50,570 nt of DNA from Candidatus Latescibacterota bacterium (GCA_022821275.1 JAJEDY010000099.1:1-50570), one strand, 5' to 3'. Shown: positions 1 to 50,570, counted from the first letter of the stretch. The notes: generated from the sequence alone by a model not told the origin. Program-made: numbers and translations.

Positions 1-1742
1 ACATCCACGCGGCGCTCGGCAATGCCCGGCATGTAAAATTCGCCATTTTCGTCGGCAATATCGTAATAGACACGACGCACGCCTTTGATCGATTTGTCAT
101 TCCCCATTCGCAACGAAGCCACTGCACCGGGACGGGCGCGATCAGGGATAATGCTCCGTCGGGGAAATGTGATCACAAACCCCTTTAACCCGCGCATGCG
201 ATCGTCCGGATCCAGCTTGTAATCGGGCAAAAAATCTTCGGAATTTAACCCGAGATCGAGCACGCCGGCAAGCAGGCGTATCTGTCCGGTGAGATTTTCA
301 AAATTCACATGTTCGGGTATATCCAGTGGGGTATCTACTCTGAAACGCGCGTCGTTGACCGTAATGAGCGATAGTGCCGGCGTACCCGCTTCCAAAACGA
401 CCTCGCCATCTGTCTTCAGGATTTTCCCCGGAATATACATATCCCAGTTCATCCCACCTTTTGGATTGATCCCATCGATGAGGGCATCGGCGGGATCCAG
501 CTCAAATCGCTCGGCTATCGCCTTTGAATAATGGACAAACGACTTGCCAAATGGCGTAAAGAAACGCTTGTAATAATAATTGCGCGTACTGTTCCAGACT
601 CCGATTTCATCTGTCTGGCTCGTCAGATCAAGAGAAATCAACAGTGGCAACTCAAGGGGTTCCGTCATCAACGCGGCAAAATTCTTTTCCTTACGCGAAT
701 GCCTGCTCAAAAAATCGCAAATGCCCCTGAAACCGAGATGATGCCCCGAAGATGCGAGAAACAAAAGCGTGTGTCTGGGCGGGTATTTGCTAAAATATTC
801 GGCCAACTTCATCATGCCCACAATCCCACACGCCATCTCTGCGCCCGGCGCACGCGCGGGTACCACAGACATCGCATCGTAATACGTATTGATCACCACG
901 ATCTTTTCGCTCAATACGGGATCGGTCCCGCGAATCCAGCCCAAAATATTCCGCGTCTCTTTCTTTTCCCAATCCATTCGCGCGTTCAAAGTGACATTGA
1001 CCTTTTCTTTTTCGGCAATCAATGTCTTGAGCCGTTCGCCGCTCTGCCTATCAATCCAGAAACGCTCTACACTATTGGGCACCTGCAAAAATTTGGTCTC
1101 TGCCTGCGCGGTAAACGTGGAATCGGGCTCGATAAACACAATTTGCTGCGCGCCGAGCATGGCGGCATTGAGCCAGTTATTCCACGAATTAAACGCCATC
1201 AACACCACCGCTCCCTCCACATCGCGCCCATTAAATTCCGATACATCGCCAGTGCCGCCCCACAAGAGATGTCCTCTCACACCATCTCTGGGCAAAGTGG
1301 TCGTTTTGACCAGATTGGGCCACAAGCCGTGAATGGTAAAAATCTCGCCGGTATCTTCCACTTCTAAGCTGCCACCTCGGTCTATGGGCACAGCCACGCC
1401 ATACGTCTCGGCTTCCACATCTTCCATGCCAAAACGTCGAAACTCAGAAATGATAAAATCCGCAGCTTTTTCATGGCCGGGATACCCCACCACGCGCGAT
1501 TCGTGTTGCGTAAACTGGTCCATCAACGTGCGAATCCCATCTTCGCGCACAGCATCCAAAACCCGTGTACCCACTTCTTCTGCTCGCGGAACGGGCACGG
1601 GGGGAACCTCGCTGGGCATTTCTAATCCCAACAAAGCAGCTATATGGGGATTTACGCGATAGGGACCGGCAATCAGGAGCGCGGTTACAAAAATCCCCAG
1701 ACCGATGAGGCTCCACGCGATGTGCTTGTAATATTTATCCAT
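1..1742 (-). CDS. Membrane-anchored M28-family peptidase-like protein, partial (C-terminus beyond window)
   Basis: About 580 residues are visible; the frame is open to the left edge, so the C-terminus is missing. The ATG at 1742 overlaps the stop of the upstream gene by 8 bp, implying translational coupling. Residues about 8-27 form one N-terminal membrane segment. Residues about 130-240 look like a PA-type insert, and about 265-345 resemble the zinc-aminopeptidase core of M28 (NILGWIRG, then YYDAM, then GAEMACG, then SSGHHLG). Aligned by eye to the family pattern, the first metal ligand His is Tyr287 (Asp289 is kept), the bridging Asp is Glu302, and the catalytic/ligand Glu-Glu pair is His334-His335. 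The fold assignment is fairly secure, but hydrolase activity is doubtful. Partnering with the DUF6785 membrane protein is inferred only from the overlap. Confidence 0.75.
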   Translation of the reverse strand, partial: MDKYYKHIAWSLIGLGIFVTALLIAGPYRVNPHIAALLGLEMPSEVPPVPVPRAEEVGTRVLDAVREDGIRTLMDQFTQHESRVVGYPGHEKAADFIISEFRRFGMEDVEAETYGVAVPIDRGGSLEVEDTGEIFTIHGLWPNLVKTTTLPRDGVRGHLLWGGTGDVSEFNGRDVEGAVVLMAFNSWNNWLNAAMLGAQQIVFIEPDSTFTAQAETKFLQVPNSVERFWIDRQSGERLKTLIAEKEKVNVTLNARMDWEKKETRNILGWIRGTDPVLSEKIVVINTYYDAMSVVPARAPGAEMACGIVGMMKLAEYFSKYPPRHTLLFLASSGHHLGFRGICDFLSRHSRKEKNFAALMTEPLELPLLISLDLTSQTDEIGVWNSTRNYYYKRFFTPFGKSFVHYSKAIAERFELDPADALIDGINPKGGMNWDMYIPGKILKTDGEVVLEAGTPALSLITVNDARFRVDTPLDIPEHVNFENLTGQIRLLAGVLDLGLNSEDFLPDYKLDPDDRMRGLKGFVITFPRRSIIPDRARPGAVASLRMGNDKSIKGVRRVYYDIADENGEFYMPGIAERRVD

Positions 1743-3726
1743 AGCGATGTACCCAATGCCCGCGTTCTGGGAACCAGATTATGTCAATACCCACTGACAA
1801 AGTTACGCCGAGAATATATCCGACGAGCAAACCGATGAACAGAGGTCTCGATTTGCGATAAACCGTTGGACCTCCGACTTTTAGGATGACAAACTTAATC
1901 AACCACGCCAGAAAAGTTGTAAAGCTGGTGCGCCGGACCAGATAAGACCCCGAAATCGCCAGCCCCACGGGATGCAGAGGCCACCACGCAAAGCGATAGC
2001 GCATATAGATCAATCCGGCCATCAGCAGACCGCCAATGCCAAAAAATACCACTTGTTCGGGATGTTCCTCATAAAATGGCGGCTCATCGGGTTTTTTGAC
2101 CGCATCAACCGTACCCTGGAAATGGCGTTCGGCTGCCCGCGTGATCTCCCAACTGTTGAAATTATAAGCCCCCTGATCGTAACCCAACCACACGGTGAAC
2201 AGCATATTGAACAGCAAACTGACAATAAATGCCAGCCCAATAGCACTCATTAGCCGGCGTCTTTGATTGCCGGGAACCCCCTCAGAGACGCGCCCTGCAT
2301 GGGCAAGCGCGGGCAAAAACAACCCCTTAAAATGCCCGGTAATCAAACCCGAATAGCGGTAAGCGACAATGGTGGCAAGCGGGATATTGCGCCGTCCAAA
2401 AAACGGTGCCACCATACTCCAGGCACCTATGGGCGTATTGGTAAATGGCATGCCGGTATCAGCCAGGATCTTCGCCATACCCGTATAGACAAAAATTACG
2501 GCGAGGAGGAGTAAAAATCCTTGCAGCGGATCGAAATTCATCTGCGTCAGCCAGACAAACAGATATGCCAGACTACACAGCAAACCGATACAAGCGGCGC
2601 GATAAGGCATCAATTCCTCAGAGTCATCCACCGTGGGATCTCGCCCAAGTGCCTTCATCAACACATCGCGCAAATGTCTTCTCGCAACCCAGAAGGTCGA
2701 AGACACAAAAACAATAAATGCGCCCGCAATCTGCCAGTAATAAACCCCCGTGCGATAATAAGGCGTGGTGGCTTTATAGCCCCACTTGGTGAGCTGACCG
2801 CCTTCAAAGATGAACAACAGATCAAAAAACCAGATTGAAAACAGAACATCCAGGCTGGCAAAATAAGAAAAAAGTATGGTAAAAATGCCAAAGTATCCCC
2901 TGATAGGTGGCAATTGACGATCAATCCAATACCAGCGCGACCGATAAATGGGAAAACGCGGAAAGCCCGGTACAAAGTAATTGATACAATTCCAGGCCAG
3001 CACGCCAAAAGCAATGGCAAATCCGATCCAGAACAAGCGATTGCGCATAAACTGGGGCAACCATCCCTCGCCATCGCCCGGTTCAGAAACCATATCGATC
3101 AACGGCGCCATCGCGGGAAAAACCAAACGTTCGCTTTGCACCCACTGTTTTCTCAAAATAGTGGCGACACACGCCAGCATCAAAAAAGCCGCCGCCACAA
3201 CCGTCGTCCACCAGAACAGGGGCAATACCCAAACATCCCAGGGGATAGCAGCACCGCTCGGCAAGCCTTCGTAAAACCACGCAACGGCATTGCCTTCGTG
3301 GCTCGGTAATAGCCAGTTAGGCAAAAGCGGATGCAAGTGCTCAGCCCACTGATTTTCTTCCGTAGCAAAATAATAAGGCGCCGTGATATAGCCGATCAAA
3401 TAACCCGTCAGGCCAAAACACGGCAGTGCCGCGCCCACGAGGCCCATCGCCAAAATTGCATGCCATTCGCCTGGTGAAAGCGCCCAGCCGGTCATTTTGG
3501 CAACAATGGCGAGTCCGATCATCAAAAGCATCAGCACGATCAACATGGCCATTGGGATGTGACTATAGGTCATCAACGGGGCGTGCAAGATGTAGCGCAC
3601 GCAAATAGCCAGCAGATCGAGGGCAACGACCAGAAATAGTCCCAATCCCACAGCGCGCAATGTTACCGCGGGTTGTGAACTCGCATCATCTGCTTCCGTC
3701 TGAATATTTTGTGTATCGAGAGCCAT
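1735..3726 (-). CDS. DUF6785-family (OPT-like) multi-pass membrane protein
   Basis: This 663-residue protein has roughly a dozen hydrophobic segments from residue 25 to the C-terminus. Its overall pattern matches DUF6785/DUF6784 proteins, which are distantly related to oligopeptide transporters and are common in Planctomycetes, Armatimonadetes and FCB-type uncultured phyla. Recognisable pieces are the N-terminal TYSHIPMAML segment, the SPGEWH loop, the conserved block QSERLVFPAMAPL near 198-210, and the ADTGMPFTNTPIGAW segment in the second half. Substrate and transport activity are unknown. The last codons overlap the start of the M28-like gene by 8 bp, so the two form an operon, and the pair may act together at the inner membrane (inference). 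Confidence 0.8.
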   Translation of the reverse strand: MALDTQNIQTEADDASSQPAVTLRAVGLGLFLVVALDLLAICVRYILHAPLMTYSHIPMAMLIVLMLLMIGLAIVAKMTGWALSPGEWHAILAMGLVGAALPCFGLTGYLIGYITAPYYFATEENQWAEHLHPLLPNWLLPSHEGNAVAWFYEGLPSGAAIPWDVWVLPLFWWTTVVAAAFLMLACVATILRKQWVQSERLVFPAMAPLIDMVSEPGDGEGWLPQFMRNRLFWIGFAIAFGVLAWNCINYFVPGFPRFPIYRSRWYWIDRQLPPIRGYFGIFTILFSYFASLDVLFSIWFFDLLFIFEGGQLTKWGYKATTPYYRTGVYYWQIAGAFIVFVSSTFWVARRHLRDVLMKALGRDPTVDDSEELMPYRAACIGLLCSLAYLFVWLTQMNFDPLQGFLLLLAVIFVYTGMAKILADTGMPFTNTPIGAWSMVAPFFGRRNIPLATIVAYRYSGLITGHFKGLFLPALAHAGRVSEGVPGNQRRRLMSAIGLAFIVSLLFNMLFTVWLGYDQGAYNFNSWEITRAAERHFQGTVDAVKKPDEPPFYEEHPEQVVFFGIGGLLMAGLIYMRYRFAWWPLHPVGLAISGSYLVRRTSFTTFLAWLIKFVILKVGGPTVYRKSRPLFIGLLVGYILGVTLSVGIDIIWFPERGHWVHRYG

Positions 3727-3886
3727 TGGCGCAATTTTCGCGATACAAGATGAAATTCCTTAGAAAATGTGCGGGGATAATTAACCCTCCCCCCTTGCAT
3801 TTGTCAAATGGTTTATCTGTTTATAATTGTAATCCTGCATATAGCGCAACATCATTTCTGTTTGAGAAAAAACGTACGCAAGAACC

Positions 3887-3915
3887 TTGACACCAATCAG
3901 CCGTTTTGTTAGATT
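3887..3915 (+). promoter_or_regulatory. sigma-70-type promoter of tRNA-Phe
   Basis: A perfect -35 box TTGACA (3887-3892) is followed after 17 bp by TAGATT (3910-3915). A start near 3922 would give a leader of about 19 nt before the mature tRNA at 3941. Position and spacing fit a housekeeping promoter. Confidence 0.7.
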
Positions 3916-3940
3916 TGATCGTCTTATCGCGAAAGATGAT

Positions 3941-4016
<76 letters not shown>

Positions 4017-4069
4017 TTTTTTTGTCATATAACAGACATATATTTCTCTTACAAGTTCCAATAAAAAAA

Positions 4070-4094
4070 GGCGTGAACGATTAATATTCACGCC
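4070..4094. terminator. Bidirectional intrinsic terminator
   Basis: An 8-bp perfect stem (GGCGTGAA / TTCACGCC) with a 9-nt loop is flanked by an A run on the left and a T-rich run on the right. It can therefore end both the tRNA-Phe transcript (plus) and the SUMF1-domain gene (minus). Confidence 0.8.
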
Positions 4095-4122
4095 CTTTAT
4101 GTTTTTTGATGAAAAATCGAAG

Positions 4123-4914
4123 TTACAAACTCTGCGCAATCCGGAACCCCACATAAAAGCTCCCCGCAATGATATTGAGGCTCTCGCGATAGGACGAACG
4201 GAGGAACCACGAATCTATGTACCAGGCACCGCCGCGCAACACGCGCACAGAACAGATACCGCTCTCCCACGCGGATCCATCAGTGGGCGCCCCCACATAT
4301 CTGTTATTATAACAATCCTGAGTCCATTCCCACACGTTGCCGTGCATGTCGTAAAGTCCCCATCCATTGGCCTCGAACGATCCCACCGGTGCCGTCTGCT
4401 TATTATCCCACTCACTGCCACACCCATTGCAATTGGCGCGGTTGCGTCCAGCGTCATTCCCCCAGCTAAATCTCGTCACCGTTCCCGCACGCGCCGCGTA
4501 CTCCCACTCCGCCTCACTCGGCAAACGATAGCTCTTCCCCGTCTGCTCCGATAGCCACGCCGCGTAAGCCACGGCATCTTCCCAGGTAATATTGATCACG
4601 GGACGCCGCCCCCGGCCAAAACCCCTGTCGTCTGCTCGCTCGCGCCCTGTCATATCTGTGAAAAGATCGTATTCCTCAAACGTCACCTCGTACTTCGACA
4701 GCGCAAACGCCTTAACCGTCACCTCATGCGCTGGTCTCTCGTTATTACCGCAACCTCTCGCCACACAACCCATTTTAAAACGCCCCGCGGGAATCTCCAC
4801 CATCTCTGGCTGCTTAAAACCCTTAGCTCTGTTCTCCTGTGAAACCTGGGCAGTTGCAACAGTGAAAAATCCCAACAAAAATAGAACGGAAAAGCTACTC
4901 ATAAGTCCCTGCAT
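4123..4914 (-). CDS. Exported SUMF1-domain protein, not a canonical formylglycine-generating enzyme
   Basis: 263 residues. An N-terminal signal peptide (about 1-22, ending TVATAQ) is followed by one SUMF1 / FGE-sulfatase domain, recognised from EIPAGRFKMG (41-50), YEVTFEEYD, RLPSEAEWEYAARAG, GLYDMHGNVWEW and the C-terminal VGFRIAQ. In true FGE enzymes the last motif carries a catalytic Cys (GFRC); here the position is Ile, so it probably binds rather than oxidises. This is common among bacterial SUMF1-domain proteins. SD GGAGAAATATT precedes the ATG. It lies 82 bp downstream of the adaptor gene on the same strand, and no terminator is seen in between, so it may be the last gene of the sigma-54-driven operon. 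It ends at the terminator shared with tRNA-Phe. Confidence 0.85.
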   Translation of the reverse strand: MQGLMSSFSVLFLLGFFTVATAQVSQENRAKGFKQPEMVEIPAGRFKMGCVARGCGNNERPAHEVTVKAFALSKYEVTFEEYDLFTDMTGRERADDRGFGRGRRPVINITWEDAVAYAAWLSEQTGKSYRLPSEAEWEYAARAGTVTRFSWGNDAGRNRANCNGCGSEWDNKQTAPVGSFEANGWGLYDMHGNVWEWTQDCYNNRYVGAPTDGSAWESGICSVRVLRGGAWYIDSWFLRSSYRESLNIIAGSFYVGFRIAQSL

Positions 4915-4996
4915 AATATTTCTCCTGTCATTATCACCTGTAAATGCTCATCCCGTAGAAAATAAGACAACTTCTTATAGATGAGAAACATATTTT

Positions 4997-5725
4997 TCAC
5001 CTTCCGATGGTCACATCGACCAGGGCGCCGGGTCTGACATGCTTTCCCGCATTTAAAAAAAGACCCGTTACTTTGCACGTCCCGTTTTCCGGATCGATAA
5101 TGGGACTGATCCCGACGACGCGCCCGGGCAACACGCGCTGTCTGCCAGCGGTCGGCACGGCAGACAGCGGCATATTCATTCGGATTGCGTTCAGCCTGCC
5201 CTCGGGCACAAACAGATGCACCTGAAGATCCATGGGGTCGATGACCCGCGCGACCGCAGTGTAAGCCAGAACCCAATCGCCCGGCTTTACATTGACCTCG
5301 ACCACCATCCCGTCCTGGGATGCGATGATTGCGGTCCTGTCCAGTTCCATACGCGCGGTGATCCAGTTATAGTGTGCGACCTCGGCATCGAAGCGGACAT
5401 TTTCGAGATGCTGGTCGCTGATCAGCTTCTTATCGTGCAACACTTCCAATCGCGCTTTCATGCTCTGAGCCTTCTTCAGTGCAATTCGAGCCGCGGCTTC
5501 CTTCACGCGCAAATCCCGACGGGATAATACCATGAGGGTATCCCCTTTGGCCACCCGGTCTCCCACCTCAAAGTTGACCTGCTGCATCTGCGCGTTCATC
5601 CCGGCATAGACAGTCGCCGATCGCACAGGTACTAAAGGTGCCCTCAATATCAGTTCGTGTGCATTGACCCTTATCGTAATGAGCATGAGGAACAGACCGC
5701 ATAGAAACATCGCGTTGTATATCAT
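4997..5725 (-). CDS. Short HlyD/RND-type periplasmic adaptor-like protein
   Basis: 242 residues. A hydrophobic signal (about 5-22, ending VNAHE) is followed by a biotinyl-lipoyl-like half (NFEVGDRVAKGDTLMVLS), a helical hairpin (about 68-125), the second lipoyl half (ASQDGMVVEVNVKPGDWV) and a beta-barrel-like domain to the C-terminus. This is the domain order of membrane-fusion proteins, but it is short (family members are usually 300-400 residues) because the membrane-proximal domain is missing. No RND, ABC or MFS pump and no outer-membrane channel is adjacent, which makes a classical efflux role uncertain. The start overlaps the stop of the YdjM-like gene by 4 bp (ATGA), so the two are translationally coupled. 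Confidence 0.78.
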   Translation of the reverse strand: MIYNAMFLCGLFLMLITIRVNAHELILRAPLVPVRSATVYAGMNAQMQQVNFEVGDRVAKGDTLMVLSRRDLRVKEAAARIALKKAQSMKARLEVLHDKKLISDQHLENVRFDAEVAHYNWITARMELDRTAIIASQDGMVVEVNVKPGDWVLAYTAVARVIDPMDLQVHLFVPEGRLNAIRMNMPLSAVPTAGRQRVLPGRVVGISPIIDPENGTCKVTGLFLNAGKHVRPGALVDVTIGR

Positions 5726-6915
5726 AGTTGTTCTCCTATCAAACGAATACGTAACATACCCCTGAATCGCACTTTTTTGCGTTTTAGAGCCTCAATCTCC
5801 TCCTGCTTATCCGCCAGTTCTCTCTCTACTTGTCTCAGTTTCAGGTAATGAACAGGCGGATAAGCCATTTTCAGGTCCTCCAGTTTATTATAAAGACCTC
5901 GCTCTTCCCTCGATAAATCTTTTACGCGCTCAGAGAGACCTCTTAAACTGGGCTGAAATCGCGAAATCTCCTCTTTCCGGGCAAATCTGAATTCAATCTC
6001 CCGGGTGGTGAAACTGACAGCACTGCCCTGGGGATATTCCTCCTCAACCTCAAAAGAAGCATTTGCCTCGAGCAGTCCAGATACAAAACTGTTTTCAGGG
6101 ATCCGCTCTATAAACTTCTGACAGGTCTCGCCTCTCAACTGGATCGTCTGTATTCTCACGGGCCGATCCGTCTCCTCCACGCGCACCTTATCCGGCAAAA
6201 TGGCACCGTGTTCTCCGCAAGTCAGAACCCGCCCGTTGAAAAAGATCCAGAACCAGGCGGGCCTGGCATCGAGGATCAGGGCTTTTCCACTTACCTTCTC
6301 CCGCGTGTGTCGCCATTGCCCTTCAAAATTCAAATAGGTTTCCATGTTGGCACTCCGATAATCTGAGTATGCGGCCGAGGGCGTCGCCATCAAGTATCTA
6401 AACGATCGCCAGATACCGCCCATACTCGATATGGGCATGAATATCAGGAGCAGCATAACAACCACGCCGAACACCACACCTTCTCCCCCGAGGGATCCCG
6501 TCTTGACCCTGTATCTCGCACTGTTGGGGAAAACGCAAACTGCGGGATAGGGATAAAACAGGGGTACGCCGCTTTTGGTCGTACAATCGGCGATCAAATG
6601 GCTCATATAGCCCAGGAGCACAGCCGCATAACACGCGGATTGATAGGCGAGCAAGGGCAAGGTGACAACCGATAGCGCGATCATACAGAGCAGCGAATGC
6701 GTAACTGTCCGGTGCCCCCATCGCCGCTCGATTGGGATGGAGGCAAAGGGCATTATCCGACCAATATAACTGTTTGGCGAATCAACATCCGGAAGCAGGC
6801 TCCCTATGATCGCGCATGCGACCGCGGGAATATTGCGGTGAAAGGACATGGAAAAGAGCGAAAAGGAACTCGCCACCGTGAGCAGCCCAAATGCAATATG
6901 TGTGGGTGCAGTCAT
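5722..6915 (-). CDS. YdjM/DUF457-type membrane-bound putative metal-dependent hydrolase with C-terminal coiled coil
   Basis: 397 residues. The N-terminal 175 residues carry the YdjM/YbcI (DUF457) pattern: PTHIAFGLL at the start, GSLLPDVDSPNS, the HRTVTHSL motif, a MSHLIADCTTKSGVPLFYP block, and four to five membrane segments. His and Asp residues in these motifs are the presumed metal ligands. Residues about 195-315 form a soluble domain with several Cys that I do not recognise. Residues about 320-385 are charged and heptad-like (REERGLYNKLEDLKMAYPPV region and after), consistent with a coiled coil. Family members are usually only 150-350 residues. The gene overlaps the recombinase-ATPase gene upstream and the adaptor gene downstream by 4 bp each. 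The physiological reaction is unknown for the whole family. Confidence 0.75.
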   Translation of the reverse strand: MTAPTHIAFGLLTVASSFSLFSMSFHRNIPAVACAIIGSLLPDVDSPNSYIGRIMPFASIPIERRWGHRTVTHSLLCMIALSVVTLPLLAYQSACYAAVLLGYMSHLIADCTTKSGVPLFYPYPAVCVFPNSARYRVKTGSLGGEGVVFGVVVMLLLIFMPISSMGGIWRSFRYLMATPSAAYSDYRSANMETYLNFEGQWRHTREKVSGKALILDARPAWFWIFFNGRVLTCGEHGAILPDKVRVEETDRPVRIQTIQLRGETCQKFIERIPENSFVSGLLEANASFEVEEEYPQGSAVSFTTREIEFRFARKEEISRFQPSLRGLSERVKDLSREERGLYNKLEDLKMAYPPVHYLKLRQVERELADKQEEIEALKRKKVRFRGMLRIRLIGEQL

Positions 6916-8426
6916 CGTTTGAACCTGTACATAAAGAATCGAATACCCACCAGAATCGCGCTGCCAATACCAGCCAGCACATACCCCTCCATACTCCCGA
7001 TGCCGCGCATGAAGAATCGCGCCGCAACCACGACCAGCAAAAGCAACACCACGGCAAACGTAAGATCGATCTGATCTCGCGCGCCCGTGTGAGACACATC
7101 TCGCACCGCGGATCGGGTCACAGCTGGTTCTTTGCGAAGCCGTTCCACAATCTCAATGATGGCGCGCGGATTGCCAGCACTCTGTTGTAAGATGTTCGTC
7201 TCGGTCATGCGATAGTCTTCTATATTGGCACCCGCAGCGCACTGGCGGATGAGCTTCTTGGCGTCCGCGGCAGATAGGTGCTCTACTTCTAAGCTGTCGA
7301 ACTTCCAGAAGTATTTCTCGTAGGGCCTCTTGACTTCTTGCAAAGCCGCGATAATGGTGAACTTGCGGTTGAGCTTGTCGATCAATCGCCCGACCGAGGC
7401 GGTCATATCGGATAGGTCATCGACGATCAACACGAACTCGTTTCTCTCCACTGAGCCGAGCACCATATCGGTCCAGCCCTGAATGCTCGTGCGGGTGTGT
7501 TGCTTTTTGATCGTTTCAAAGTTGTCCGGACCATCTGGACATAGCCTTCCGATTTTGTGAAGCCCTTCCGCAATATTTATCAGGGCCTCTTTCACAGGCG
7601 AAAGCGTCTTCACCTTCAGCGCGTTCTCTGCGTCGAGCAACGCGAGCAAATGGCTTTTGCCCACGCCGATTGGGCCAGTGACCAGCGTGTCAATCCCCTT
7701 GTTCAAGTTGTCTTCGAGCTGGTACAATTCCTCATCGCGTCCCACAGTCTGCGGCATCCCGGTGCGCGTGTGCTTCGGCGCGAAAAAGCTGTAATCGCGA
7801 TTCTTCCAGCGCGACCACCACCGCGCCAACCGCGACCTGCGATCAATGCGCTCAACAGAATGCCGCTTTTGCTCGTCACTCACAGAGATATAGATGGATG
7901 ACGCCTCAATAGACGAATGCCCCATCAGGTCTTTGATGCGCTCGACCGGTACATCCCGATCTGCCAGGTCCGCGCCGAAAGTGTGCCTGAGCATGTGTGG
8001 ATGAACGTGGCGGATCCCTGCGCGCTGCGCGTAAGTCTTCATGAATGCCCACACGGTCTTGCGGCTGAGTTGCTGCCCGTTGCGGAGATTGCAGAAGACG
8101 TATTCAGAATCTGAAAAACGCCGGGACGCCAGCCACTCGCGGAGGACGTCTTGCACCTCGAGGTTCATCGGAACAGCGCGCTCTTTGTCGCGCTTGTCCG
8201 CAAAGCGAAGATTCGGCGTGTCCGTTGACCAGTCAATATTGTCAACCGTGAGCGCACAAGCTTCGGATACGCGCAGACCACATTGTGAGAGCACGGCAAT
8301 CAGCGCGCGATCGCGCGGGTTCATACGTACGGATTTGAGCGCTTCAAGCTCGTCTTTCGTGAGAGCTTTTGGTGGGATTGTAGCGGATGGTACTGCTGGA
8401 CGGGTTACAAGTGATTGGTGAACCAT
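6912..8426 (-). CDS. Tyrosine recombinase catalytic domain fused to a P-loop ATPase and two C-terminal transmembrane helices
   Basis: 504 residues from the ATG at 8426, chosen because AGGAGGG lies 8 nt upstream. The longer open frame to 8792 would translate the sigma-54 promoter, palindromes and terminator. Residues 20-195 are a tyrosine-recombinase catalytic domain with a complete set of active-site residues: Arg52 (GLRVSE), Lys78/Lys81, His144 and Arg147 (HMLRH), His170 (LMGHSS) and Tyr179 (SSIYIS). The usual N-terminal core-binding domain is missing. Residues about 225-435 are an AAA/STAND-like ATPase with Walker A GPIGVGKS (251-258), Walker B VLIVDD (332-337) and a SAGNPRAI motif near 416-423. 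Residues 455-471 and 482-497 are membrane helices. It is first gene of a coupled operon behind a sigma-54 promoter. I know of no described protein with this architecture. Function (DNA rearrangement, plasmid/chromosome dimer handling, or a regulator using the recombinase fold to bind DNA) is not determinable here. Confidence 0.88.
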   Translation of the reverse strand: MVHQSLVTRPAVPSATIPPKALTKDELEALKSVRMNPRDRALIAVLSQCGLRVSEACALTVDNIDWSTDTPNLRFADKRDKERAVPMNLEVQDVLREWLASRRFSDSEYVFCNLRNGQQLSRKTVWAFMKTYAQRAGIRHVHPHMLRHTFGADLADRDVPVERIKDLMGHSSIEASSIYISVSDEQKRHSVERIDRRSRLARWWSRWKNRDYSFFAPKHTRTGMPQTVGRDEELYQLEDNLNKGIDTLVTGPIGVGKSHLLALLDAENALKVKTLSPVKEALINIAEGLHKIGRLCPDGPDNFETIKKQHTRTSIQGWTDMVLGSVERNEFVLIVDDLSDMTASVGRLIDKLNRKFTIIAALQEVKRPYEKYFWKFDSLEVEHLSAADAKKLIRQCAAGANIEDYRMTETNILQQSAGNPRAIIEIVERLRKEPAVTRSAVRDVSHTGARDQIDLTFAVVLLLLVVVAARFFMRGIGSMEGYVLAGIGSAILVGIRFFMYRFKR

Positions 8427-8487
8427 GGGAACGCCCTCCTGTATGGGGTTAGAACTGCAAATTTTTGATCTCGTGCCCTTTATACAG

Positions 8488-8504
8488 TGCAAAAACCGTG
8501 CCAA
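8488..8504 (-). promoter_or_regulatory. sigma-54 (-24/-12) promoter of the recombinase-ATPase operon
   Basis: Read on the minus strand: TTGGCACG, then GTTT, then TTGCA. The -24 GG (8502-8501) and -12 GC (8490-8489) are separated by exactly 10 nt, as the sigma-54 consensus requires, and the match to TGGCACG-N4-TTGCA is complete. The predicted transcription start is near 8477, giving a leader of about 50 nt before the ATG at 8426. Confidence 0.88.
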
Positions 8505-8580
8505 AAATTGCCAAAAATCCGTAACTGATTGCAGGAGAGCGTGTTTTAAGAAAATGATGAAAAATGGGCATGCGGCCAAC

Positions 8581-8638
8581 TGTTTCATATGACACAGTAA
8601 GTGTTTCATTTGAAACAGTAAGTGTGTCATATGAAACA
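8581..8638. promoter_or_regulatory. Three phased 16-bp palindromes, probable enhancer (UAS) for the NtrC-like regulator
   Basis: Palindromes lie at 8581-8596, 8602-8617 and 8623-8638. The middle one is TGTTTCA-TT-TGAAACA, perfect in its 7-bp arms. The outer two are exact reverse complements of each other (TGTTTCATATGACACA and its complement), each with one mismatched pair. Start-to-start distance is 21 bp both times (two helical turns), and the 5-bp spacers are both GTAAG. Centres fall at about -111, -132 and -153 relative to the predicted sigma-54 start, the usual place for enhancer sites of bacterial enhancer-binding proteins. Confidence 0.8.
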
Positions 8639-8684
8639 CTTGAGATAGGAGTGTAACAGGGGGATTATTGGAGATAAAACACAA

Positions 8685-8713
8685 AAAATGCCCTGAATAA
8701 CACAGGGCATTTT
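8685..8713. terminator. Intrinsic terminator behind the response-regulator gene (copy 1 of a dispersed repeat)
   Basis: An 11-bp perfect stem (AAAATGCCCTG / CAGGGCATTTT) with a 7-nt loop. On the minus strand it follows the response-regulator stop (8793) by about 80 nt and precedes the enhancer sites, so it separates the two transcription units. A near-identical copy lies at 15232-15260. Confidence 0.82.
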
Positions 8714-8792
8714 GAAAGGTGGATATAGCACTGGATTGTCTGCAAGTTGCGATAAAAAATAAATGAGTTAAAGGAATGAGACCCGGATCCAC

Positions 8793-10220
8793 TCAAAGCA
8801 ATCCGCACCGTTTCATTCTATACCTCAAAACCATTCTCGAGATACCCAGAATCTCGGCCGCGTGGGCTTGATTCCCACTTGTCCGCCGCAATGCCTCTTG
8901 AATCAGTGCCTTCTCGACTGCGGGCCAATTCATCTGTTCATCGGATAGGGATCGTACCACCTGTTCAACGATACTCTCCGCGGGCATGGATGATGTCTTT
9001 GCGGTCGGGGAACGCTCACCGAAATCAAATCCCAGGTCATCCGCATTGATCTCCCTATCAACGCACAAAATAGCCGCTCGTTCAACCGTATTCTTCAACA
9101 TGCGAACATTACCCGGAAATACCTGCCGCTGGAGAAATTCCTCAGCTTCTTTTGAAAACCTCATCGACGGTTTCCGCAGATCCCGGGCATAATCAGCCAA
9201 AAAGTGTCGCGCCAGAACCAGAATATCCCCCACTCGCTCGCGCAACGGCGGCACCTGTATCACGAATACATTCAACCTGTAATACAGGTCCTCTCTGAAA
9301 TTTCCTTCCTCTACGGCTACAGTAAGTGACCTGTTGGTCGCTGCGACTACGCGCACATCTACCGGGATCTCATCACTACTCCCCACCGGCCGGATGCATC
9401 GCTCTTCCAGCATTCGCAGCAGACGCACCTGCATCTCCAGCGGCATATCCCCGATCTCATCCAAAAACAGCGTACCCCCATCTGCCAGCTCAAAATGCCC
9501 CTTCTGATTTGCCTTCGCGTCCGTAAACGCACCCTCTTTGTGTCCTAAGAACGCGCTCTCAAACAAATTGCCCGGAATAGCAGAACAATTCACGGGAATA
9601 AACGGACCGTGCGCGCGATCGCTCTCGCTATGCACGGCTCGCGCAACCAGTTCCTTCCCCGTACCCGTCTCCCCAACAATCAGCACCGTCGTATGACCAG
9701 TCGCAGCCACCTGCTGGATCTGCGCCTTCATCTTCACAACCACCTCACTCTCCCCTATAATCGCATTCAAACTGTTTCTCTCTCGCTCCTGCGCCTCGAA
9801 CTGATCCAGCCAGGCTTGCACCCTATCCTTCTCTCTGCGAAGTGTCTGGTAGCGCACCGTGCGCTGAATGGCCACATTCAGATCTTCCACCTTGAAGGGT
9901 TTGCTGAAGAAATCAAACGCCCCTTCTCGTAGCGCGCGAAATGCATTCTCGGACTCTTTCACCCCGGTAATCACAATCGCCTCAATCTCAGGAGCAATAG
10001 ACCGCACCCGCCGAAGCACCTCGAATCCATCCATCTTAGGCATCTTCACATCTGTAATCACAATATCCACAGCCTGGCTCTTCACCACCTCCACCGCCTT
10101 CTCCCCATTCGCCGCCTCGATAACCGTATGCCCTCTCGCAATGAGGAACTTCCCAATCGAAGACCGAATATGTGCATCGTCATCAACCACCAGGACCGTC
10201 ATGCTGACCTGCTCATTCAT
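8793..10220 (-). CDS. NtrC-family sigma-54-dependent response regulator
   Basis: 475 residues in the standard three-domain order. The receiver domain (7-122) has the acidic pair DDD, phospho-acceptor Asp in VITDVKMPKMDG, Thr in VITGV and Lys in SKPF. The AAA+ domain (about 150-390) has Walker A GETGTGKE, the sigma-54 contact loop reading GAFTDA instead of GAFTGA, Walker B GGTLFLDEIGD, and the FREDLYYRLNVF and PPLRER blocks. A Fis-type helix-turn-helix (about 435-475, HAAEILGISRMVLRYRMKR) follows. GAFTDA is a frequent variant in this family and does not by itself argue against sigma-54 dependence. SD AGGGGG precedes the ATG. No histidine kinase is adjacent, so it is an orphan regulator. Its gene lies directly upstream of three palindromes and a sigma-54 promoter, which makes the recombinase-ATPase operon its most likely target (inference). 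Confidence 0.95.
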   Translation of the reverse strand: MNEQVSMTVLVVDDDAHIRSSIGKFLIARGHTVIEAANGEKAVEVVKSQAVDIVITDVKMPKMDGFEVLRRVRSIAPEIEAIVITGVKESENAFRALREGAFDFFSKPFKVEDLNVAIQRTVRYQTLRREKDRVQAWLDQFEAQERERNSLNAIIGESEVVVKMKAQIQQVAATGHTTVLIVGETGTGKELVARAVHSESDRAHGPFIPVNCSAIPGNLFESAFLGHKEGAFTDAKANQKGHFELADGGTLFLDEIGDMPLEMQVRLLRMLEERCIRPVGSSDEIPVDVRVVAATNRSLTVAVEEGNFREDLYYRLNVFVIQVPPLRERVGDILVLARHFLADYARDLRKPSMRFSKEAEEFLQRQVFPGNVRMLKNTVERAAILCVDREINADDLGFDFGERSPTAKTSSMPAESIVEQVVRSLSDEQMNWPAVEKALIQEALRRTSGNQAHAAEILGISRMVLRYRMKRCGLL

Positions 10221-10422
10221 TCTTATTTCCCCCTATCATTTGCAAGCGTTTGTTTGAGATTTTGAAAAAATAAGACGGAATTTGCAAAAAGCAAGGTCAC
10301 TCAAATAAAATACGAGCAGATTATGTTCTTGTGCATTTTGATGTTTTTGTGCATCGCGGCAAAAGGTAACAAAATCGAGGAGCGATACAAATTGATTCTG
10401 CGCTACATCATTGTGATAGTAC

Positions 10423-10451
10423 TTGACACTAATAACGCCCTGCGTTATTAT
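10423..10451 (+). promoter_or_regulatory. Promoter and operator of the higBA-like module
   Basis: TTGACA (10423-10428) and TATTAT (10446-10451) are 17 bp apart. Between and over the -10 box lies a perfect 8-bp inverted repeat, AATAACGC-CCT-GCGTTATT (10431-10449), the expected operator for autoregulation by the HigA-like protein. The predicted start falls about 7 nt after the -10 box, at or next to the toxin ATG (10458), so the mRNA may be leaderless. Confidence 0.75.
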
Positions 10452-10457
10452 TTGTAA

Positions 10458-10739
10458 ATGATAGAATCATTCCGAGATAGAGAGACCGAGAGGGTATTCC
10501 TCCGCGAGAGATCGCGGAAATTATCGGGCATACTGGCTCGCTCGGCCCTAAAGAAGCTCCTCCTGTTGGATGCCGCCGATTCGATACAGGACTTGCGGTC
10601 GCCACCTGGTAATCGTCTGGAGAGACTCGCAGGAAATCGAAGCGGCCAGTACAGTATCCGCATAAACGAACAATGGCGTCTTTGCTTTGAATGGAAGGCT
10701 GGACGTGCGATCAACGTGGAGATCGTCGATTACCATTAG
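10458..10739 (+). CDS. higB: HigB-like type II toxin (RelE/ParE superfamily)
   Basis: 93 residues, the normal size of HigB-type mRNA interferases. Recognisable family features are an N-terminal SFRDRETERVF segment, the LLLLDAADSIQDLRSPPGNRLE block (first half shown by LLLDAADSI) and the C-terminal strands QYSIRINEQWRLCFEW and VEIVDYH. These toxins cleave mRNA on the ribosome. The toxin gene precedes the antitoxin gene, with a 9-bp gap, as in other higBA loci. No leader is predicted upstream of its ATG, so initiation may be leaderless. Nearby TA and decayed genes mark this as an accessory region. Confidence 0.93.
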   Translation: MIESFRDRETERVFLRERSRKLSGILARSALKKLLLLDAADSIQDLRSPPGNRLERLAGNRSGQYSIRINEQWRLCFEWKAGRAINVEIVDYH

Positions 10740-10748
10740 GAGGTATCT

Positions 10749-11048
10749 ATGCCTACAATGTCCCCAATTCATCCAGGAGAAATTCTGTTCGAGGAATTTC
10801 TCGAGCCTCTGAAGATTAGTCAGTATCGTCTGGCAAAGGATATTTCAGTGCCACCTCGCCGGATTAACGAGATTGTTCACGGCAAGCGTGCTATTTCGGC
10901 AGACACTGCACTACGGTTGGCGCGCTACTTTGGAACCACAGATCAATTCTGGCTCAATTTGCAAACGCGTTACAATTTGGAATTGGAGAAAGACCGCCTC
11001 GGTGAGCGTTTGGAGGCTGAGGTGCAGGTTTTAGAGCGTCAAGTTTGA
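10749..11048 (+). CDS. higA: HigA-like antitoxin (XRE/HTH family)
   Basis: 99 residues of the HigA/VapI type: HPGEILFEEFLEPLKISQYRLA leads into a helix-turn-helix (about 20-60) with PPRRINEIVHGKRAIS as recognition region, followed by ALRLARYFGTT and FWLNLQ, all hallmark positions of the family. It neutralises the upstream toxin and is expected to bind the inverted repeat at 10431-10449. SD TAGGAGG lies 6 nt before the ATG. The gene converges with the beta-helix protein gene, leaving 11 bp between stops. Confidence 0.95.
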   Translation: MPTMSPIHPGEILFEEFLEPLKISQYRLAKDISVPPRRINEIVHGKRAISADTALRLARYFGTTDQFWLNLQTRYNLELEKDRLGERLEAEVQVLERQV

Positions 11049-11059
11049 GAGACGTCTAA

Positions 11060-13567
11060 TCAGTCTCCGTTTCCGATCTGTGTTCTGGTCGCCACGGCTT
11101 TTATAGCTTCTATGCCCAGGCGGTCTTCGAGTTGTTTCAAATACAAACTGCGCGGCTGGACCTTTCGTCCGTGCGATTCCCAATATCCATCTTCGCGCAC
11201 GTACCAGCCGTCTCGTTTCTCGCCGATACAACCAATGGCGTAATTCTGTGATGTTGGGGGTTTTTGCACGATAAAGCTCTCTGCCTCGCAATTCCACAAT
11301 ACTTTTTGTGCCCCCGCCCAACCGTGGCCGGTGCCCGAACCTTGCCGATCCTGAACATTGATGGCATTGCCGTTCACGGTCACATTGTCAAACAGGGTGC
11401 AAACAGACCACCGGTGATGGGGTCCTGAATCATTATGTGCGATATCCGCCGTGCAATCCAAAAACACATTTGGCCCCGGTACGCGGGCGTGTAGCACATA
11501 ATCGTGGCGCCCCCGTCGGGTATAACACCGTTGCACGAGAGACAATTGCCCGTGGATGGGAAATGAATATCGCCGCCCCCCGGTGATCTGTGATACGGGG
11601 TCGAGACACTGGCTATCCTGCACGGTCATCCATTTTGCCAGATTGCCAATGGTCACACACGCATAGGCAAAGTGTACCGAGGTGATATTGCGCGCCCACG
11701 CATTCTGCACGCGTGAAAATACGACAAAGTTCCAGGCGTGATCTTCATCGATAAACTCATCCTCCCTACTTTCATCTTTTTCGCTGTCATCAAACTCCGA
11801 TACGCCGCGCAAGTTCTCGATGCCGACCTGTTCAATGCGCCCGAGATATTCGTATTTGAGAACCCACCCGCCGCCGTATTCTCGTTCAAATGCATTGCCC
11901 ATGGGCGCGTCGATTGTTATCCGGTTGCCTTCTATGGCAGTTATGGTGCGGTCAAAGCGAAAGTCGTAAGTGCCCGGTTCCCACTGTCGAACGTCGGGGT
12001 GTGACATCTCAATGCGATCCATCCCTATTGCCGCAATCCATTGAGCCGTACTGGGTCGATGCACGAGGATGTCATCGCCAACTGCAAAACCCGAAGCATC
12101 TGCGATGGCGAATGTTTTTGCGCCTACGGGGACATAATCATCTACGATGGCCTGTCGCGTTCCCCCTACCTCTTGCCAGAATGATCTGCCTTCAAACGCG
12201 ATCAATGTGCGCTGTTCTGTTCCCGTTGCAATCAATACCGTGCCGCTTTCACCTTCGCCTTCACCGCGCAGTACAACACCACTTGCCCGAATCTGCAGGG
12301 TTCCGCCAATCCGATATTTTCCGCGCTTGAGTAACAGGGTCCCGCGAAATCCATTGGCACCCAATGCACGTGCAGAAACTTCATCAATTGCCGCTTGCAA
12401 TCGCGCTGTGTCGTCTCCTTGGGTCTGGGGGTGAACGGTTAATACGACTGGCACATCTGGCAGAGCCACACCGCCCCCCATGTACCCGCAGTGCGAGAAG
12501 TCCGGGATGATATTGCCCTTTTCATCCGATATATAGACCAGCCGCCCATCAGGTCCTGGATATACCAGTTTACTGCTCTGAGGTATGTAAGATATCGAAC
12601 TGCTTCGCGTTTGGATAAAATCTGCAACTTGCGCCCAAATTGGGATGGGATGTATGGAAGGGTCGCGTGAGGTGAGAATATCCCGAGGAATTGGCACGCG
12701 AATTCGGGTTGTTCCCGTCTGAATAGTCTGAGTCAACAGGGTCTGCATTTCGGTTCCCACCACAATATTTAATGGTTGTGTGGTAGCGTTTTCAAATGTG
12801 ATGGGTATGTACCACTGCGTGCCATCAGATCCAAACCCAGCGGCGAAAGTGAGAAAATCACCAAAACCGATTTGTCCGTCAGAATCGAGATCGTACACCG
12901 GATCATATCCCGAATCGGTCTGTGATGAACCGAATTTCTGAGCAAAGAGAAGAAAATCAGTGAAGCCAACGGTTCCATTGCCATCAAAATCGAGATGGGC
13001 AATGGAGCCTTTTTCCTGTACTGGCGCGTCAACTTGCCAGGAAAAAGTCTGATCGACGGTTGCAATATGATCGATGAACAGGCGCGCATTTGAATTTTGA
13101 CTGGTTTCTGTTCTGAATGTGATGTATCGCCTGTTGTAATCGGGTTCTCTGCCCCAGATTTCGTGGGGTTTTGCCAGTTCTACTGTGGCAAGTTGCCAGC
13201 CCTGAGGCGGTGTTTGTCCCTCCCAGATCGTATATATGGCTTCCAGGCCACCGCCCAGAGGGTGGTTGCGAACCTTGATTTTGAGGTCTCTCAGGCCATT
13301 GCCTTCTACTTTCCACCAGAAGCTCAGGCTATATCTCTGGGAGATGTCCTGCCCCGTGCTGAAAAAATTGTAGGTAAAGAATTCCGTTTGACCTGCTGGC
13401 GGAGAAGCCGCGATTGCAAAGCGACCCTCCTGGGCATCTCTGGATAACTGTACATTGTTGGACCATCCGGAAAGATTGTCGCAATAGGTCAGGGTTTGCA
13501 CCGGATCGCTGGCAAAGCAAGTACAGGCCCACAGCAATACAATTGTGCAGGTGATGATTGATCGCAT
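11060..13567 (-). CDS. Secreted beta-helix (pectate-lyase-like) protein with paired EF-hand/dockerin-like module
   Basis: 835 residues. A signal peptide (1-19, ending CFAS) is followed by a jelly-roll-like N-terminal domain (about 25-175) resembling carbohydrate-binding modules. Next come two EF-hand-like calcium loops, DFDGNGTVGFTDF and DLDSDGQIGFGDF (about 193-245), a pair that in Latescibacterota and Poribacteria proteins often marks cell-surface or secreted products. The C-terminal half (about 385-835) resembles a right-handed parallel beta-helix: PQTQGDDTARLQAAID and GTLLLKRGKYRI are the pectate-lyase-3-like entry, followed by many short strands with TVQDSQC-like turns. A role in polysaccharide binding or cleavage is inferred; catalytic residues were not identified. 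The EF-hand pair sits in the middle rather than at the C-terminus, where dockerins usually lie. Confidence 0.82.
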   Translation of the reverse strand: MRSIITCTIVLLWACTCFASDPVQTLTYCDNLSGWSNNVQLSRDAQEGRFAIAASPPAGQTEFFTYNFFSTGQDISQRYSLSFWWKVEGNGLRDLKIKVRNHPLGGGLEAIYTIWEGQTPPQGWQLATVELAKPHEIWGREPDYNRRYITFRTETSQNSNARLFIDHIATVDQTFSWQVDAPVQEKGSIAHLDFDGNGTVGFTDFLLFAQKFGSSQTDSGYDPVYDLDSDGQIGFGDFLTFAAGFGSDGTQWYIPITFENATTQPLNIVVGTEMQTLLTQTIQTGTTRIRVPIPRDILTSRDPSIHPIPIWAQVADFIQTRSSSISYIPQSSKLVYPGPDGRLVYISDEKGNIIPDFSHCGYMGGGVALPDVPVVLTVHPQTQGDDTARLQAAIDEVSARALGANGFRGTLLLKRGKYRIGGTLQIRASGVVLRGEGEGESGTVLIATGTEQRTLIAFEGRSFWQEVGGTRQAIVDDYVPVGAKTFAIADASGFAVGDDILVHRPSTAQWIAAIGMDRIEMSHPDVRQWEPGTYDFRFDRTITAIEGNRITIDAPMGNAFEREYGGGWVLKYEYLGRIEQVGIENLRGVSEFDDSEKDESREDEFIDEDHAWNFVVFSRVQNAWARNITSVHFAYACVTIGNLAKWMTVQDSQCLDPVSQITGGRRYSFPIHGQLSLVQRCYTRRGRHDYVLHARVPGPNVFLDCTADIAHNDSGPHHRWSVCTLFDNVTVNGNAINVQDRQGSGTGHGWAGAQKVLWNCEAESFIVQKPPTSQNYAIGCIGEKRDGWYVREDGYWESHGRKVQPRSLYLKQLEDRLGIEAIKAVATRTQIGNGD

Positions 13568-13634
13568 TGTGTATTCTCCTGACCGCTGACAGTTGTTCTA
13601 TCGGCGATTTGCCTGAAATTCCCTTCTAATGTTC

Positions 13635-15104
13635 TTAATCATTTCTTGAAGATAACGCCTCCTGCCCAAATCGCTCAGTAGCCTTTAAGGTCTCGCGCAC
13701 ATCATCCCATGTCGTGGTGTGGTTGACTATGCACAGCCGGAGTGAAAACTTCCCATGCAGAAGCGTCGAGGATATAAAGGCTTTGTCTTCCCAAAACATG
13801 CGAGCGAGTACTGTCTTGTTGATCTCTGTGAGTTCTTCCTCGTCAATAGAGGTGTCGTCAGGATTAATGCGGAAGCATACGATTCCCAGTGACGTGGGGT
13901 TTAACGTCTCCAGTAGCTGGCTCTCACGCACGTATTCTTCCGCCTGAGTGGCCAGTGCCATCCCCTTTGACACGGCTTGCCGAAATGCCTCCATTCCGAA
14001 AGTCTGGACGGACATCCAGACCTTAAGGGCGCGCACTGAGCGACTCAGTTGCAGGCCGCGATCCGAGAAGTTCGGGTGGTTTGCACCCCATATTGTGTCC
14101 TGGAGAATATCGTGCCGAACCGCGAAGGCTTGCTCAAGCGTGCTAAGGTCCTTCACCAGCAGACAACCGGCCTCATAAGGTTGGAAGAACCATTTGTGCG
14201 CATCCAGCCCGATGGAATCTGCCCGTTCGATTCCGCGTAAGAGTTCCTTGCCTTGCTCGGTCACGACAGCGAAGCCGCCGTAAGCAGCGTCAATGTGTAG
14301 CCATATACCTTCTGATTCACAGTAATCTGCCATGGCTTCAATTGGATCAATAGTCCCGGTACTGCTCGTTCCGGCGTTGGCGCACACTGCAATGGGGTTG
14401 AATCCCGCTGCGCGGTCATCGGCTACAGCCTGTGCGAGTGCATCCATGTCCAGGCGGAAGAGGTCGTCGCTCGGTATCAGGCGTATGCACTCTGGGCGAA
14501 CGCCGATAATCCTGGCTGCGCGGATGAGCGCGCTATGGCTCTGGTCGCTCATATACACGGTCACGCACTCGGGGTGATCAGCAGCTTCTCTCGCTGCGAC
14601 AAAGGCGTCAAGGCTGGCCGCAGAGCCTCCGCTTGTGAAAAGCCCACCCGCGCTTTCTGGATAGCCGACCCACTGCCGCAACCAATCAATGACCACCAGT
14701 TCGAGCTGGCTCGGACCACTTCCAACCAGCCAGGTGCATGCGTTGATATTGTACCCGGCGGCCATGAAATCGGCCAGCACCCCAGGCCAGGTGGGCGACG
14801 ACGGTATAAACGCGAAACAGCGCGGGTGGTCCAGTCGCATCGCAACCGGGAGGATTTCGCGTGCGACCTGCTCAATGATCTCCGCTGGGGACCGTCCATC
14901 TTCAGGCGGAGCCTTCATCAACTGTTTCTCGAGACCCTGCCGGAACTCTCCATCCCAGGCTTCTCCCTCGGGCAAGTTTTGGATCCGCTCCACCAAAAGC
15001 TCCGCGGCTTTGTGCGCGAGATCGAGCATGAGTTCGGGGGCCATCTGGAGGCCGTTACCCCCCTCGTCTGAAAATTCTCGTTTTTCCTCACATTTTCCGT
15101 CCAT
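13635..15104 (-). CDS. PLP-dependent aromatic-amino-acid-type decarboxylase (group II)
   Basis: 489 residues, the family's normal length. The pyridoxal-binding Lys304 sits in DAHKWFFQPY, preceded by the HIDAAYGG block (270-277) with the PLP-contacting Asp and Ala. TSGGSAASLDAF (158-168) and the SDQSHSA segment (about 186-192) bind the cofactor phosphate and ring. Members decarboxylate aromatic L-amino acids such as Trp, Phe, Tyr or DOPA; the substrate cannot be assigned here. SD AAGGAGAGGT precedes the ATG at 15104. A sigma-70-like promoter is possible on the minus strand (TTGCAA and TAAATT, 17 bp apart, about 15150-15125). Monocistronic. Confidence 0.93.
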   Translation of the reverse strand: MDGKCEEKREFSDEGGNGLQMAPELMLDLAHKAAELLVERIQNLPEGEAWDGEFRQGLEKQLMKAPPEDGRSPAEIIEQVAREILPVAMRLDHPRCFAFIPSSPTWPGVLADFMAAGYNINACTWLVGSGPSQLELVVIDWLRQWVGYPESAGGLFTSGGSAASLDAFVAAREAADHPECVTVYMSDQSHSALIRAARIIGVRPECIRLIPSDDLFRLDMDALAQAVADDRAAGFNPIAVCANAGTSSTGTIDPIEAMADYCESEGIWLHIDAAYGGFAVVTEQGKELLRGIERADSIGLDAHKWFFQPYEAGCLLVKDLSTLEQAFAVRHDILQDTIWGANHPNFSDRGLQLSRSVRALKVWMSVQTFGMEAFRQAVSKGMALATQAEEYVRESQLLETLNPTSLGIVCFRINPDDTSIDEEELTEINKTVLARMFWEDKAFISSTLLHGKFSLRLCIVNHTTTWDDVRETLKATERFGQEALSSRND

Positions 15105-15408
15105 ACCTCTCCTTATTCTCAGGTTTTTCTATTTTGCAATTTACTCGAAAAAACAGGGGTTTGCAATGGCATTTTGGCGTATAATGAAACAGTTTGATTA
15201 GAATAAGTGAACTATTAGGGAGATTACACAAAAAATGCCCTGAAGAACACAGGGCATTTTGGAGGAAAGAGGACGGCGAGTCGCAGGACGCGACAAACAA
15301 ACCTCCACATTTTATGAGGGCTTGTTTTTATGGAATACGCTGGTACAAAGCGAAGTGCCCGCCTACCCATATTGCCAGCGTTGAAACAGGAGATGTGAGG
15401 CAGGTGCT
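15105..15408. repeat. Gene-free stretch with copy 2 of the dispersed terminator repeat
   Basis: The stretch contains a hairpin at 15232-15260 (stem AAAATGCCCTG / CAGGGCATTTT) that can end the PIN toxin-antitoxin transcript (minus). Together with about 50 flanking bp (15181-15231), it resembles the sequence at 8622-8684, including a GTTTCAT half-site (minus strand, about 15184-15190). Unlike copy 1, no sigma-54 promoter follows it. No gene is seen in the stretch. Confidence 0.7.
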
Positions 15409-15831
15409 CTACTTGGGATCGAGCGTCATCAGAAATTCATGAGGTGGCAATATGTCAATTCCTCGAAAAGGACTTAGAACAATGAGATCTGCATCGCCGC
15501 TGATAATGCAGTCCGCTTTACCATTAACTGCCAGTTCCAAATACTGATCGTCTTTGGGGTCTCGACAAATCTCTATGTGCATTATTATTTCAATAAATGT
15601 TGCGCTTTGAATGAGTGATTGAAGAAATTCCTCGCGTGTTTCTCTTTTCACATAGCGATCAAAACGATCCCTTCGAAGCACCTCTTCTAATTCTTCGACG
15701 ACTGCCTCTGAAAGAAGTAACGCACCTTGATTCAGCGCAATTTTTAATGAACGACCAGATGTTGATTGGGCAAAAAGAAGAGCACTAACAATGACATTCG
15801 TATCGAATACATAACGCGATTTATGTTTCAC
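15409..15831 (-). CDS. PIN-domain toxin of a type II toxin-antitoxin pair (COG1569 type)
   Basis: 140 residues. The acidic residues of the PIN nuclease site are visible: Asp10 in FDTN, Glu in VVEELEEVL (about 46-50), Asp in CRDPKDDQYLELA (about 91) and Asp in ISGDADLI (about 110-112). These VapC-like enzymes cleave RNA using magnesium. The start overlaps the end of the antitoxin gene by 11 bp, the usual antitoxin-first order. The COG1569 subgroup is suggested by the RYVFDTNVIVSALLF start and SEAVVEELEEVL block. Confidence 0.92.
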   Translation of the reverse strand: MKHKSRYVFDTNVIVSALLFAQSTSGRSLKIALNQGALLLSEAVVEELEEVLRRDRFDRYVKRETREEFLQSLIQSATFIEIIMHIEICRDPKDDQYLELAVNGKADCIISGDADLIVLSPFRGIDILPPHEFLMTLDPK

Positions 15832-16048
15832 TAAGCAGTTCTTTCAATATTTCAGGTGTCAAACCATTTTTTCGCGCTTCTTCACTGGCTTCGCGCATAA
15901 TATCTTCAATTGGACGTGCCGGTTTTCTCAAACCACTCAATTGCAGACTTAACAAAACATTTAATTTTTGCCGATCTTGTACTGATGCAGACTGATAAAC
16001 ACGAGCAGCCTCTGGCGTTACGCAAATTGTAATTTCTTGATTTTTCAC
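15821..16048 (-). CDS. Antitoxin partner of the PIN-domain toxin
   Basis: 75 residues, starting with GTG at 16048 behind AAAGG at a 7-nt distance. The N-terminal half ITICVTPEAARVYQ and QDRQKLNVLLSLQL resemble small antitoxins paired with COG1569 PIN toxins. The charged C-terminal tail (MREASEEARKNGLTPEILKELL) is the probable toxin-binding segment, of the kind seen as xxILxELL in many antitoxins. Identification rests mainly on the 11-bp overlap with the toxin gene and on size. Confidence 0.82.
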   Translation of the reverse strand: MKNQEITICVTPEAARVYQSASVQDRQKLNVLLSLQLSGLRKPARPIEDIMREASEEARKNGLTPEILKELLSET

Positions 16049-16238
16049 GTCACAACCTTTCTCTAATTTACCGTCTTGAGTGCGAGTTCATAGCACGCGG
16101 CACATCAGGCCACTCAGAATTATCGCCCCAAATGCGAATGAGATCTTCTATCGTATGAATCATGATAGTCACAGGGCTTCAACTTTGTTATAGACCAAAT
16201 CAATATAAGGAAACTGAGCACACAGGGCAATATCGCAC

Positions 16239-16437
16239 CTATAAATTTTTGTCATAGATGACTATTAAATAATAGAGAGCCGTAAACAGCCACAAAAGAC
16301 AAGCCCCCACATTAGCTGGTGAATCTCGCATCCAAAGCTCGGTTTCAGTCAGCAGGGTGAAGAGCAGACGTTCCCGTGGTTTTGATTTTCGAATCGCCTG
16401 CATCAACCGCTCCAGATCTTTCTTGCAGGATCGGTCG
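16239..16437 (-). pseudogene. Open fragment with a membrane segment, probable gene remnant
   Basis: An open frame of about 65 codons with no good start; the first in-frame ATG gives about 55 residues. It reads LERLMQAIRKSKPRERLLF, then a hydrophobic stretch (GACLLWLFTALYYLIVIY) that could be one membrane helix. I do not recognise a family. It may be the end of a degraded gene. Two further mini-frames of about 28 and 31 codons overlap head to tail on the same strand at about 16255-16072 and have no recognisable content. The rest of 16049-16487 holds nothing I can identify. Confidence 0.3.
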
Positions 16438-16487
16438 TAGATATATAAAATGGGAAAAGAGAATCAACATATCTTGAGGTAGTGACG

Positions 16488-16930
16488 ATGAATTATCAGT
16501 TTAGACTAAACTGCGGGCTCTTACGCTTGTTTGACGCGTTTGATTCCTTCCCCGACGAGTTGGCACCTGGCTTCCAATATGAATTCTCCCATCCTGAACT
16601 CGAGCGTCTGCGCGAAGCATATAGACTTGATCAGGTTGCAGGAGGTGGAGACGACTGGTCTAAAATCCTGAACTTAATGCATCAGAAGACTATCTGACCT
16701 ACCTGGCGAAGAACTTGCTCTACATGCACTCCCCATGCTTTAACGGTTTCAGAAGTGTTACTTCAGGGAAAACGTGGCTCACGCTGGCCCCGAAGCACTT
16801 GGACGTTTGCAAGCGAGAGACATACAACATGAAGTGGCGTGAGGAGGCCGAAAGCGGGAACTGGGAGTATGATGAACTTCGTAGTAGTCTCGAGAAGCGA
16901 AGACTGGCAGGAGGCCATACGTACACGTCA
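16488..16930 (+). pseudogene. Transglutaminase-like protein gene with internal deletion and broken frame
   Basis: Two pieces of one family are joined. The first (16488-16680) reads like the N-terminus of bacterial transglutaminase-like proteins: FSHPELERLREAYRLDQVAG, then SKILNLMH. It stops at 16695-16697. The second piece, in another frame from about 16672, reads like the C-terminal part (YLTYLAKNLLYMHSP, then LTLAPKHLDVCKRE). The middle, which should carry the catalytic Cys-His-Asp core (roughly 100 residues or more), is absent. A GAGG Shine-Dalgarno precedes the ATG at 16488, so the original start survives. The family match is from memory of the pattern and should be treated as moderately secure. 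Confidence 0.5.
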
Positions 16931-17224
16931 TCTATCGCGTCTTTTGCGCAAGCGCCGATGATGAGATACTCCGCGAGAACAGGCCAACTCCCAGTGAAGA
17001 ACTGTTGATCCATGAAGCCGAACGTCTCTGTCCCAGGCTTGCTCGACAAGGCCGATTTCAACTATGTTTCCGTTGGCGTCTTTTAGCGGAACCATCGGAC
17101 CGCGCAAGTCCTCATCCGCGCGGGTTGCGTAATCGGGTTCAGGTCCCGGATAGCAGATCGCGCGAATTCCCGATTGAGGCATGTATCTATCTGGTTTTCT
17201 TCCAAAACATTCCCGAAAGGTCAT
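16928..17224 (-). pseudogene. Unrecognised open fragment, possibly a truncated gene
   Basis: 98 codons. The first 60 have a protein-like composition (SGIRAICYPGPEPD, then GPMVPLKDANGNIVEIGL), after which the sequence becomes Arg-rich and less protein-like, as if a gene had been cut at about 17040. I cannot name the family. The region 16930-17430 is otherwise without a gene I can support. Confidence 0.25.
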
Positions 17225-17435
17225 AAATTCGGGTCGGCATATCTAAATATAAAAAGGTATAACAGGACAAAACAAGCCAAATACGGAGAATGAAAAAATA
17301 AAGTACGCATCCCCTCCCCCACCTTCAGATTCGTCTAACTAAGTCTTCAAATGTTCGACAACGATTGATCGATCAAATATACCAGCGGTTTTGAGTGCTG
17401 TGCAGGCGCTTTGGAGGTGTTCCTGACAAAACATG

Positions 17436-17512
17436 GCAATTGTCTATCTCAAGATAGACAATTGCAGGTGAGTGTCTATCTTGAGACTGACAATCGCAGG
17501 ATGATGTCTAAC
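17436..17512. repeat. Palindromic 32-bp-period tandem repeat (about 2.3 units)
   Basis: Unit 1 is a perfect inverted repeat with 14-bp arms (GCAATTGTCTATCT / AGATAGACAATTGC) and a 2-nt centre at 17436-17465. TGTCTATCT recurs at 17441 and 17473 and as TGTCTAACT at 17505, exactly 32 bp apart each time. The second unit is an imperfect palindrome and the third is only a half. There is no spacer/repeat distinction as in CRISPR. Meaning unknown: operator cluster, cruciform or relic. Confidence 0.6.
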
Positions 17513-17538
17513 TGCGGATGCATCTGTGAAAAAAATTA

Positions 17539-17570
17539 AATAGGGCAGACCTTTTGTGGCCTGCCCTATT
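17539..17570. terminator. Intrinsic terminator of the ABC ATPase gene
   Basis: A 10-bp stem (AATAGGGCAG / CTGCCCTATT) with a 12-nt loop lies about 60 bp past the ATPase stop on the minus strand, with an A-rich stretch on its plus-strand left side that reads as a T run on the minus strand. Confidence 0.78.
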
Positions 17571-17629
17571 ATTAGAATTATTTTGCGTCAGGGCGAACCC
17601 GTGAACGCCTTAACGCTGTGGAACATCAA

Positions 17630-18409
17630 TTACTCAGCCGTTGGATCAAAGCCTTCAATACGCCCTTCCTGGATCTCGATCTCATCCCGGCGTCTCACCC
17701 GCTCAACCTGCCCATCGCGCAAATCGACCACGCGATCAGATACGCCGAGCATCTTGTGATCGTGGGTATTGGTCACAATCGTCACACCGCTTTCACCCTG
17801 CATCTTGAGCAACAACTCGATAATTTCCTGTCCGGTCTTCAAATCGAGATTTCCAGTCGGCTCATCGGCCAAAATCAAATCGGGATCATTGGCCATGGCT
17901 CTGGCAATTGCCACGCGCTGCTGCTGTCCACCCGATAATTCGTAGGGTTTGTGATGCAAGCGGTCGGAAAGGCCCACCAGCGACAATTTATGCGCTGCTT
18001 TCTCTTCGTAATCTTTGCGCGGCATACCCGAAAACACCATCGGCAAAGACACATTTTCAAGCGCCGTCATCACGGGAATCAGATTAAACGACTGAAAAAT
18101 GTACCCCACACTGTGACAGCGCAAATAGGCAATTTGCCCCTGACTCATATCGCCCATATTGGCACCGTTGACCAATACAGTACCCTTAGTGGGCGTATCC
18201 AATGCGCCGACCATATTAAACATCGTGGTCTTACCCGATCCCGAAGGCCCCATAATGGACAAATACTCACCGCGAATCACATCAAGGTTCACACCTTGCA
18301 GGGCATGCACTTCCTGGTCGCCCATCCGATAGGTCTTCCAGACCCCTTGAACTTTGATAATATAATCTTCAGCATCAACCTGTTGTTCAGCAGCCGATTC
18401 CTGAGCCAT
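17630..18409 (-). CDS. LolD/MacB-type ABC transporter ATP-binding protein
   Basis: 259 residues from ATG 18409, chosen for SD GAGGAG 6 nt upstream; an in-frame ATG at 18442 with GGGAG is a possible alternative (270 residues). All ABC ATPase motifs are present: Walker A GPSGSGKT, Q-loop YIFQSFNLIPVMTALENV, signature LSGGQQQR, Walker B LILADEPTGNLD and the H-loop in TNTHDHKM. The VHALQGVNLDVIRGEYLSIMGPSG opening and TALENVSLPMVF are typical of the FtsX-partnered (LolD/MacB/YtrE) group that works on lipoprotein release, extracytoplasmic peptides or cell-envelope remodelling. No FtsX-like permease is adjacent, so the partner must be encoded elsewhere. Confidence 0.93.
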   Translation of the reverse strand: MAQESAAEQQVDAEDYIIKVQGVWKTYRMGDQEVHALQGVNLDVIRGEYLSIMGPSGSGKTTMFNMVGALDTPTKGTVLVNGANMGDMSQGQIAYLRCHSVGYIFQSFNLIPVMTALENVSLPMVFSGMPRKDYEEKAAHKLSLVGLSDRLHHKPYELSGGQQQRVAIARAMANDPDLILADEPTGNLDLKTGQEIIELLLKMQGESGVTIVTNTHDHKMLGVSDRVVDLRDGQVERVRRRDEIEIQEGRIEGFDPTAE

Positions 18410-18599
18410 TGTGTTCTCCTCTGAAACAATAAAGTTCGCCATTAGACTCCCGTATGGTAGGGAAAACCCATGAGCCTGTCAAGCCATTTTAATCGGAATA
18501 AAATTCTGCGTGATTCCACAAGCGTCTTCTGCTATATTCTAAGCCGCATTGTGCTATAGACCTGTCGCATCATCAAAATCAATACGAAAGGATCGCATC

Positions 18600-19424
18600 A
18601 TGAAACTCGCAGTATGCAATGAATTTTTTGAAGACTGGAAAATCGAGGACGTCTTTAACTACGCAGCGGAAATTGGTTGTGACGGCGTTGAACTCGCGCC
18701 TTTTACACTCGCGGAAAGCGTCACAGAGATCTCTGCCAAACAGCGCAGCGACATTCGCAAAGCCGCAGAAAAAGCCGGTGTCGAAATCGTCGGTCTGCAC
18801 TGGCTACTCGCCAGCCCACCGGGGCTTTATCTCACACACCCCGACACAGCCATCCGCGACAAAACCGAAGCGTATATCAAAGCATTGATCAACTTCTGTG
18901 GCGACCTGGGCGGACAGATTATGATCCACGGTTCACCGGCACAGCGCAACATCCAAAAAGGCTGGAACCGAGAAGAATGCTGGAAATACGCCGTCGATAT
19001 CTTTTCAAACTGCACCGCACAAATGGAACAAAACAACGTCACCTATTGCATCGAAGCACTCACGGGCAAAGAGACCAATATACTGAACTCCATTTCTGAA
19101 GCCCTCAAAATGGTTGCCGATGTCGATCACCCAAATTTCCAGACCATGGTCGATACCAAAGCCGCAGCCGCTGAAAACAAATCCCATGTGGATGTGATCG
19201 CGGAAGCCGGCAAAGCCATGCGCCATGTCCATGTCAACGACCCCAACTTGCGCGGTCCCGGATTTGGCGACTTGCAATTTGCATCCATCCTCCGCGCCCT
19301 CAAAGACCGCCACTACGATGGTTATATATCCGTAGAAGTCTTTGACTTCAAACCCGATGCAAAAACCATTGCCGCACGCAGCATTGGATATCTCAGGGGT
19401 ATTTTGGAAGGGTTGGGAAATTAG
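18600..19424 (+). CDS. Sugar phosphate isomerase/epimerase-like TIM-barrel protein
   Basis: 274 residues from ATG 18600 (AAAGGA 8 nt upstream; the frame extends 17 codons further but without a Shine-Dalgarno). The AP-endonuclease-2 / xylose-isomerase-like barrel is clear: FNYAAEIGCDGVELAPFT, VGLHWLLASP, GGQIMIHGSP, YCIEALTG, FQTMVDTKAAAAE, HVHVNDPNLRGPG and YDGYISVEVFDF. Conserved Glu, Asp and His positions in these strands would bind a divalent metal. Substrate is unknown; family members act on ketoses, inosose or hydroxypyruvate. It starts a run of catabolic-looking genes but is divergent from, not co-transcribed with, the ABC ATPase. Confidence 0.88.
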   Translation: MKLAVCNEFFEDWKIEDVFNYAAEIGCDGVELAPFTLAESVTEISAKQRSDIRKAAEKAGVEIVGLHWLLASPPGLYLTHPDTAIRDKTEAYIKALINFCGDLGGQIMIHGSPAQRNIQKGWNREECWKYAVDIFSNCTAQMEQNNVTYCIEALTGKETNILNSISEALKMVADVDHPNFQTMVDTKAAAAENKSHVDVIAEAGKAMRHVHVNDPNLRGPGFGDLQFASILRALKDRHYDGYISVEVFDFKPDAKTIAARSIGYLRGILEGLGN

Positions 19425-19462
19425 AAACGATGACGGGCGAGCACGGTCCCCCTACTTACACC

Positions 19463-20392
19463 TCACTTCTTTCGATACCGCTCATCCAACCCCGGCAGAT
19501 ATTTTGGTGGGCTATGATACATATAGCCCTGCAAAAACCTCACCGATGTCTCCAGTGACAGCGACCGCCTCAACGCGAGAGCCTCCTGCAACCTGGCGTA
19601 ATCTGGCCCATCGCCGCCGAGGTCTGCCGATTGCCGCGTCGCCTGCCAGTGTTCATAACTCGCGTATCGCGTCATCATCAAGATCTCGTCGAAATCGGGA
19701 CTCTCTTTGCGATCACATGCCGGAGGCGGTGGATAAAAGACGCGCCATTGCCCAATAATGCGCGCGCCGATCTTTTCAAAATAGGGCCATACGCCCTCTA
19801 TGCTCGCCCGATAAAAATCGTCGTAACAGCCCTTTTTCACCTTCCAATAACGCAGCGTCACGATCTCTTGCCCGGGTTGCGCCACATCATTGCGCACAGG
19901 TCCAACATCTTTTTTCCCCGATTCCCCATCCACCAATTGATATGACGCCTCAACACCGGGCATATAATAGGGCTTATCGGGCGCCATGTGCCCTTTCAAA
20001 AAAAAGGGACCGTCAGAACCAATCAACACCTCGTTGCGATCTCTCAGCGCCTTTGTATTTGCCTCGCTATCGGGACCATCGCCCCCCAACCCAATATTTG
20101 CAGGCGGTCGCGTATGTTGCCAGTGTTTGAAACTCGCATATCGCGCCAGGCGATACCCCTCGTCGTAATCTTCCAGCTCACCCACCCCATCGGGATAAAT
20201 GATCTGCCATTGTCCGACCACGCGCGCACCGATCTTTTCAAACCACGGCCACACGCCCGCCCGGCTAATCTCGTAAAACGTCTGATGCCCGCCCTTTTTC
20301 AGCTTTTGATGCCTCAGCACCAATACCTCCTCACCCGGCTGCGCGACCTGATTTCTTACCGGACGAGGTTGTTGTTTGGCTTTATCAATCAT
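19463..20392 (-). CDS. Tandem-duplicated NIPSNAP-like protein
   Basis: 309 residues from ATG 20392 (GGAGG 5 nt upstream). It overlaps the SDR stop by 8 bp, so it is coupled to it. Two copies of a domain of about 140 residues follow each other: copy 1 carries RNQVAQPGEEVLVLRHQKLK, GVWPWFEKIGARVVGQWQIIYP and ARYASFKHWQHTR; copy 2 carries RNDVAQPGQEIVTLRYWKVK, GVWPYFEKIGARIIGQWRVFYP and TRYASYEHWQATR. The WPWFEKIGARVVGQW block is the NIPSNAP (dimeric alpha-beta barrel) signature, so the chain is a covalent dimer. Biochemical role unknown; the neighbours suggest small-molecule catabolism. Confidence 0.82.
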   Translation of the reverse strand: MIDKAKQQPRPVRNQVAQPGEEVLVLRHQKLKKGGHQTFYEISRAGVWPWFEKIGARVVGQWQIIYPDGVGELEDYDEGYRLARYASFKHWQHTRPPANIGLGGDGPDSEANTKALRDRNEVLIGSDGPFFLKGHMAPDKPYYMPGVEASYQLVDGESGKKDVGPVRNDVAQPGQEIVTLRYWKVKKGCYDDFYRASIEGVWPYFEKIGARIIGQWRVFYPPPPACDRKESPDFDEILMMTRYASYEHWQATRQSADLGGDGPDYARLQEALALRRSLSLETSVRFLQGYMYHSPPKYLPGLDERYRKK

Positions 20393-21230
20393 CAGAACCT
20401 CCGCGTTCTGGCAACCGCTCTGCCACAAAACCCAATTCTTCTTTAATCCGACTCACATCGTAAACACTAGCGTATTCATGCCCGGGCTGTTCAAAATGCG
20501 ACAAATCTACCTCGTCGCCCCACCAGGCGCGAAAAATCTCTGCCACGGGGACGGCAACCCACGCCTTTGGACCCGCGGCATTCATGATGCGAACCCCGGG
20601 TTTGTGCGGTGATAGTGCAGATAGGGTGAATGCCCGAACAGCATCGGGCAAATCCATAATGGTCATGGAGCCCAAGCCCCACTGTCGCGTCGGAGAAATA
20701 TCGCGCAAAGGCGGCAATCCAGCGTGCGGCACCGAAGACAGCCGCAAATTAATCACATCGATATCGCCATTTTGCCGCGCATAAAACTTTGTGATCTCCT
20801 CCATCAAATATTTTGACAAACCATACCCATTGCGATCCAGACATGGGTGTTCATCGGAAATCGGCAATGTCTGCGGTCGAAAAGCCTCATTCTGCATCCC
20901 GACTGCTGCGATTGAACTCGCCATCACAAATTTACGGCATCCGCGATCCATCAAATAGCGCATCAAACACCGCGTGCCCTCCACATTGACAATCAGTGCG
21001 TCGCGCTCCGAACAACCGCCGGTCACAGCCGCGAGGTGAATCACCACATCAATCGCCTCATCATTGAGCTGTTGCAAATCTTCAAAAGAGCCAAACTCGC
21101 CGTTCACATAGGGCAAATCCAACTCTGGATTTTTTCGACTCATACAAATCACCCTGTGCTCTTTCGCCATCGAGACCGACAGTGCCCGACCGATAAAACC
21201 ACTCGCTCCAGTAATCAGTACTGTGCTCAC
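20385..21230 (-). CDS. NAD(P)-dependent epimerase/dehydratase (extended SDR)
   Basis: 281 residues. The Rossmann motif is TGASGFIG (7-14), the active-site Ser is in VMASSIAAVG and the catalytic Tyr and Lys are in GYGLSKYLM. The C-terminal part is the substrate lid. Extended SDRs of this kind act on nucleotide sugars or related alcohols; the substrate is not evident. The gene overlaps the NIPSNAP gene by 8 bp and follows the amidohydrolase stop region on the same strand with a 13-bp gap, so amidohydrolase-SDR-NIPSNAP is one operon read leftward. Confidence 0.9.
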   Translation of the reverse strand: MSTVLITGASGFIGRALSVSMAKEHRVICMSRKNPELDLPYVNGEFGSFEDLQQLNDEAIDVVIHLAAVTGGCSERDALIVNVEGTRCLMRYLMDRGCRKFVMASSIAAVGMQNEAFRPQTLPISDEHPCLDRNGYGLSKYLMEEITKFYARQNGDIDVINLRLSSVPHAGLPPLRDISPTRQWGLGSMTIMDLPDAVRAFTLSALSPHKPGVRIMNAAGPKAWVAVPVAEIFRAWWGDEVDLSHFEQPGHEYASVYDVSRIKEELGFVAERLPERGGSDD

Positions 21231-21243
21231 AATTCCTCCTTAT

Positions 21244-22476
21244 TTAATCACTAAAAATGTCACTCGCCCCACTTAGAACATCTGCGATAATCTCACCCTC
21301 TTTCATCACCATCTCAACCTGCCGCAAGCATGCGATATCTTCAAGCGGATTGCCGTCCAGTGCAATCACATCCGCGAACATCCCAACACCGAGATGTCCA
21401 ACGCAATCCGACATACCCAGCATCTCAGCCGTATTCGTCGTCACCGCCTTCAGCGCATCCACTTCTGACACACCCAGCCCAACGAGTTCTTTTGCCTCGC
21501 GCCAGAGCGTCGCATGCGTGCTATCGGTCCCCAAACACACTTTCACACCCGCCCGCACGGCTTCGGGAAGATATTTTGCCGTCAATTCGCACGCGCGTTC
21601 CACCCGCTCGCGCCACCAATCCCACGCCCACGTATCAAAAGACGCAAAACCAACTTCATCGTCAAAAAACAGTTGCAAATTTGGATCGCTCAAATACGCG
21701 CCCGATTTCACAAACAAAGCCACATCCTCTTCGGTCAGCAAATTGGCGTGCTCAATACTATCGATCCCCGCTTCCATCGCCCAGCGCATTGCCGGCCCAC
21801 CAATCGCGTGTGCGGCTACTGGCAGACCCAAATCGTGTGAAACCCCAATCGCCGCATCAATTTCCCGCTTCGAATACGCCGCCACATCTGTCAAATCGCC
21901 TCGAATATAGTCCTCAAACGAATCGCCCTGCCGCACATTGGTAATAAACAACTTGGTCCAATCCGCGCCCCGAGAAAAATTCTCCCGGATCTTCAACCTC
22001 AATTCTTCTTCCCCATCCGCAGGAAAACACAAAAAAGGCGCAGTCCCATGGCTCGGCCTCAACGCCCGCACACACACCTTCAACCTCGGCCCCACGGCTT
22101 CGCCGCGATCAATCGCACCCTGAAAAGCCTTCTCAACACCTGGCCGATCCCCCAGAGTGCGCATAGTCGTAACGCCTGTGTCCAGATCGCTTCGCAAATT
22201 CATTGCACCGCGCAACACTGCCGTTGTCGCATCCAGATCGAAATGCGCGCTCAGAGGCAAATGGAACCGATTGTTAATCGTAATATGCACATGGGAATCA
22301 ATCAACGCTGGCATCACGGTATATGCCGAACAATCCACCACCTCGGCATGTGGAGGCACATCTACTTCGGCTCCGACATCGACCACGCGGCCCTTATCTA
22401 CCACGACCATCCCCTGCGGCACAGGTTCACGACCGGGATGAACAATCAACAATTTGGATTTAATCACTTTTGACAT
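21244..22476 (-). CDS. Metal-dependent amidohydrolase (imidazolonepropionase/prolidase-like)
   Basis: 410 residues from ATG 22476; the longer frame to 22512 starts with TTG and adds 12 codons with no ribosome binding site. Metal-site residues are visible: HxH in PALIDSHVHIT, Lys in DWTKLFIT, His in LPVAAHAIGG and SIEHANLL, and Asp in CLGTDSTHATLW. The C-terminal beta domain (VGHLGVGMFADVIALDGNPLED) is typical of the cytosine-deaminase/prolidase-like subgroup that hydrolyses cyclic amides or Xaa-Pro-like bonds. It is the first gene of the leftward operon with the SDR and NIPSNAP genes, divergent from the LLM oxidoreductase, leaving 69 bp for both promoters. Confidence 0.9.
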   Translation of the reverse strand: MSKVIKSKLLIVHPGREPVPQGMVVVDKGRVVDVGAEVDVPPHAEVVDCSAYTVMPALIDSHVHITINNRFHLPLSAHFDLDATTAVLRGAMNLRSDLDTGVTTMRTLGDRPGVEKAFQGAIDRGEAVGPRLKVCVRALRPSHGTAPFLCFPADGEEELRLKIRENFSRGADWTKLFITNVRQGDSFEDYIRGDLTDVAAYSKREIDAAIGVSHDLGLPVAAHAIGGPAMRWAMEAGIDSIEHANLLTEEDVALFVKSGAYLSDPNLQLFFDDEVGFASFDTWAWDWWRERVERACELTAKYLPEAVRAGVKVCLGTDSTHATLWREAKELVGLGVSEVDALKAVTTNTAEMLGMSDCVGHLGVGMFADVIALDGNPLEDIACLRQVEMVMKEGEIIADVLSGASDIFSD

Positions 22477-22545
22477 ACTTATTTTATTTGTATAATGTAG
22501 ATGGAAAAACAAAACGCCGTCATTTTGATCACCGGAGATCTATTC

Positions 22546-23793
22546 ATGCAATTTGGCATCTTTTACGAACACCAGATCCCCCGCCCCTGGGCAGAGGGCG
22601 AAGAACACCAGCTTTTCAAAGACGCGCTCGAACAAGTTGAAGTCGCCGACCGCATCGGCATTGAATATGTTTGGGAAGTTGAACATCACTTTTTAGAAGA
22701 ATATTCCCATTCCTCAGCGCCCGAAGTCTTCCTCGCCGCATGTAGCCAACGCTCCAAAAATATCCGCCTGGGACACGGCATTGTACTCATGCCCCCCAAT
22801 TACAACCATCCGGCCCGCGTTGCCGAACGCATTGCAACCCTCGATTTGATCAGCGATGGACGCGTCGAATGGGGCACGGGTGAATCGGCTTCTCGCGCAG
22901 AACTCGCGGGCTTCAACGTGCCGGCCGGAGAAAAAAAGGCAATGTGGGCGGAAACCGTCCGGGAAACCGCCAAAATGCTCGCATCAGACCCGTATCCCGG
23001 ATATGACGGCGAATTTTTCTCAATGCCCGAACGCAATATTGTACCCAAACCCCTGCAAAAACCCCACCCACCACTGTGGGTCGCCTGTTCCAACCGCGAA
23101 AGCATTCGCTGGGCGGGAAAACACGGCATTGGCGCACTCACCTTTGCCTTTATCGAACCCGAAGAAGCCAAATACTGGGTTGACGAATACTACACCGCAT
23201 TCGAAAACGAATGCGAACCCCTCGGACAAGCTGTCAACCCCACCATCGCCATGGTCGCCGGATTCATGTGTCACGAAAACGGAGAAAAAGCGCGGGCACG
23301 AGGTCTCGAAGGATTTCAGTTTTTCGGCTATGCGCTTTCTCATTACTACCACCACGGCATTCACGTCCCCGGCAAATTTGACATCTGGGCGGATTTCAAA
23401 AAAAACAAACCCGAACGCAAAAAAAATACAGGCTGTATTGGCACTCCGGACGAAATACGCGCCCACCTCGAAGAAATGGAAAAAACCGGTGTCGATCAGG
23501 TCGTCTTCCTCCAGCAAGCGGGCAATAACAAACACGATCATATATGCGAATCACTTGAATCTTTCGCACAAAACGTATTGCCCGACTTCAAAACCCGACA
23601 CGAAATACACGCCGCACAAAAAGCAGAACGACTCGGTCCCGCCATCGAAAAAGCACACGCTAAAATACCGCCGATAGACAAACCCCAATCAACACCCATA
23701 GAAGCCTATCCACTCTTAAAGCAACCCAAAGAAAAGCAAGAAGACCTCGAAATTGTCAAATCTATTGCGGGAAAAAAGACGATCACGGATTAA
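22546..23793 (+). CDS. LLM-class (luciferase-like) flavin-dependent oxidoreductase
   Basis: 415 residues from ATG 22546 (CGGAGA 7 nt upstream). The bacterial-luciferase-like barrel is shown by MQFGIFYEHQIPRPW, EVADRIGIEYVWEVEHHF, NIRLGHGIVLMPPNYNHPARVAE, LDLISDGRVEWGTGES and KPHPPLWVACSN. Such enzymes use reduced FMN or F420 for mono-oxygenation or hydride transfer. About 60 residues after the barrel (from about 355, Lys/Pro-rich, ending KTITD) are not part of the usual fold. It is divergent from the amidohydrolase operon, and the pair may serve one pathway (inference). Confidence 0.92.
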   Translation: MQFGIFYEHQIPRPWAEGEEHQLFKDALEQVEVADRIGIEYVWEVEHHFLEEYSHSSAPEVFLAACSQRSKNIRLGHGIVLMPPNYNHPARVAERIATLDLISDGRVEWGTGESASRAELAGFNVPAGEKKAMWAETVRETAKMLASDPYPGYDGEFFSMPERNIVPKPLQKPHPPLWVACSNRESIRWAGKHGIGALTFAFIEPEEAKYWVDEYYTAFENECEPLGQAVNPTIAMVAGFMCHENGEKARARGLEGFQFFGYALSHYYHHGIHVPGKFDIWADFKKNKPERKKNTGCIGTPDEIRAHLEEMEKTGVDQVVFLQQAGNNKHDHICESLESFAQNVLPDFKTRHEIHAAQKAERLGPAIEKAHAKIPPIDKPQSTPIEAYPLLKQPKEKQEDLEIVKSIAGKKTITD

Positions 23794-23930
23794 ACGGATG
23801 ACGCAGATGACGCGGATTAAAAGCTCGCCCCACAAAGCCCCATCCAACAGGCGAATCTACGGAGCGAAGCTGGTAACGACTTTGGGTAGTGGGCAGGGTT
23901 CGTCTATTCGTCTATTCGTCTATTCGTCCA
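23788..23930. repeat. Intergenic mini-repeats: GGATTAA/GATGACGC type and four TTCGTCTA octamers
   Basis: 23788-23820 carries CGGATTAA twice and GATGACGC twice in quick succession. 23899-23930 is a tandem of four octamers, TTCGTCTA x3 and TTCGTCCA. The last copies form the end of the aminotransferase gene (minus strand), so its stop codon TAG lies inside the repeat. The same octamer recurs at 40963-40986. Confidence 0.75.
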
Positions 23931-25123
23931 ATCGCCTCGCGCACCGCATCTATCGTATCTTCGATATCCGCCTCCGTATGTGCCAGCGAGAGAAACATCG
24001 GATGCGAGGGATGTAAGTAATATCCCTGCGCCAGACATCTCCGCAACATCTCCATGCAGCGATCGCGGTCAGAATCGTCTATCACGGGACGCGGCATGGG
24101 TCCAACGCCAATGAGATGATAACTCAATCCCCCTGCTTCGCAAACAGCGTTGATGCCTTCGATCAAACGATTTCCAATTTTCCACTGATACGCAATGCCA
24201 TTCCGCCTCTGAAGTTCCCCTATCACGACCTCCATCGCCGTTAAACTGAGCGGATCTCCGTGCGCGGTGGCTGTCATCCACACCGACTGGCACGCTTTTG
24301 ACCCCAAAATCTCTCGCTTCCCGGCAATAAAACTTCCCGCATACCCATTGCAACACGCTTTGCCAAACGTCGCAATATCGGGTATGACGCCATAATATTC
24401 ACCTGCCCCACCCATCGCCACGCGGAACCCCACTTTTGTCTCGTCAAACACGCAGATTGCCCCATGTGCATGCGCCAGATCCACACACCCTTGCAAAAAC
24501 CCATCCGGTGGTCCGCTCCCTTGAACCGTCTCCATCACCACACACGCCACCTGATTGTCATATTTTTTCAAATGCGATTCCAGAGCGTCTAAATCGCCGT
24601 AGGGAACCGCACTCGTCAACTCGCTAACAGTTTGTGGAACACCCTCATCACCGGGACGCGCCCAATCGTGCCAGCCGTGATACCCGCACATAATCACTCT
24701 ATCGCGCCCCGTATAGACCCGCGACAGGCGCACCGCACTGGAAGTCGCCGCACTGCCCCCAATAAAAAATCCCACCACCTCAGCTCCTGGAATCGCTTCA
24801 ATGAGCAGTTCTGCAACCACCAACTCCCTGGGATGCGCCAGACCGTACACCGTGCCATCTGCCATCTGCTTCTGCACGGCACGGCACACAGCGGGATCAT
24901 CATATCCCAAAACAATCGGTCCAAACCCCATCAAATAATCCAGATACGCATTGCCATCCACATCCCAAAACCGCGCCCCCGATGCGCGCTGGGCAAAAGC
25001 GGGATAATCCATGTCCGCCAGGCCAAAAATATTCTTATGCGGAATGTACCCGCGAAATAAAAGATCGTCATAGCGATTCAGCAGAGCCTTCGACTTTGCA
25101 ATGGTATAATTCTTTTTTGCCAT
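23912..25123 (-). CDS. Class-III PLP aminotransferase, glutamate-1-semialdehyde aminomutase-like
   Basis: 403 residues from ATG 25123 (GGGGG 4 nt upstream); ATG 25141 is an alternative, 6 codons longer. Class-III features include GARFWDVDGNAYLDYLMGFGP, SAVRLSRVYTGRDRVIMCGYHGWHDW, the cofactor Asp in CVFDETKVGFR, and the Schiff-base Lys in TFGKACCNGY. This group includes HemL, but the divergent sequence and the catabolic neighbourhood suggest another transaminase or mutase role. The C-terminus ends in the octamer repeat (…GRIDE, stop within the repeat). Upstream region 25124-25293 has no gene; a TATAAT at 25272-25277 belongs to the next, divergent gene. Confidence 0.9.
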   Translation of the reverse strand: MAKKNYTIAKSKALLNRYDDLLFRGYIPHKNIFGLADMDYPAFAQRASGARFWDVDGNAYLDYLMGFGPIVLGYDDPAVCRAVQKQMADGTVYGLAHPRELVVAELLIEAIPGAEVVGFFIGGSAATSSAVRLSRVYTGRDRVIMCGYHGWHDWARPGDEGVPQTVSELTSAVPYGDLDALESHLKKYDNQVACVVMETVQGSGPPDGFLQGCVDLAHAHGAICVFDETKVGFRVAMGGAGEYYGVIPDIATFGKACCNGYAGSFIAGKREILGSKACQSVWMTATAHGDPLSLTAMEVVIGELQRRNGIAYQWKIGNRLIEGINAVCEAGGLSYHLIGVGPMPRPVIDDSDRDRCMEMLRRCLAQGYYLHPSHPMFLSLAHTEADIEDTIDAVREAIGRIDE

Positions 25124-25293
25124 CTCGCCCCCTGTGCTCATAATTATAGAACCTTTTTTTAACAAATAAACTTATCACACAGACACAAGCACAAAATAGA
25201 CTGCTTCCACGCTCCTATTGTACTTGCCCCCCGTCTTTTCTTATCTTATCCTATTTTTAACAGCGTTACCCTATAATTATAGCGGGAGATTTT

Positions 25294-26328
25294 ATGCCAC
25301 GCGAACTCATAGCAGACCGACCTGGTCACACCACATTGCGGGAATACGACGAAGAACCCTTAAAACCCGATCAAGTGCGCGCAAAAACCTCGTTTTCAGC
25401 AGTAAAACACGGCACGGAGTTCCGGGGTTTTCAAGCCAATACACGCGACGCATCCGATGTTTTTAGCTGGGAATGGCGCATGCACATGCGCGGACAAAAA
25501 CAGAAAGATGCGTTTCCAAAACGGCTGGGCAATATGTACGTCGCCGAAGTGACAGACGTGGGGCAAGACGTGTCAAATATTCGGGCAGGAGATCGGGTTT
25601 TTGGCCATGGTCCCGTTCGAGAGACGCATACACTTTCAGCGGATCGCGTAGAAAAAGCACCGAAAGGCGTCTCCTGGCAGGCTCTGATGGCTACAGACCC
25701 TGCGGGCGTTGCCCTCGGCGGCGTCAGAGATGCCAATATTCGCATTGGGGATCGCGTCGCGGTCTTTGGTCTGGGGGCGATTGGATTGATGACCGTACAA
25801 CTCGCCCGCATCGCCGGCGCGCGCTGGGTCGCGGCAATTGACCCCATTGAAAAGCGATGCTTGATATCCGAGGCCTATGGTGCGGACCTCGTCCTGGACC
25901 CGCGCGAAGCCGATGTGGGCATGGTCATTAAGCAAGCCACCGCAAAACTCGGCGTCGATGTATCCATGGAAACCAGTGGATCGTCCGCCGCAATGACCGA
26001 CGCACTGCGCTCAACGCGCTATCAGGGCACCGTTGTATCCACGGCCTATTACAATGCCCCCATGCAAAACCTGCATTTGACTGGCGAATGGCACCGCAAT
26101 CGGATTCGCATTATATCCGTGAGATCCGACAGCGAACCCTGGCTGGATTACGGATGGGACAAAAAGCGCGGAAATAAAGAAGCCTACGACCTGCTCGTTG
26201 AAGGCCGTCTAAACGCCGAGGGCTTAATCGACCCCATCGTTTCACTCGATCGCGTTGCCGAAGCCTATATGCAAATGAACGAACACCCCGAAACGGGGAT
26301 TAAACTCGGTGTTGATCATTCGCTCTAA
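25294..26328 (+). CDS. Medium-chain (MDR) alcohol dehydrogenase-like protein
   Basis: 344 residues; SD GGGAG precedes the ATG. An N-terminal GroES-like domain (AEVTDVGQDVSNIRAGDRVFG) is followed by a Rossmann domain with VAVFGLGAIGLMTVQLARIAGA (about 150-171). The catalytic zinc Cys of classical MDR enzymes is replaced: the segment reads SAVKHGTEFRGF, matching the subgroup with xxSxGTE at this place, so catalysis without the classical zinc ligand set is likely. TATAAT at 25272-25277 may be its -10 box; no good -35 is visible. Substrate unknown. Confidence 0.88.
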   Translation: MPRELIADRPGHTTLREYDEEPLKPDQVRAKTSFSAVKHGTEFRGFQANTRDASDVFSWEWRMHMRGQKQKDAFPKRLGNMYVAEVTDVGQDVSNIRAGDRVFGHGPVRETHTLSADRVEKAPKGVSWQALMATDPAGVALGGVRDANIRIGDRVAVFGLGAIGLMTVQLARIAGARWVAAIDPIEKRCLISEAYGADLVLDPREADVGMVIKQATAKLGVDVSMETSGSSAAMTDALRSTRYQGTVVSTAYYNAPMQNLHLTGEWHRNRIRIISVRSDSEPWLDYGWDKKRGNKEAYDLLVEGRLNAEGLIDPIVSLDRVAEAYMQMNEHPETGIKLGVDHSL

Positions 26329-26351
26329 CAGGTGATCTCACCTCTTTACTC

Positions 26352-28814
26352 ATGCAAAAAATCCACACTATAACGATATGCCTTGTCCTCTTGACCACCA
26401 CAAACCTGCTGGCGAATGAGGGCACAGTACAGCAAGTCTCGGGAGACCTCGTTTACGTCACGGGCATGAACGGTTTGGCTCCTCTGTGGTCGAATCTCAC
26501 AGTGCAAAACGGACAGGAGACAGGCGCAAGACTCGAAGTCATCAAAGAATTGCCAGAACTGGTCGTGACGAGAATCGTAGAGACCAACGGAACAGCGGTG
26601 AATACCGGCGATGCGGTGGTGCTGAACAGCACACAATCAGATGCATCAGCGCGGAAAGCCAGGCGGATTGTTTACGCTACCCGCGTTGACAAAAATCCAA
26701 CTGTAGATGGCGTACTGGACGACGACATATGGTCGCAGGCGACGCCGATCAGAGGCTTTGTCCAGCGCGACCCAAACTACTGGATGCCGAGTCCCGAACA
26801 AACGGTCGTGCGAATTATCTATACGGACAAGAGCATCTACTTTGGCTTTGAATGCCTCGTCCCGGACTCCTCTCAATTAATCGCAAACAACATGCGGCGA
26901 GATTCCGAAATCCGCGGCGATGACAATATTCAAATCCTGCTCGACACGTACAATGATCGGCAAAATGGCTTCTTTTTCTCTGTCAATCCCCTTGGGGCGC
27001 AAAGCGACTTAATGCTCTCCAACGAGGGGCGAACCTATAACCGCGATTGGGATTGCAATTGGGTGGCACGCACCAAACACTATCCCGACCGATGGACAGT
27101 CGAAATCGAAATCCCGTTTAGTCAACTGCGGTTTAAGCAAGCAGACGACGTCACATGGGGCATCAACCTCGCGCGTTATCTTGCCCGGAAAAATCTGGCG
27201 ACCCAACTCGTCGTCGGTCTGCAAAGTTCCTCATCCACAGAGCGGTATCGCATGGCGGACATCGGCGAACTGCACGGCCTCCAGCACATTCGCGCCAGAC
27301 GCCCGATATACCTCAAACCCTATGCCCTGCCGGGCACGACCATCGACGATCAGGCAACCAGCCCCTCTGAAAGCCGCACCTTTGAAACGGGCCTCGATCT
27401 GCGCTATGGCATCACGTCAAATATCTCGCTCGACTTATCCTACAACACCGACTTCGCACAGGTAGAAGGCGACCAGGAACAAACCAACCTGACGCAGTTC
27501 CGCCTCTTCTTCCCCGAGAAACGCGAGTTCTTCCTCGAGGGCGCCAACCTCTTCCAATTTGGCGAACTGGCGCGAGTAACCGGTAGCGGCACCAGACCGC
27601 CCACCCTCCTTTTTTATACCAGACGCATCGGCCTTGAAAAAGGAAAAAAAATCCCGATTATCGTCGGATCAAAAATCGCCGGAAAAGAAGGGCGAACAAG
27701 TATTGGCGGCCTCAATGTGCTGACCGATGCAGCATTATTCGCAGAAGATGGCGACACAGTCCAGGTACACCGCACCAATTACTCGGTCCTCAGCGTAAGA
27801 CGCGACGTATTCGCGCGGTCAAACTTCGGTTTCATCATGGTCAACAAACAAATTGATGACCCCCACGAGGGATGGAACCAGTACAACCGCGCAGGCGGCA
27901 TTGATTTCAACTATTCCCCAACTACAAACCTGAATTTTCAGGCATTTGTAGCGCGAACATGGGATTCACAAGTTGAAAACGCAGACGATGCGCGATTTGT
28001 ATCTATGAACTATCGCGGCACCAAGTATTGGGCGCGGCTCAAATTTCTCGATGTCGAGGAACAATTTGAACCCGCTGTAGGATTCATCAATCGCAGAAGT
28101 GGATTGGAGGGTTTCAGGCGCTATGACCTCTATGCACGCTACCGCCCCAGACCGAAATTCGCCAATATTCGCTATATGTCAATCGGTCCCGAAGCGCAGA
28201 TCTATACAGACCAAAACAACAATGTGAAATACTGGACAGCCGAATTCTCGGCATTTACCATCTTTAACACAGCCGACTACTGGCGGTTCGAATTAAAGCG
28301 TACTTACGACGTGGTCGATGAGGCATTCGAGCCATCCGCACGCCGCAAAGATGTGAGCATTCCCGCCGGAAAATATACCTTCACGACATTTGCCACGGGA
28401 CCGCGTCCCAGCCGGGCCAGAAAATTGCGCCCCGGCATTGTCTTCGAGGCTGGCACATACTACACGGGAAGACGCTATACCATCCGCTCGGAAAGCTCTT
28501 TTCGCCCCTCTGGCCGACTGTCTTATGAAGCGGAATATCAGGGCGACTGGATCCGACTTCCGCAGGGGAACTTTAACATCCACACACTCAGCAATCGCCT
28601 GCAGTACTCCTTTTCCACAGACTTTTTTGTCAAACTCTTTGTGCAGTGGAACAACGACAAAGAATTTGCAAGCGCGAATTTTCTCCTCAACTACCGATAT
28701 CGCCCCGGCAGCGACATCTTTCTCGTCTTCGACAGCGCTTATGGCACCGATCCGACTTTAACCCGGCGAAACCGCTCAGTCCTCCTCAAGCTCTCCTATC
28801 TCCTGGGTCTGTGA
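26352..28814 (+). CDS. DUF5916 outer-membrane protein with N-terminal CBM9-like domain
   Basis: 820 residues. A signal peptide (1-21) and a short soluble segment (22-90) lead to a carbohydrate-binding-family-9-like domain (about 105-290: VDGVLDDDIWSQATP, EQTVVRIIYTDKSIYFGFEC, DDNIQILLDTYNDRQNGFFF, WTVEIEIPFSQLRF). A DUF5916 region of about 500 residues then ends in LSYLLGL, with many alternating hydrophobic strands (EKREFFLEGANLFQFG is the family hallmark) and an aromatic C-terminal strand, as in outer-membrane beta-barrels. The function of DUF5916 proteins is unknown; FCB and Gemmatimonadota genomes often encode many. It starts 23 bp after the MDR gene, so co-transcription is possible. Confidence 0.88.
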   Translation: MQKIHTITICLVLLTTTNLLANEGTVQQVSGDLVYVTGMNGLAPLWSNLTVQNGQETGARLEVIKELPELVVTRIVETNGTAVNTGDAVVLNSTQSDASARKARRIVYATRVDKNPTVDGVLDDDIWSQATPIRGFVQRDPNYWMPSPEQTVVRIIYTDKSIYFGFECLVPDSSQLIANNMRRDSEIRGDDNIQILLDTYNDRQNGFFFSVNPLGAQSDLMLSNEGRTYNRDWDCNWVARTKHYPDRWTVEIEIPFSQLRFKQADDVTWGINLARYLARKNLATQLVVGLQSSSSTERYRMADIGELHGLQHIRARRPIYLKPYALPGTTIDDQATSPSESRTFETGLDLRYGITSNISLDLSYNTDFAQVEGDQEQTNLTQFRLFFPEKREFFLEGANLFQFGELARVTGSGTRPPTLLFYTRRIGLEKGKKIPIIVGSKIAGKEGRTSIGGLNVLTDAALFAEDGDTVQVHRTNYSVLSVRRDVFARSNFGFIMVNKQIDDPHEGWNQYNRAGGIDFNYSPTTNLNFQAFVARTWDSQVENADDARFVSMNYRGTKYWARLKFLDVEEQFEPAVGFINRRSGLEGFRRYDLYARYRPRPKFANIRYMSIGPEAQIYTDQNNNVKYWTAEFSAFTIFNTADYWRFELKRTYDVVDEAFEPSARRKDVSIPAGKYTFTTFATGPRPSRARKLRPGIVFEAGTYYTGRRYTIRSESSFRPSGRLSYEAEYQGDWIRLPQGNFNIHTLSNRLQYSFSTDFFVKLFVQWNNDKEFASANFLLNYRYRPGSDIFLVFDSAYGTDPTLTRRNRSVLLKLSYLLGL

Positions 28815-28819
28815 GGAAT

Positions 28820-29995
28820 TTAAATTCGTCTAACAGCCAGTGCGACGGCCTCGCCGCCGCCAATGCAGAGGGCGGCAATGCCAATGCGCTTATCGGCGCG
28901 TTTCAAAGCGTGAATAAGAGTTACGAGAATGCGCGTGCCGCTCGCCCCAATGGGGTGTCCCAGTGCGACAGCACCGCCATTGACATTGAGTTTTTCTGCC
29001 GGGATGTCCAGGTCATGGGCCGCCGCCATTGGAACGCCGGAAAAGGCTTCGTTGATTTCAAACAGATCGATATCCGAGACCGTAAGGGAGAGTTTGGACA
29101 AAAGATTGGAGATGGCGCCAATAGGCGCGAGCGTGAACCACTCCGGCTCCTGTGCGTGTGTGGCATAACCCAAAATCTCAGCTTCGGGTGCGATACCGCA
29201 ATCCTCTGCTTTTTCGTCCGAAAGGACGATAACAGACGCCGCACCATCGTTGATACTCGACGCATTTCCGGGCGTCACAGTGCCATCTTTTGAAAACGCA
29301 GGGCGTAGTTGCCGGAGTTTGTCTTCATCAAATCTCAGGTGTTCCTCATCCCGGTCTATGGTTGTCATTGTCTTGCCAGCAGGTGCTTCAACGGGTACAA
29401 GCTCGCTGCGAAATCGACCTTCACTATCGGCGCGAAGTGCCCTTTTGTAACTGGTGATAGCAAAATCATCCTGGTCCTCGCGCGAAAAATCGTAGCGCTC
29501 TGCACATCGGTCGCCACATGTACCCATATGCAGGTCATTGTACACATCCCATAAGCCATCGCGGATCATTGAATCGACGAGTTCGCCTGTCCCCAGTCTA
29601 TAACCCGTCCGCGCTTTTTCCAGAAGGTAGGGTGCGCGGCTCATGTTTTCCGTGCCGCCTGCGAGAACCAGATCGGCATCACCACACTGGATAGCCTGGG
29701 CGGCGAGCATAACGGATTTGAGGCCCGAACCACAAACTTTGTTGATCGTAGTCGCCCCCACCGACGTATTGAGACCCGCGCCAATCGCAACCTGACGCGC
29801 GACATTTTGGCCCAGACCCGCACTGAGCACATTGCCAAAAATCACTTCATCGACATCATCGCCGATTATGCCCGCTTGCGCTATTGAAGCCACCGCGACA
29901 GCACTGCCCAATTCAGGTGCAGACACCTCGGAAAAGCCGCCCATAAATCCACCAATAGCCGTGCGCTTGCTCCCGGTAATATAAATGTGTTTCAT
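28820..29995 (-). CDS. Acetyl-CoA C-acetyltransferase (thiolase II family)
   Basis: 391 residues from ATG 29995, chosen because GGAGG lies 7 nt upstream; the frame extends 40 codons further without homology. Catalytic residues are visible: Cys88 in NKVCGSGLKSV, His in LGHPIGASG and Cys in LCIGGGEAV, plus the NEAFSGVP segment. It condenses two acetyl-CoA to acetoacetyl-CoA or runs the reverse thiolysis. It converges with the DUF5916 gene (5 bp between stops) and is divergent from the cytochrome gene. Confidence 0.96.
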   Translation of the reverse strand: MKHIYITGSKRTAIGGFMGGFSEVSAPELGSAVAVASIAQAGIIGDDVDEVIFGNVLSAGLGQNVARQVAIGAGLNTSVGATTINKVCGSGLKSVMLAAQAIQCGDADLVLAGGTENMSRAPYLLEKARTGYRLGTGELVDSMIRDGLWDVYNDLHMGTCGDRCAERYDFSREDQDDFAITSYKRALRADSEGRFRSELVPVEAPAGKTMTTIDRDEEHLRFDEDKLRQLRPAFSKDGTVTPGNASSINDGAASVIVLSDEKAEDCGIAPEAEILGYATHAQEPEWFTLAPIGAISNLLSKLSLTVSDIDLFEINEAFSGVPMAAAHDLDIPAEKLNVNGGAVALGHPIGASGTRILVTLIHALKRADKRIGIAALCIGGGEAVALAVRRI

Positions 29996-30069
29996 AGTCA
30001 TTCCTCCATTTTTCAAGACTATCCAAGATACATTCAGAACGAGAAATAATGCAAAAAATAAGAGGTGGA

Positions 30070-30420
30070 ATGAAATATTTAATCGCCATTGCCCCGTGTA
30101 GTATTTTGTGTACATTAATCCTCATGATGGCCTGTTCTGCACCCCCCGATGGCAAAACCGTATTTATCGAATCGGGTTGTACAAGATGCCATGAAATCGA
30201 TGGATCTGGCGGATCTCAAGGACCGCGATTAGAGGGCTTACAAAACAAGTGGACGCCCGAATCGCTGGAAGAATTTTTGACTGATCCCCCTGCGTACGCA
30301 AAAGACAATGCCCGATTGCTGGCGTACATAAAAAAATACCCAACGCCAATGCCCAAACTTGAAATCTCACCTGCACGGCGAAAAATACTCGTCCAATATC
30401 TCCTTAAAAAGTATCCATGA
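30070..30420 (+). CDS. Small c-type cytochrome lipoprotein
   Basis: 116 residues from ATG 30070; an upstream in-frame ATG at 30049 is possible. The N-terminal signal ends in LMMAC, a usable lipobox with Cys22, so it is probably lipid-anchored on the periplasmic side. The single heme site is CTRCH (37-41), and a later Met in PTPMPKLEI is a candidate sixth ligand. This is the class-I single-heme fold used for electron transfer. Its stop overlaps the start of the alkyltransferase-like gene by 4 bp, an unexpected partnership. Confidence 0.88.
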   Translation: MKYLIAIAPCSILCTLILMMACSAPPDGKTVFIESGCTRCHEIDGSGGSQGPRLEGLQNKWTPESLEEFLTDPPAYAKDNARLLAYIKKYPTPMPKLEISPARRKILVQYLLKKYP

Positions 30421-30737
30421 AAAATAAGATCGCCCAAAAATACGAGCGGATCTACAGAGAGGTTGCCAAAATACCCGAAGGTACCGTGGCAACTTATGGG
30501 CAAATTGCCGAGCGGATTGGATGTGGACCTCGCGAAGTGGGCAAAGCATTGTCGGAATTGCCACCGCACACACCCTATCCCTGGCATCGGGTCATCAATG
30601 CGCGGGGAATGGTGTCCATTCGCAGCGGGAATCACATGGCGCATCACGACCAGGAAGCCCGCCTCGAACGAGAAGGCATCGCATTCGTCAATGGCCGCGT
30701 CGATCTCGAAATTTACAGGTGGGAAGCAGATTTTTAA
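30417..30737 (+). CDS. Alkyltransferase-like (ATL) DNA repair protein
   Basis: 106 residues matching only the C-terminal DNA-binding domain of O6-alkylguanine-DNA alkyltransferase: EGTVATYGQIAERIG, PREVGKALSELPP and the active-site motif reading PWHRVI. The acceptor Cys of PCHRV is Trp, which defines ATL proteins. These bind O6-alkylguanine without repairing it and hand the lesion to nucleotide excision repair. The length is standard for ATL. Translation is coupled to the cytochrome gene by the ATGA overlap. Confidence 0.94.
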   Translation: MKNKIAQKYERIYREVAKIPEGTVATYGQIAERIGCGPREVGKALSELPPHTPYPWHRVINARGMVSIRSGNHMAHHDQEARLEREGIAFVNGRVDLEIYRWEADF

Positions 30738-30780
30738 GGCCCGAATGTAATATCACCGACAAGAGTTGCAAATTTGTGTA

Positions 30781-30809
30781 TTGACAAGGATAATCGGTTT
30801 TTTTATCAT
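30781..30809 (+). promoter_or_regulatory. sigma-70-type promoter of the HU gene
   Basis: TTGACA (30781-30786) and TATCAT (30804-30809) are separated by 17 bp. The predicted leader is about 45 nt to the GTG start at 30861. Confidence 0.72.
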
Positions 30810-30860
30810 TCACGCGCTCAGGGGAGAAATACATTTGTAAACACTGAGAAAGGGGATGCA

Positions 30861-31157
30861 GTGACCAAAGCAGATATTGTCAATCAGATCGCCAACGCCA
30901 CGGGGTTGACCAAAACTGATACCTCTGTCGTTGTAGAGGGTTTTCTCGCCTCGCTCATTGCGGCAATGGAGCAGGGTGAACACATCGAGATTCGCGGCTT
31001 TGGCACGTTTAAAGTCGTGCATCGCGCACCGCGCACAGGTCGCAATCCCAAAACGGGTGAGGTGGTCAAAATTCCCTCGCGCGCAATGCCCGTGTTCAAA
31101 CCCTCACGTGAACTGCGCAATTCTATTTCTGAGGTTTCTGTTCTTCCATCCAGCTAA
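30861..31157 (+). CDS. HU/IHF-family DNA-bending protein
   Basis: 98 residues, starting with GTG at 30861 behind GGGG at a 5-nt distance; the longer frame from 30774 covers the promoter and is rejected. The HU fold is complete: TKADIVNQIANATGLTK, GEHIEIRGFGTFKV and the DNA-inserting arm RAPRTGRNPKTGEVVKIPSR with its conserved Pro, then VFKPSRELRNSI. It is a nucleoid-associated protein binding the minor groove as a dimer. A tiny ribosomal-protein gene follows 21 bp downstream and is likely co-transcribed. Confidence 0.95.
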   Translation: MTKADIVNQIANATGLTKTDTSVVVEGFLASLIAAMEQGEHIEIRGFGTFKVVHRAPRTGRNPKTGEVVKIPSRAMPVFKPSRELRNSISEVSVLPSS

Positions 31158-31178
31158 TGCACCCACAGGAGGTAGCTC

Positions 31179-31271
31179 TTGCCCAGCGGAAAAAAGCGCA
31201 AACGCGCAAAAATCGCAACGCATAAACGAAAAAAAAGGCGCCGAAGAGACCGACATAAAAAGAGGATCTAA
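31179..31271 (+). CDS. mS38/AURKAIP1-COX24-like small ribosomal protein (30 residues, TTG start)
   Basis: A 30-codon frame begins with TTG, 6 nt after a perfect AGGAGG (31167-31172), and ends with TAA at 31269-31271. It starts MPSGKKRKRAKIATHKRKK and continues with Arg/Lys/His repeats. This matches, almost residue for residue at the start, the Bacteroidetes AURKAIP1/COX24-domain peptide (MPSGKKRKRHKMATHKRKK by memory), homologous to mitoribosomal mS38 and actinobacterial bS22. It presumably sits in the small ribosomal subunit. Too small for normal gene calling. The HU-mS38 neighbourhood supports an FCB-group origin. Confidence 0.85.
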   Translation: MPSGKKRKRAKIATHKRKKRRRRDRHKKRI

Positions 31272-31404
31272 AGGCGAGATATTTGCCAGGCATACGGATG
31301 TTATGGACCTATCCCCCGACCCTGGATATGCCGGTGTTTTACGCTCTGGTATAGACCATGAGGGCAGGGGCCTATCCATAGTCTGTCCGCCAGAGAGATC
31401 ATCT

Positions 31405-31481
31405 GCGGCATTAGCTCAGTTGGATAGAGCACTGGTCTCCGGAACCAGAGGTCACAGGTTCGAATCCTGTATGTCGCACCA
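31405..31481 (+). tRNA. tRNA-Arg (anticodon CCG)
   Basis: Acceptor GCGGCAT pairs with ATGTCGC (one G-U). The D arm is GCTC/GAGC, the anticodon stem is CTGGT/ACCAG around CTCCGGA with anticodon CCG, and the T arm is ACAGG/CCTGT around TTCGAAT. CCA is encoded at the end. Length is 77 nt. The 130 bp before it (31272-31404) contain no gene. Confidence 0.97.
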
Positions 31482-31486
31482 CAACC

Positions 31487-31522
31487 AATGGGGCGAGAGT
31501 CACAAACGACTCTCGCCCCATT
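31487..31522. terminator. Strong intrinsic terminator after tRNA-Arg
   Basis: A 14-bp perfect stem (AATGGGGCGAGAGT / ACTCTCGCCCCATT) with an 8-nt loop is followed by further T residues. It starts 6 nt after the tRNA and may also stop transcription of obg from the other side. Confidence 0.9.
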
Positions 31523-31539
31523 TTTTCGTTTTTTTATCC

Positions 31540-32520
31540 CTATGCGTCTATCTGTCTTATCAAATCCCGCAACGCCAGAATCAGCGCGTCCAGCCCCTGG
31601 CCTGTGACAGAGGAAATTCCCATATCTGTTTGACCTTGAAAAAATGGTCCCTTGCGGTGTTCCGGAGACAACAAATCCAGTTTGGTGGCAATAAGCATCG
31701 CGGGCTTCTCGCGCAATTTGGGACTGAAACGCTCGAGTTCTTCCCTCAAAACTGTTAAATCGTATTCGGGATCCGGGCTGGTGACATCGACCATAAAAAG
31801 GAGAACGCGCGTGCGTTCAATATGGCGCAAAAACTGAAACCCAAGCCCTTTACCGCGATGTGCCCCTTCGATCAGGCCGGGAATATCTGCCATAACAAAG
31901 CTATCGTAATCGCCGCATTTGACAATCCCCAGATTGGGTTGCAGAGTCGTAAAGGGATAATCTGCGATTTTGGGTCTCGCCGCAGACACTCTTGATAAAA
32001 GGGTCGATTTACCCGCATTTGGATGGCCGACCAGCCCGACATCGGCGATGAGTTTGAGCTCGAGTTCCAGATGGCGTTCTCGTCCCGATTCTCCGGGCTG
32101 GACATACTCTGGCGCTCTATTTGTCGGCGTGGCAAAACGCGCATTGCCTCGACCACCACGACCGCCCGCAATCAAAACAACGCGCTGACCGGGTTCGGTC
32201 AAATCCGCGAGAATTTCGCCCGTTTCTGTATCCTTTATGAGCGTCCCAACCGGTACGGGAATTTCAGCATCATCGCCCCGCCTCCCCGCTTTCTTTTGCC
32301 CCGATCCAGGTCCGCCATGCCCTGCGCTCAGGTGTTGTCGATACCGATAATCGAGCAGTGTGGAAAGGCGCGGATCCGCTATAAAGGCGACATCGCCACC
32401 ACGACCGCCATCGCCGCCATCTGGCCCCCCTCGCGGTACGTGCTTTTCTCGGCGAAAGCTTTTGCATCCATTGCCGCCGTTGCCCGAACGGGCATAAATT
32501 CTGGTTAGATCGACAAACAT
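31540..32520 (-). CDS. obg: Obg/CgtA ribosome-associated GTPase
   Basis: 326 residues. The Gly-rich Obg fold (1-157: RSGNGGNGCKSFRREKHVPRGG) is followed by the G domain with G1 GHPNAGKS (165-172), the switch region around DYPFTTLQPN, G3 DIPGLIEGA and G4 TKLDLL. The protein acts in 50S subunit assembly and stress control, and no C-terminal OCT extension is present. It is the last gene of a five-gene leftward cluster that begins with sprA; the gap to the NYN gene is 22 bp. Confidence 0.97.
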   Translation of the reverse strand: MFVDLTRIYARSGNGGNGCKSFRREKHVPRGGPDGGDGGRGGDVAFIADPRLSTLLDYRYRQHLSAGHGGPGSGQKKAGRRGDDAEIPVPVGTLIKDTETGEILADLTEPGQRVVLIAGGRGGRGNARFATPTNRAPEYVQPGESGRERHLELELKLIADVGLVGHPNAGKSTLLSRVSAARPKIADYPFTTLQPNLGIVKCGDYDSFVMADIPGLIEGAHRGKGLGFQFLRHIERTRVLLFMVDVTSPDPEYDLTVLREELERFSPKLREKPAMLIATKLDLLSPEHRKGPFFQGQTDMGISSVTGQGLDALILALRDLIRQIDA

Positions 32521-32542
32521 GGGAAAATTGACCGAACTGACG

Positions 32543-33301
32543 CTATGTTTTCGACTCTGCCTGTGGGCTATTTCTCAAAAGCAGAGCATCTTCAATGGGA
32601 ATGTGCTCATCTGCGCTGTTGATGAGATCCCGCGCCGTATTATAGGTAAAGGAAATGACCTCAACGCGCGGTCCCAGAGTTTTAACGAGATCGACCAGAG
32701 GTACAAAATCACCATCACCACTCACGAGCACCACGACATCGAGTTTATCGACAAATCTCATGATATCAATGGCCATGCCCATATCCCAATCGCCTTTGGC
32801 CGATCCATCGCTGCGCTGCCGCAAATCTTTTATTTTTGCTTCATAGCTCTTTTGTTGGAGCATTGAGATAAAATTACTCTGGTCAACATCTGGCGATTGC
32901 ACGACATAGGCAATTGCGCGGATCAAGCGGCGTTTGCCCACACTGAGTTCCAGCAGTTTTTCAAAATCGAGACGCGCATTAAACGGTTTTGCAGCATAAA
33001 AAATATTCTGGACATCGACAAATATCCCAACCCGCAATTCGGTCATGGGGATGTCTGTACGCCGATCTAACCGGGTGCGGACATTGGTCTGTAGAGCCGC
33101 GATATTTTTTTGAATAGCATCGAGAGTAGCAAAAATTTCTCGGCGTTCTCGCGCTCCGCTAATAGCTTCTTTATAGACCCTATTCTTAATTTCTCTAAGG
33201 TCTCGAATTAGAGCCTGTGCGATATTAATCTGATCTAATTTTTGCTCAATACGCGCTATTGCCTCTTGTATTTGAACAATCTGATCTTTAAAATCTGCCA
33301 T
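32543..33301 (-). CDS. NYN-domain (LabA/DUF88-like) putative nuclease with N-terminal coiled coil
   Basis: 252 residues. Residues 1-80 are a long helix with heptad character (IQEAIARIEQKLDQINIAQ, then ATLDAIQKNIAALQTNV). Residues about 88-235 form a NYN domain of the PIN-like fold, with acidic residues in VGIFVDVQNIFY, KGDWDMGMAIDIM and LVSGDGDFVPLVDLVK where the metal-binding site is expected. Such proteins are probable RNA endonucleases. The coiled coil may mediate oligomerisation. Only 3 bp separate it from the PilM-like gene upstream and 22 bp from obg downstream, so it is firmly within that operon. Confidence 0.9.
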   Translation of the reverse strand: MADFKDQIVQIQEAIARIEQKLDQINIAQALIRDLREIKNRVYKEAISGARERREIFATLDAIQKNIAALQTNVRTRLDRRTDIPMTELRVGIFVDVQNIFYAAKPFNARLDFEKLLELSVGKRRLIRAIAYVVQSPDVDQSNFISMLQQKSYEAKIKDLRQRSDGSAKGDWDMGMAIDIMRFVDKLDVVVLVSGDGDFVPLVDLVKTLGPRVEVISFTYNTARDLINSADEHIPIEDALLLRNSPQAESKT

Positions 33302-33304
33302 TTG

Positions 33305-34159
33305 TTATGGAGTCTCCGATATTAGTTTGTGTATCCCAGCGCCAAGGGCGAGGGCAAATTGGCTCGCCTGTCCGAGTTTTTCGCGATCGCGTTTTGGCAA
33401 CTGCGCAGTGTCTATACCGAGAAATATGGGATATTCCGCAAGGCTGAGATCGGCTGGCGGATCGATGCGCGGTATGTCCCCCGACAGATAAACCCGTTGG
33501 TAGGGGCGGTGTCGAGAACTGGCGAGAGAGAACCAGCGGTGCAAGCTGGAAGAATCGGGAATAGCCGTGTCAACACCGATTAAAATACCATTTTCAACGG
33601 AAACATAAAAAGACTCATAGGGATCGCTGTGAATAGCCATTTTTCTACCAGTTTCCCATATGCGAGCGGGTATGCCCGCACAAAATAGAGATAGTGGGGC
33701 GACGGAGAGATGCAGGTGGGTTTCGCCCAGTGCGGAACACAGGGCTTCGTGTGCGTCAATCACCCCATTGCGTACTGCGGTCCAAAAAGCCGCGCGCCCC
33801 ACTGCAATAAAGTCGATCACGCTATTGTCGATAGGAGAAATAAGCGCCTGTGATGCTTCCCAAAAAATCTGCTCGCGGCGGTCTTCTTCCCCCGCGACTT
33901 CGAGAGGAATTTTTTGGATGTGATACAGGCCACCCGAAAGACAAAAAGAAAGCGTGCCAATCGGTTTTGGCAGGCTTTCAAGTGCTTGACCCAATTCCTC
34001 AACAAAGGATTCTGACACTTCTTTTTCGGGATCAAAATCAAAAGCCTCCGATACGCGCTGGTTAATAAGTCCCCTGAGATAATATGTATTATCCAATTTT
34101 TCAAGATGGACCACGCGCAAGGTGTTGCCCGAAATATGAATGCCCGTCGCTGTACTCAT
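33305..34159 (-). CDS. PilM/FtsA-like actin-fold protein
   Basis: 284 residues. The opening GIHISGNTLRVVHLEKLDN, the segment IQKIPLEVAGEEDRREQIFWEASQALISP (first part IQKIPLEVAGEEDRREQ) and the AVRNGVIDAHEALCSALGE stretch follow the PilM pattern of type-IV pilus inner-membrane platforms and type-II secretion GspL-like proteins. The ATP-binding motifs are weak, so nucleotide binding is uncertain. No pilN, pilO or pilQ follows; instead the gene is coupled (4-bp overlap) to a ComEA-like gene and lies in a cluster with sprA. The PilM assignment is by pattern only. Confidence 0.6.
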   Translation of the reverse strand: MSTATGIHISGNTLRVVHLEKLDNTYYLRGLINQRVSEAFDFDPEKEVSESFVEELGQALESLPKPIGTLSFCLSGGLYHIQKIPLEVAGEEDRREQIFWEASQALISPIDNSVIDFIAVGRAAFWTAVRNGVIDAHEALCSALGETHLHLSVAPLSLFCAGIPARIWETGRKMAIHSDPYESFYVSVENGILIGVDTAIPDSSSLHRWFSLASSRHRPYQRVYLSGDIPRIDPPADLSLAEYPIFLGIDTAQLPKRDREKLGQASQFALALGAGIHKLISETP

Positions 34160-34581
34160 GGCATGCTCACCGTAAGGTGCGGACGCAAACGTTCGAGCGT
34201 TTTTGGACCAATACCCCTGACCCTTGCAATATCGTCAATGCGCTTAAAAGCCCCATTCTTTTCGCGATAAGCCACAATGCGTCCCGCAATTTGAGGCCCA
34301 ATACGGGGCAGACGCTCAAACTCTTTTGCCGTTGCCGAGTTGATATCGATCAATACCCTCGCCTGGGAGGCGTCCTCTTTTCCTTCCGCTTCGGCTGGCG
34401 GTAAATATTGGGAAACTTCTACTTCCTTTTGAGGTGGAACTTCCACGGCATTTTTACGCACCTCAAAATCGGGAATGCGATCCGAATCCTTACTATCGAG
34501 ATAACTGATAACGATCCCCACAATAAGAACGCCGCAAAGCAGCAACAGAATAATTTGTTCGTTGCGATTAAAAGTGAACAT
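34156..34581 (-). CDS. ComEA-like helix-hairpin-helix DNA-binding protein, membrane-anchored
   Basis: 141 residues. An N-terminal membrane helix (about 10-27) and an acidic linker precede a tandem helix-hairpin-helix domain (about 75-138): DINSATAKEFERLPRIGPQIAGRIVAYR and IDDIARVRGIGPKTLERLRPHL carry the two hairpins. ComEA proteins receive incoming DNA during natural transformation. The start lies 11 bp after the sprA stop and the end overlaps the PilM-like start by 4 bp. No comEC is in the window. The PilM-like neighbour makes a DNA-uptake link plausible but unproven. Confidence 0.93.
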   Translation of the reverse strand: MFTFNRNEQIILLLLCGVLIVGIVISYLDSKDSDRIPDFEVRKNAVEVPPQKEVEVSQYLPPAEAEGKEDASQARVLIDINSATAKEFERLPRIGPQIAGRIVAYREKNGAFKRIDDIARVRGIGPKTLERLRPHLTVSMP

Positions 34582-34592
34582 GGAAAGCCCTA

Positions 34593-37500
34593 TTATTGAA
34601 ATCCGATTTCACCCCAGAAGCGAAAATCCCAGGTCACATTGGTGAGGTCGCGCAGGTGGTCCTGGCGCCTTTCATGGCGAAAGGTGGTGCCGCCGGTAAA
34701 CCGCGAGCTAAAGGCATATTGCGTACCCAGGCTCACAGACCAGGATGTCGAGTTTTGACGGATAATGGGTTCGGCTGGCACATCGGGTTCTGCACTTCGG
34801 GGCATTTCGGTTTGCGTATTCAAATTGCGCGAAAAAGAAAGCGTGAGGTCGAGCGTGCGCTGAAATCTTCCGCGCAATGAATAGCGCACATCTGCTTGCA
34901 ATGTGCCGTTTTCCGTCAAAGTAGTTCCAATCAGGCGATCGGCAAGGGTCGGTTGAACAGATACCGTATCGACAGTCACATTGCGCTGATAGCGGATTTC
35001 ATCATTGTTGCTCTGGCGGCGACTAAATGTCGTATTCACATCGCCTTTCCAGCGCGCGCTCCACTGAAAAAGCGGATTGTACGCGATTTCTCTTGCATCA
35101 CTCGTCAGATAACGCGACGAGAGACTGAGGCTGCCATCACCCCGTCGCGTGCGCGATTCTTGATATCCAAAAGTGGCATTGGAACTGACCCAAAACCAGC
35201 CGATCAAAGGTATGCGCTCAAGGCCGCGCCAACTCGCGTCAAATTTGGGAAAGATGACCTGATCGTCTTTGCCGAGTATATTGCCAGTGCGTTCGTTTTC
35301 GGAATAATTGGCAGAGGTATTGAAATTCAGGCCCAGAGGCAGCCGAATACCACTGGATACCTGTGCCTGTCTTCGCACATTGCTGGCATTGGTCCTCGTT
35401 CCCGTAGTCGCGACCACAATGGGGACCTCAAGCGTATCTCGAAAGCCAAATTGATATGCCAATGCGGGCCGCGACGTAAGGCCAAACAAATTATCTGATT
35501 TGTTGCGAGAAACACTGCTCGTCACATTCTGAAGGCGCCCCCCCAATTTTCCAACCCATTGCAAAATAGAAAAACCATCTTTACCGGACCTGCGCGTCCA
35601 GCGTTGAAACAAGCCGGGCAGGTTGAGATTGATCCGCGCATTCGCCGTTTGCTGGCTATTGACCGTCAGCCCGCGCCGAATGCTGCCGTATTGTACGCGT
35701 TCCCCACCGATTTCAAAGCGATCTGTGTACGTCGCCGAATACGACGGATTCACGGTAATCCAGGTTGTGATACGCGGCGTAAATCTGAAGTTGATCGATT
35801 GATTGCGCGATATTTCGCGTCCAAATTGAAGTTGAGTCAGAGCGTATCCATTTCGCAAATCGCGGTTAATCGTGAGCGAATAATCGGCATTTAGACTGCG
35901 AAATGGCGAGAGTTTGATCGCATAACTTTCGGTCAAATTAAAAGTCTCTCGCACAGTATCAATCACATTCGACGTGTCGCCTGCGATGGCGCGGAATGAG
36001 GTTTGATCCGATACCCCGCGGTTAAAACGCAAGCTGTAATTGATGCTGGAGGGCAGGTAAAAAAACTGCGCCTCTTTGAGCGGTTTGTAAAAGGGCACCC
36101 ACTTGAAAATAGCGAGCGCTTCGCGCTGAGACCACACCTGATTATAGGTCATATTGCCGTTTAAGTTCTGATTCAGGCTCCGCCTGCGCTGTGTAATCGC
36201 ACCCGTTGTCGATGCGTCAGAACTGTAGTTGAGTGACGTGGAAGCTTTGTCAAAAAAAATGCGAGACAGCAGACTCGGGTCTTCGCGCGCGGGTCGCTTT
36301 CTCAGCGACATGGTAAAGCGCGTCTGAGAGCGCACATCGCTCTCGTTGATTTTTTGTTCGGGAGTGAGCACAATATCCGAGCCCGGGCGTATGCGGGGGC
36401 TTGATGTATAGCGGTTATAGCTGAATCGGACGGGTAGGGAGGTATTCCATTCTTTGGGAAAGAATTTATCGATGTTGAGCTGGCTGTCAAAGTTAAACCG
36501 CGTGGTGGTGTTGCCCGAAGCCCTGCCTTGCAGATCTTGAAAATCACCGCTTCGACGTTCCAGATTGACCGTCAGATTACCCAGATCGGCGAGGGTTATG
36601 CGCGTATCCGCCAGTGCAGATATGGCGGGTTTTTTGCGGATATCATCAACGCGCAATTCATCCAGCCAAACTTCGTTTTCGCCAATGAGAATCTCATCGC
36701 CGCGGTTGCGAATCCCCACGGTAAAGGCTCGGATCGAAGCCAACGCGGGATTGCCGCGCACGATATAGGTGCGACCATCCACATCGATCTCTATGCGATT
36801 GCCCTCTTTGTCGTAGCGAGCGAGAAAATCGCCACGGCGAAGCGCGACACGAACGGTATCGGACACTTGCTCGGTGGCTTGAAGACCCAGCAATTGGCCT
36901 TTGAGTTGCGACATAATCTCGAGGTCTAAACGGACGGTATTGGTTTCTTCTGCCCAACCGCGATAAACCCGCGAGCGGTATTCGTAATAGTTGAGAGAAT
37001 CGTCATTGATGGGGGCAAAACGCATAAAAAATTCGATGGGACTGGGGCCCGTACTCAAGGAATCTGCGGCGTCTGAAAAATTGGTGCTATACGTCGGATC
37101 GGCCGGGTTGCCGCCGTGCAAAAACAGCGTCATAACACCGTATTCGGTATAGTCCTCGCCAGCGGCGAAACTGCGGGATGCAGAGATGGATTCGCCCGGG
37201 TAGAGATCGACAAATTCGAGCACCAGAGAATTTTCAGACAAACGAATACCTGTGGTGGGGTCAATTTCTCGCTCGAGACCCGGAGGAGATTCGTAAAAGG
37301 AGTTGTTTGTCCCGATAGTCGAAACCTGAAAATCGCCCGATAACTGCCCGAACGCGACCGGGTCTTCCTGCCATTCACTGCCAGTCGCACTAAATGTATA
37401 GATTTCGACAGAGGTGGTGTCGTTGTGTTCGAACCAGACGCGCACAAAGTCAATCTCGCTGGCAAATGTGGTGTCGGGACTACCCTCAAAGGTACGGGGC

Positions 37501-40500
37501 GCGTCTTGCCCTTTGAGGGGAATGCGCAATAAACGCCACGGGGGATCTGTAATACCGCCCAATTCGGGAAAGAGGTCGGATTCGGTGCCGGGCACAAGCG
37601 TAGATGGACCGGTAAAGGTGCCCGATGTGGAAGACAGGCCCCTATTGCTGGACAAATCGACGCTGTATCGGATAAAACTTTCGCGCTGGTCGAGAAAACC
37701 ATTGCCATTGAGATCTTCGGTATCGGGTCGAGATTGGCGCTCTGCCCTGTTGCCCTCTGTGCCATTGAGACCAGAGGGATAGCGACGCAGGATATCCGTC
37801 GTGTTTTGATCCACATCTTCAAAATTATCTCCCGAGGGATCGCTGGGCACGGTTACACCCGGGAATATCTTTCGAAAGACCTCGGCTTCTTCGGCATCGC
37901 TCAATCCGTCCAGGCCAATATCCTCCTCCTCAATGACGATGTCATCGCCTGTGGGCAAACCGCCGATGGGTTTGTCTTCTGTGCGAAAACCACTTGGAAA
38001 TCGCTCCCGATCACCGGGATCATTGTACATGGGGTGGTCGAGAGGCAGGAGGACGCGCTCAGAAACATCGCCCAAATCGATGTGCAAATGCCCGTCGTCT
38101 CCTCGAATCCAGAGTTCGAGAAATTTCGACCGCGACAAATCCAGACCATTGACATAGCGCATAATCCCCGCCCATGATTGTTGGGGAATGCCATTTGTGT
38201 TGTTCTGCGAGCGAATGGGAAATCCATTGCTGCGCGCCGGATCAAATCTCAGTTTGAGAATATCGACAATATCTTGTTCCGCGCTTATGTCATCGCGGGT
38301 GGGCTGAATTCGGGAAAGAGATGCCCTGTCGCGGTCGATGGGGTTATACCACGTGAGCCGCCCCTGTGGCAATGTGAGCATTCTGCTGTTGCGGAGGGGA
38401 ACACTTGCCCGATTCCACCCTATTTTGCCAATCGAAAATGCCGTACTGTTCAGAGCACCTTCAAAATCATCGATATAGGCCACATTTTTGGTATTGGGAT
38501 TCGGCAAACTCTGCGCGATTTCAAAGTCCATGTCGATAGACGACGGTGCCTGCGTATTCACGAGGGGAATTGAATTGACGAGGTCGCCCAACAGTTTGGG
38601 TTGCAATCTGAAGCGCGCATTGGCATCCCACAAAATAGTGCGCGTGGGTTCCTGCCCGACCCGCACGCGCGGCGAGGCCGTACTTTGACTGCCGTAGAGC
38701 AAGGTCATGCCAATAAGCGAATACTGATCGTCAAAGGGGCGCTCGAGACGCACGCCCAAAAGGCTTTTGGACTGTCCAAAACCAAACTGGTCTTTTGTTT
38801 GATACGAGATGTCCAGATCAGAGGAAGGATCCGAAACCTCGTTTTCCGCATCGCCAATAAATTTCAAACGGCCTGTCAAATAATTTATCGTGTAGTCGGT
38901 ATCGCGTGTTAAGGTGCGGTTGTTCAGCCGCACGACTTCGCTGTCTTCAAGCAGCCCACCAAATCCGAGGTTGTATTCGGTCGATTTGCTCGTCGAACTC
39001 ACCCGCAACTCATATCGCCCCGCTTCCTGGCGGTTAGACGTGTTGGTCTCATTGTAAATGCCCGGCACGCGCACCTCGAGGTCGGGTGCCCCCAAACCCT
39101 CCTCGCCAAAAGGTTCGAGAAAGGGAAAGACGAGATGTCCTCTGGCGAGATTCAGACCGGGGATCTCATTGCCCGAGCCAATATCGATGAGTTGATCTGG
39201 AGGAGAAGATTCAGAAGACCCGTTGGTGTGCCTGTCGAGGCCAAAAATTTCCAGATATGACCTGCCTTCCTGATTATCCTGCGGACTTTCACCCGGCACA
39301 TTGCGGAAGATACCGACGAACAGGCCTTCGCGCTCGATGTTGCGCCCGCCGAGGCGATAGACATTGCGCCACGCAAGCCGCCAGGTCGGGTCTGTGGGGC
39401 GTTGTTGTCTGGCTTTGATGAGCTTGAGTTGTATTTTTTTATCTGGATTTCCCGGATCGGGAATAAATTGTATGTCGCCAAAATTTTCACCCGACGCGGT
39501 TTGATAAGCTACCGCAAGCGTGTAGCCCCGCGAAATCGCACCGCGATTATGGATGAGATAGCCTTCGGGTAAAGCCGTAAATTCGGTGGGATCGAGTTCG
39601 TGAAAAGTCCCTTCTTCAACGCCCTTGTCAAAACCGCGCGACGCCCCATCATCGGGCGATCCATTATTCCACACGAGATATGCGATGCCGGGAATGGCCG
39701 AGTCTTCGAGGTCGTTTTGCGCGTTGTAGTCGTTTATGAATACGCGCACGCTTTGCTCATTGACGCGAGCACCCGGCGCGGGGAACAAGCCGTTGCGAAA
39801 ATTTTCTCGATAAATGTTATCGAGAAAAAAGTAGGTATTTTCGACGTACCTGTAATCGGGGATTGCATCCGCCCTTCCTTGCCCTTGTCCCGTATCCCCT
39901 TGCCCCGTAAAGGTTTTGCGACCACTCGACGATTTGTCTTGAGATGTGACAACCGTAAAATTGATGGCGCCAACCCGCCCCCGCGTTTTGATGCCAAACA
40001 GCCCGCCTCTATTGCCGCCGCTAAAACCAATCAGTCGCGTGCCGGGCAAAGCCAGTGACGTGTTCCCAGCTTCTATGGTTTCAATAATGCCGTCCTCATC
40101 GCCTTTATATTGCAGGCGCAGGCCCTCGGTCAGATCAAAGCTTTGTCGTTCGCTATCTTGTTCCAGCGAAACCAGTATCCGATCGCCAATGGAGCCTTCA
40201 ACAGTGAGTCGGGCTTCTTGCTCAAAATTGATGGTGGGAAAACGCGATGTGCGCGTGAGAGCCGCTTGCGCCTGTCCCAACGTGTATTGCGAGATGCCCG
40301 ACAATTCGATGCGGCGGTACCCTCGTATGGTGAGATTGGCAGCCCCTTCCCCAGTAATCGCACTCAACCGCTGGGGAACGCGAAGCGGTATTTTAACATC
40401 AATAATGCCCTCGCCTTCCCCCTCTTCATCCAGACGACCTCCCAGTCGCTCCTGCGCAAGGCGAAGGGTATCGTGGTAGAACTTGTAGCGCATAAAGTCA

Positions 40501-40793
40501 CCCAGACTGATAATCACCGGAAGGCCGTAAGGCGTACCGCCCAGATCGCGGAACATCCTGAGTGTATATTGAGCTTCTGTTTCTATCAGTTGCGCCGTAG
40601 GAGTTGCATAGGGGCGTCTTCTGGGAAAATAAGAAGTAGATACCCGGGTATCCCGCAAAAAGGATTCAAGCGTTGATACACCTATTTTCGGGCGCACACC
40701 CGGCGAGGCAAGAGCAATACTCGGGCAGAGCAACGCGAGATAAAACAAAACACTGAGGCCGCGCGACCACAGGTGAACGTGAATAAACTTCAT
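34593..40793 (-). CDS. sprA: SprA/Sov-type giant outer-membrane protein (type IX secretion translocon)
   Basis: 2066 residues, somewhat shorter than the about 2400 of Flavobacterium SprA. A signal peptide (1-29, ending ALASPG) is followed by two related SprA N-terminal repeats, a long soluble region with repeated NRGLSSTSGTFTG-type Gly/Ser segments, a middle section with GNEIPGLNLARGHLVFPFLEPFG and TYNLGFGGLLEDSEVV-like blocks, and a C-terminal half dominated by alternating strands ending in WDFRFWGEIGFQ. This is the pattern of the 36-strand SprA barrel that exports proteins in the type IX system. No gldKLMN, porV or sigma-P genes are in the window, so whether T9SS is complete is open. It is the first gene of the cluster sprA-comEA-pilM-NYN-obg. 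Confidence 0.92.
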   Translation of the reverse strand: MKFIHVHLWSRGLSVLFYLALLCPSIALASPGVRPKIGVSTLESFLRDTRVSTSYFPRRRPYATPTAQLIETEAQYTLRMFRDLGGTPYGLPVIISLGDFMRYKFYHDTLRLAQERLGGRLDEEGEGEGIIDVKIPLRVPQRLSAITGEGAANLTIRGYRRIELSGISQYTLGQAQAALTRTSRFPTINFEQEARLTVEGSIGDRILVSLEQDSERQSFDLTEGLRLQYKGDEDGIIETIEAGNTSLALPGTRLIGFSGGNRGGLFGIKTRGRVGAINFTVVTSQDKSSSGRKTFTGQGDTGQGQGRADAIPDYRYVENTYFFLDNIYRENFRNGLFPAPGARVNEQSVRVFINDYNAQNDLEDSAIPGIAYLVWNNGSPDDGASRGFDKGVEEGTFHELDPTEFTALPEGYLIHNRGAISRGYTLAVAYQTASGENFGDIQFIPDPGNPDKKIQLKLIKARQQRPTDPTWRLAWRNVYRLGGRNIEREGLFVGIFRNVPGESPQDNQEGRSYLEIFGLDRHTNGSSESSPPDQLIDIGSGNEIPGLNLARGHLVFPFLEPFGEEGLGAPDLEVRVPGIYNETNTSNRQEAGRYELRVSSTSKSTEYNLGFGGLLEDSEVVRLNNRTLTRDTDYTINYLTGRLKFIGDAENEVSDPSSDLDISYQTKDQFGFGQSKSLLGVRLERPFDDQYSLIGMTLLYGSQSTASPRVRVGQEPTRTILWDANARFRLQPKLLGDLVNSIPLVNTQAPSSIDMDFEIAQSLPNPNTKNVAYIDDFEGALNSTAFSIGKIGWNRASVPLRNSRMLTLPQGRLTWYNPIDRDRASLSRIQPTRDDISAEQDIVDILKLRFDPARSNGFPIRSQNNTNGIPQQSWAGIMRYVNGLDLSRSKFLELWIRGDDGHLHIDLGDVSERVLLPLDHPMYNDPGDRERFPSGFRTEDKPIGGLPTGDDIVIEEEDIGLDGLSDAEEAEVFRKIFPGVTVPSDPSGDNFEDVDQNTTDILRRYPSGLNGTEGNRAERQSRPDTEDLNGNGFLDQRESFIRYSVDLSSNRGLSSTSGTFTGPSTLVPGTESDLFPELGGITDPPWRLLRIPLKGQDAPRTFEGSPDTTFASEIDFVRVWFEHNDTTSVEIYTFSATGSEWQEDPVAFGQLSGDFQVSTIGTNNSFYESPPGLEREIDPTTGIRLSENSLVLEFVDLYPGESISASRSFAAGEDYTEYGVMTLFLHGGNPADPTYSTNFSDAADSLSTGPSPIEFFMRFAPINDDSLNYYEYRSRVYRGWAEETNTVRLDLEIMSQLKGQLLGLQATEQVSDTVRVALRRGDFLARYDKEGNRIEIDVDGRTYIVRGNPALASIRAFTVGIRNRGDEILIGENEVWLDELRVDDIRKKPAISALADTRITLADLGNLTVNLERRSGDFQDLQGRASGNTTTRFNFDSQLNIDKFFPKEWNTSLPVRFSYNRYTSSPRIRPGSDIVLTPEQKINESDVRSQTRFTMSLRKRPAREDPSLLSRIFFDKASTSLNYSSDASTTGAITQRRRSLNQNLNGNMTYNQVWSQREALAIFKWVPFYKPLKEAQFFYLPSSINYSLRFNRGVSDQTSFRAIAGDTSNVIDTVRETFNLTESYAIKLSPFRSLNADYSLTINRDLRNGYALTQLQFGREISRNQSINFRFTPRITTWITVNPSYSATYTDRFEIGGERVQYGSIRRGLTVNSQQTANARINLNLPGLFQRWTRRSGKDGFSILQWVGKLGGRLQNVTSSVSRNKSDNLFGLTSRPALAYQFGFRDTLEVPIVVATTGTRTNASNVRRQAQVSSGIRLPLGLNFNTSANYSENERTGNILGKDDQVIFPKFDASWRGLERIPLIGWFWVSSNATFGYQESRTRRGDGSLSLSSRYLTSDAREIAYNPLFQWSARWKGDVNTTFSRRQSNNDEIRYQRNVTVDTVSVQPTLADRLIGTTLTENGTLQADVRYSLRGRFQRTLDLTLSFSRNLNTQTEMPRSAEPDVPAEPIIRQNSTSWSVSLGTQYAFSSRFTGGTTFRHERRQDHLRDLTNVTWDFRFWGEIGFQ

Positions 40794-40962
40794 AGGGACT
40801 TTGGGAAACAGTCGGAAAGTTGTATTAGCGTGTGGGTGATAGGTCGTTGAACAAAGTACATAATAGCATAAGCCACATGAAAGTCAAGGTAAAATCCGCA
40901 GAAATTGGCGGGAGATAAACATCGGTAAGCGCATCTTTTTTTTAGAGGTAAAAAGCCTTATA

Positions 40963-40994
40963 TTCGTCTATTCGCTGATTCGTCTATTCGCTTT
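40963..40994. repeat. Octamer tandem TTCGTCTA/TTCGCTGA upstream of lptF
   Basis: Four 8-bp units: TTCGTCTA, TTCGCTGA, TTCGTCTA, TTCGCTTT. The unit TTCGTCTA is identical to the one at 23899-23930. The remainder of 40794-41027 shows no gene; it holds the divergent promoters of sprA and the LptF/G pair. Confidence 0.75.
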
Positions 40995-41027
40995 TCGTTA
41001 AACTTATTTTTTCTGAAAAGGTTCCTC

Positions 41028-42302
41028 ATGCGATTGCGCCGGTATGTGATATCCGAACTGATAACGCCGTTCTTATTCAGTTTTTCCGTGATCATCTTCC
41101 TTCTCGTCATCGATCTCATTTTGCAAATGCTCGACCGCATTCTGGGAAAAGGCGTACCCATAGGTGTGGTTCTTGAGTTATTTTTTTTAAACACGGCCTG
41201 GATGATTGCCCTCGCCGTTCCAATGGCTGTGCTGGTCAGTACCCTGCTGGCATTTGGTCGCTTGAGTGCCGCGGGCGAAATTGTGGCCATGCGCGCATTG
41301 GGCATTGGAATACATCAGGTTGTCGTGCCGGTTCTGATCGTCGCCGCGCTGCTGGGAATTGGACTGGTAATTTTTAATGATCGCATTTTGCCCGAATTTA
41401 ATCACCGCGCCCGCGTTTTGATGACAGATATTCACCGCAAACGCCCCACAGTCGCACTCGCCGACAAAGCCGGTATAATGATCGGCGATTTCAAAAATTA
41501 CCAGATTTTATTTGATCGTGCCGATGCGGGCGGAAATATCCTCCACGACGTGCTGGTATATAGCTTTAATAACGATGGCTTTCCCGAAACAGCGATTGCC
41601 GATTCCGGCGTTGTCGAATTTGACGAAGCGCGAGACGAGGCCCTGCTCTATCTCTTTGATGGGGAAATGCACCGCATTGATCCAGACGATTCCACAGTCT
41701 ATGCACTCACGACATTTGCCAAAGCCAGATTGCGGCTCGGAGATGCGGGCCAACAGCTGTCGCGGTCGTCATCGGCTTACCGCAATGATCGAGAAATGGA
41801 TATCGCCACCATGCAGAACAAAATTGCACATTACGAAGGCGAATTACATCAGGCGAGGGTCAAAAGAGCAAATCTCCTGAATGCGTTTGTGCGCGAAGTA
41901 TTAATAGATTCTACAGATACAAACCCCGTACTATCACTGCGCGCTATATTGGGGCGCGTGGCAGCCGATACGCGGATTGCGCGCCATAAGTCGAGAGCAG
42001 CAGACCGGTTGCGCGTGGAGGTACACAAAAAATTTTCAATCCCCGCAGCCTGTGTGGCATTTGTGCTGGTGGGCGCACCCATCGGCGTGTGGGCGCGCAG
42101 CAGCAGTGCGGCAATTGGCGCGGCAATCAGCATTGGCTTTTTTTTGGCGTGGTGGATTTTTCTCATCGGCGGTGAAAAGTTGGCTGACCGCGGGGCGATC
42201 ATGCCCTGGTTTGCGATGTGGATGCCCAATGTATTAACCGCCCTCGTAGGCGTTGTTCTATCTGCTCGGATTATCTGCGAGTGGGGCGTAAAAAGGAGAT
42301 GA
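41028..42302 (+). CDS. lptF: LptF/LptG-family lipopolysaccharide export permease (first of pair)
   Basis: 424 residues; SD AAAGG precedes the ATG. The family opening MRLRRYVISELITPFLFSFSVI, the VLELFFLNTAWMIALAVPMAVLVSTLLAFGRLS segment (VPMAVLVSTLLAFGRLS) and the C-terminal PIGVWARSSSAAIGAAISIGFF block are all conserved. It has six membrane segments around a periplasmic jellyroll (about 120-300). LptF and LptG together extract lipopolysaccharide from the inner membrane with the LptB ATPase. Overlap with the next start confirms an operon. It points to an LPS-bearing outer membrane. Which of the two is F and which is G cannot be settled from sequence alone. Confidence 0.9.
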   Translation: MRLRRYVISELITPFLFSFSVIIFLLVIDLILQMLDRILGKGVPIGVVLELFFLNTAWMIALAVPMAVLVSTLLAFGRLSAAGEIVAMRALGIGIHQVVVPVLIVAALLGIGLVIFNDRILPEFNHRARVLMTDIHRKRPTVALADKAGIMIGDFKNYQILFDRADAGGNILHDVLVYSFNNDGFPETAIADSGVVEFDEARDEALLYLFDGEMHRIDPDDSTVYALTTFAKARLRLGDAGQQLSRSSSAYRNDREMDIATMQNKIAHYEGELHQARVKRANLLNAFVREVLIDSTDTNPVLSLRAILGRVAADTRIARHKSRAADRLRVEVHKKFSIPAACVAFVLVGAPIGVWARSSSAAIGAAISIGFFLAWWIFLIGGEKLADRGAIMPWFAMWMPNVLTALVGVVLSARIICEWGVKRR

Positions 42303-42304
42303 TC

Positions 42305-43375
42305 GTGCGTATTTTAAGCCGCTATATCGTCGTCCAATTTACCCTGCCTTTCGGCCTCAGCACGCTGGCTTTTACCGCTGTTTTTGTCGTAATTGATCTG
42401 GTAGATCGCCTCAGCGCGTTTATAGACCGCGAAGTCGGCCTGGGAACAATTCTGTCTTATTATTTCTGCTATTTGCCCTATATTGTCGTCCTCGTGCTTC
42501 CCATGGCAGTCTTGCTCGCGGGATTATTCTGCATGGGCGGGCTGATACAGCGCGGAGAATTGCTGGCGCTGAAAAGTGCCGGCATAAGCCTTTATCAAGT
42601 GGTGATCCCATTGCAAATACTGGCTCTTGGAATCAGTATTTTGGCTACTGCAATGGCAGATCAAGTCGTGCCGCGAGCAAATCGGGCGCGGTCGAAAATC
42701 GAGCAACCGCGCCGATCAGCGGTTGGGCCTCAATCTATCCGCGTGCAGATCGCGCTGCGGGATACGGGCAGGCGCGTTTTGTCAATGAGAGAATACGACG
42801 CCCAGGCCATGAAAGGGCGGCAGGTCGTGCTCGACAAATATAAAGGCGGGTCACTCGCAGAGCGCGTTCGCGCCGAAGAAGCTGTTTGGGCCACTTCAGA
42901 ATGGCATTTTATGAACGGAGATCGGCGCGTATTTTCAGATGGAAAAGAATTTTACCGCGCATTTCGCGTATGGGCGGCAAAAGATGTAACCCTCACCCCT
43001 GAAGACCTCGTACGCGATGTCATCCCCGAAGACCAGATGACGTATTCTGAACTGATGGATTTTATCCATCGCAAATCGCGCAACGGTAGCCAGACGCTCC
43101 GAGAATCTGTGGCGCTTCACATGCGCTTGGCCTTTCCTTTTGCGAACTTTGTTATCGCTCTTTTTGGCCTGCCTCTGGCCTCTCGCATGCAGAGAACGGG
43201 ACGCCCCATCCAAATTGGCATGTGCTTGCTAATCTGTTTTGCATTTTACGGGTGCATTCAACTCGGGCGCGCGATGGGTTGGAACGATGTGCTTCCCCCT
43301 GTATGGGGTGCCTGGGGGGCAAATGCGATCTTTGGCGCAATTGGGATTATCACGCTTCTCACAACGCGCAAATAG
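42305..43375 (+). CDS. lptG: LptF/LptG-family lipopolysaccharide export permease (second of pair)
   Basis: 356 residues from GTG 42305, placed 6 nt after AAGGAG. The ATG at 42299 overlaps the Shine-Dalgarno itself and is less likely. The pattern is again RILSRYIVVQFTLPFGLSTLAF, LPYIVVLVLPMAVLLAGLFCMG, a periplasmic jellyroll with a DRRVFSDGKEFYRAFRVW-like segment, and FANFVIALFGLPLAS near the end, with six membrane segments. It is partner to the gene just upstream, so both would form the LptFG heterodimer. The first codons are coupled to the lptF stop (2 bp gap). Confidence 0.9.
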   Translation: MRILSRYIVVQFTLPFGLSTLAFTAVFVVIDLVDRLSAFIDREVGLGTILSYYFCYLPYIVVLVLPMAVLLAGLFCMGGLIQRGELLALKSAGISLYQVVIPLQILALGISILATAMADQVVPRANRARSKIEQPRRSAVGPQSIRVQIALRDTGRRVLSMREYDAQAMKGRQVVLDKYKGGSLAERVRAEEAVWATSEWHFMNGDRRVFSDGKEFYRAFRVWAAKDVTLTPEDLVRDVIPEDQMTYSELMDFIHRKSRNGSQTLRESVALHMRLAFPFANFVIALFGLPLASRMQRTGRPIQIGMCLLICFAFYGCIQLGRAMGWNDVLPPVWGAWGANAIFGAIGIITLLTTRK

Positions 43376-43463
43376 GGGACTGGTTGGGTTAGACGGCCCG
43401 ACTACTGGCTACTGACAACTCGGAGTAATCCTGTACACCCTTTAATCATAGGAATCCCGATCC

Positions 43464-44921
43464 ATGTCTGAAAAATACAATATTCTCCTGATGATCTCCG
43501 ATCAGCACAGCAAATATCACATTGGTGCTTATGGCGACCCCCTCGTGCGTACGCCCCATCTCGACCAACTCGCAGAAAACGGCACGCGCTTTACCAGCGC
43601 GTATTGCGCCTCGCCCGTCTGCGTGCCCAGCCGCATGTCATTTATGACGTGTCGCATGCCTTCGGCCAATCGCGTGTGGAACAACAATCATCTGCTGCAT
43701 TCGGGCATTCCCACCTGGGCACATGCCATGGGGCTGGCCGGGTATGAAACATCGCTTATTGGGCGAATGCACTTCAACGGACACGACCAGCGACACGGCT
43801 TTGAAAATCGTCCCCTTGGCGAATACGGTGCCACACATCCGGGTGCAGACAGGCAGGGCGCGCCCCTCTTCAAAAGCATTTCAACGGCGACCACCGGACA
43901 AAATCGCACGGCTGTTGAAGTTGCTGGACGGGGATATGGTTCATATCACGTCTTTGACGAAATGGTCGCTGAAAGAACCAGCGCGTATCTGCGCGACAAA
44001 GCGCAAAATCCCGGCGATCGCCCCTTTGCTGCCGTAGCGGGATTCCTCTTGCCCCACTGTCCCTTCATCGCGCACAAAGAGCTTTTTGATTATTACTACG
44101 ATCGCGTCGATATTCCCCAACACACGCCCAATGAACCCGGAGCTATTCGCAAATTCAAACAGCTTCGCGGCCTCTATCCCCCCCTTGACGAAGAACGCAT
44201 CCGCGTTGCCCGCGCCGCTTATTTTGGCATGTGCGAATACCTCGACCTGCAAATTGGATGCATCCTTCAAACCCTGCGAGAAACGGGCCTCGACCGCAAT
44301 ACCCTGGTCATTTATTGCTCGGACCACGGCGAAATGGCCGGAGAACACGGCTGCTGGTGGAAAAGCAGTTACTACGAAGGATCTGTCGGCGTCCCCCTCA
44401 TCGCAAGCCTCCCCGGCGTGATCGCGCCAAACGCGGAAAGCAATCAGATATGTAATCTAATGGACATTGGTCCCACCCTGCTCGACATGGCAGAAGGAGA
44501 TCCCATGCCGGACATTCACGGACACTCGCTCTGGCCGTTGCTCGCGGATCGAGATGCAGGCGATCATCCCAACGAAACATTTAGCGAACACCTGGGGATA
44601 GAACGCACACCCTCGTGTATGATCCGAACCGGTCCCTGGAAATGTTACACATATCACGACGATACCGCACCCGTTCTATACAACCTCGAAGACGATCCCG
44701 ATGAAATGCACAACCTGGGCAGCGACCCAAATTATGAACCCATCCGCACCCGCCTCGTATCCCGCATTTTTGAACACTGGGATCCCGAGTATGTACTCAG
44801 AGAATGCGCGGATATCGACCGCGACATACGCCTGATTACCCGCTGGGGACAGGCCATTCAACCCACCCTGCCCGACAGCGTCCCGGTGCCCGATGATGCC
44901 GAAGATATTGAATGTCTGTGA
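43464..44921 (+). CDS. Type I sulfatase
   Basis: 485 residues. The formylglycine motif is CVPSR (53-57), preceded by metal-binding Asp13 in ISDQHSKYH, and followed by the VIYCSDHGEMAGEHGCWWKSS block that carries further active-site residues. The enzyme hydrolyses sulfate esters of polysaccharides or choline/arylsulfate-like compounds; the substrate is not evident. It lacks a signal peptide, so it appears cytoplasmic. The Cys must be oxidised by a true FGE (or the SPASM enzyme); the SUMF1-domain protein at 4123-4914 is unlikely to serve because it lacks the catalytic Cys. Confidence 0.94.
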   Translation: MSEKYNILLMISDQHSKYHIGAYGDPLVRTPHLDQLAENGTRFTSAYCASPVCVPSRMSFMTCRMPSANRVWNNNHLLHSGIPTWAHAMGLAGYETSLIGRMHFNGHDQRHGFENRPLGEYGATHPGADRQGAPLFKSISTATTGQNRTAVEVAGRGYGSYHVFDEMVAERTSAYLRDKAQNPGDRPFAAVAGFLLPHCPFIAHKELFDYYYDRVDIPQHTPNEPGAIRKFKQLRGLYPPLDEERIRVARAAYFGMCEYLDLQIGCILQTLRETGLDRNTLVIYCSDHGEMAGEHGCWWKSSYYEGSVGVPLIASLPGVIAPNAESNQICNLMDIGPTLLDMAEGDPMPDIHGHSLWPLLADRDAGDHPNETFSEHLGIERTPSCMIRTGPWKCYTYHDDTAPVLYNLEDDPDEMHNLGSDPNYEPIRTRLVSRIFEHWDPEYVLRECADIDRDIRLITRWGQAIQPTLPDSVPVPDDAEDIECL

Positions 44922-44940
44922 AGCGAGAGGCAAAAGCAAC

Positions 44941-45023
44941 CACCGATGAACACCGATGAACACAGATAGTGAGACGAGAGGCAAAGAGAGACTGGAGCCT
45001 GTGGGGTTGGGTGGTCGTCTCAC
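44941..45023. repeat. Intergenic mini-repeats (GATGAACACC decamers and an inverted repeat)
   Basis: Three 10-bp units, CACCGATGAA, CACCGATGAA and CACAGATAGT, lie at 44941-44970. A 9-bp inverted repeat GTGAGACGA / TCGTCTCAC (44969-44977 and 45015-45023) follows. The rest of 44922-45173 has no gene; 45024-45173 is A+T-rich and holds the promoter of the next gene. Confidence 0.65.
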
Positions 45024-45173
45024 GGCTTACATCTTACGTCTCGCGCCTTTTATTTTAAGTGACAAATGATTCTTTTTTACTTTACTTTAACACCCTTGAA
45101 TTATCCGTTGTCGCATTATACCACCTTTTTAGCTGAATAGTTTTTCGAGCTATTTTTAACAGAGGGCATATTT

Positions 45174-47981
45174 ATGCAACGCAAGTTTTTAATCCCAACC
45201 ATATTTGTCATTGTCATCGGGCTCGCGTGGTTATCATCCTATTACACCGACTGGCTGTGGTTCTCGAGTCTCGATTTTCAGGCTGTCTTCTGGACCACCT
45301 TGAAAGCGCGTTTCCTCTCCGGCATATTTTACGGTCTAATTGCCGCTGTGGTCATTGGAATCAATCTCCATTATGTCGGTCGATTCACCCGCTCCGCGCT
45401 CGAAGCAGACGCCTCACTTTACGAAGGCGAAATGCCCGGCGCAAGCCTGCTGCGCTCAAATACTGGCTATATGTTAATCGCCGCTGTCCTCGTCCTCATT
45501 ATGGGCAATGTCGGATCCTCCCAGTGGCCCACCCTGTTGCGTTACTGGTACGGCGGATCATTTGGCACTGCCGATCCCATCTTTGGACGCGACGTGGGGT
45601 TTTATGTCTTTGATTTGCCCTTTTACCAGTTCACAGTCGGGTTTCTCGTCGGCACAGTAATCGTATCAGCCCTCGCATCAGGCGTTATTTACATGGCCAC
45701 AGGCGGTATTAGCCTGCAAGAACGCATTCAGGTCATGCCGCGCCCCGTCGCACACCTATCTGCCCTTGCCGGGCTATTCTTGCTGTTTTCGGCTATCAAT
45801 TATTACCTCAAAATCTACGGCTTGCTCTATTCTCCTGGCGACGTCTTTTTCGGTGCTGGATTTGTCGATGTCAATATCCAACGCTGGATATATTGGATCC
45901 TCATCATCGCCTTTGTCGCAACTGGCATCATGCTCTTGCGAAATATCAAAGCACGTGAAGCGCGCCCACTCCTCATCGGTGTTGGCGTCTTTCTCGTTGG
46001 AACCATAGGGCTGGGCAGTATTCCGGGTGCAATTGTGCAAAAACTCATCGTAGATCCCACCGAACTCCAGCGCGAAAGTCCCTACATCAAAAACAATATT
46101 GAATTCACGCGAAAAGCATACGCACTCGACAGGATTGTAGAACAACCTTTTGAGGCATCCGAAAATCTCACCGCAGCGGACATCGCCGCCAATCCTTTGA
46201 CCATTCGCAACATCCGCATCTGGGACGAGCGCCCAATGGTGCAAACCTATCAGCAAGTCCAGGAAATTCGCCCCTATTATGTCTTTCCCAGCGTTGATGT
46301 GGATCGCTATACCGTTGACGGCGTTTACCGCCAGGTGATGCTCTCAGGACGCGAACTCGACACCAATCGCCTGCCTGCACAGGCGCGCAACTGGGTTAAT
46401 GAAACCCTGCAATACACACACGGATACGGCGTTGCCATGAGCCCGGTTACGCACGTCACCCCCGAGGGTCTGCCAGCATTTATGATCAAAGATATACCCC
46501 CGGTATCCGACGCGGCAGAGCTACAAATTACCCGTCCGGAAATCTACTATGGCGAACGCACCTACGGCAATGTGGTCGTCAAAACCAGCGCCGAAGAATT
46601 TGACTATCCCCAGCGCGATGGCAATGCGTTTACCACCTACAAAGGCAATGGCGGAGTGCCCATGGGCAGTTTCATCAACCGCCTGGCATATACCATTCGC
46701 ATGATGGACCCCAATCTGCTCTTGAGTAGCTACATCCTGCCTGAGAGCAAAATTATGTACCATCGGCAGATCGCCCAACGCGCACGCGAGATCGCACCTT
46801 TTCTCTTCTTCGACTCCGACCCCTATCTCGTTATCTCCGAAGGCCGTCTGTACTGGATATTAGATGCGTACACAACCACCAACATGTATCCCTATTCCAA
46901 ACGCATGGGGCGGTCGCAGATCAACTACATCCGCAACTCGGTCAAGGTCGTTATGGATGCCTATCACGGTTCCGTCACCTTTTATCAGGCTGAAGATGAA
47001 CCCGTAATTGCCGCTTATGCCGCGATATTCCCCACTCTGTTCAAATCAATTGACACTATGCCTGCTGATTTGCGCGCCCATGTGCGGTATCCCGTCGATC
47101 TCTTCCGCATTCAAGCGACGATGTATCGCGAATACCACATGCAGGAAGTACAGGTGTTTTACAACCAGGAAGACCTGTGGGAAATCCCAAATGAGATCTA
47201 CGGCCAAAACGACCGCACACAGCCGATGGAACCGTATTATATCATCGTCAAGTTCCCCGGTGAACAACGCGAAGAATTTCTGCTGCTCGTGCCCTTCACA
47301 CCCGCCCAAAAGGACAACATGATCGGTTGGCTGGCCGCCCGATGCGATGGAGAAAACTACGGCGACTTGCTCGTCTATACCCTGCCCAAAGAAAAACTCA
47401 TCTTTGGTCCCATGCAGCTCGAAGCACGCATCGATCAGCAACCAGATATATCGAGCCAACTCACCCTGTGGGGACAGGGCGGCTCCGAAGTCATTCGCGG
47501 CAACCTTTTGGCCGTACCCATCGAATCATCTTTCCTGTACGTCGAACCCATCTACCTGCAAGCCCGTCAGGAATCCGAGCAATTCCAGCAACAGGGTTTT
47601 GAAGGCGAAGGCGGTGGACAGCCGCAGCAAGGGCAACCACCGCGTCAACTCCAGCAAAGCACTGCCATCCCCGAACTCAAGCAAGTGATCGTCGCATTTG
47701 GCGGACAGGTCATCATGCGCGATACATTTGAACAGGCCCTCAACGACCTGTTTGGCTCTGGCGCGGGGAAAACCCTGGAGACACCAGGTTCCGAAGAAAT
47801 ACCTGCTACAACATCAGAACAACCCGCTGAACGCACCGCAGCAGCGTTGGCCTCAGAAGCAGATATGCAATTCCAGCGCGTGCGGGAATCGCTTCAAAAG
47901 TGGGATTGGACAACCGCGGGCGAAGCGATGAAACAGCTGGAAAAATCGATTCTCGAATTGAAAAAGACGCTGGAGAAATAA
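45174..47981 (+). CDS. UPF0182-family membrane protein
   Basis: 935 residues. Seven or so membrane segments fill the first 290 residues (IVIGLAWLSSYYTDWLWFSSL, then repeats of hydrophobic blocks to VGTIGLGSIPGAIVQ). A large soluble part follows with the family's hallmark ESPYIKNNIEFTRKAYALDRI, RNIRIWDERPMVQTYQQVQEIRPYYVF and PFTPAQKDNMIGWLAARCDG. Gln/Pro-rich and acidic stretches and a coiled coil (about 880-935) end the chain. UPF0182 occurs in actinobacteria, cyanobacteria and clostridia; its function is unknown. SD AGAGGGC precedes the ATG. Confidence 0.9.
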   Translation: MQRKFLIPTIFVIVIGLAWLSSYYTDWLWFSSLDFQAVFWTTLKARFLSGIFYGLIAAVVIGINLHYVGRFTRSALEADASLYEGEMPGASLLRSNTGYMLIAAVLVLIMGNVGSSQWPTLLRYWYGGSFGTADPIFGRDVGFYVFDLPFYQFTVGFLVGTVIVSALASGVIYMATGGISLQERIQVMPRPVAHLSALAGLFLLFSAINYYLKIYGLLYSPGDVFFGAGFVDVNIQRWIYWILIIAFVATGIMLLRNIKAREARPLLIGVGVFLVGTIGLGSIPGAIVQKLIVDPTELQRESPYIKNNIEFTRKAYALDRIVEQPFEASENLTAADIAANPLTIRNIRIWDERPMVQTYQQVQEIRPYYVFPSVDVDRYTVDGVYRQVMLSGRELDTNRLPAQARNWVNETLQYTHGYGVAMSPVTHVTPEGLPAFMIKDIPPVSDAAELQITRPEIYYGERTYGNVVVKTSAEEFDYPQRDGNAFTTYKGNGGVPMGSFINRLAYTIRMMDPNLLLSSYILPESKIMYHRQIAQRAREIAPFLFFDSDPYLVISEGRLYWILDAYTTTNMYPYSKRMGRSQINYIRNSVKVVMDAYHGSVTFYQAEDEPVIAAYAAIFPTLFKSIDTMPADLRAHVRYPVDLFRIQATMYREYHMQEVQVFYNQEDLWEIPNEIYGQNDRTQPMEPYYIIVKFPGEQREEFLLLVPFTPAQKDNMIGWLAARCDGENYGDLLVYTLPKEKLIFGPMQLEARIDQQPDISSQLTLWGQGGSEVIRGNLLAVPIESSFLYVEPIYLQARQESEQFQQQGFEGEGGGQPQQGQPPRQLQQSTAIPELKQVIVAFGGQVIMRDTFEQALNDLFGSGAGKTLETPGSEEIPATTSEQPAERTAAALASEADMQFQRVRESLQKWDWTTAGEAMKQLEKSILELKKTLEK

Positions 47982-48007
47982 GCTCTCCAGTCCATTTCTC
48001 TCAACTC

Positions 48008-48046
48008 AAACATGGATAGACAGAACAATCTCGTCTATCCATGTTT
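48008..48046. terminator. Intrinsic terminator after the UPF0182 gene
   Basis: A 14-bp perfect stem AAACATGGATAGAC / GTCTATCCATGTTT with an 11-nt loop is followed by a further TTCTAT. It stops the UPF0182 transcript before the next gene at 48073. Confidence 0.82.
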
Positions 48047-48072
48047 TCTATGACTTCATAGAAAGGAAAAAA

Positions 48073-49050
48073 ATGGCTGTAAAAGTAGGATTCATCGGAA
48101 CAGGCGGCATATCGCGCCCCCACCGGAAACATCTCAAAAGTATGGATGACGTAGAAGTAGTGGCAATGTGCGACCTGGAAGAAGACCGCGTCGCAGAAGC
48201 CGCCGAAGAATGGAATGCAGCTATCTATACAGATTACAAAACAATGCTCGAAAACGAAGAAATGGACGCGCTATACGTGTGCATACCGCCCTTTGCACAC
48301 GAAGAGCAGGAAATCATGGCCGCCGAAAAAGGCATTGCCCTCTTCGTGGAAAAACCCGTGTCTGTCACAATGGAAAAAGCCCGCGAAGTCGATGCAGCCA
48401 TTCGCAAAAACAACGTCGTATCGTGTGTTGGATTCCAGGGGCGCTATTTAGACATTATCGCACAGACAAAAGACCTGCTCAAAGACCGTCCCGTTGGACT
48501 GGCAATGGGATACTGGATGGGAGGAATGCCGCAAGTGCCCTGGTGGCGGCGCAAAGAAATGTCGGGGGGACAGGCCGTTGAGCAAACCATTCACGTCACC
48601 GATATGGCGCGGTACCTCTTTGGCGAAGTAAAATCCGTCTATGCGGCTGGGCGCACGGGTTTAATGACCGATGTGCCTGACTACAACATCGAAGACAGCA
48701 GCGCAGCCACGCTCGTCTTTGAAAGCGGTCTGGCAGCCACCATCTTCTCGGCGTGTTTTCTATCGGGAGGACGAGGCAGAGGCGGCATTGACATCTTCAC
48801 CAAAGACCTGAACATCGAATATCGCGAGCGCAGATCCATCACCATCATTCAAGATGGCAATTCAGAACTCGTCGAAGTGCAAAATGATTTCTGGCAAGAC
48901 ATGGACAATGACTTCATAGATGCCGTGCGAAAAGGCGACGACTCCACACTCAAAACCACGTACGCCGATGCCGTCAAAACACAAGAAGTCGTCATGGCTG
49001 TAAACCGCTCAATAGAAACGGGCGAAGTCGTTCAAATATCGGATATGTGA
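48073..49050 (+). CDS. Gfo/Idh/MocA-family oxidoreductase
   Basis: 325 residues. The N-terminal Rossmann domain has GFIGTGGISRPHRKH (6-20) and the catalytic-domain Lys in FVEKPVS (91-97). The C-terminal domain has the family GGQAVEQTIHVTDMARYLFGEVK. The enzyme uses NAD(P) for oxidation or reduction of a sugar or cyclitol; the substrate is unknown. AAAGGAA precedes the ATG. It converges with the FAD oxidoreductase, leaving 4 bp between stops. Confidence 0.93.
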   Translation: MAVKVGFIGTGGISRPHRKHLKSMDDVEVVAMCDLEEDRVAEAAEEWNAAIYTDYKTMLENEEMDALYVCIPPFAHEEQEIMAAEKGIALFVEKPVSVTMEKAREVDAAIRKNNVVSCVGFQGRYLDIIAQTKDLLKDRPVGLAMGYWMGGMPQVPWWRRKEMSGGQAVEQTIHVTDMARYLFGEVKSVYAAGRTGLMTDVPDYNIEDSSAATLVFESGLAATIFSACFLSGGRGRGGIDIFTKDLNIEYRERRSITIIQDGNSELVEVQNDFWQDMDNDFIDAVRKGDDSTLKTTYADAVKTQEVVMAVNRSIETGEVVQISDM

Positions 49051-49054
49051 GGAA

Positions 49055-50194
49055 TCACTGAAAAAACCGCTCGAGGCGATAGCGTCTCAAAAAATCTATT
49101 CGAGCGCCATCCAAAATCTCAATCGCCGCGCATTCGCCAATTAGAGGCGCGAGCGTAACCCCACTGTGTGTCACAGACAAATAGAGATTGGGAACCCGTT
49201 GGGAAAATCCGAGAATCGGGTGTCCGTCCTTTGGAATAGGACGGCGCCCGCGCCGCACCTCGCGCACGGGCACGCCTTCAATCGCAGGCAAAAAACGCGC
49301 CACAGCATCGACCACCCGCTGCACTTCTCGATCATCCTGCCCCAGCGAACCGCCATCGTACACGCGACCGTGCGCCCCGCCGTGAAGCATCACCGAACCA
49401 TTGGGCAACTGCCTGAAATTGGTCTGTGGAGGACAATCGCGGGGCGAATGCACCACCGATACGGTTTCAAAAACAGGTGGCACTGGCTCTGTCAAAATCG
49501 TACATCCAAACGTATAATACATCGGCACATCAACATCTGCCATTGCCGCGAGACTTGCCGTATCTGCTCCCCCTGCAAGCACGACCGCATCACATGCGAT
49601 CTCTCCCCTGTCCGTCACCACAGCCGCAATATCCGCCCTCGAACGCGCCAGCCCTGTGACGCGCGTCTGAAACAAAATATCTGCGCCCCACTCCTTTAAC
49701 CGTTCAACACACGCCCCAACAACAGCTCCCGTATCCGCGTGTCCTTCTATGTCCGTATAAGAAGCTGCCGTCACAACGCCCGGGGTCAAACGCGGCTCCA
49801 ACGCTTCAATCTCCTTCCCATTCAACAGACGAATGGGATATCCCCACGACTGCAAAACGCCCGCGCGCTCCACAATTTCTCGCGCGCCGTCATCCGTAGA
49901 AGCCCACCGCAATTCACCGCCCCATGTCGCGCTTTGCGGGCAACCCAGCCGCTCGACAAACCGCGCCCACATATCCAGCGAACGTCGGTTGAAAAGGTGA
50001 TAATGTCTGGGATTTTTATCGCGTGCGTTCATCCACGCAAAAGATACCGCGGTTGCCGGTTGAACGGCTGATCTCCTCCCGGGTTCACCCGCATCAATCA
50101 GCGTGACCTTTGCATTGCGTCTCGCCAGGTGAAATGCGATTGACGCCCCTACAATACCCGCACCAATCACAGCGATATTTGAAAAATTACTCAT
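49055..50194 (-). CDS. FAD-dependent oxidoreductase (DadA/glycine-oxidase-like)
   Basis: 379 residues. The FAD-binding motif AVIGAGIVGASIAFHLARRNAKVTLID opens at residue 9 (GAGIVG), the DAO-type core follows, and the C-terminal block SVTHSGVTLAPLIGECAAIEIL is the family's second FAD contact. Members oxidise amino acids, sarcosine or related amines. It lies downstream, on the same strand, of an AGCS amino-acid:sodium symporter gene, which supports amino-acid or amine catabolism as its role (inference). A terminator lies between the two. Confidence 0.93.
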   Translation of the reverse strand: MSNFSNIAVIGAGIVGASIAFHLARRNAKVTLIDAGEPGRRSAVQPATAVSFAWMNARDKNPRHYHLFNRRSLDMWARFVERLGCPQSATWGGELRWASTDDGAREIVERAGVLQSWGYPIRLLNGKEIEALEPRLTPGVVTAASYTDIEGHADTGAVVGACVERLKEWGADILFQTRVTGLARSRADIAAVVTDRGEIACDAVVLAGGADTASLAAMADVDVPMYYTFGCTILTEPVPPVFETVSVVHSPRDCPPQTNFRQLPNGSVMLHGGAHGRVYDGGSLGQDDREVQRVVDAVARFLPAIEGVPVREVRRGRRPIPKDGHPILGFSQRVPNLYLSVTHSGVTLAPLIGECAAIEILDGARIDFLRRYRLERFFQ

Positions 50195-50213
50195 CTCTGT
50201 TTCCCATATAGAA

Positions 50214-50242
50214 AACGGGTTCGCCTTTAAGGAGAACCCGTT
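50214..50242. terminator. Intrinsic terminator after the AGCS symporter gene
   Basis: A 9-bp stem AACGGGTTC / GAACCCGTT with an 11-nt loop lies just past the symporter stop (50264) on the minus strand. It may limit read-through into the oxidoreductase gene. Confidence 0.75.
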
Positions 50243-50263
50243 CTATCTTGCCGCACGGCTCAA

Positions 50264-50570
50264 TTATTTATACACCGTCAACTCACCCGCCTTGTAACGT
50301 CCCCAGTATTCTTTGAGCACAGCCTTGATTTGCGGGCTTAAGATAATGCCGCCAATAATATTCGGGAATGCCATGCCCAGGATCATCGCATCGGAAAAAT
50401 CGAGCACACTCTGTAATGCCGTAACAGCCCCGATAAACACAAAACACACAAAAATAATGCGATAAGCCAGAATGGATTTTATACCAAAAAGATATTCCCA
50501 CGCTCGCTCGCCGTAATAAGACCAGGAGATCATCGTCGAATACGCAAAAAGCATTACGGCAAATGCGAGC
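50264..50570 (-). CDS. Sodium:alanine/glycine symporter family (AGCS) protein, partial (N-terminus beyond window)
   Basis: 102 C-terminal residues are visible; the frame is open to the right edge. The AGCS family end block AFAVMLFAYSTMISWSYYGER is unmistakable, followed by two membrane segments and the NIIGGIILSPQIKAVLKEYW end. The family imports small neutral amino acids with sodium. A terminator follows the stop. Confidence 0.92.
   Translation of the reverse strand, partial: LAFAVMLFAYSTMISWSYYGERAWEYLFGIKSILAYRIIFVCFVFIGAVTALQSVLDFSDAMILGMAFPNIIGGIILSPQIKAVLKEYWGRYKAGELTVYK

Follow-up and report, generated by a model that had tools for sequence, protein, structure and literature searches.

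The window analysed here, a 50,570-nucleotide stretch of DNA from a Candidatus Latescibacterota bacterium (GCA_022821275.1 JAJEDY010000099.1:1-50570), carries an operon headed by a gene that joins a tyrosine recombinase catalytic domain, an AAA+ ATPase domain and two membrane helices in one chain. The genes and control elements that accompany it are collected in Table 1.

Table 1 Features of the fusion operon and its control region, in window coordinates
Feature	Position	Strand	Remarks
FGE-sulfatase-domain protein	4123..4914	-	final gene of the run in the genus
RND-type periplasmic adaptor (HlyD/MFP)	4997..5725	-	TIGR01730 above cutoff
Membrane metal-dependent hydrolase of the YdjM family, extended at the C-terminus	5722..6915	-	ATG overlaps the fusion stop codon
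Fusion CDS, 504 aa: tyrosine recombinase / AAA+ ATPase / two-helix membrane protein	6912..8426	-	one open frame; start ATG at 8426, stop at 6912; Shine-Dalgarno AGGAGG at 8435-8440
Membrane helix 2, residues 481-499	6930..6986	-	hydropathy peak
Membrane helix 1, residues 455-473	7008..7064	-	hydropathy peak
AAA+/STAND ATPase domain, residues 227-450	7077..7748	-	Walker A 251-259, Walker B 332-338, GNPR sensor-2-like 418-421
Tyrosine recombinase catalytic domain, residues 21-200	7827..8366	-	R52, K78, H144, R147, H170, Y179
Variable leader, 20 aa, MVHQSLVTRPAVPSATIPPK	8367..8426	-	
Sigma-54 promoter TTGGCACGGTTTTTGCA	8488..8504	-	perfect match
Three 16-bp palindromes, TGTTTCATATGAAACA type	8581..8638	.	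21-bp phasing; putative activator binding sites
Terminator-like inverted repeat	8681..8714	.	between activator gene and operon
NtrC-type sigma-54 response regulator	8793..10220	-	likely operon activator

The recombinase part of the fusion was matched in Pfam by Phage_integrase (PF00589) over residues 21-185 (E 9.6e-40, 136.6 bits against a gathering cutoff of 27.1), and the ATPase part by AAA_16 over residues 228-268 (E 3.8e-6), slightly under the curated cutoff. XerA, XerD and XerC were the best NCBIfam models for the recombinase part, with scores far under their cutoffs. No core-binding domain was found in the fusion protein by Pfam or NCBIfam, and we consider the domain absent because the NCBIfam matches start at the catalytic domain, after the leader of about 20 residues. 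A sequence-only reading of this DNA had described a three-part chain with all six catalytic positions, a missing N-terminal DNA clamp and two C-terminal membrane helices; Pfam domains, hydropathy, the point at which homology starts and recurrence in relatives bear out this description. The leader was also seen ahead of a CPBP-protease open reading frame (the C38 copy) and ahead of ATPase-only copies.

The structure model of the whole protein was poor (pLDDT 61.5), and fold assignments are therefore taken only from a model of the ATPase and hairpin (mean pLDDT 80). Top Foldseek matches of this model were RFC, NB-ARC, MuB and RuvB, with the highest TM-scores for NB-ARC proteins, and the sequence holds a GR box, Walker A and B motifs and a GxPR sensor 2; Walker A (GPIGVGKSH) and Walker B (VLIVDDL) are kept in relatives. 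On this model and these motifs the ATPase is an AAA+/STAND protein; no close family was found for it in Pfam or NCBIfam. The fold and motifs are those of NB-ARC, MuB/TniB, RuvB and RFC, from which the family differs by a two-helix membrane hairpin that is conserved at the ATPase C-terminus. The earlier suggestion that the chain carries its own FtsK-like ATPase did not hold: the window protein has no FtsK/HerA family match, and its folds are of AAA+/STAND type and not those of a HerA/FtsK motor.

The fusion recurs in independent assemblies, in the genus, in another family and on plasmids, which rules out an assembly or frameshift artefact and confirms a genuine single chain. Within the genus it was found in six genomes (G001, G003, G009 and G010 at 85-90%, G002, and the window's own genome, which holds a second copy on contig C38), and in another Latescibacterota family of the same class it was present in two genomes at 47-52% identity. 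Among the close matches most are labelled Latescibacterota and one Gemmatimonadota. The frameshift or join at residues 200-220 that had been named as grounds for doubt was not seen, and the gene is unsplit in relatives. Further copies lie on five Bacteroidota plasmids, annotated only as integrase or recombinase, and on a plasmid of the spirochaete Thiospirochaeta, where the gene spans the start of the record. The architecture is accordingly not unique, as 'novel' in the sequence-only reading would imply, since it already stands in public plasmids under the bare name 'site-specific integrase'.

Conservation of the catalytic set is high. R52, K78, H144, R147, H170 and Y179 are identical in ten aligned fusions, and R52, H144, R147, H170 and Y179 are invariant across the Latescibacterota and four Bacteroidota plasmid fusions at 24-29% identity; the lysine of the pentad is present in these plasmid fusions, but one column off in one of them. 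Loss of these residues in most homologues, the second doubt raised beforehand, does not apply to the full-length copies. Within the genus, median dN/dS was 0.17 for the recombinase, 0.12 for the ATPase and 0.05 for the hairpin, with 0.67 for the linker. Conservation of the nucleophile weakens the alternative put forward earlier, in which the recombinase fold would have become a DNA-binding sensor for the ATPase.

The recombinase domain is often missing. In two G031 copies (L044, L051) it is interrupted by deletions or frame breaks, for which misassembly is possible because that assembly holds several similar copies. A paralogous operon of the genus (e.g. G000 C30, G001 C24, G007 C1:948876) encodes the ATPase and hairpin without a recombinase; the same holds for G019, G004 and the C40 locus of G005. 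A degraded fusion remnant survives in G007. Presence or absence of the recombinase required five to six changes on the ATPase tree, yet the recombinase domains of Latescibacterota cluster together, separate from host Xer proteins (88/80 support). The simplest history is one in which the fusion arose early and the recombinase was later lost several times. When plasmid recombinases were added the tree had long branches, and a single origin of all fusions was neither shown nor rejected (AU p 0.11). The domain is also missing in cyanobacteria, Thermus, Gammaproteobacteria and operon B of the genus. Being absent from many copies and repeatedly lost, it must be dispensable for the core function; it is an optional DNA module whose catalytic residues are conserved. 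In the window's genus the system is chromosomal, and the domain was lost there several times.

The constant unit is instead the ATPase-hairpin together with a YdjM-family membrane hydrolase, a pair shown across several phyla and mostly plasmid-borne. As in the window, a YdjM-family 'metal-dependent hydrolase' adjoins the Bacteroidota fusion genes, and recombinase-less ATPase-hairpin genes have YdjM as their neighbour on plasmids from cyanobacteria, Thermus, Gammaproteobacteria, Desulfocapsa, a Fusobacteriota strain and Thermococcus barophilus. Among the matches listed, 46 plasmid records, from cyanobacteria, Thermus, Gammaproteobacteria, Bacteroidota and Thermococcus and nearly all typed non-mobilizable, hold both genes, in all cases on the same strand with the ATPase upstream and a gap of at most 1.8 kb, a tally that is not a rate, records without a listed YdjM match being left out. 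The Desulfocapsa and Fusobacteriota plasmids add two further pairs beyond the 46, and Spirosoma and Flammeovirga have the reverse order, YdjM first. Seven YdjM residues of active-site type (H6, D43, D45, H68, R69, H73, D110) were invariant in 15/15 aligned sequences, including that of the archaeon; a YdjM profile search returned no relatives of solved structure. The sequence-only reading had no place for what is the main point here, namely a conserved YdjM partner and a plasmid context.

In the 386 genomes around the window, the ATPase-hairpin profile matched 13, all of the window's own phylum. The same profile gave no match in viral contigs and phages, and the fusion used as query matched viral contigs in the recombinase domain only. 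Plasmid records with an ATPase match were typed non-mobilizable in 12/12, 46/48 and 38/38 cases, which are bare counts from overlapping record sets with no baseline for the collection. One host plasmid measures just 14.4 kb and carries Rep and ParA, and the pair is present on Synechocystis pSYSX, on S. elongatus plasmids and on Thermus plasmids.

Several lineages add envelope genes to this unit. An RND-type adaptor (HlyD/MFP) follows YdjM in the Latescibacterota operons, where no TolC-like gene was found at the loci examined. On two Thermus plasmids a TolC-family gene lies between the ATPase and YdjM (PF02321, E 3.6e-13 and 1.6e-9), and the Thermus YdjM is lengthened at its C-terminus by a coiled-coil stretch, in which a weak lipoyl-type match was seen. 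The gene preceding the Flavobacterium fusion has a sub-threshold outer-membrane-efflux (OEP) match (E 5.4e-4). TolC- and adaptor-like genes are suggested in cyanobacteria and Gammaproteobacteria by sequence features of weak similarity; for such candidates in these two groups and in Bacteroidota, hhalign with small alignments was negative or uninformative, and PDB searches gave weak matches. An ATPase resembling HerA/TrwB coupling proteins directly follows YdjM on five cyanobacterial plasmids, and in cyanobacteria only. It is also the only type IV component seen: a VirB4-type ATPase, a channel and a known relaxase were not found, and neither RND/ABC permease and VirB-type channel genes nor a recognisable substrate gene were seen beside the pair.

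The front end of the operon varies too, and it probably serves as a DNA module, which in three phyla (Latescibacterota, Bacteroidota and that of the spirochaete) is the fused tyrosine recombinase. In Desulfocapsa the tyrosine recombinase is encoded by a gene of its own and also matches a core-binding domain. By inspection, small helix-turn-helix-like proteins precede the ATPase in some cyanobacteria.

Among known systems, the recombinase part is reminiscent of TR-like relaxases. MobK, TcpM and MpsA lack a core-binding domain (PMC8152469), and TcpM is the MOBM prototype (PMC12857230). The likeness of the fusion to these relaxases (TcpM of pCW3, MobK of pIGRK, MpsA of SGI1) is one of domain make-up: a recombinase catalytic domain without core- or arm-binding domain, linked to plasmids or IMEs. 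They differ from the fusion in that they have not been described with a fused ATPase or membrane helices, and in TcpM other recombinase residues can be mutated, whereas in the fusion the full set is kept. The Bacteroidota and Thiospirochaeta fusions are plasmid-borne, but the window copy is chromosomal. XerC, XerD and XerA are the closest models to the catalytic domain, but the fusion falls under their equivalog cutoffs, has no core-binding domain and groups apart from host Xer proteins. The MFP, TolC-family and TrwB/HerA-like genes in the operons of some lineages recall RND/HlyD-TolC pumps and type IV coupling proteins; in contrast to tripartite pumps, YdjM occupies the inner-membrane place. 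Each domain is of a known kind, whereas their combination is apparently undescribed and its function putative. Searches of the open-access literature turned up neither the fusion nor the ATPase-YdjM pair.

Tentatively, and with slightly less than even confidence, we propose that the fusion handles DNA as a subunit of an apparently undescribed apparatus that is bound to the envelope and associated with plasmids, and whose most likely purpose would be DNA transfer. We favour this reading because the ATPase-YdjM core is steady, the DNA module varies and TR-like relaxases likewise lack a core-binding domain. The hairpin would anchor the ATPase in the inner membrane, and the recombinase domain, on the model of those relaxases, may recognise and nick, or covalently hold, a site on the element's DNA. 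The ATPase would then be a switch gated by nucleotide, loading this DNA or passing it on, and YdjM, the adaptor and, where present, the TolC-like protein would form a path through the envelope for what is most likely DNA export, a conjugation-like transfer. Points that run against a DNA-handling apparatus are the chromosomal window copy, the frequent absence of the recombinase, the weakness of TolC/MFP likeness in cyanobacteria and Gammaproteobacteria, the restriction of the HerA/TrwB-like gene to cyanobacteria and the lack of a TolC-like gene at the Latescibacterota loci examined. The stronger version, an undescribed transfer system with a recombinase-type relaxase, an anchored ATPase and a YdjM-adaptor-TolC-like path but no type IV channel proteins, on 'non-mobilizable' plasmids of several phyla and Thermococcus, we consider unlikely, if conceivable.

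Plasmids with the pair are mostly typed as unable to move, yet relatives occur in distant phyla and in an archaeon. Should the pair belong to a machine for transfer or maintenance, plasmids would have a new means of spreading or persisting, and two widespread genes that now bear only the labels 'ATP-binding protein' and 'metal-dependent hydrolase' would be accounted for. With the fusion, biochemistry can start from one chain and assay its tyrosine directly for DNA cleavage, and genetics is feasible now since model cyanobacteria and Thermus plasmids carry the pair.

Plasmid maintenance is a different, and in our judgement rather improbable, purpose for the same machinery. The fusion would be a membrane-tethered multimer resolvase or partition factor that resolves dimers or binds a centromere-like site, with the plasmid kept at the envelope by ATPase-hairpin and YdjM. 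ParA or ParAB genes nearby in Flavobacterium, Thermus, Nostoc and Gloeocapsa, the small size of the 14.4-kb plasmid, the non-mobilizable typing of the host plasmids and retention of the full Xer-type catalytic set all fit this explanation; it leaves the periplasmic adaptor and TolC-family genes of the same operons unexplained, however, and it sits poorly with the majority of copies being recombinase-less and with the chromosomal, inducible-looking copies of the window.

Export of something other than DNA, with ATPase, YdjM, adaptor and TolC-like protein forming a plasmid accessory efflux or secretion system and the recombinase serving as its DNA-binding regulator, is doubtful. An adaptor above the TIGR01730 cutoff, TolC-family genes, sigma-54/activator control of the kind typical of responsive envelope operons and the optional recombinase are consistent with such a system, but the ATPase is of AAA+/STAND and not ABC type, the operons lack a visible permease or substrate gene, and cyanobacteria have the HerA/TrwB-like gene. 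Moreover, a nucleophilic tyrosine and pentad kept in full-length copies would be unexpected in a pure regulator.

A role in defence or abortive infection, in which YdjM would be the effector and the sensor of invasion a STAND-like ATPase carrying membrane helices, appears highly improbable. The resemblance to STAND/NB-ARC proteins and the patchy distribution (13/386 genomes) would suit it, but PADLOC assigned the fusion to no known defence system, giving only a weak mads_8 match (E 0.0017), the ATPase is without counterpart in viral contigs or phages, and adaptor/TolC partners and a plasmid setting fit such a role badly.

The sequence-only reading had hinted at the palindromes upstream of the gene as recombinase sites. 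They are phased by 21 bp over the sigma-54 promoter, and promoter and palindromes stand at every genus operon examined, with or without recombinase, while neither was detected at the fusions of the other family. With up to two mismatches, 8/9 genome-wide sites lie at the three operons, against one site for a reversed-pattern control. A gene for an NtrC-type response regulator is the operon's neighbour in the window as well as in several relatives. Because the palindromes occur equally at recombinase-less operons, were not detected at other-family fusions and are phased like activator sites, they are best read as probable activator sites of the sigma-54 promoter and not as recombination sites. 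A self-acting inversion or phase-variation switch is largely refuted by the same observations and by the lack of any inversion among aligned genus loci, even though three palindromes precede the gene and the short FimB/FimE-type invertase models NF007370 and NF007371 match the catalytic domain, FimB and FimE themselves being unfused promoter invertases. Repeat-mediated rearrangements were noted at a terminator-like block (8655-8714 and 15202-15261), with no tie to the recombinase.

The window copy is chromosomal, as the complete genome G007 has its copies on a single 6.5-Mb contig. The locus lies beside a conserved tRNA-Phe whose 3' end faces the operon; a tyrosine-recombinase island inserted at this tRNA was considered and rejected, the surrounding synteny being conserved across the genus.

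Directly after the recombinase, the fusion protein carries a conserved basic-aromatic stretch, RRSRLARWWSRWKNRDYSFF, at residues 196-216, which is possibly an amphipathic segment facing the membrane or DNA. Low-complexity insertions of variable length lie near residue 300, between Walker A and Walker B, at loci L037, L043, L045 and L056; the window copy has none.

In the second fusion locus of the window's genome (L037), an ORF for a CPBP (CAAX-like) intramembrane protease is placed after the sigma-54 promoter and before the fusion gene, and it begins with the fusion's own leader peptide, MVHQSL... A protease ORF with this leader is likewise found between promoter and fusion gene in the congeneric genome G002 (L056), where it is truncated.

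Coordinates of the features described.
Feature	Sequence	Position
Basic-aromatic stretch	window	~7779-7841
HigBA-type toxin-antitoxin pair	window	10458-11048
Terminator-like block, further copy	window	15183-15266
CPBP protease ORF	L037	3592-4248
CPBP protease ORF	L056	1320-1706

The window also holds another copy of the terminator-like block, elsewhere found only at three operon promoters. A half palindrome adjoins this copy, a decarboxylase gene lies downstream, and in G005, of the same genus, the sequence next after it directly borders the operon promoter; the copy resembles a rearrangement scar. Adjoining the activator gene is a toxin-antitoxin pair (RelE-like and XRE-like ORFs), typed by inspection.

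The other-family copies in genomes G031 and G039 (L043, L044, L045, L046) occur on short contigs, in three or four copies per genome, and are followed by IstB/DnaC-like ATPase genes, which suggests mobile elements. Finally, most of the genes annotated on the 14.4 kb Flavobacterium plasmid NZ_MN657160 (L197) are accounted for by Rep, ParA, a TolC-like ORF, the fusion, the membrane hydrolase YdjM and small unknowns; the plasmid offers a small experimental system.
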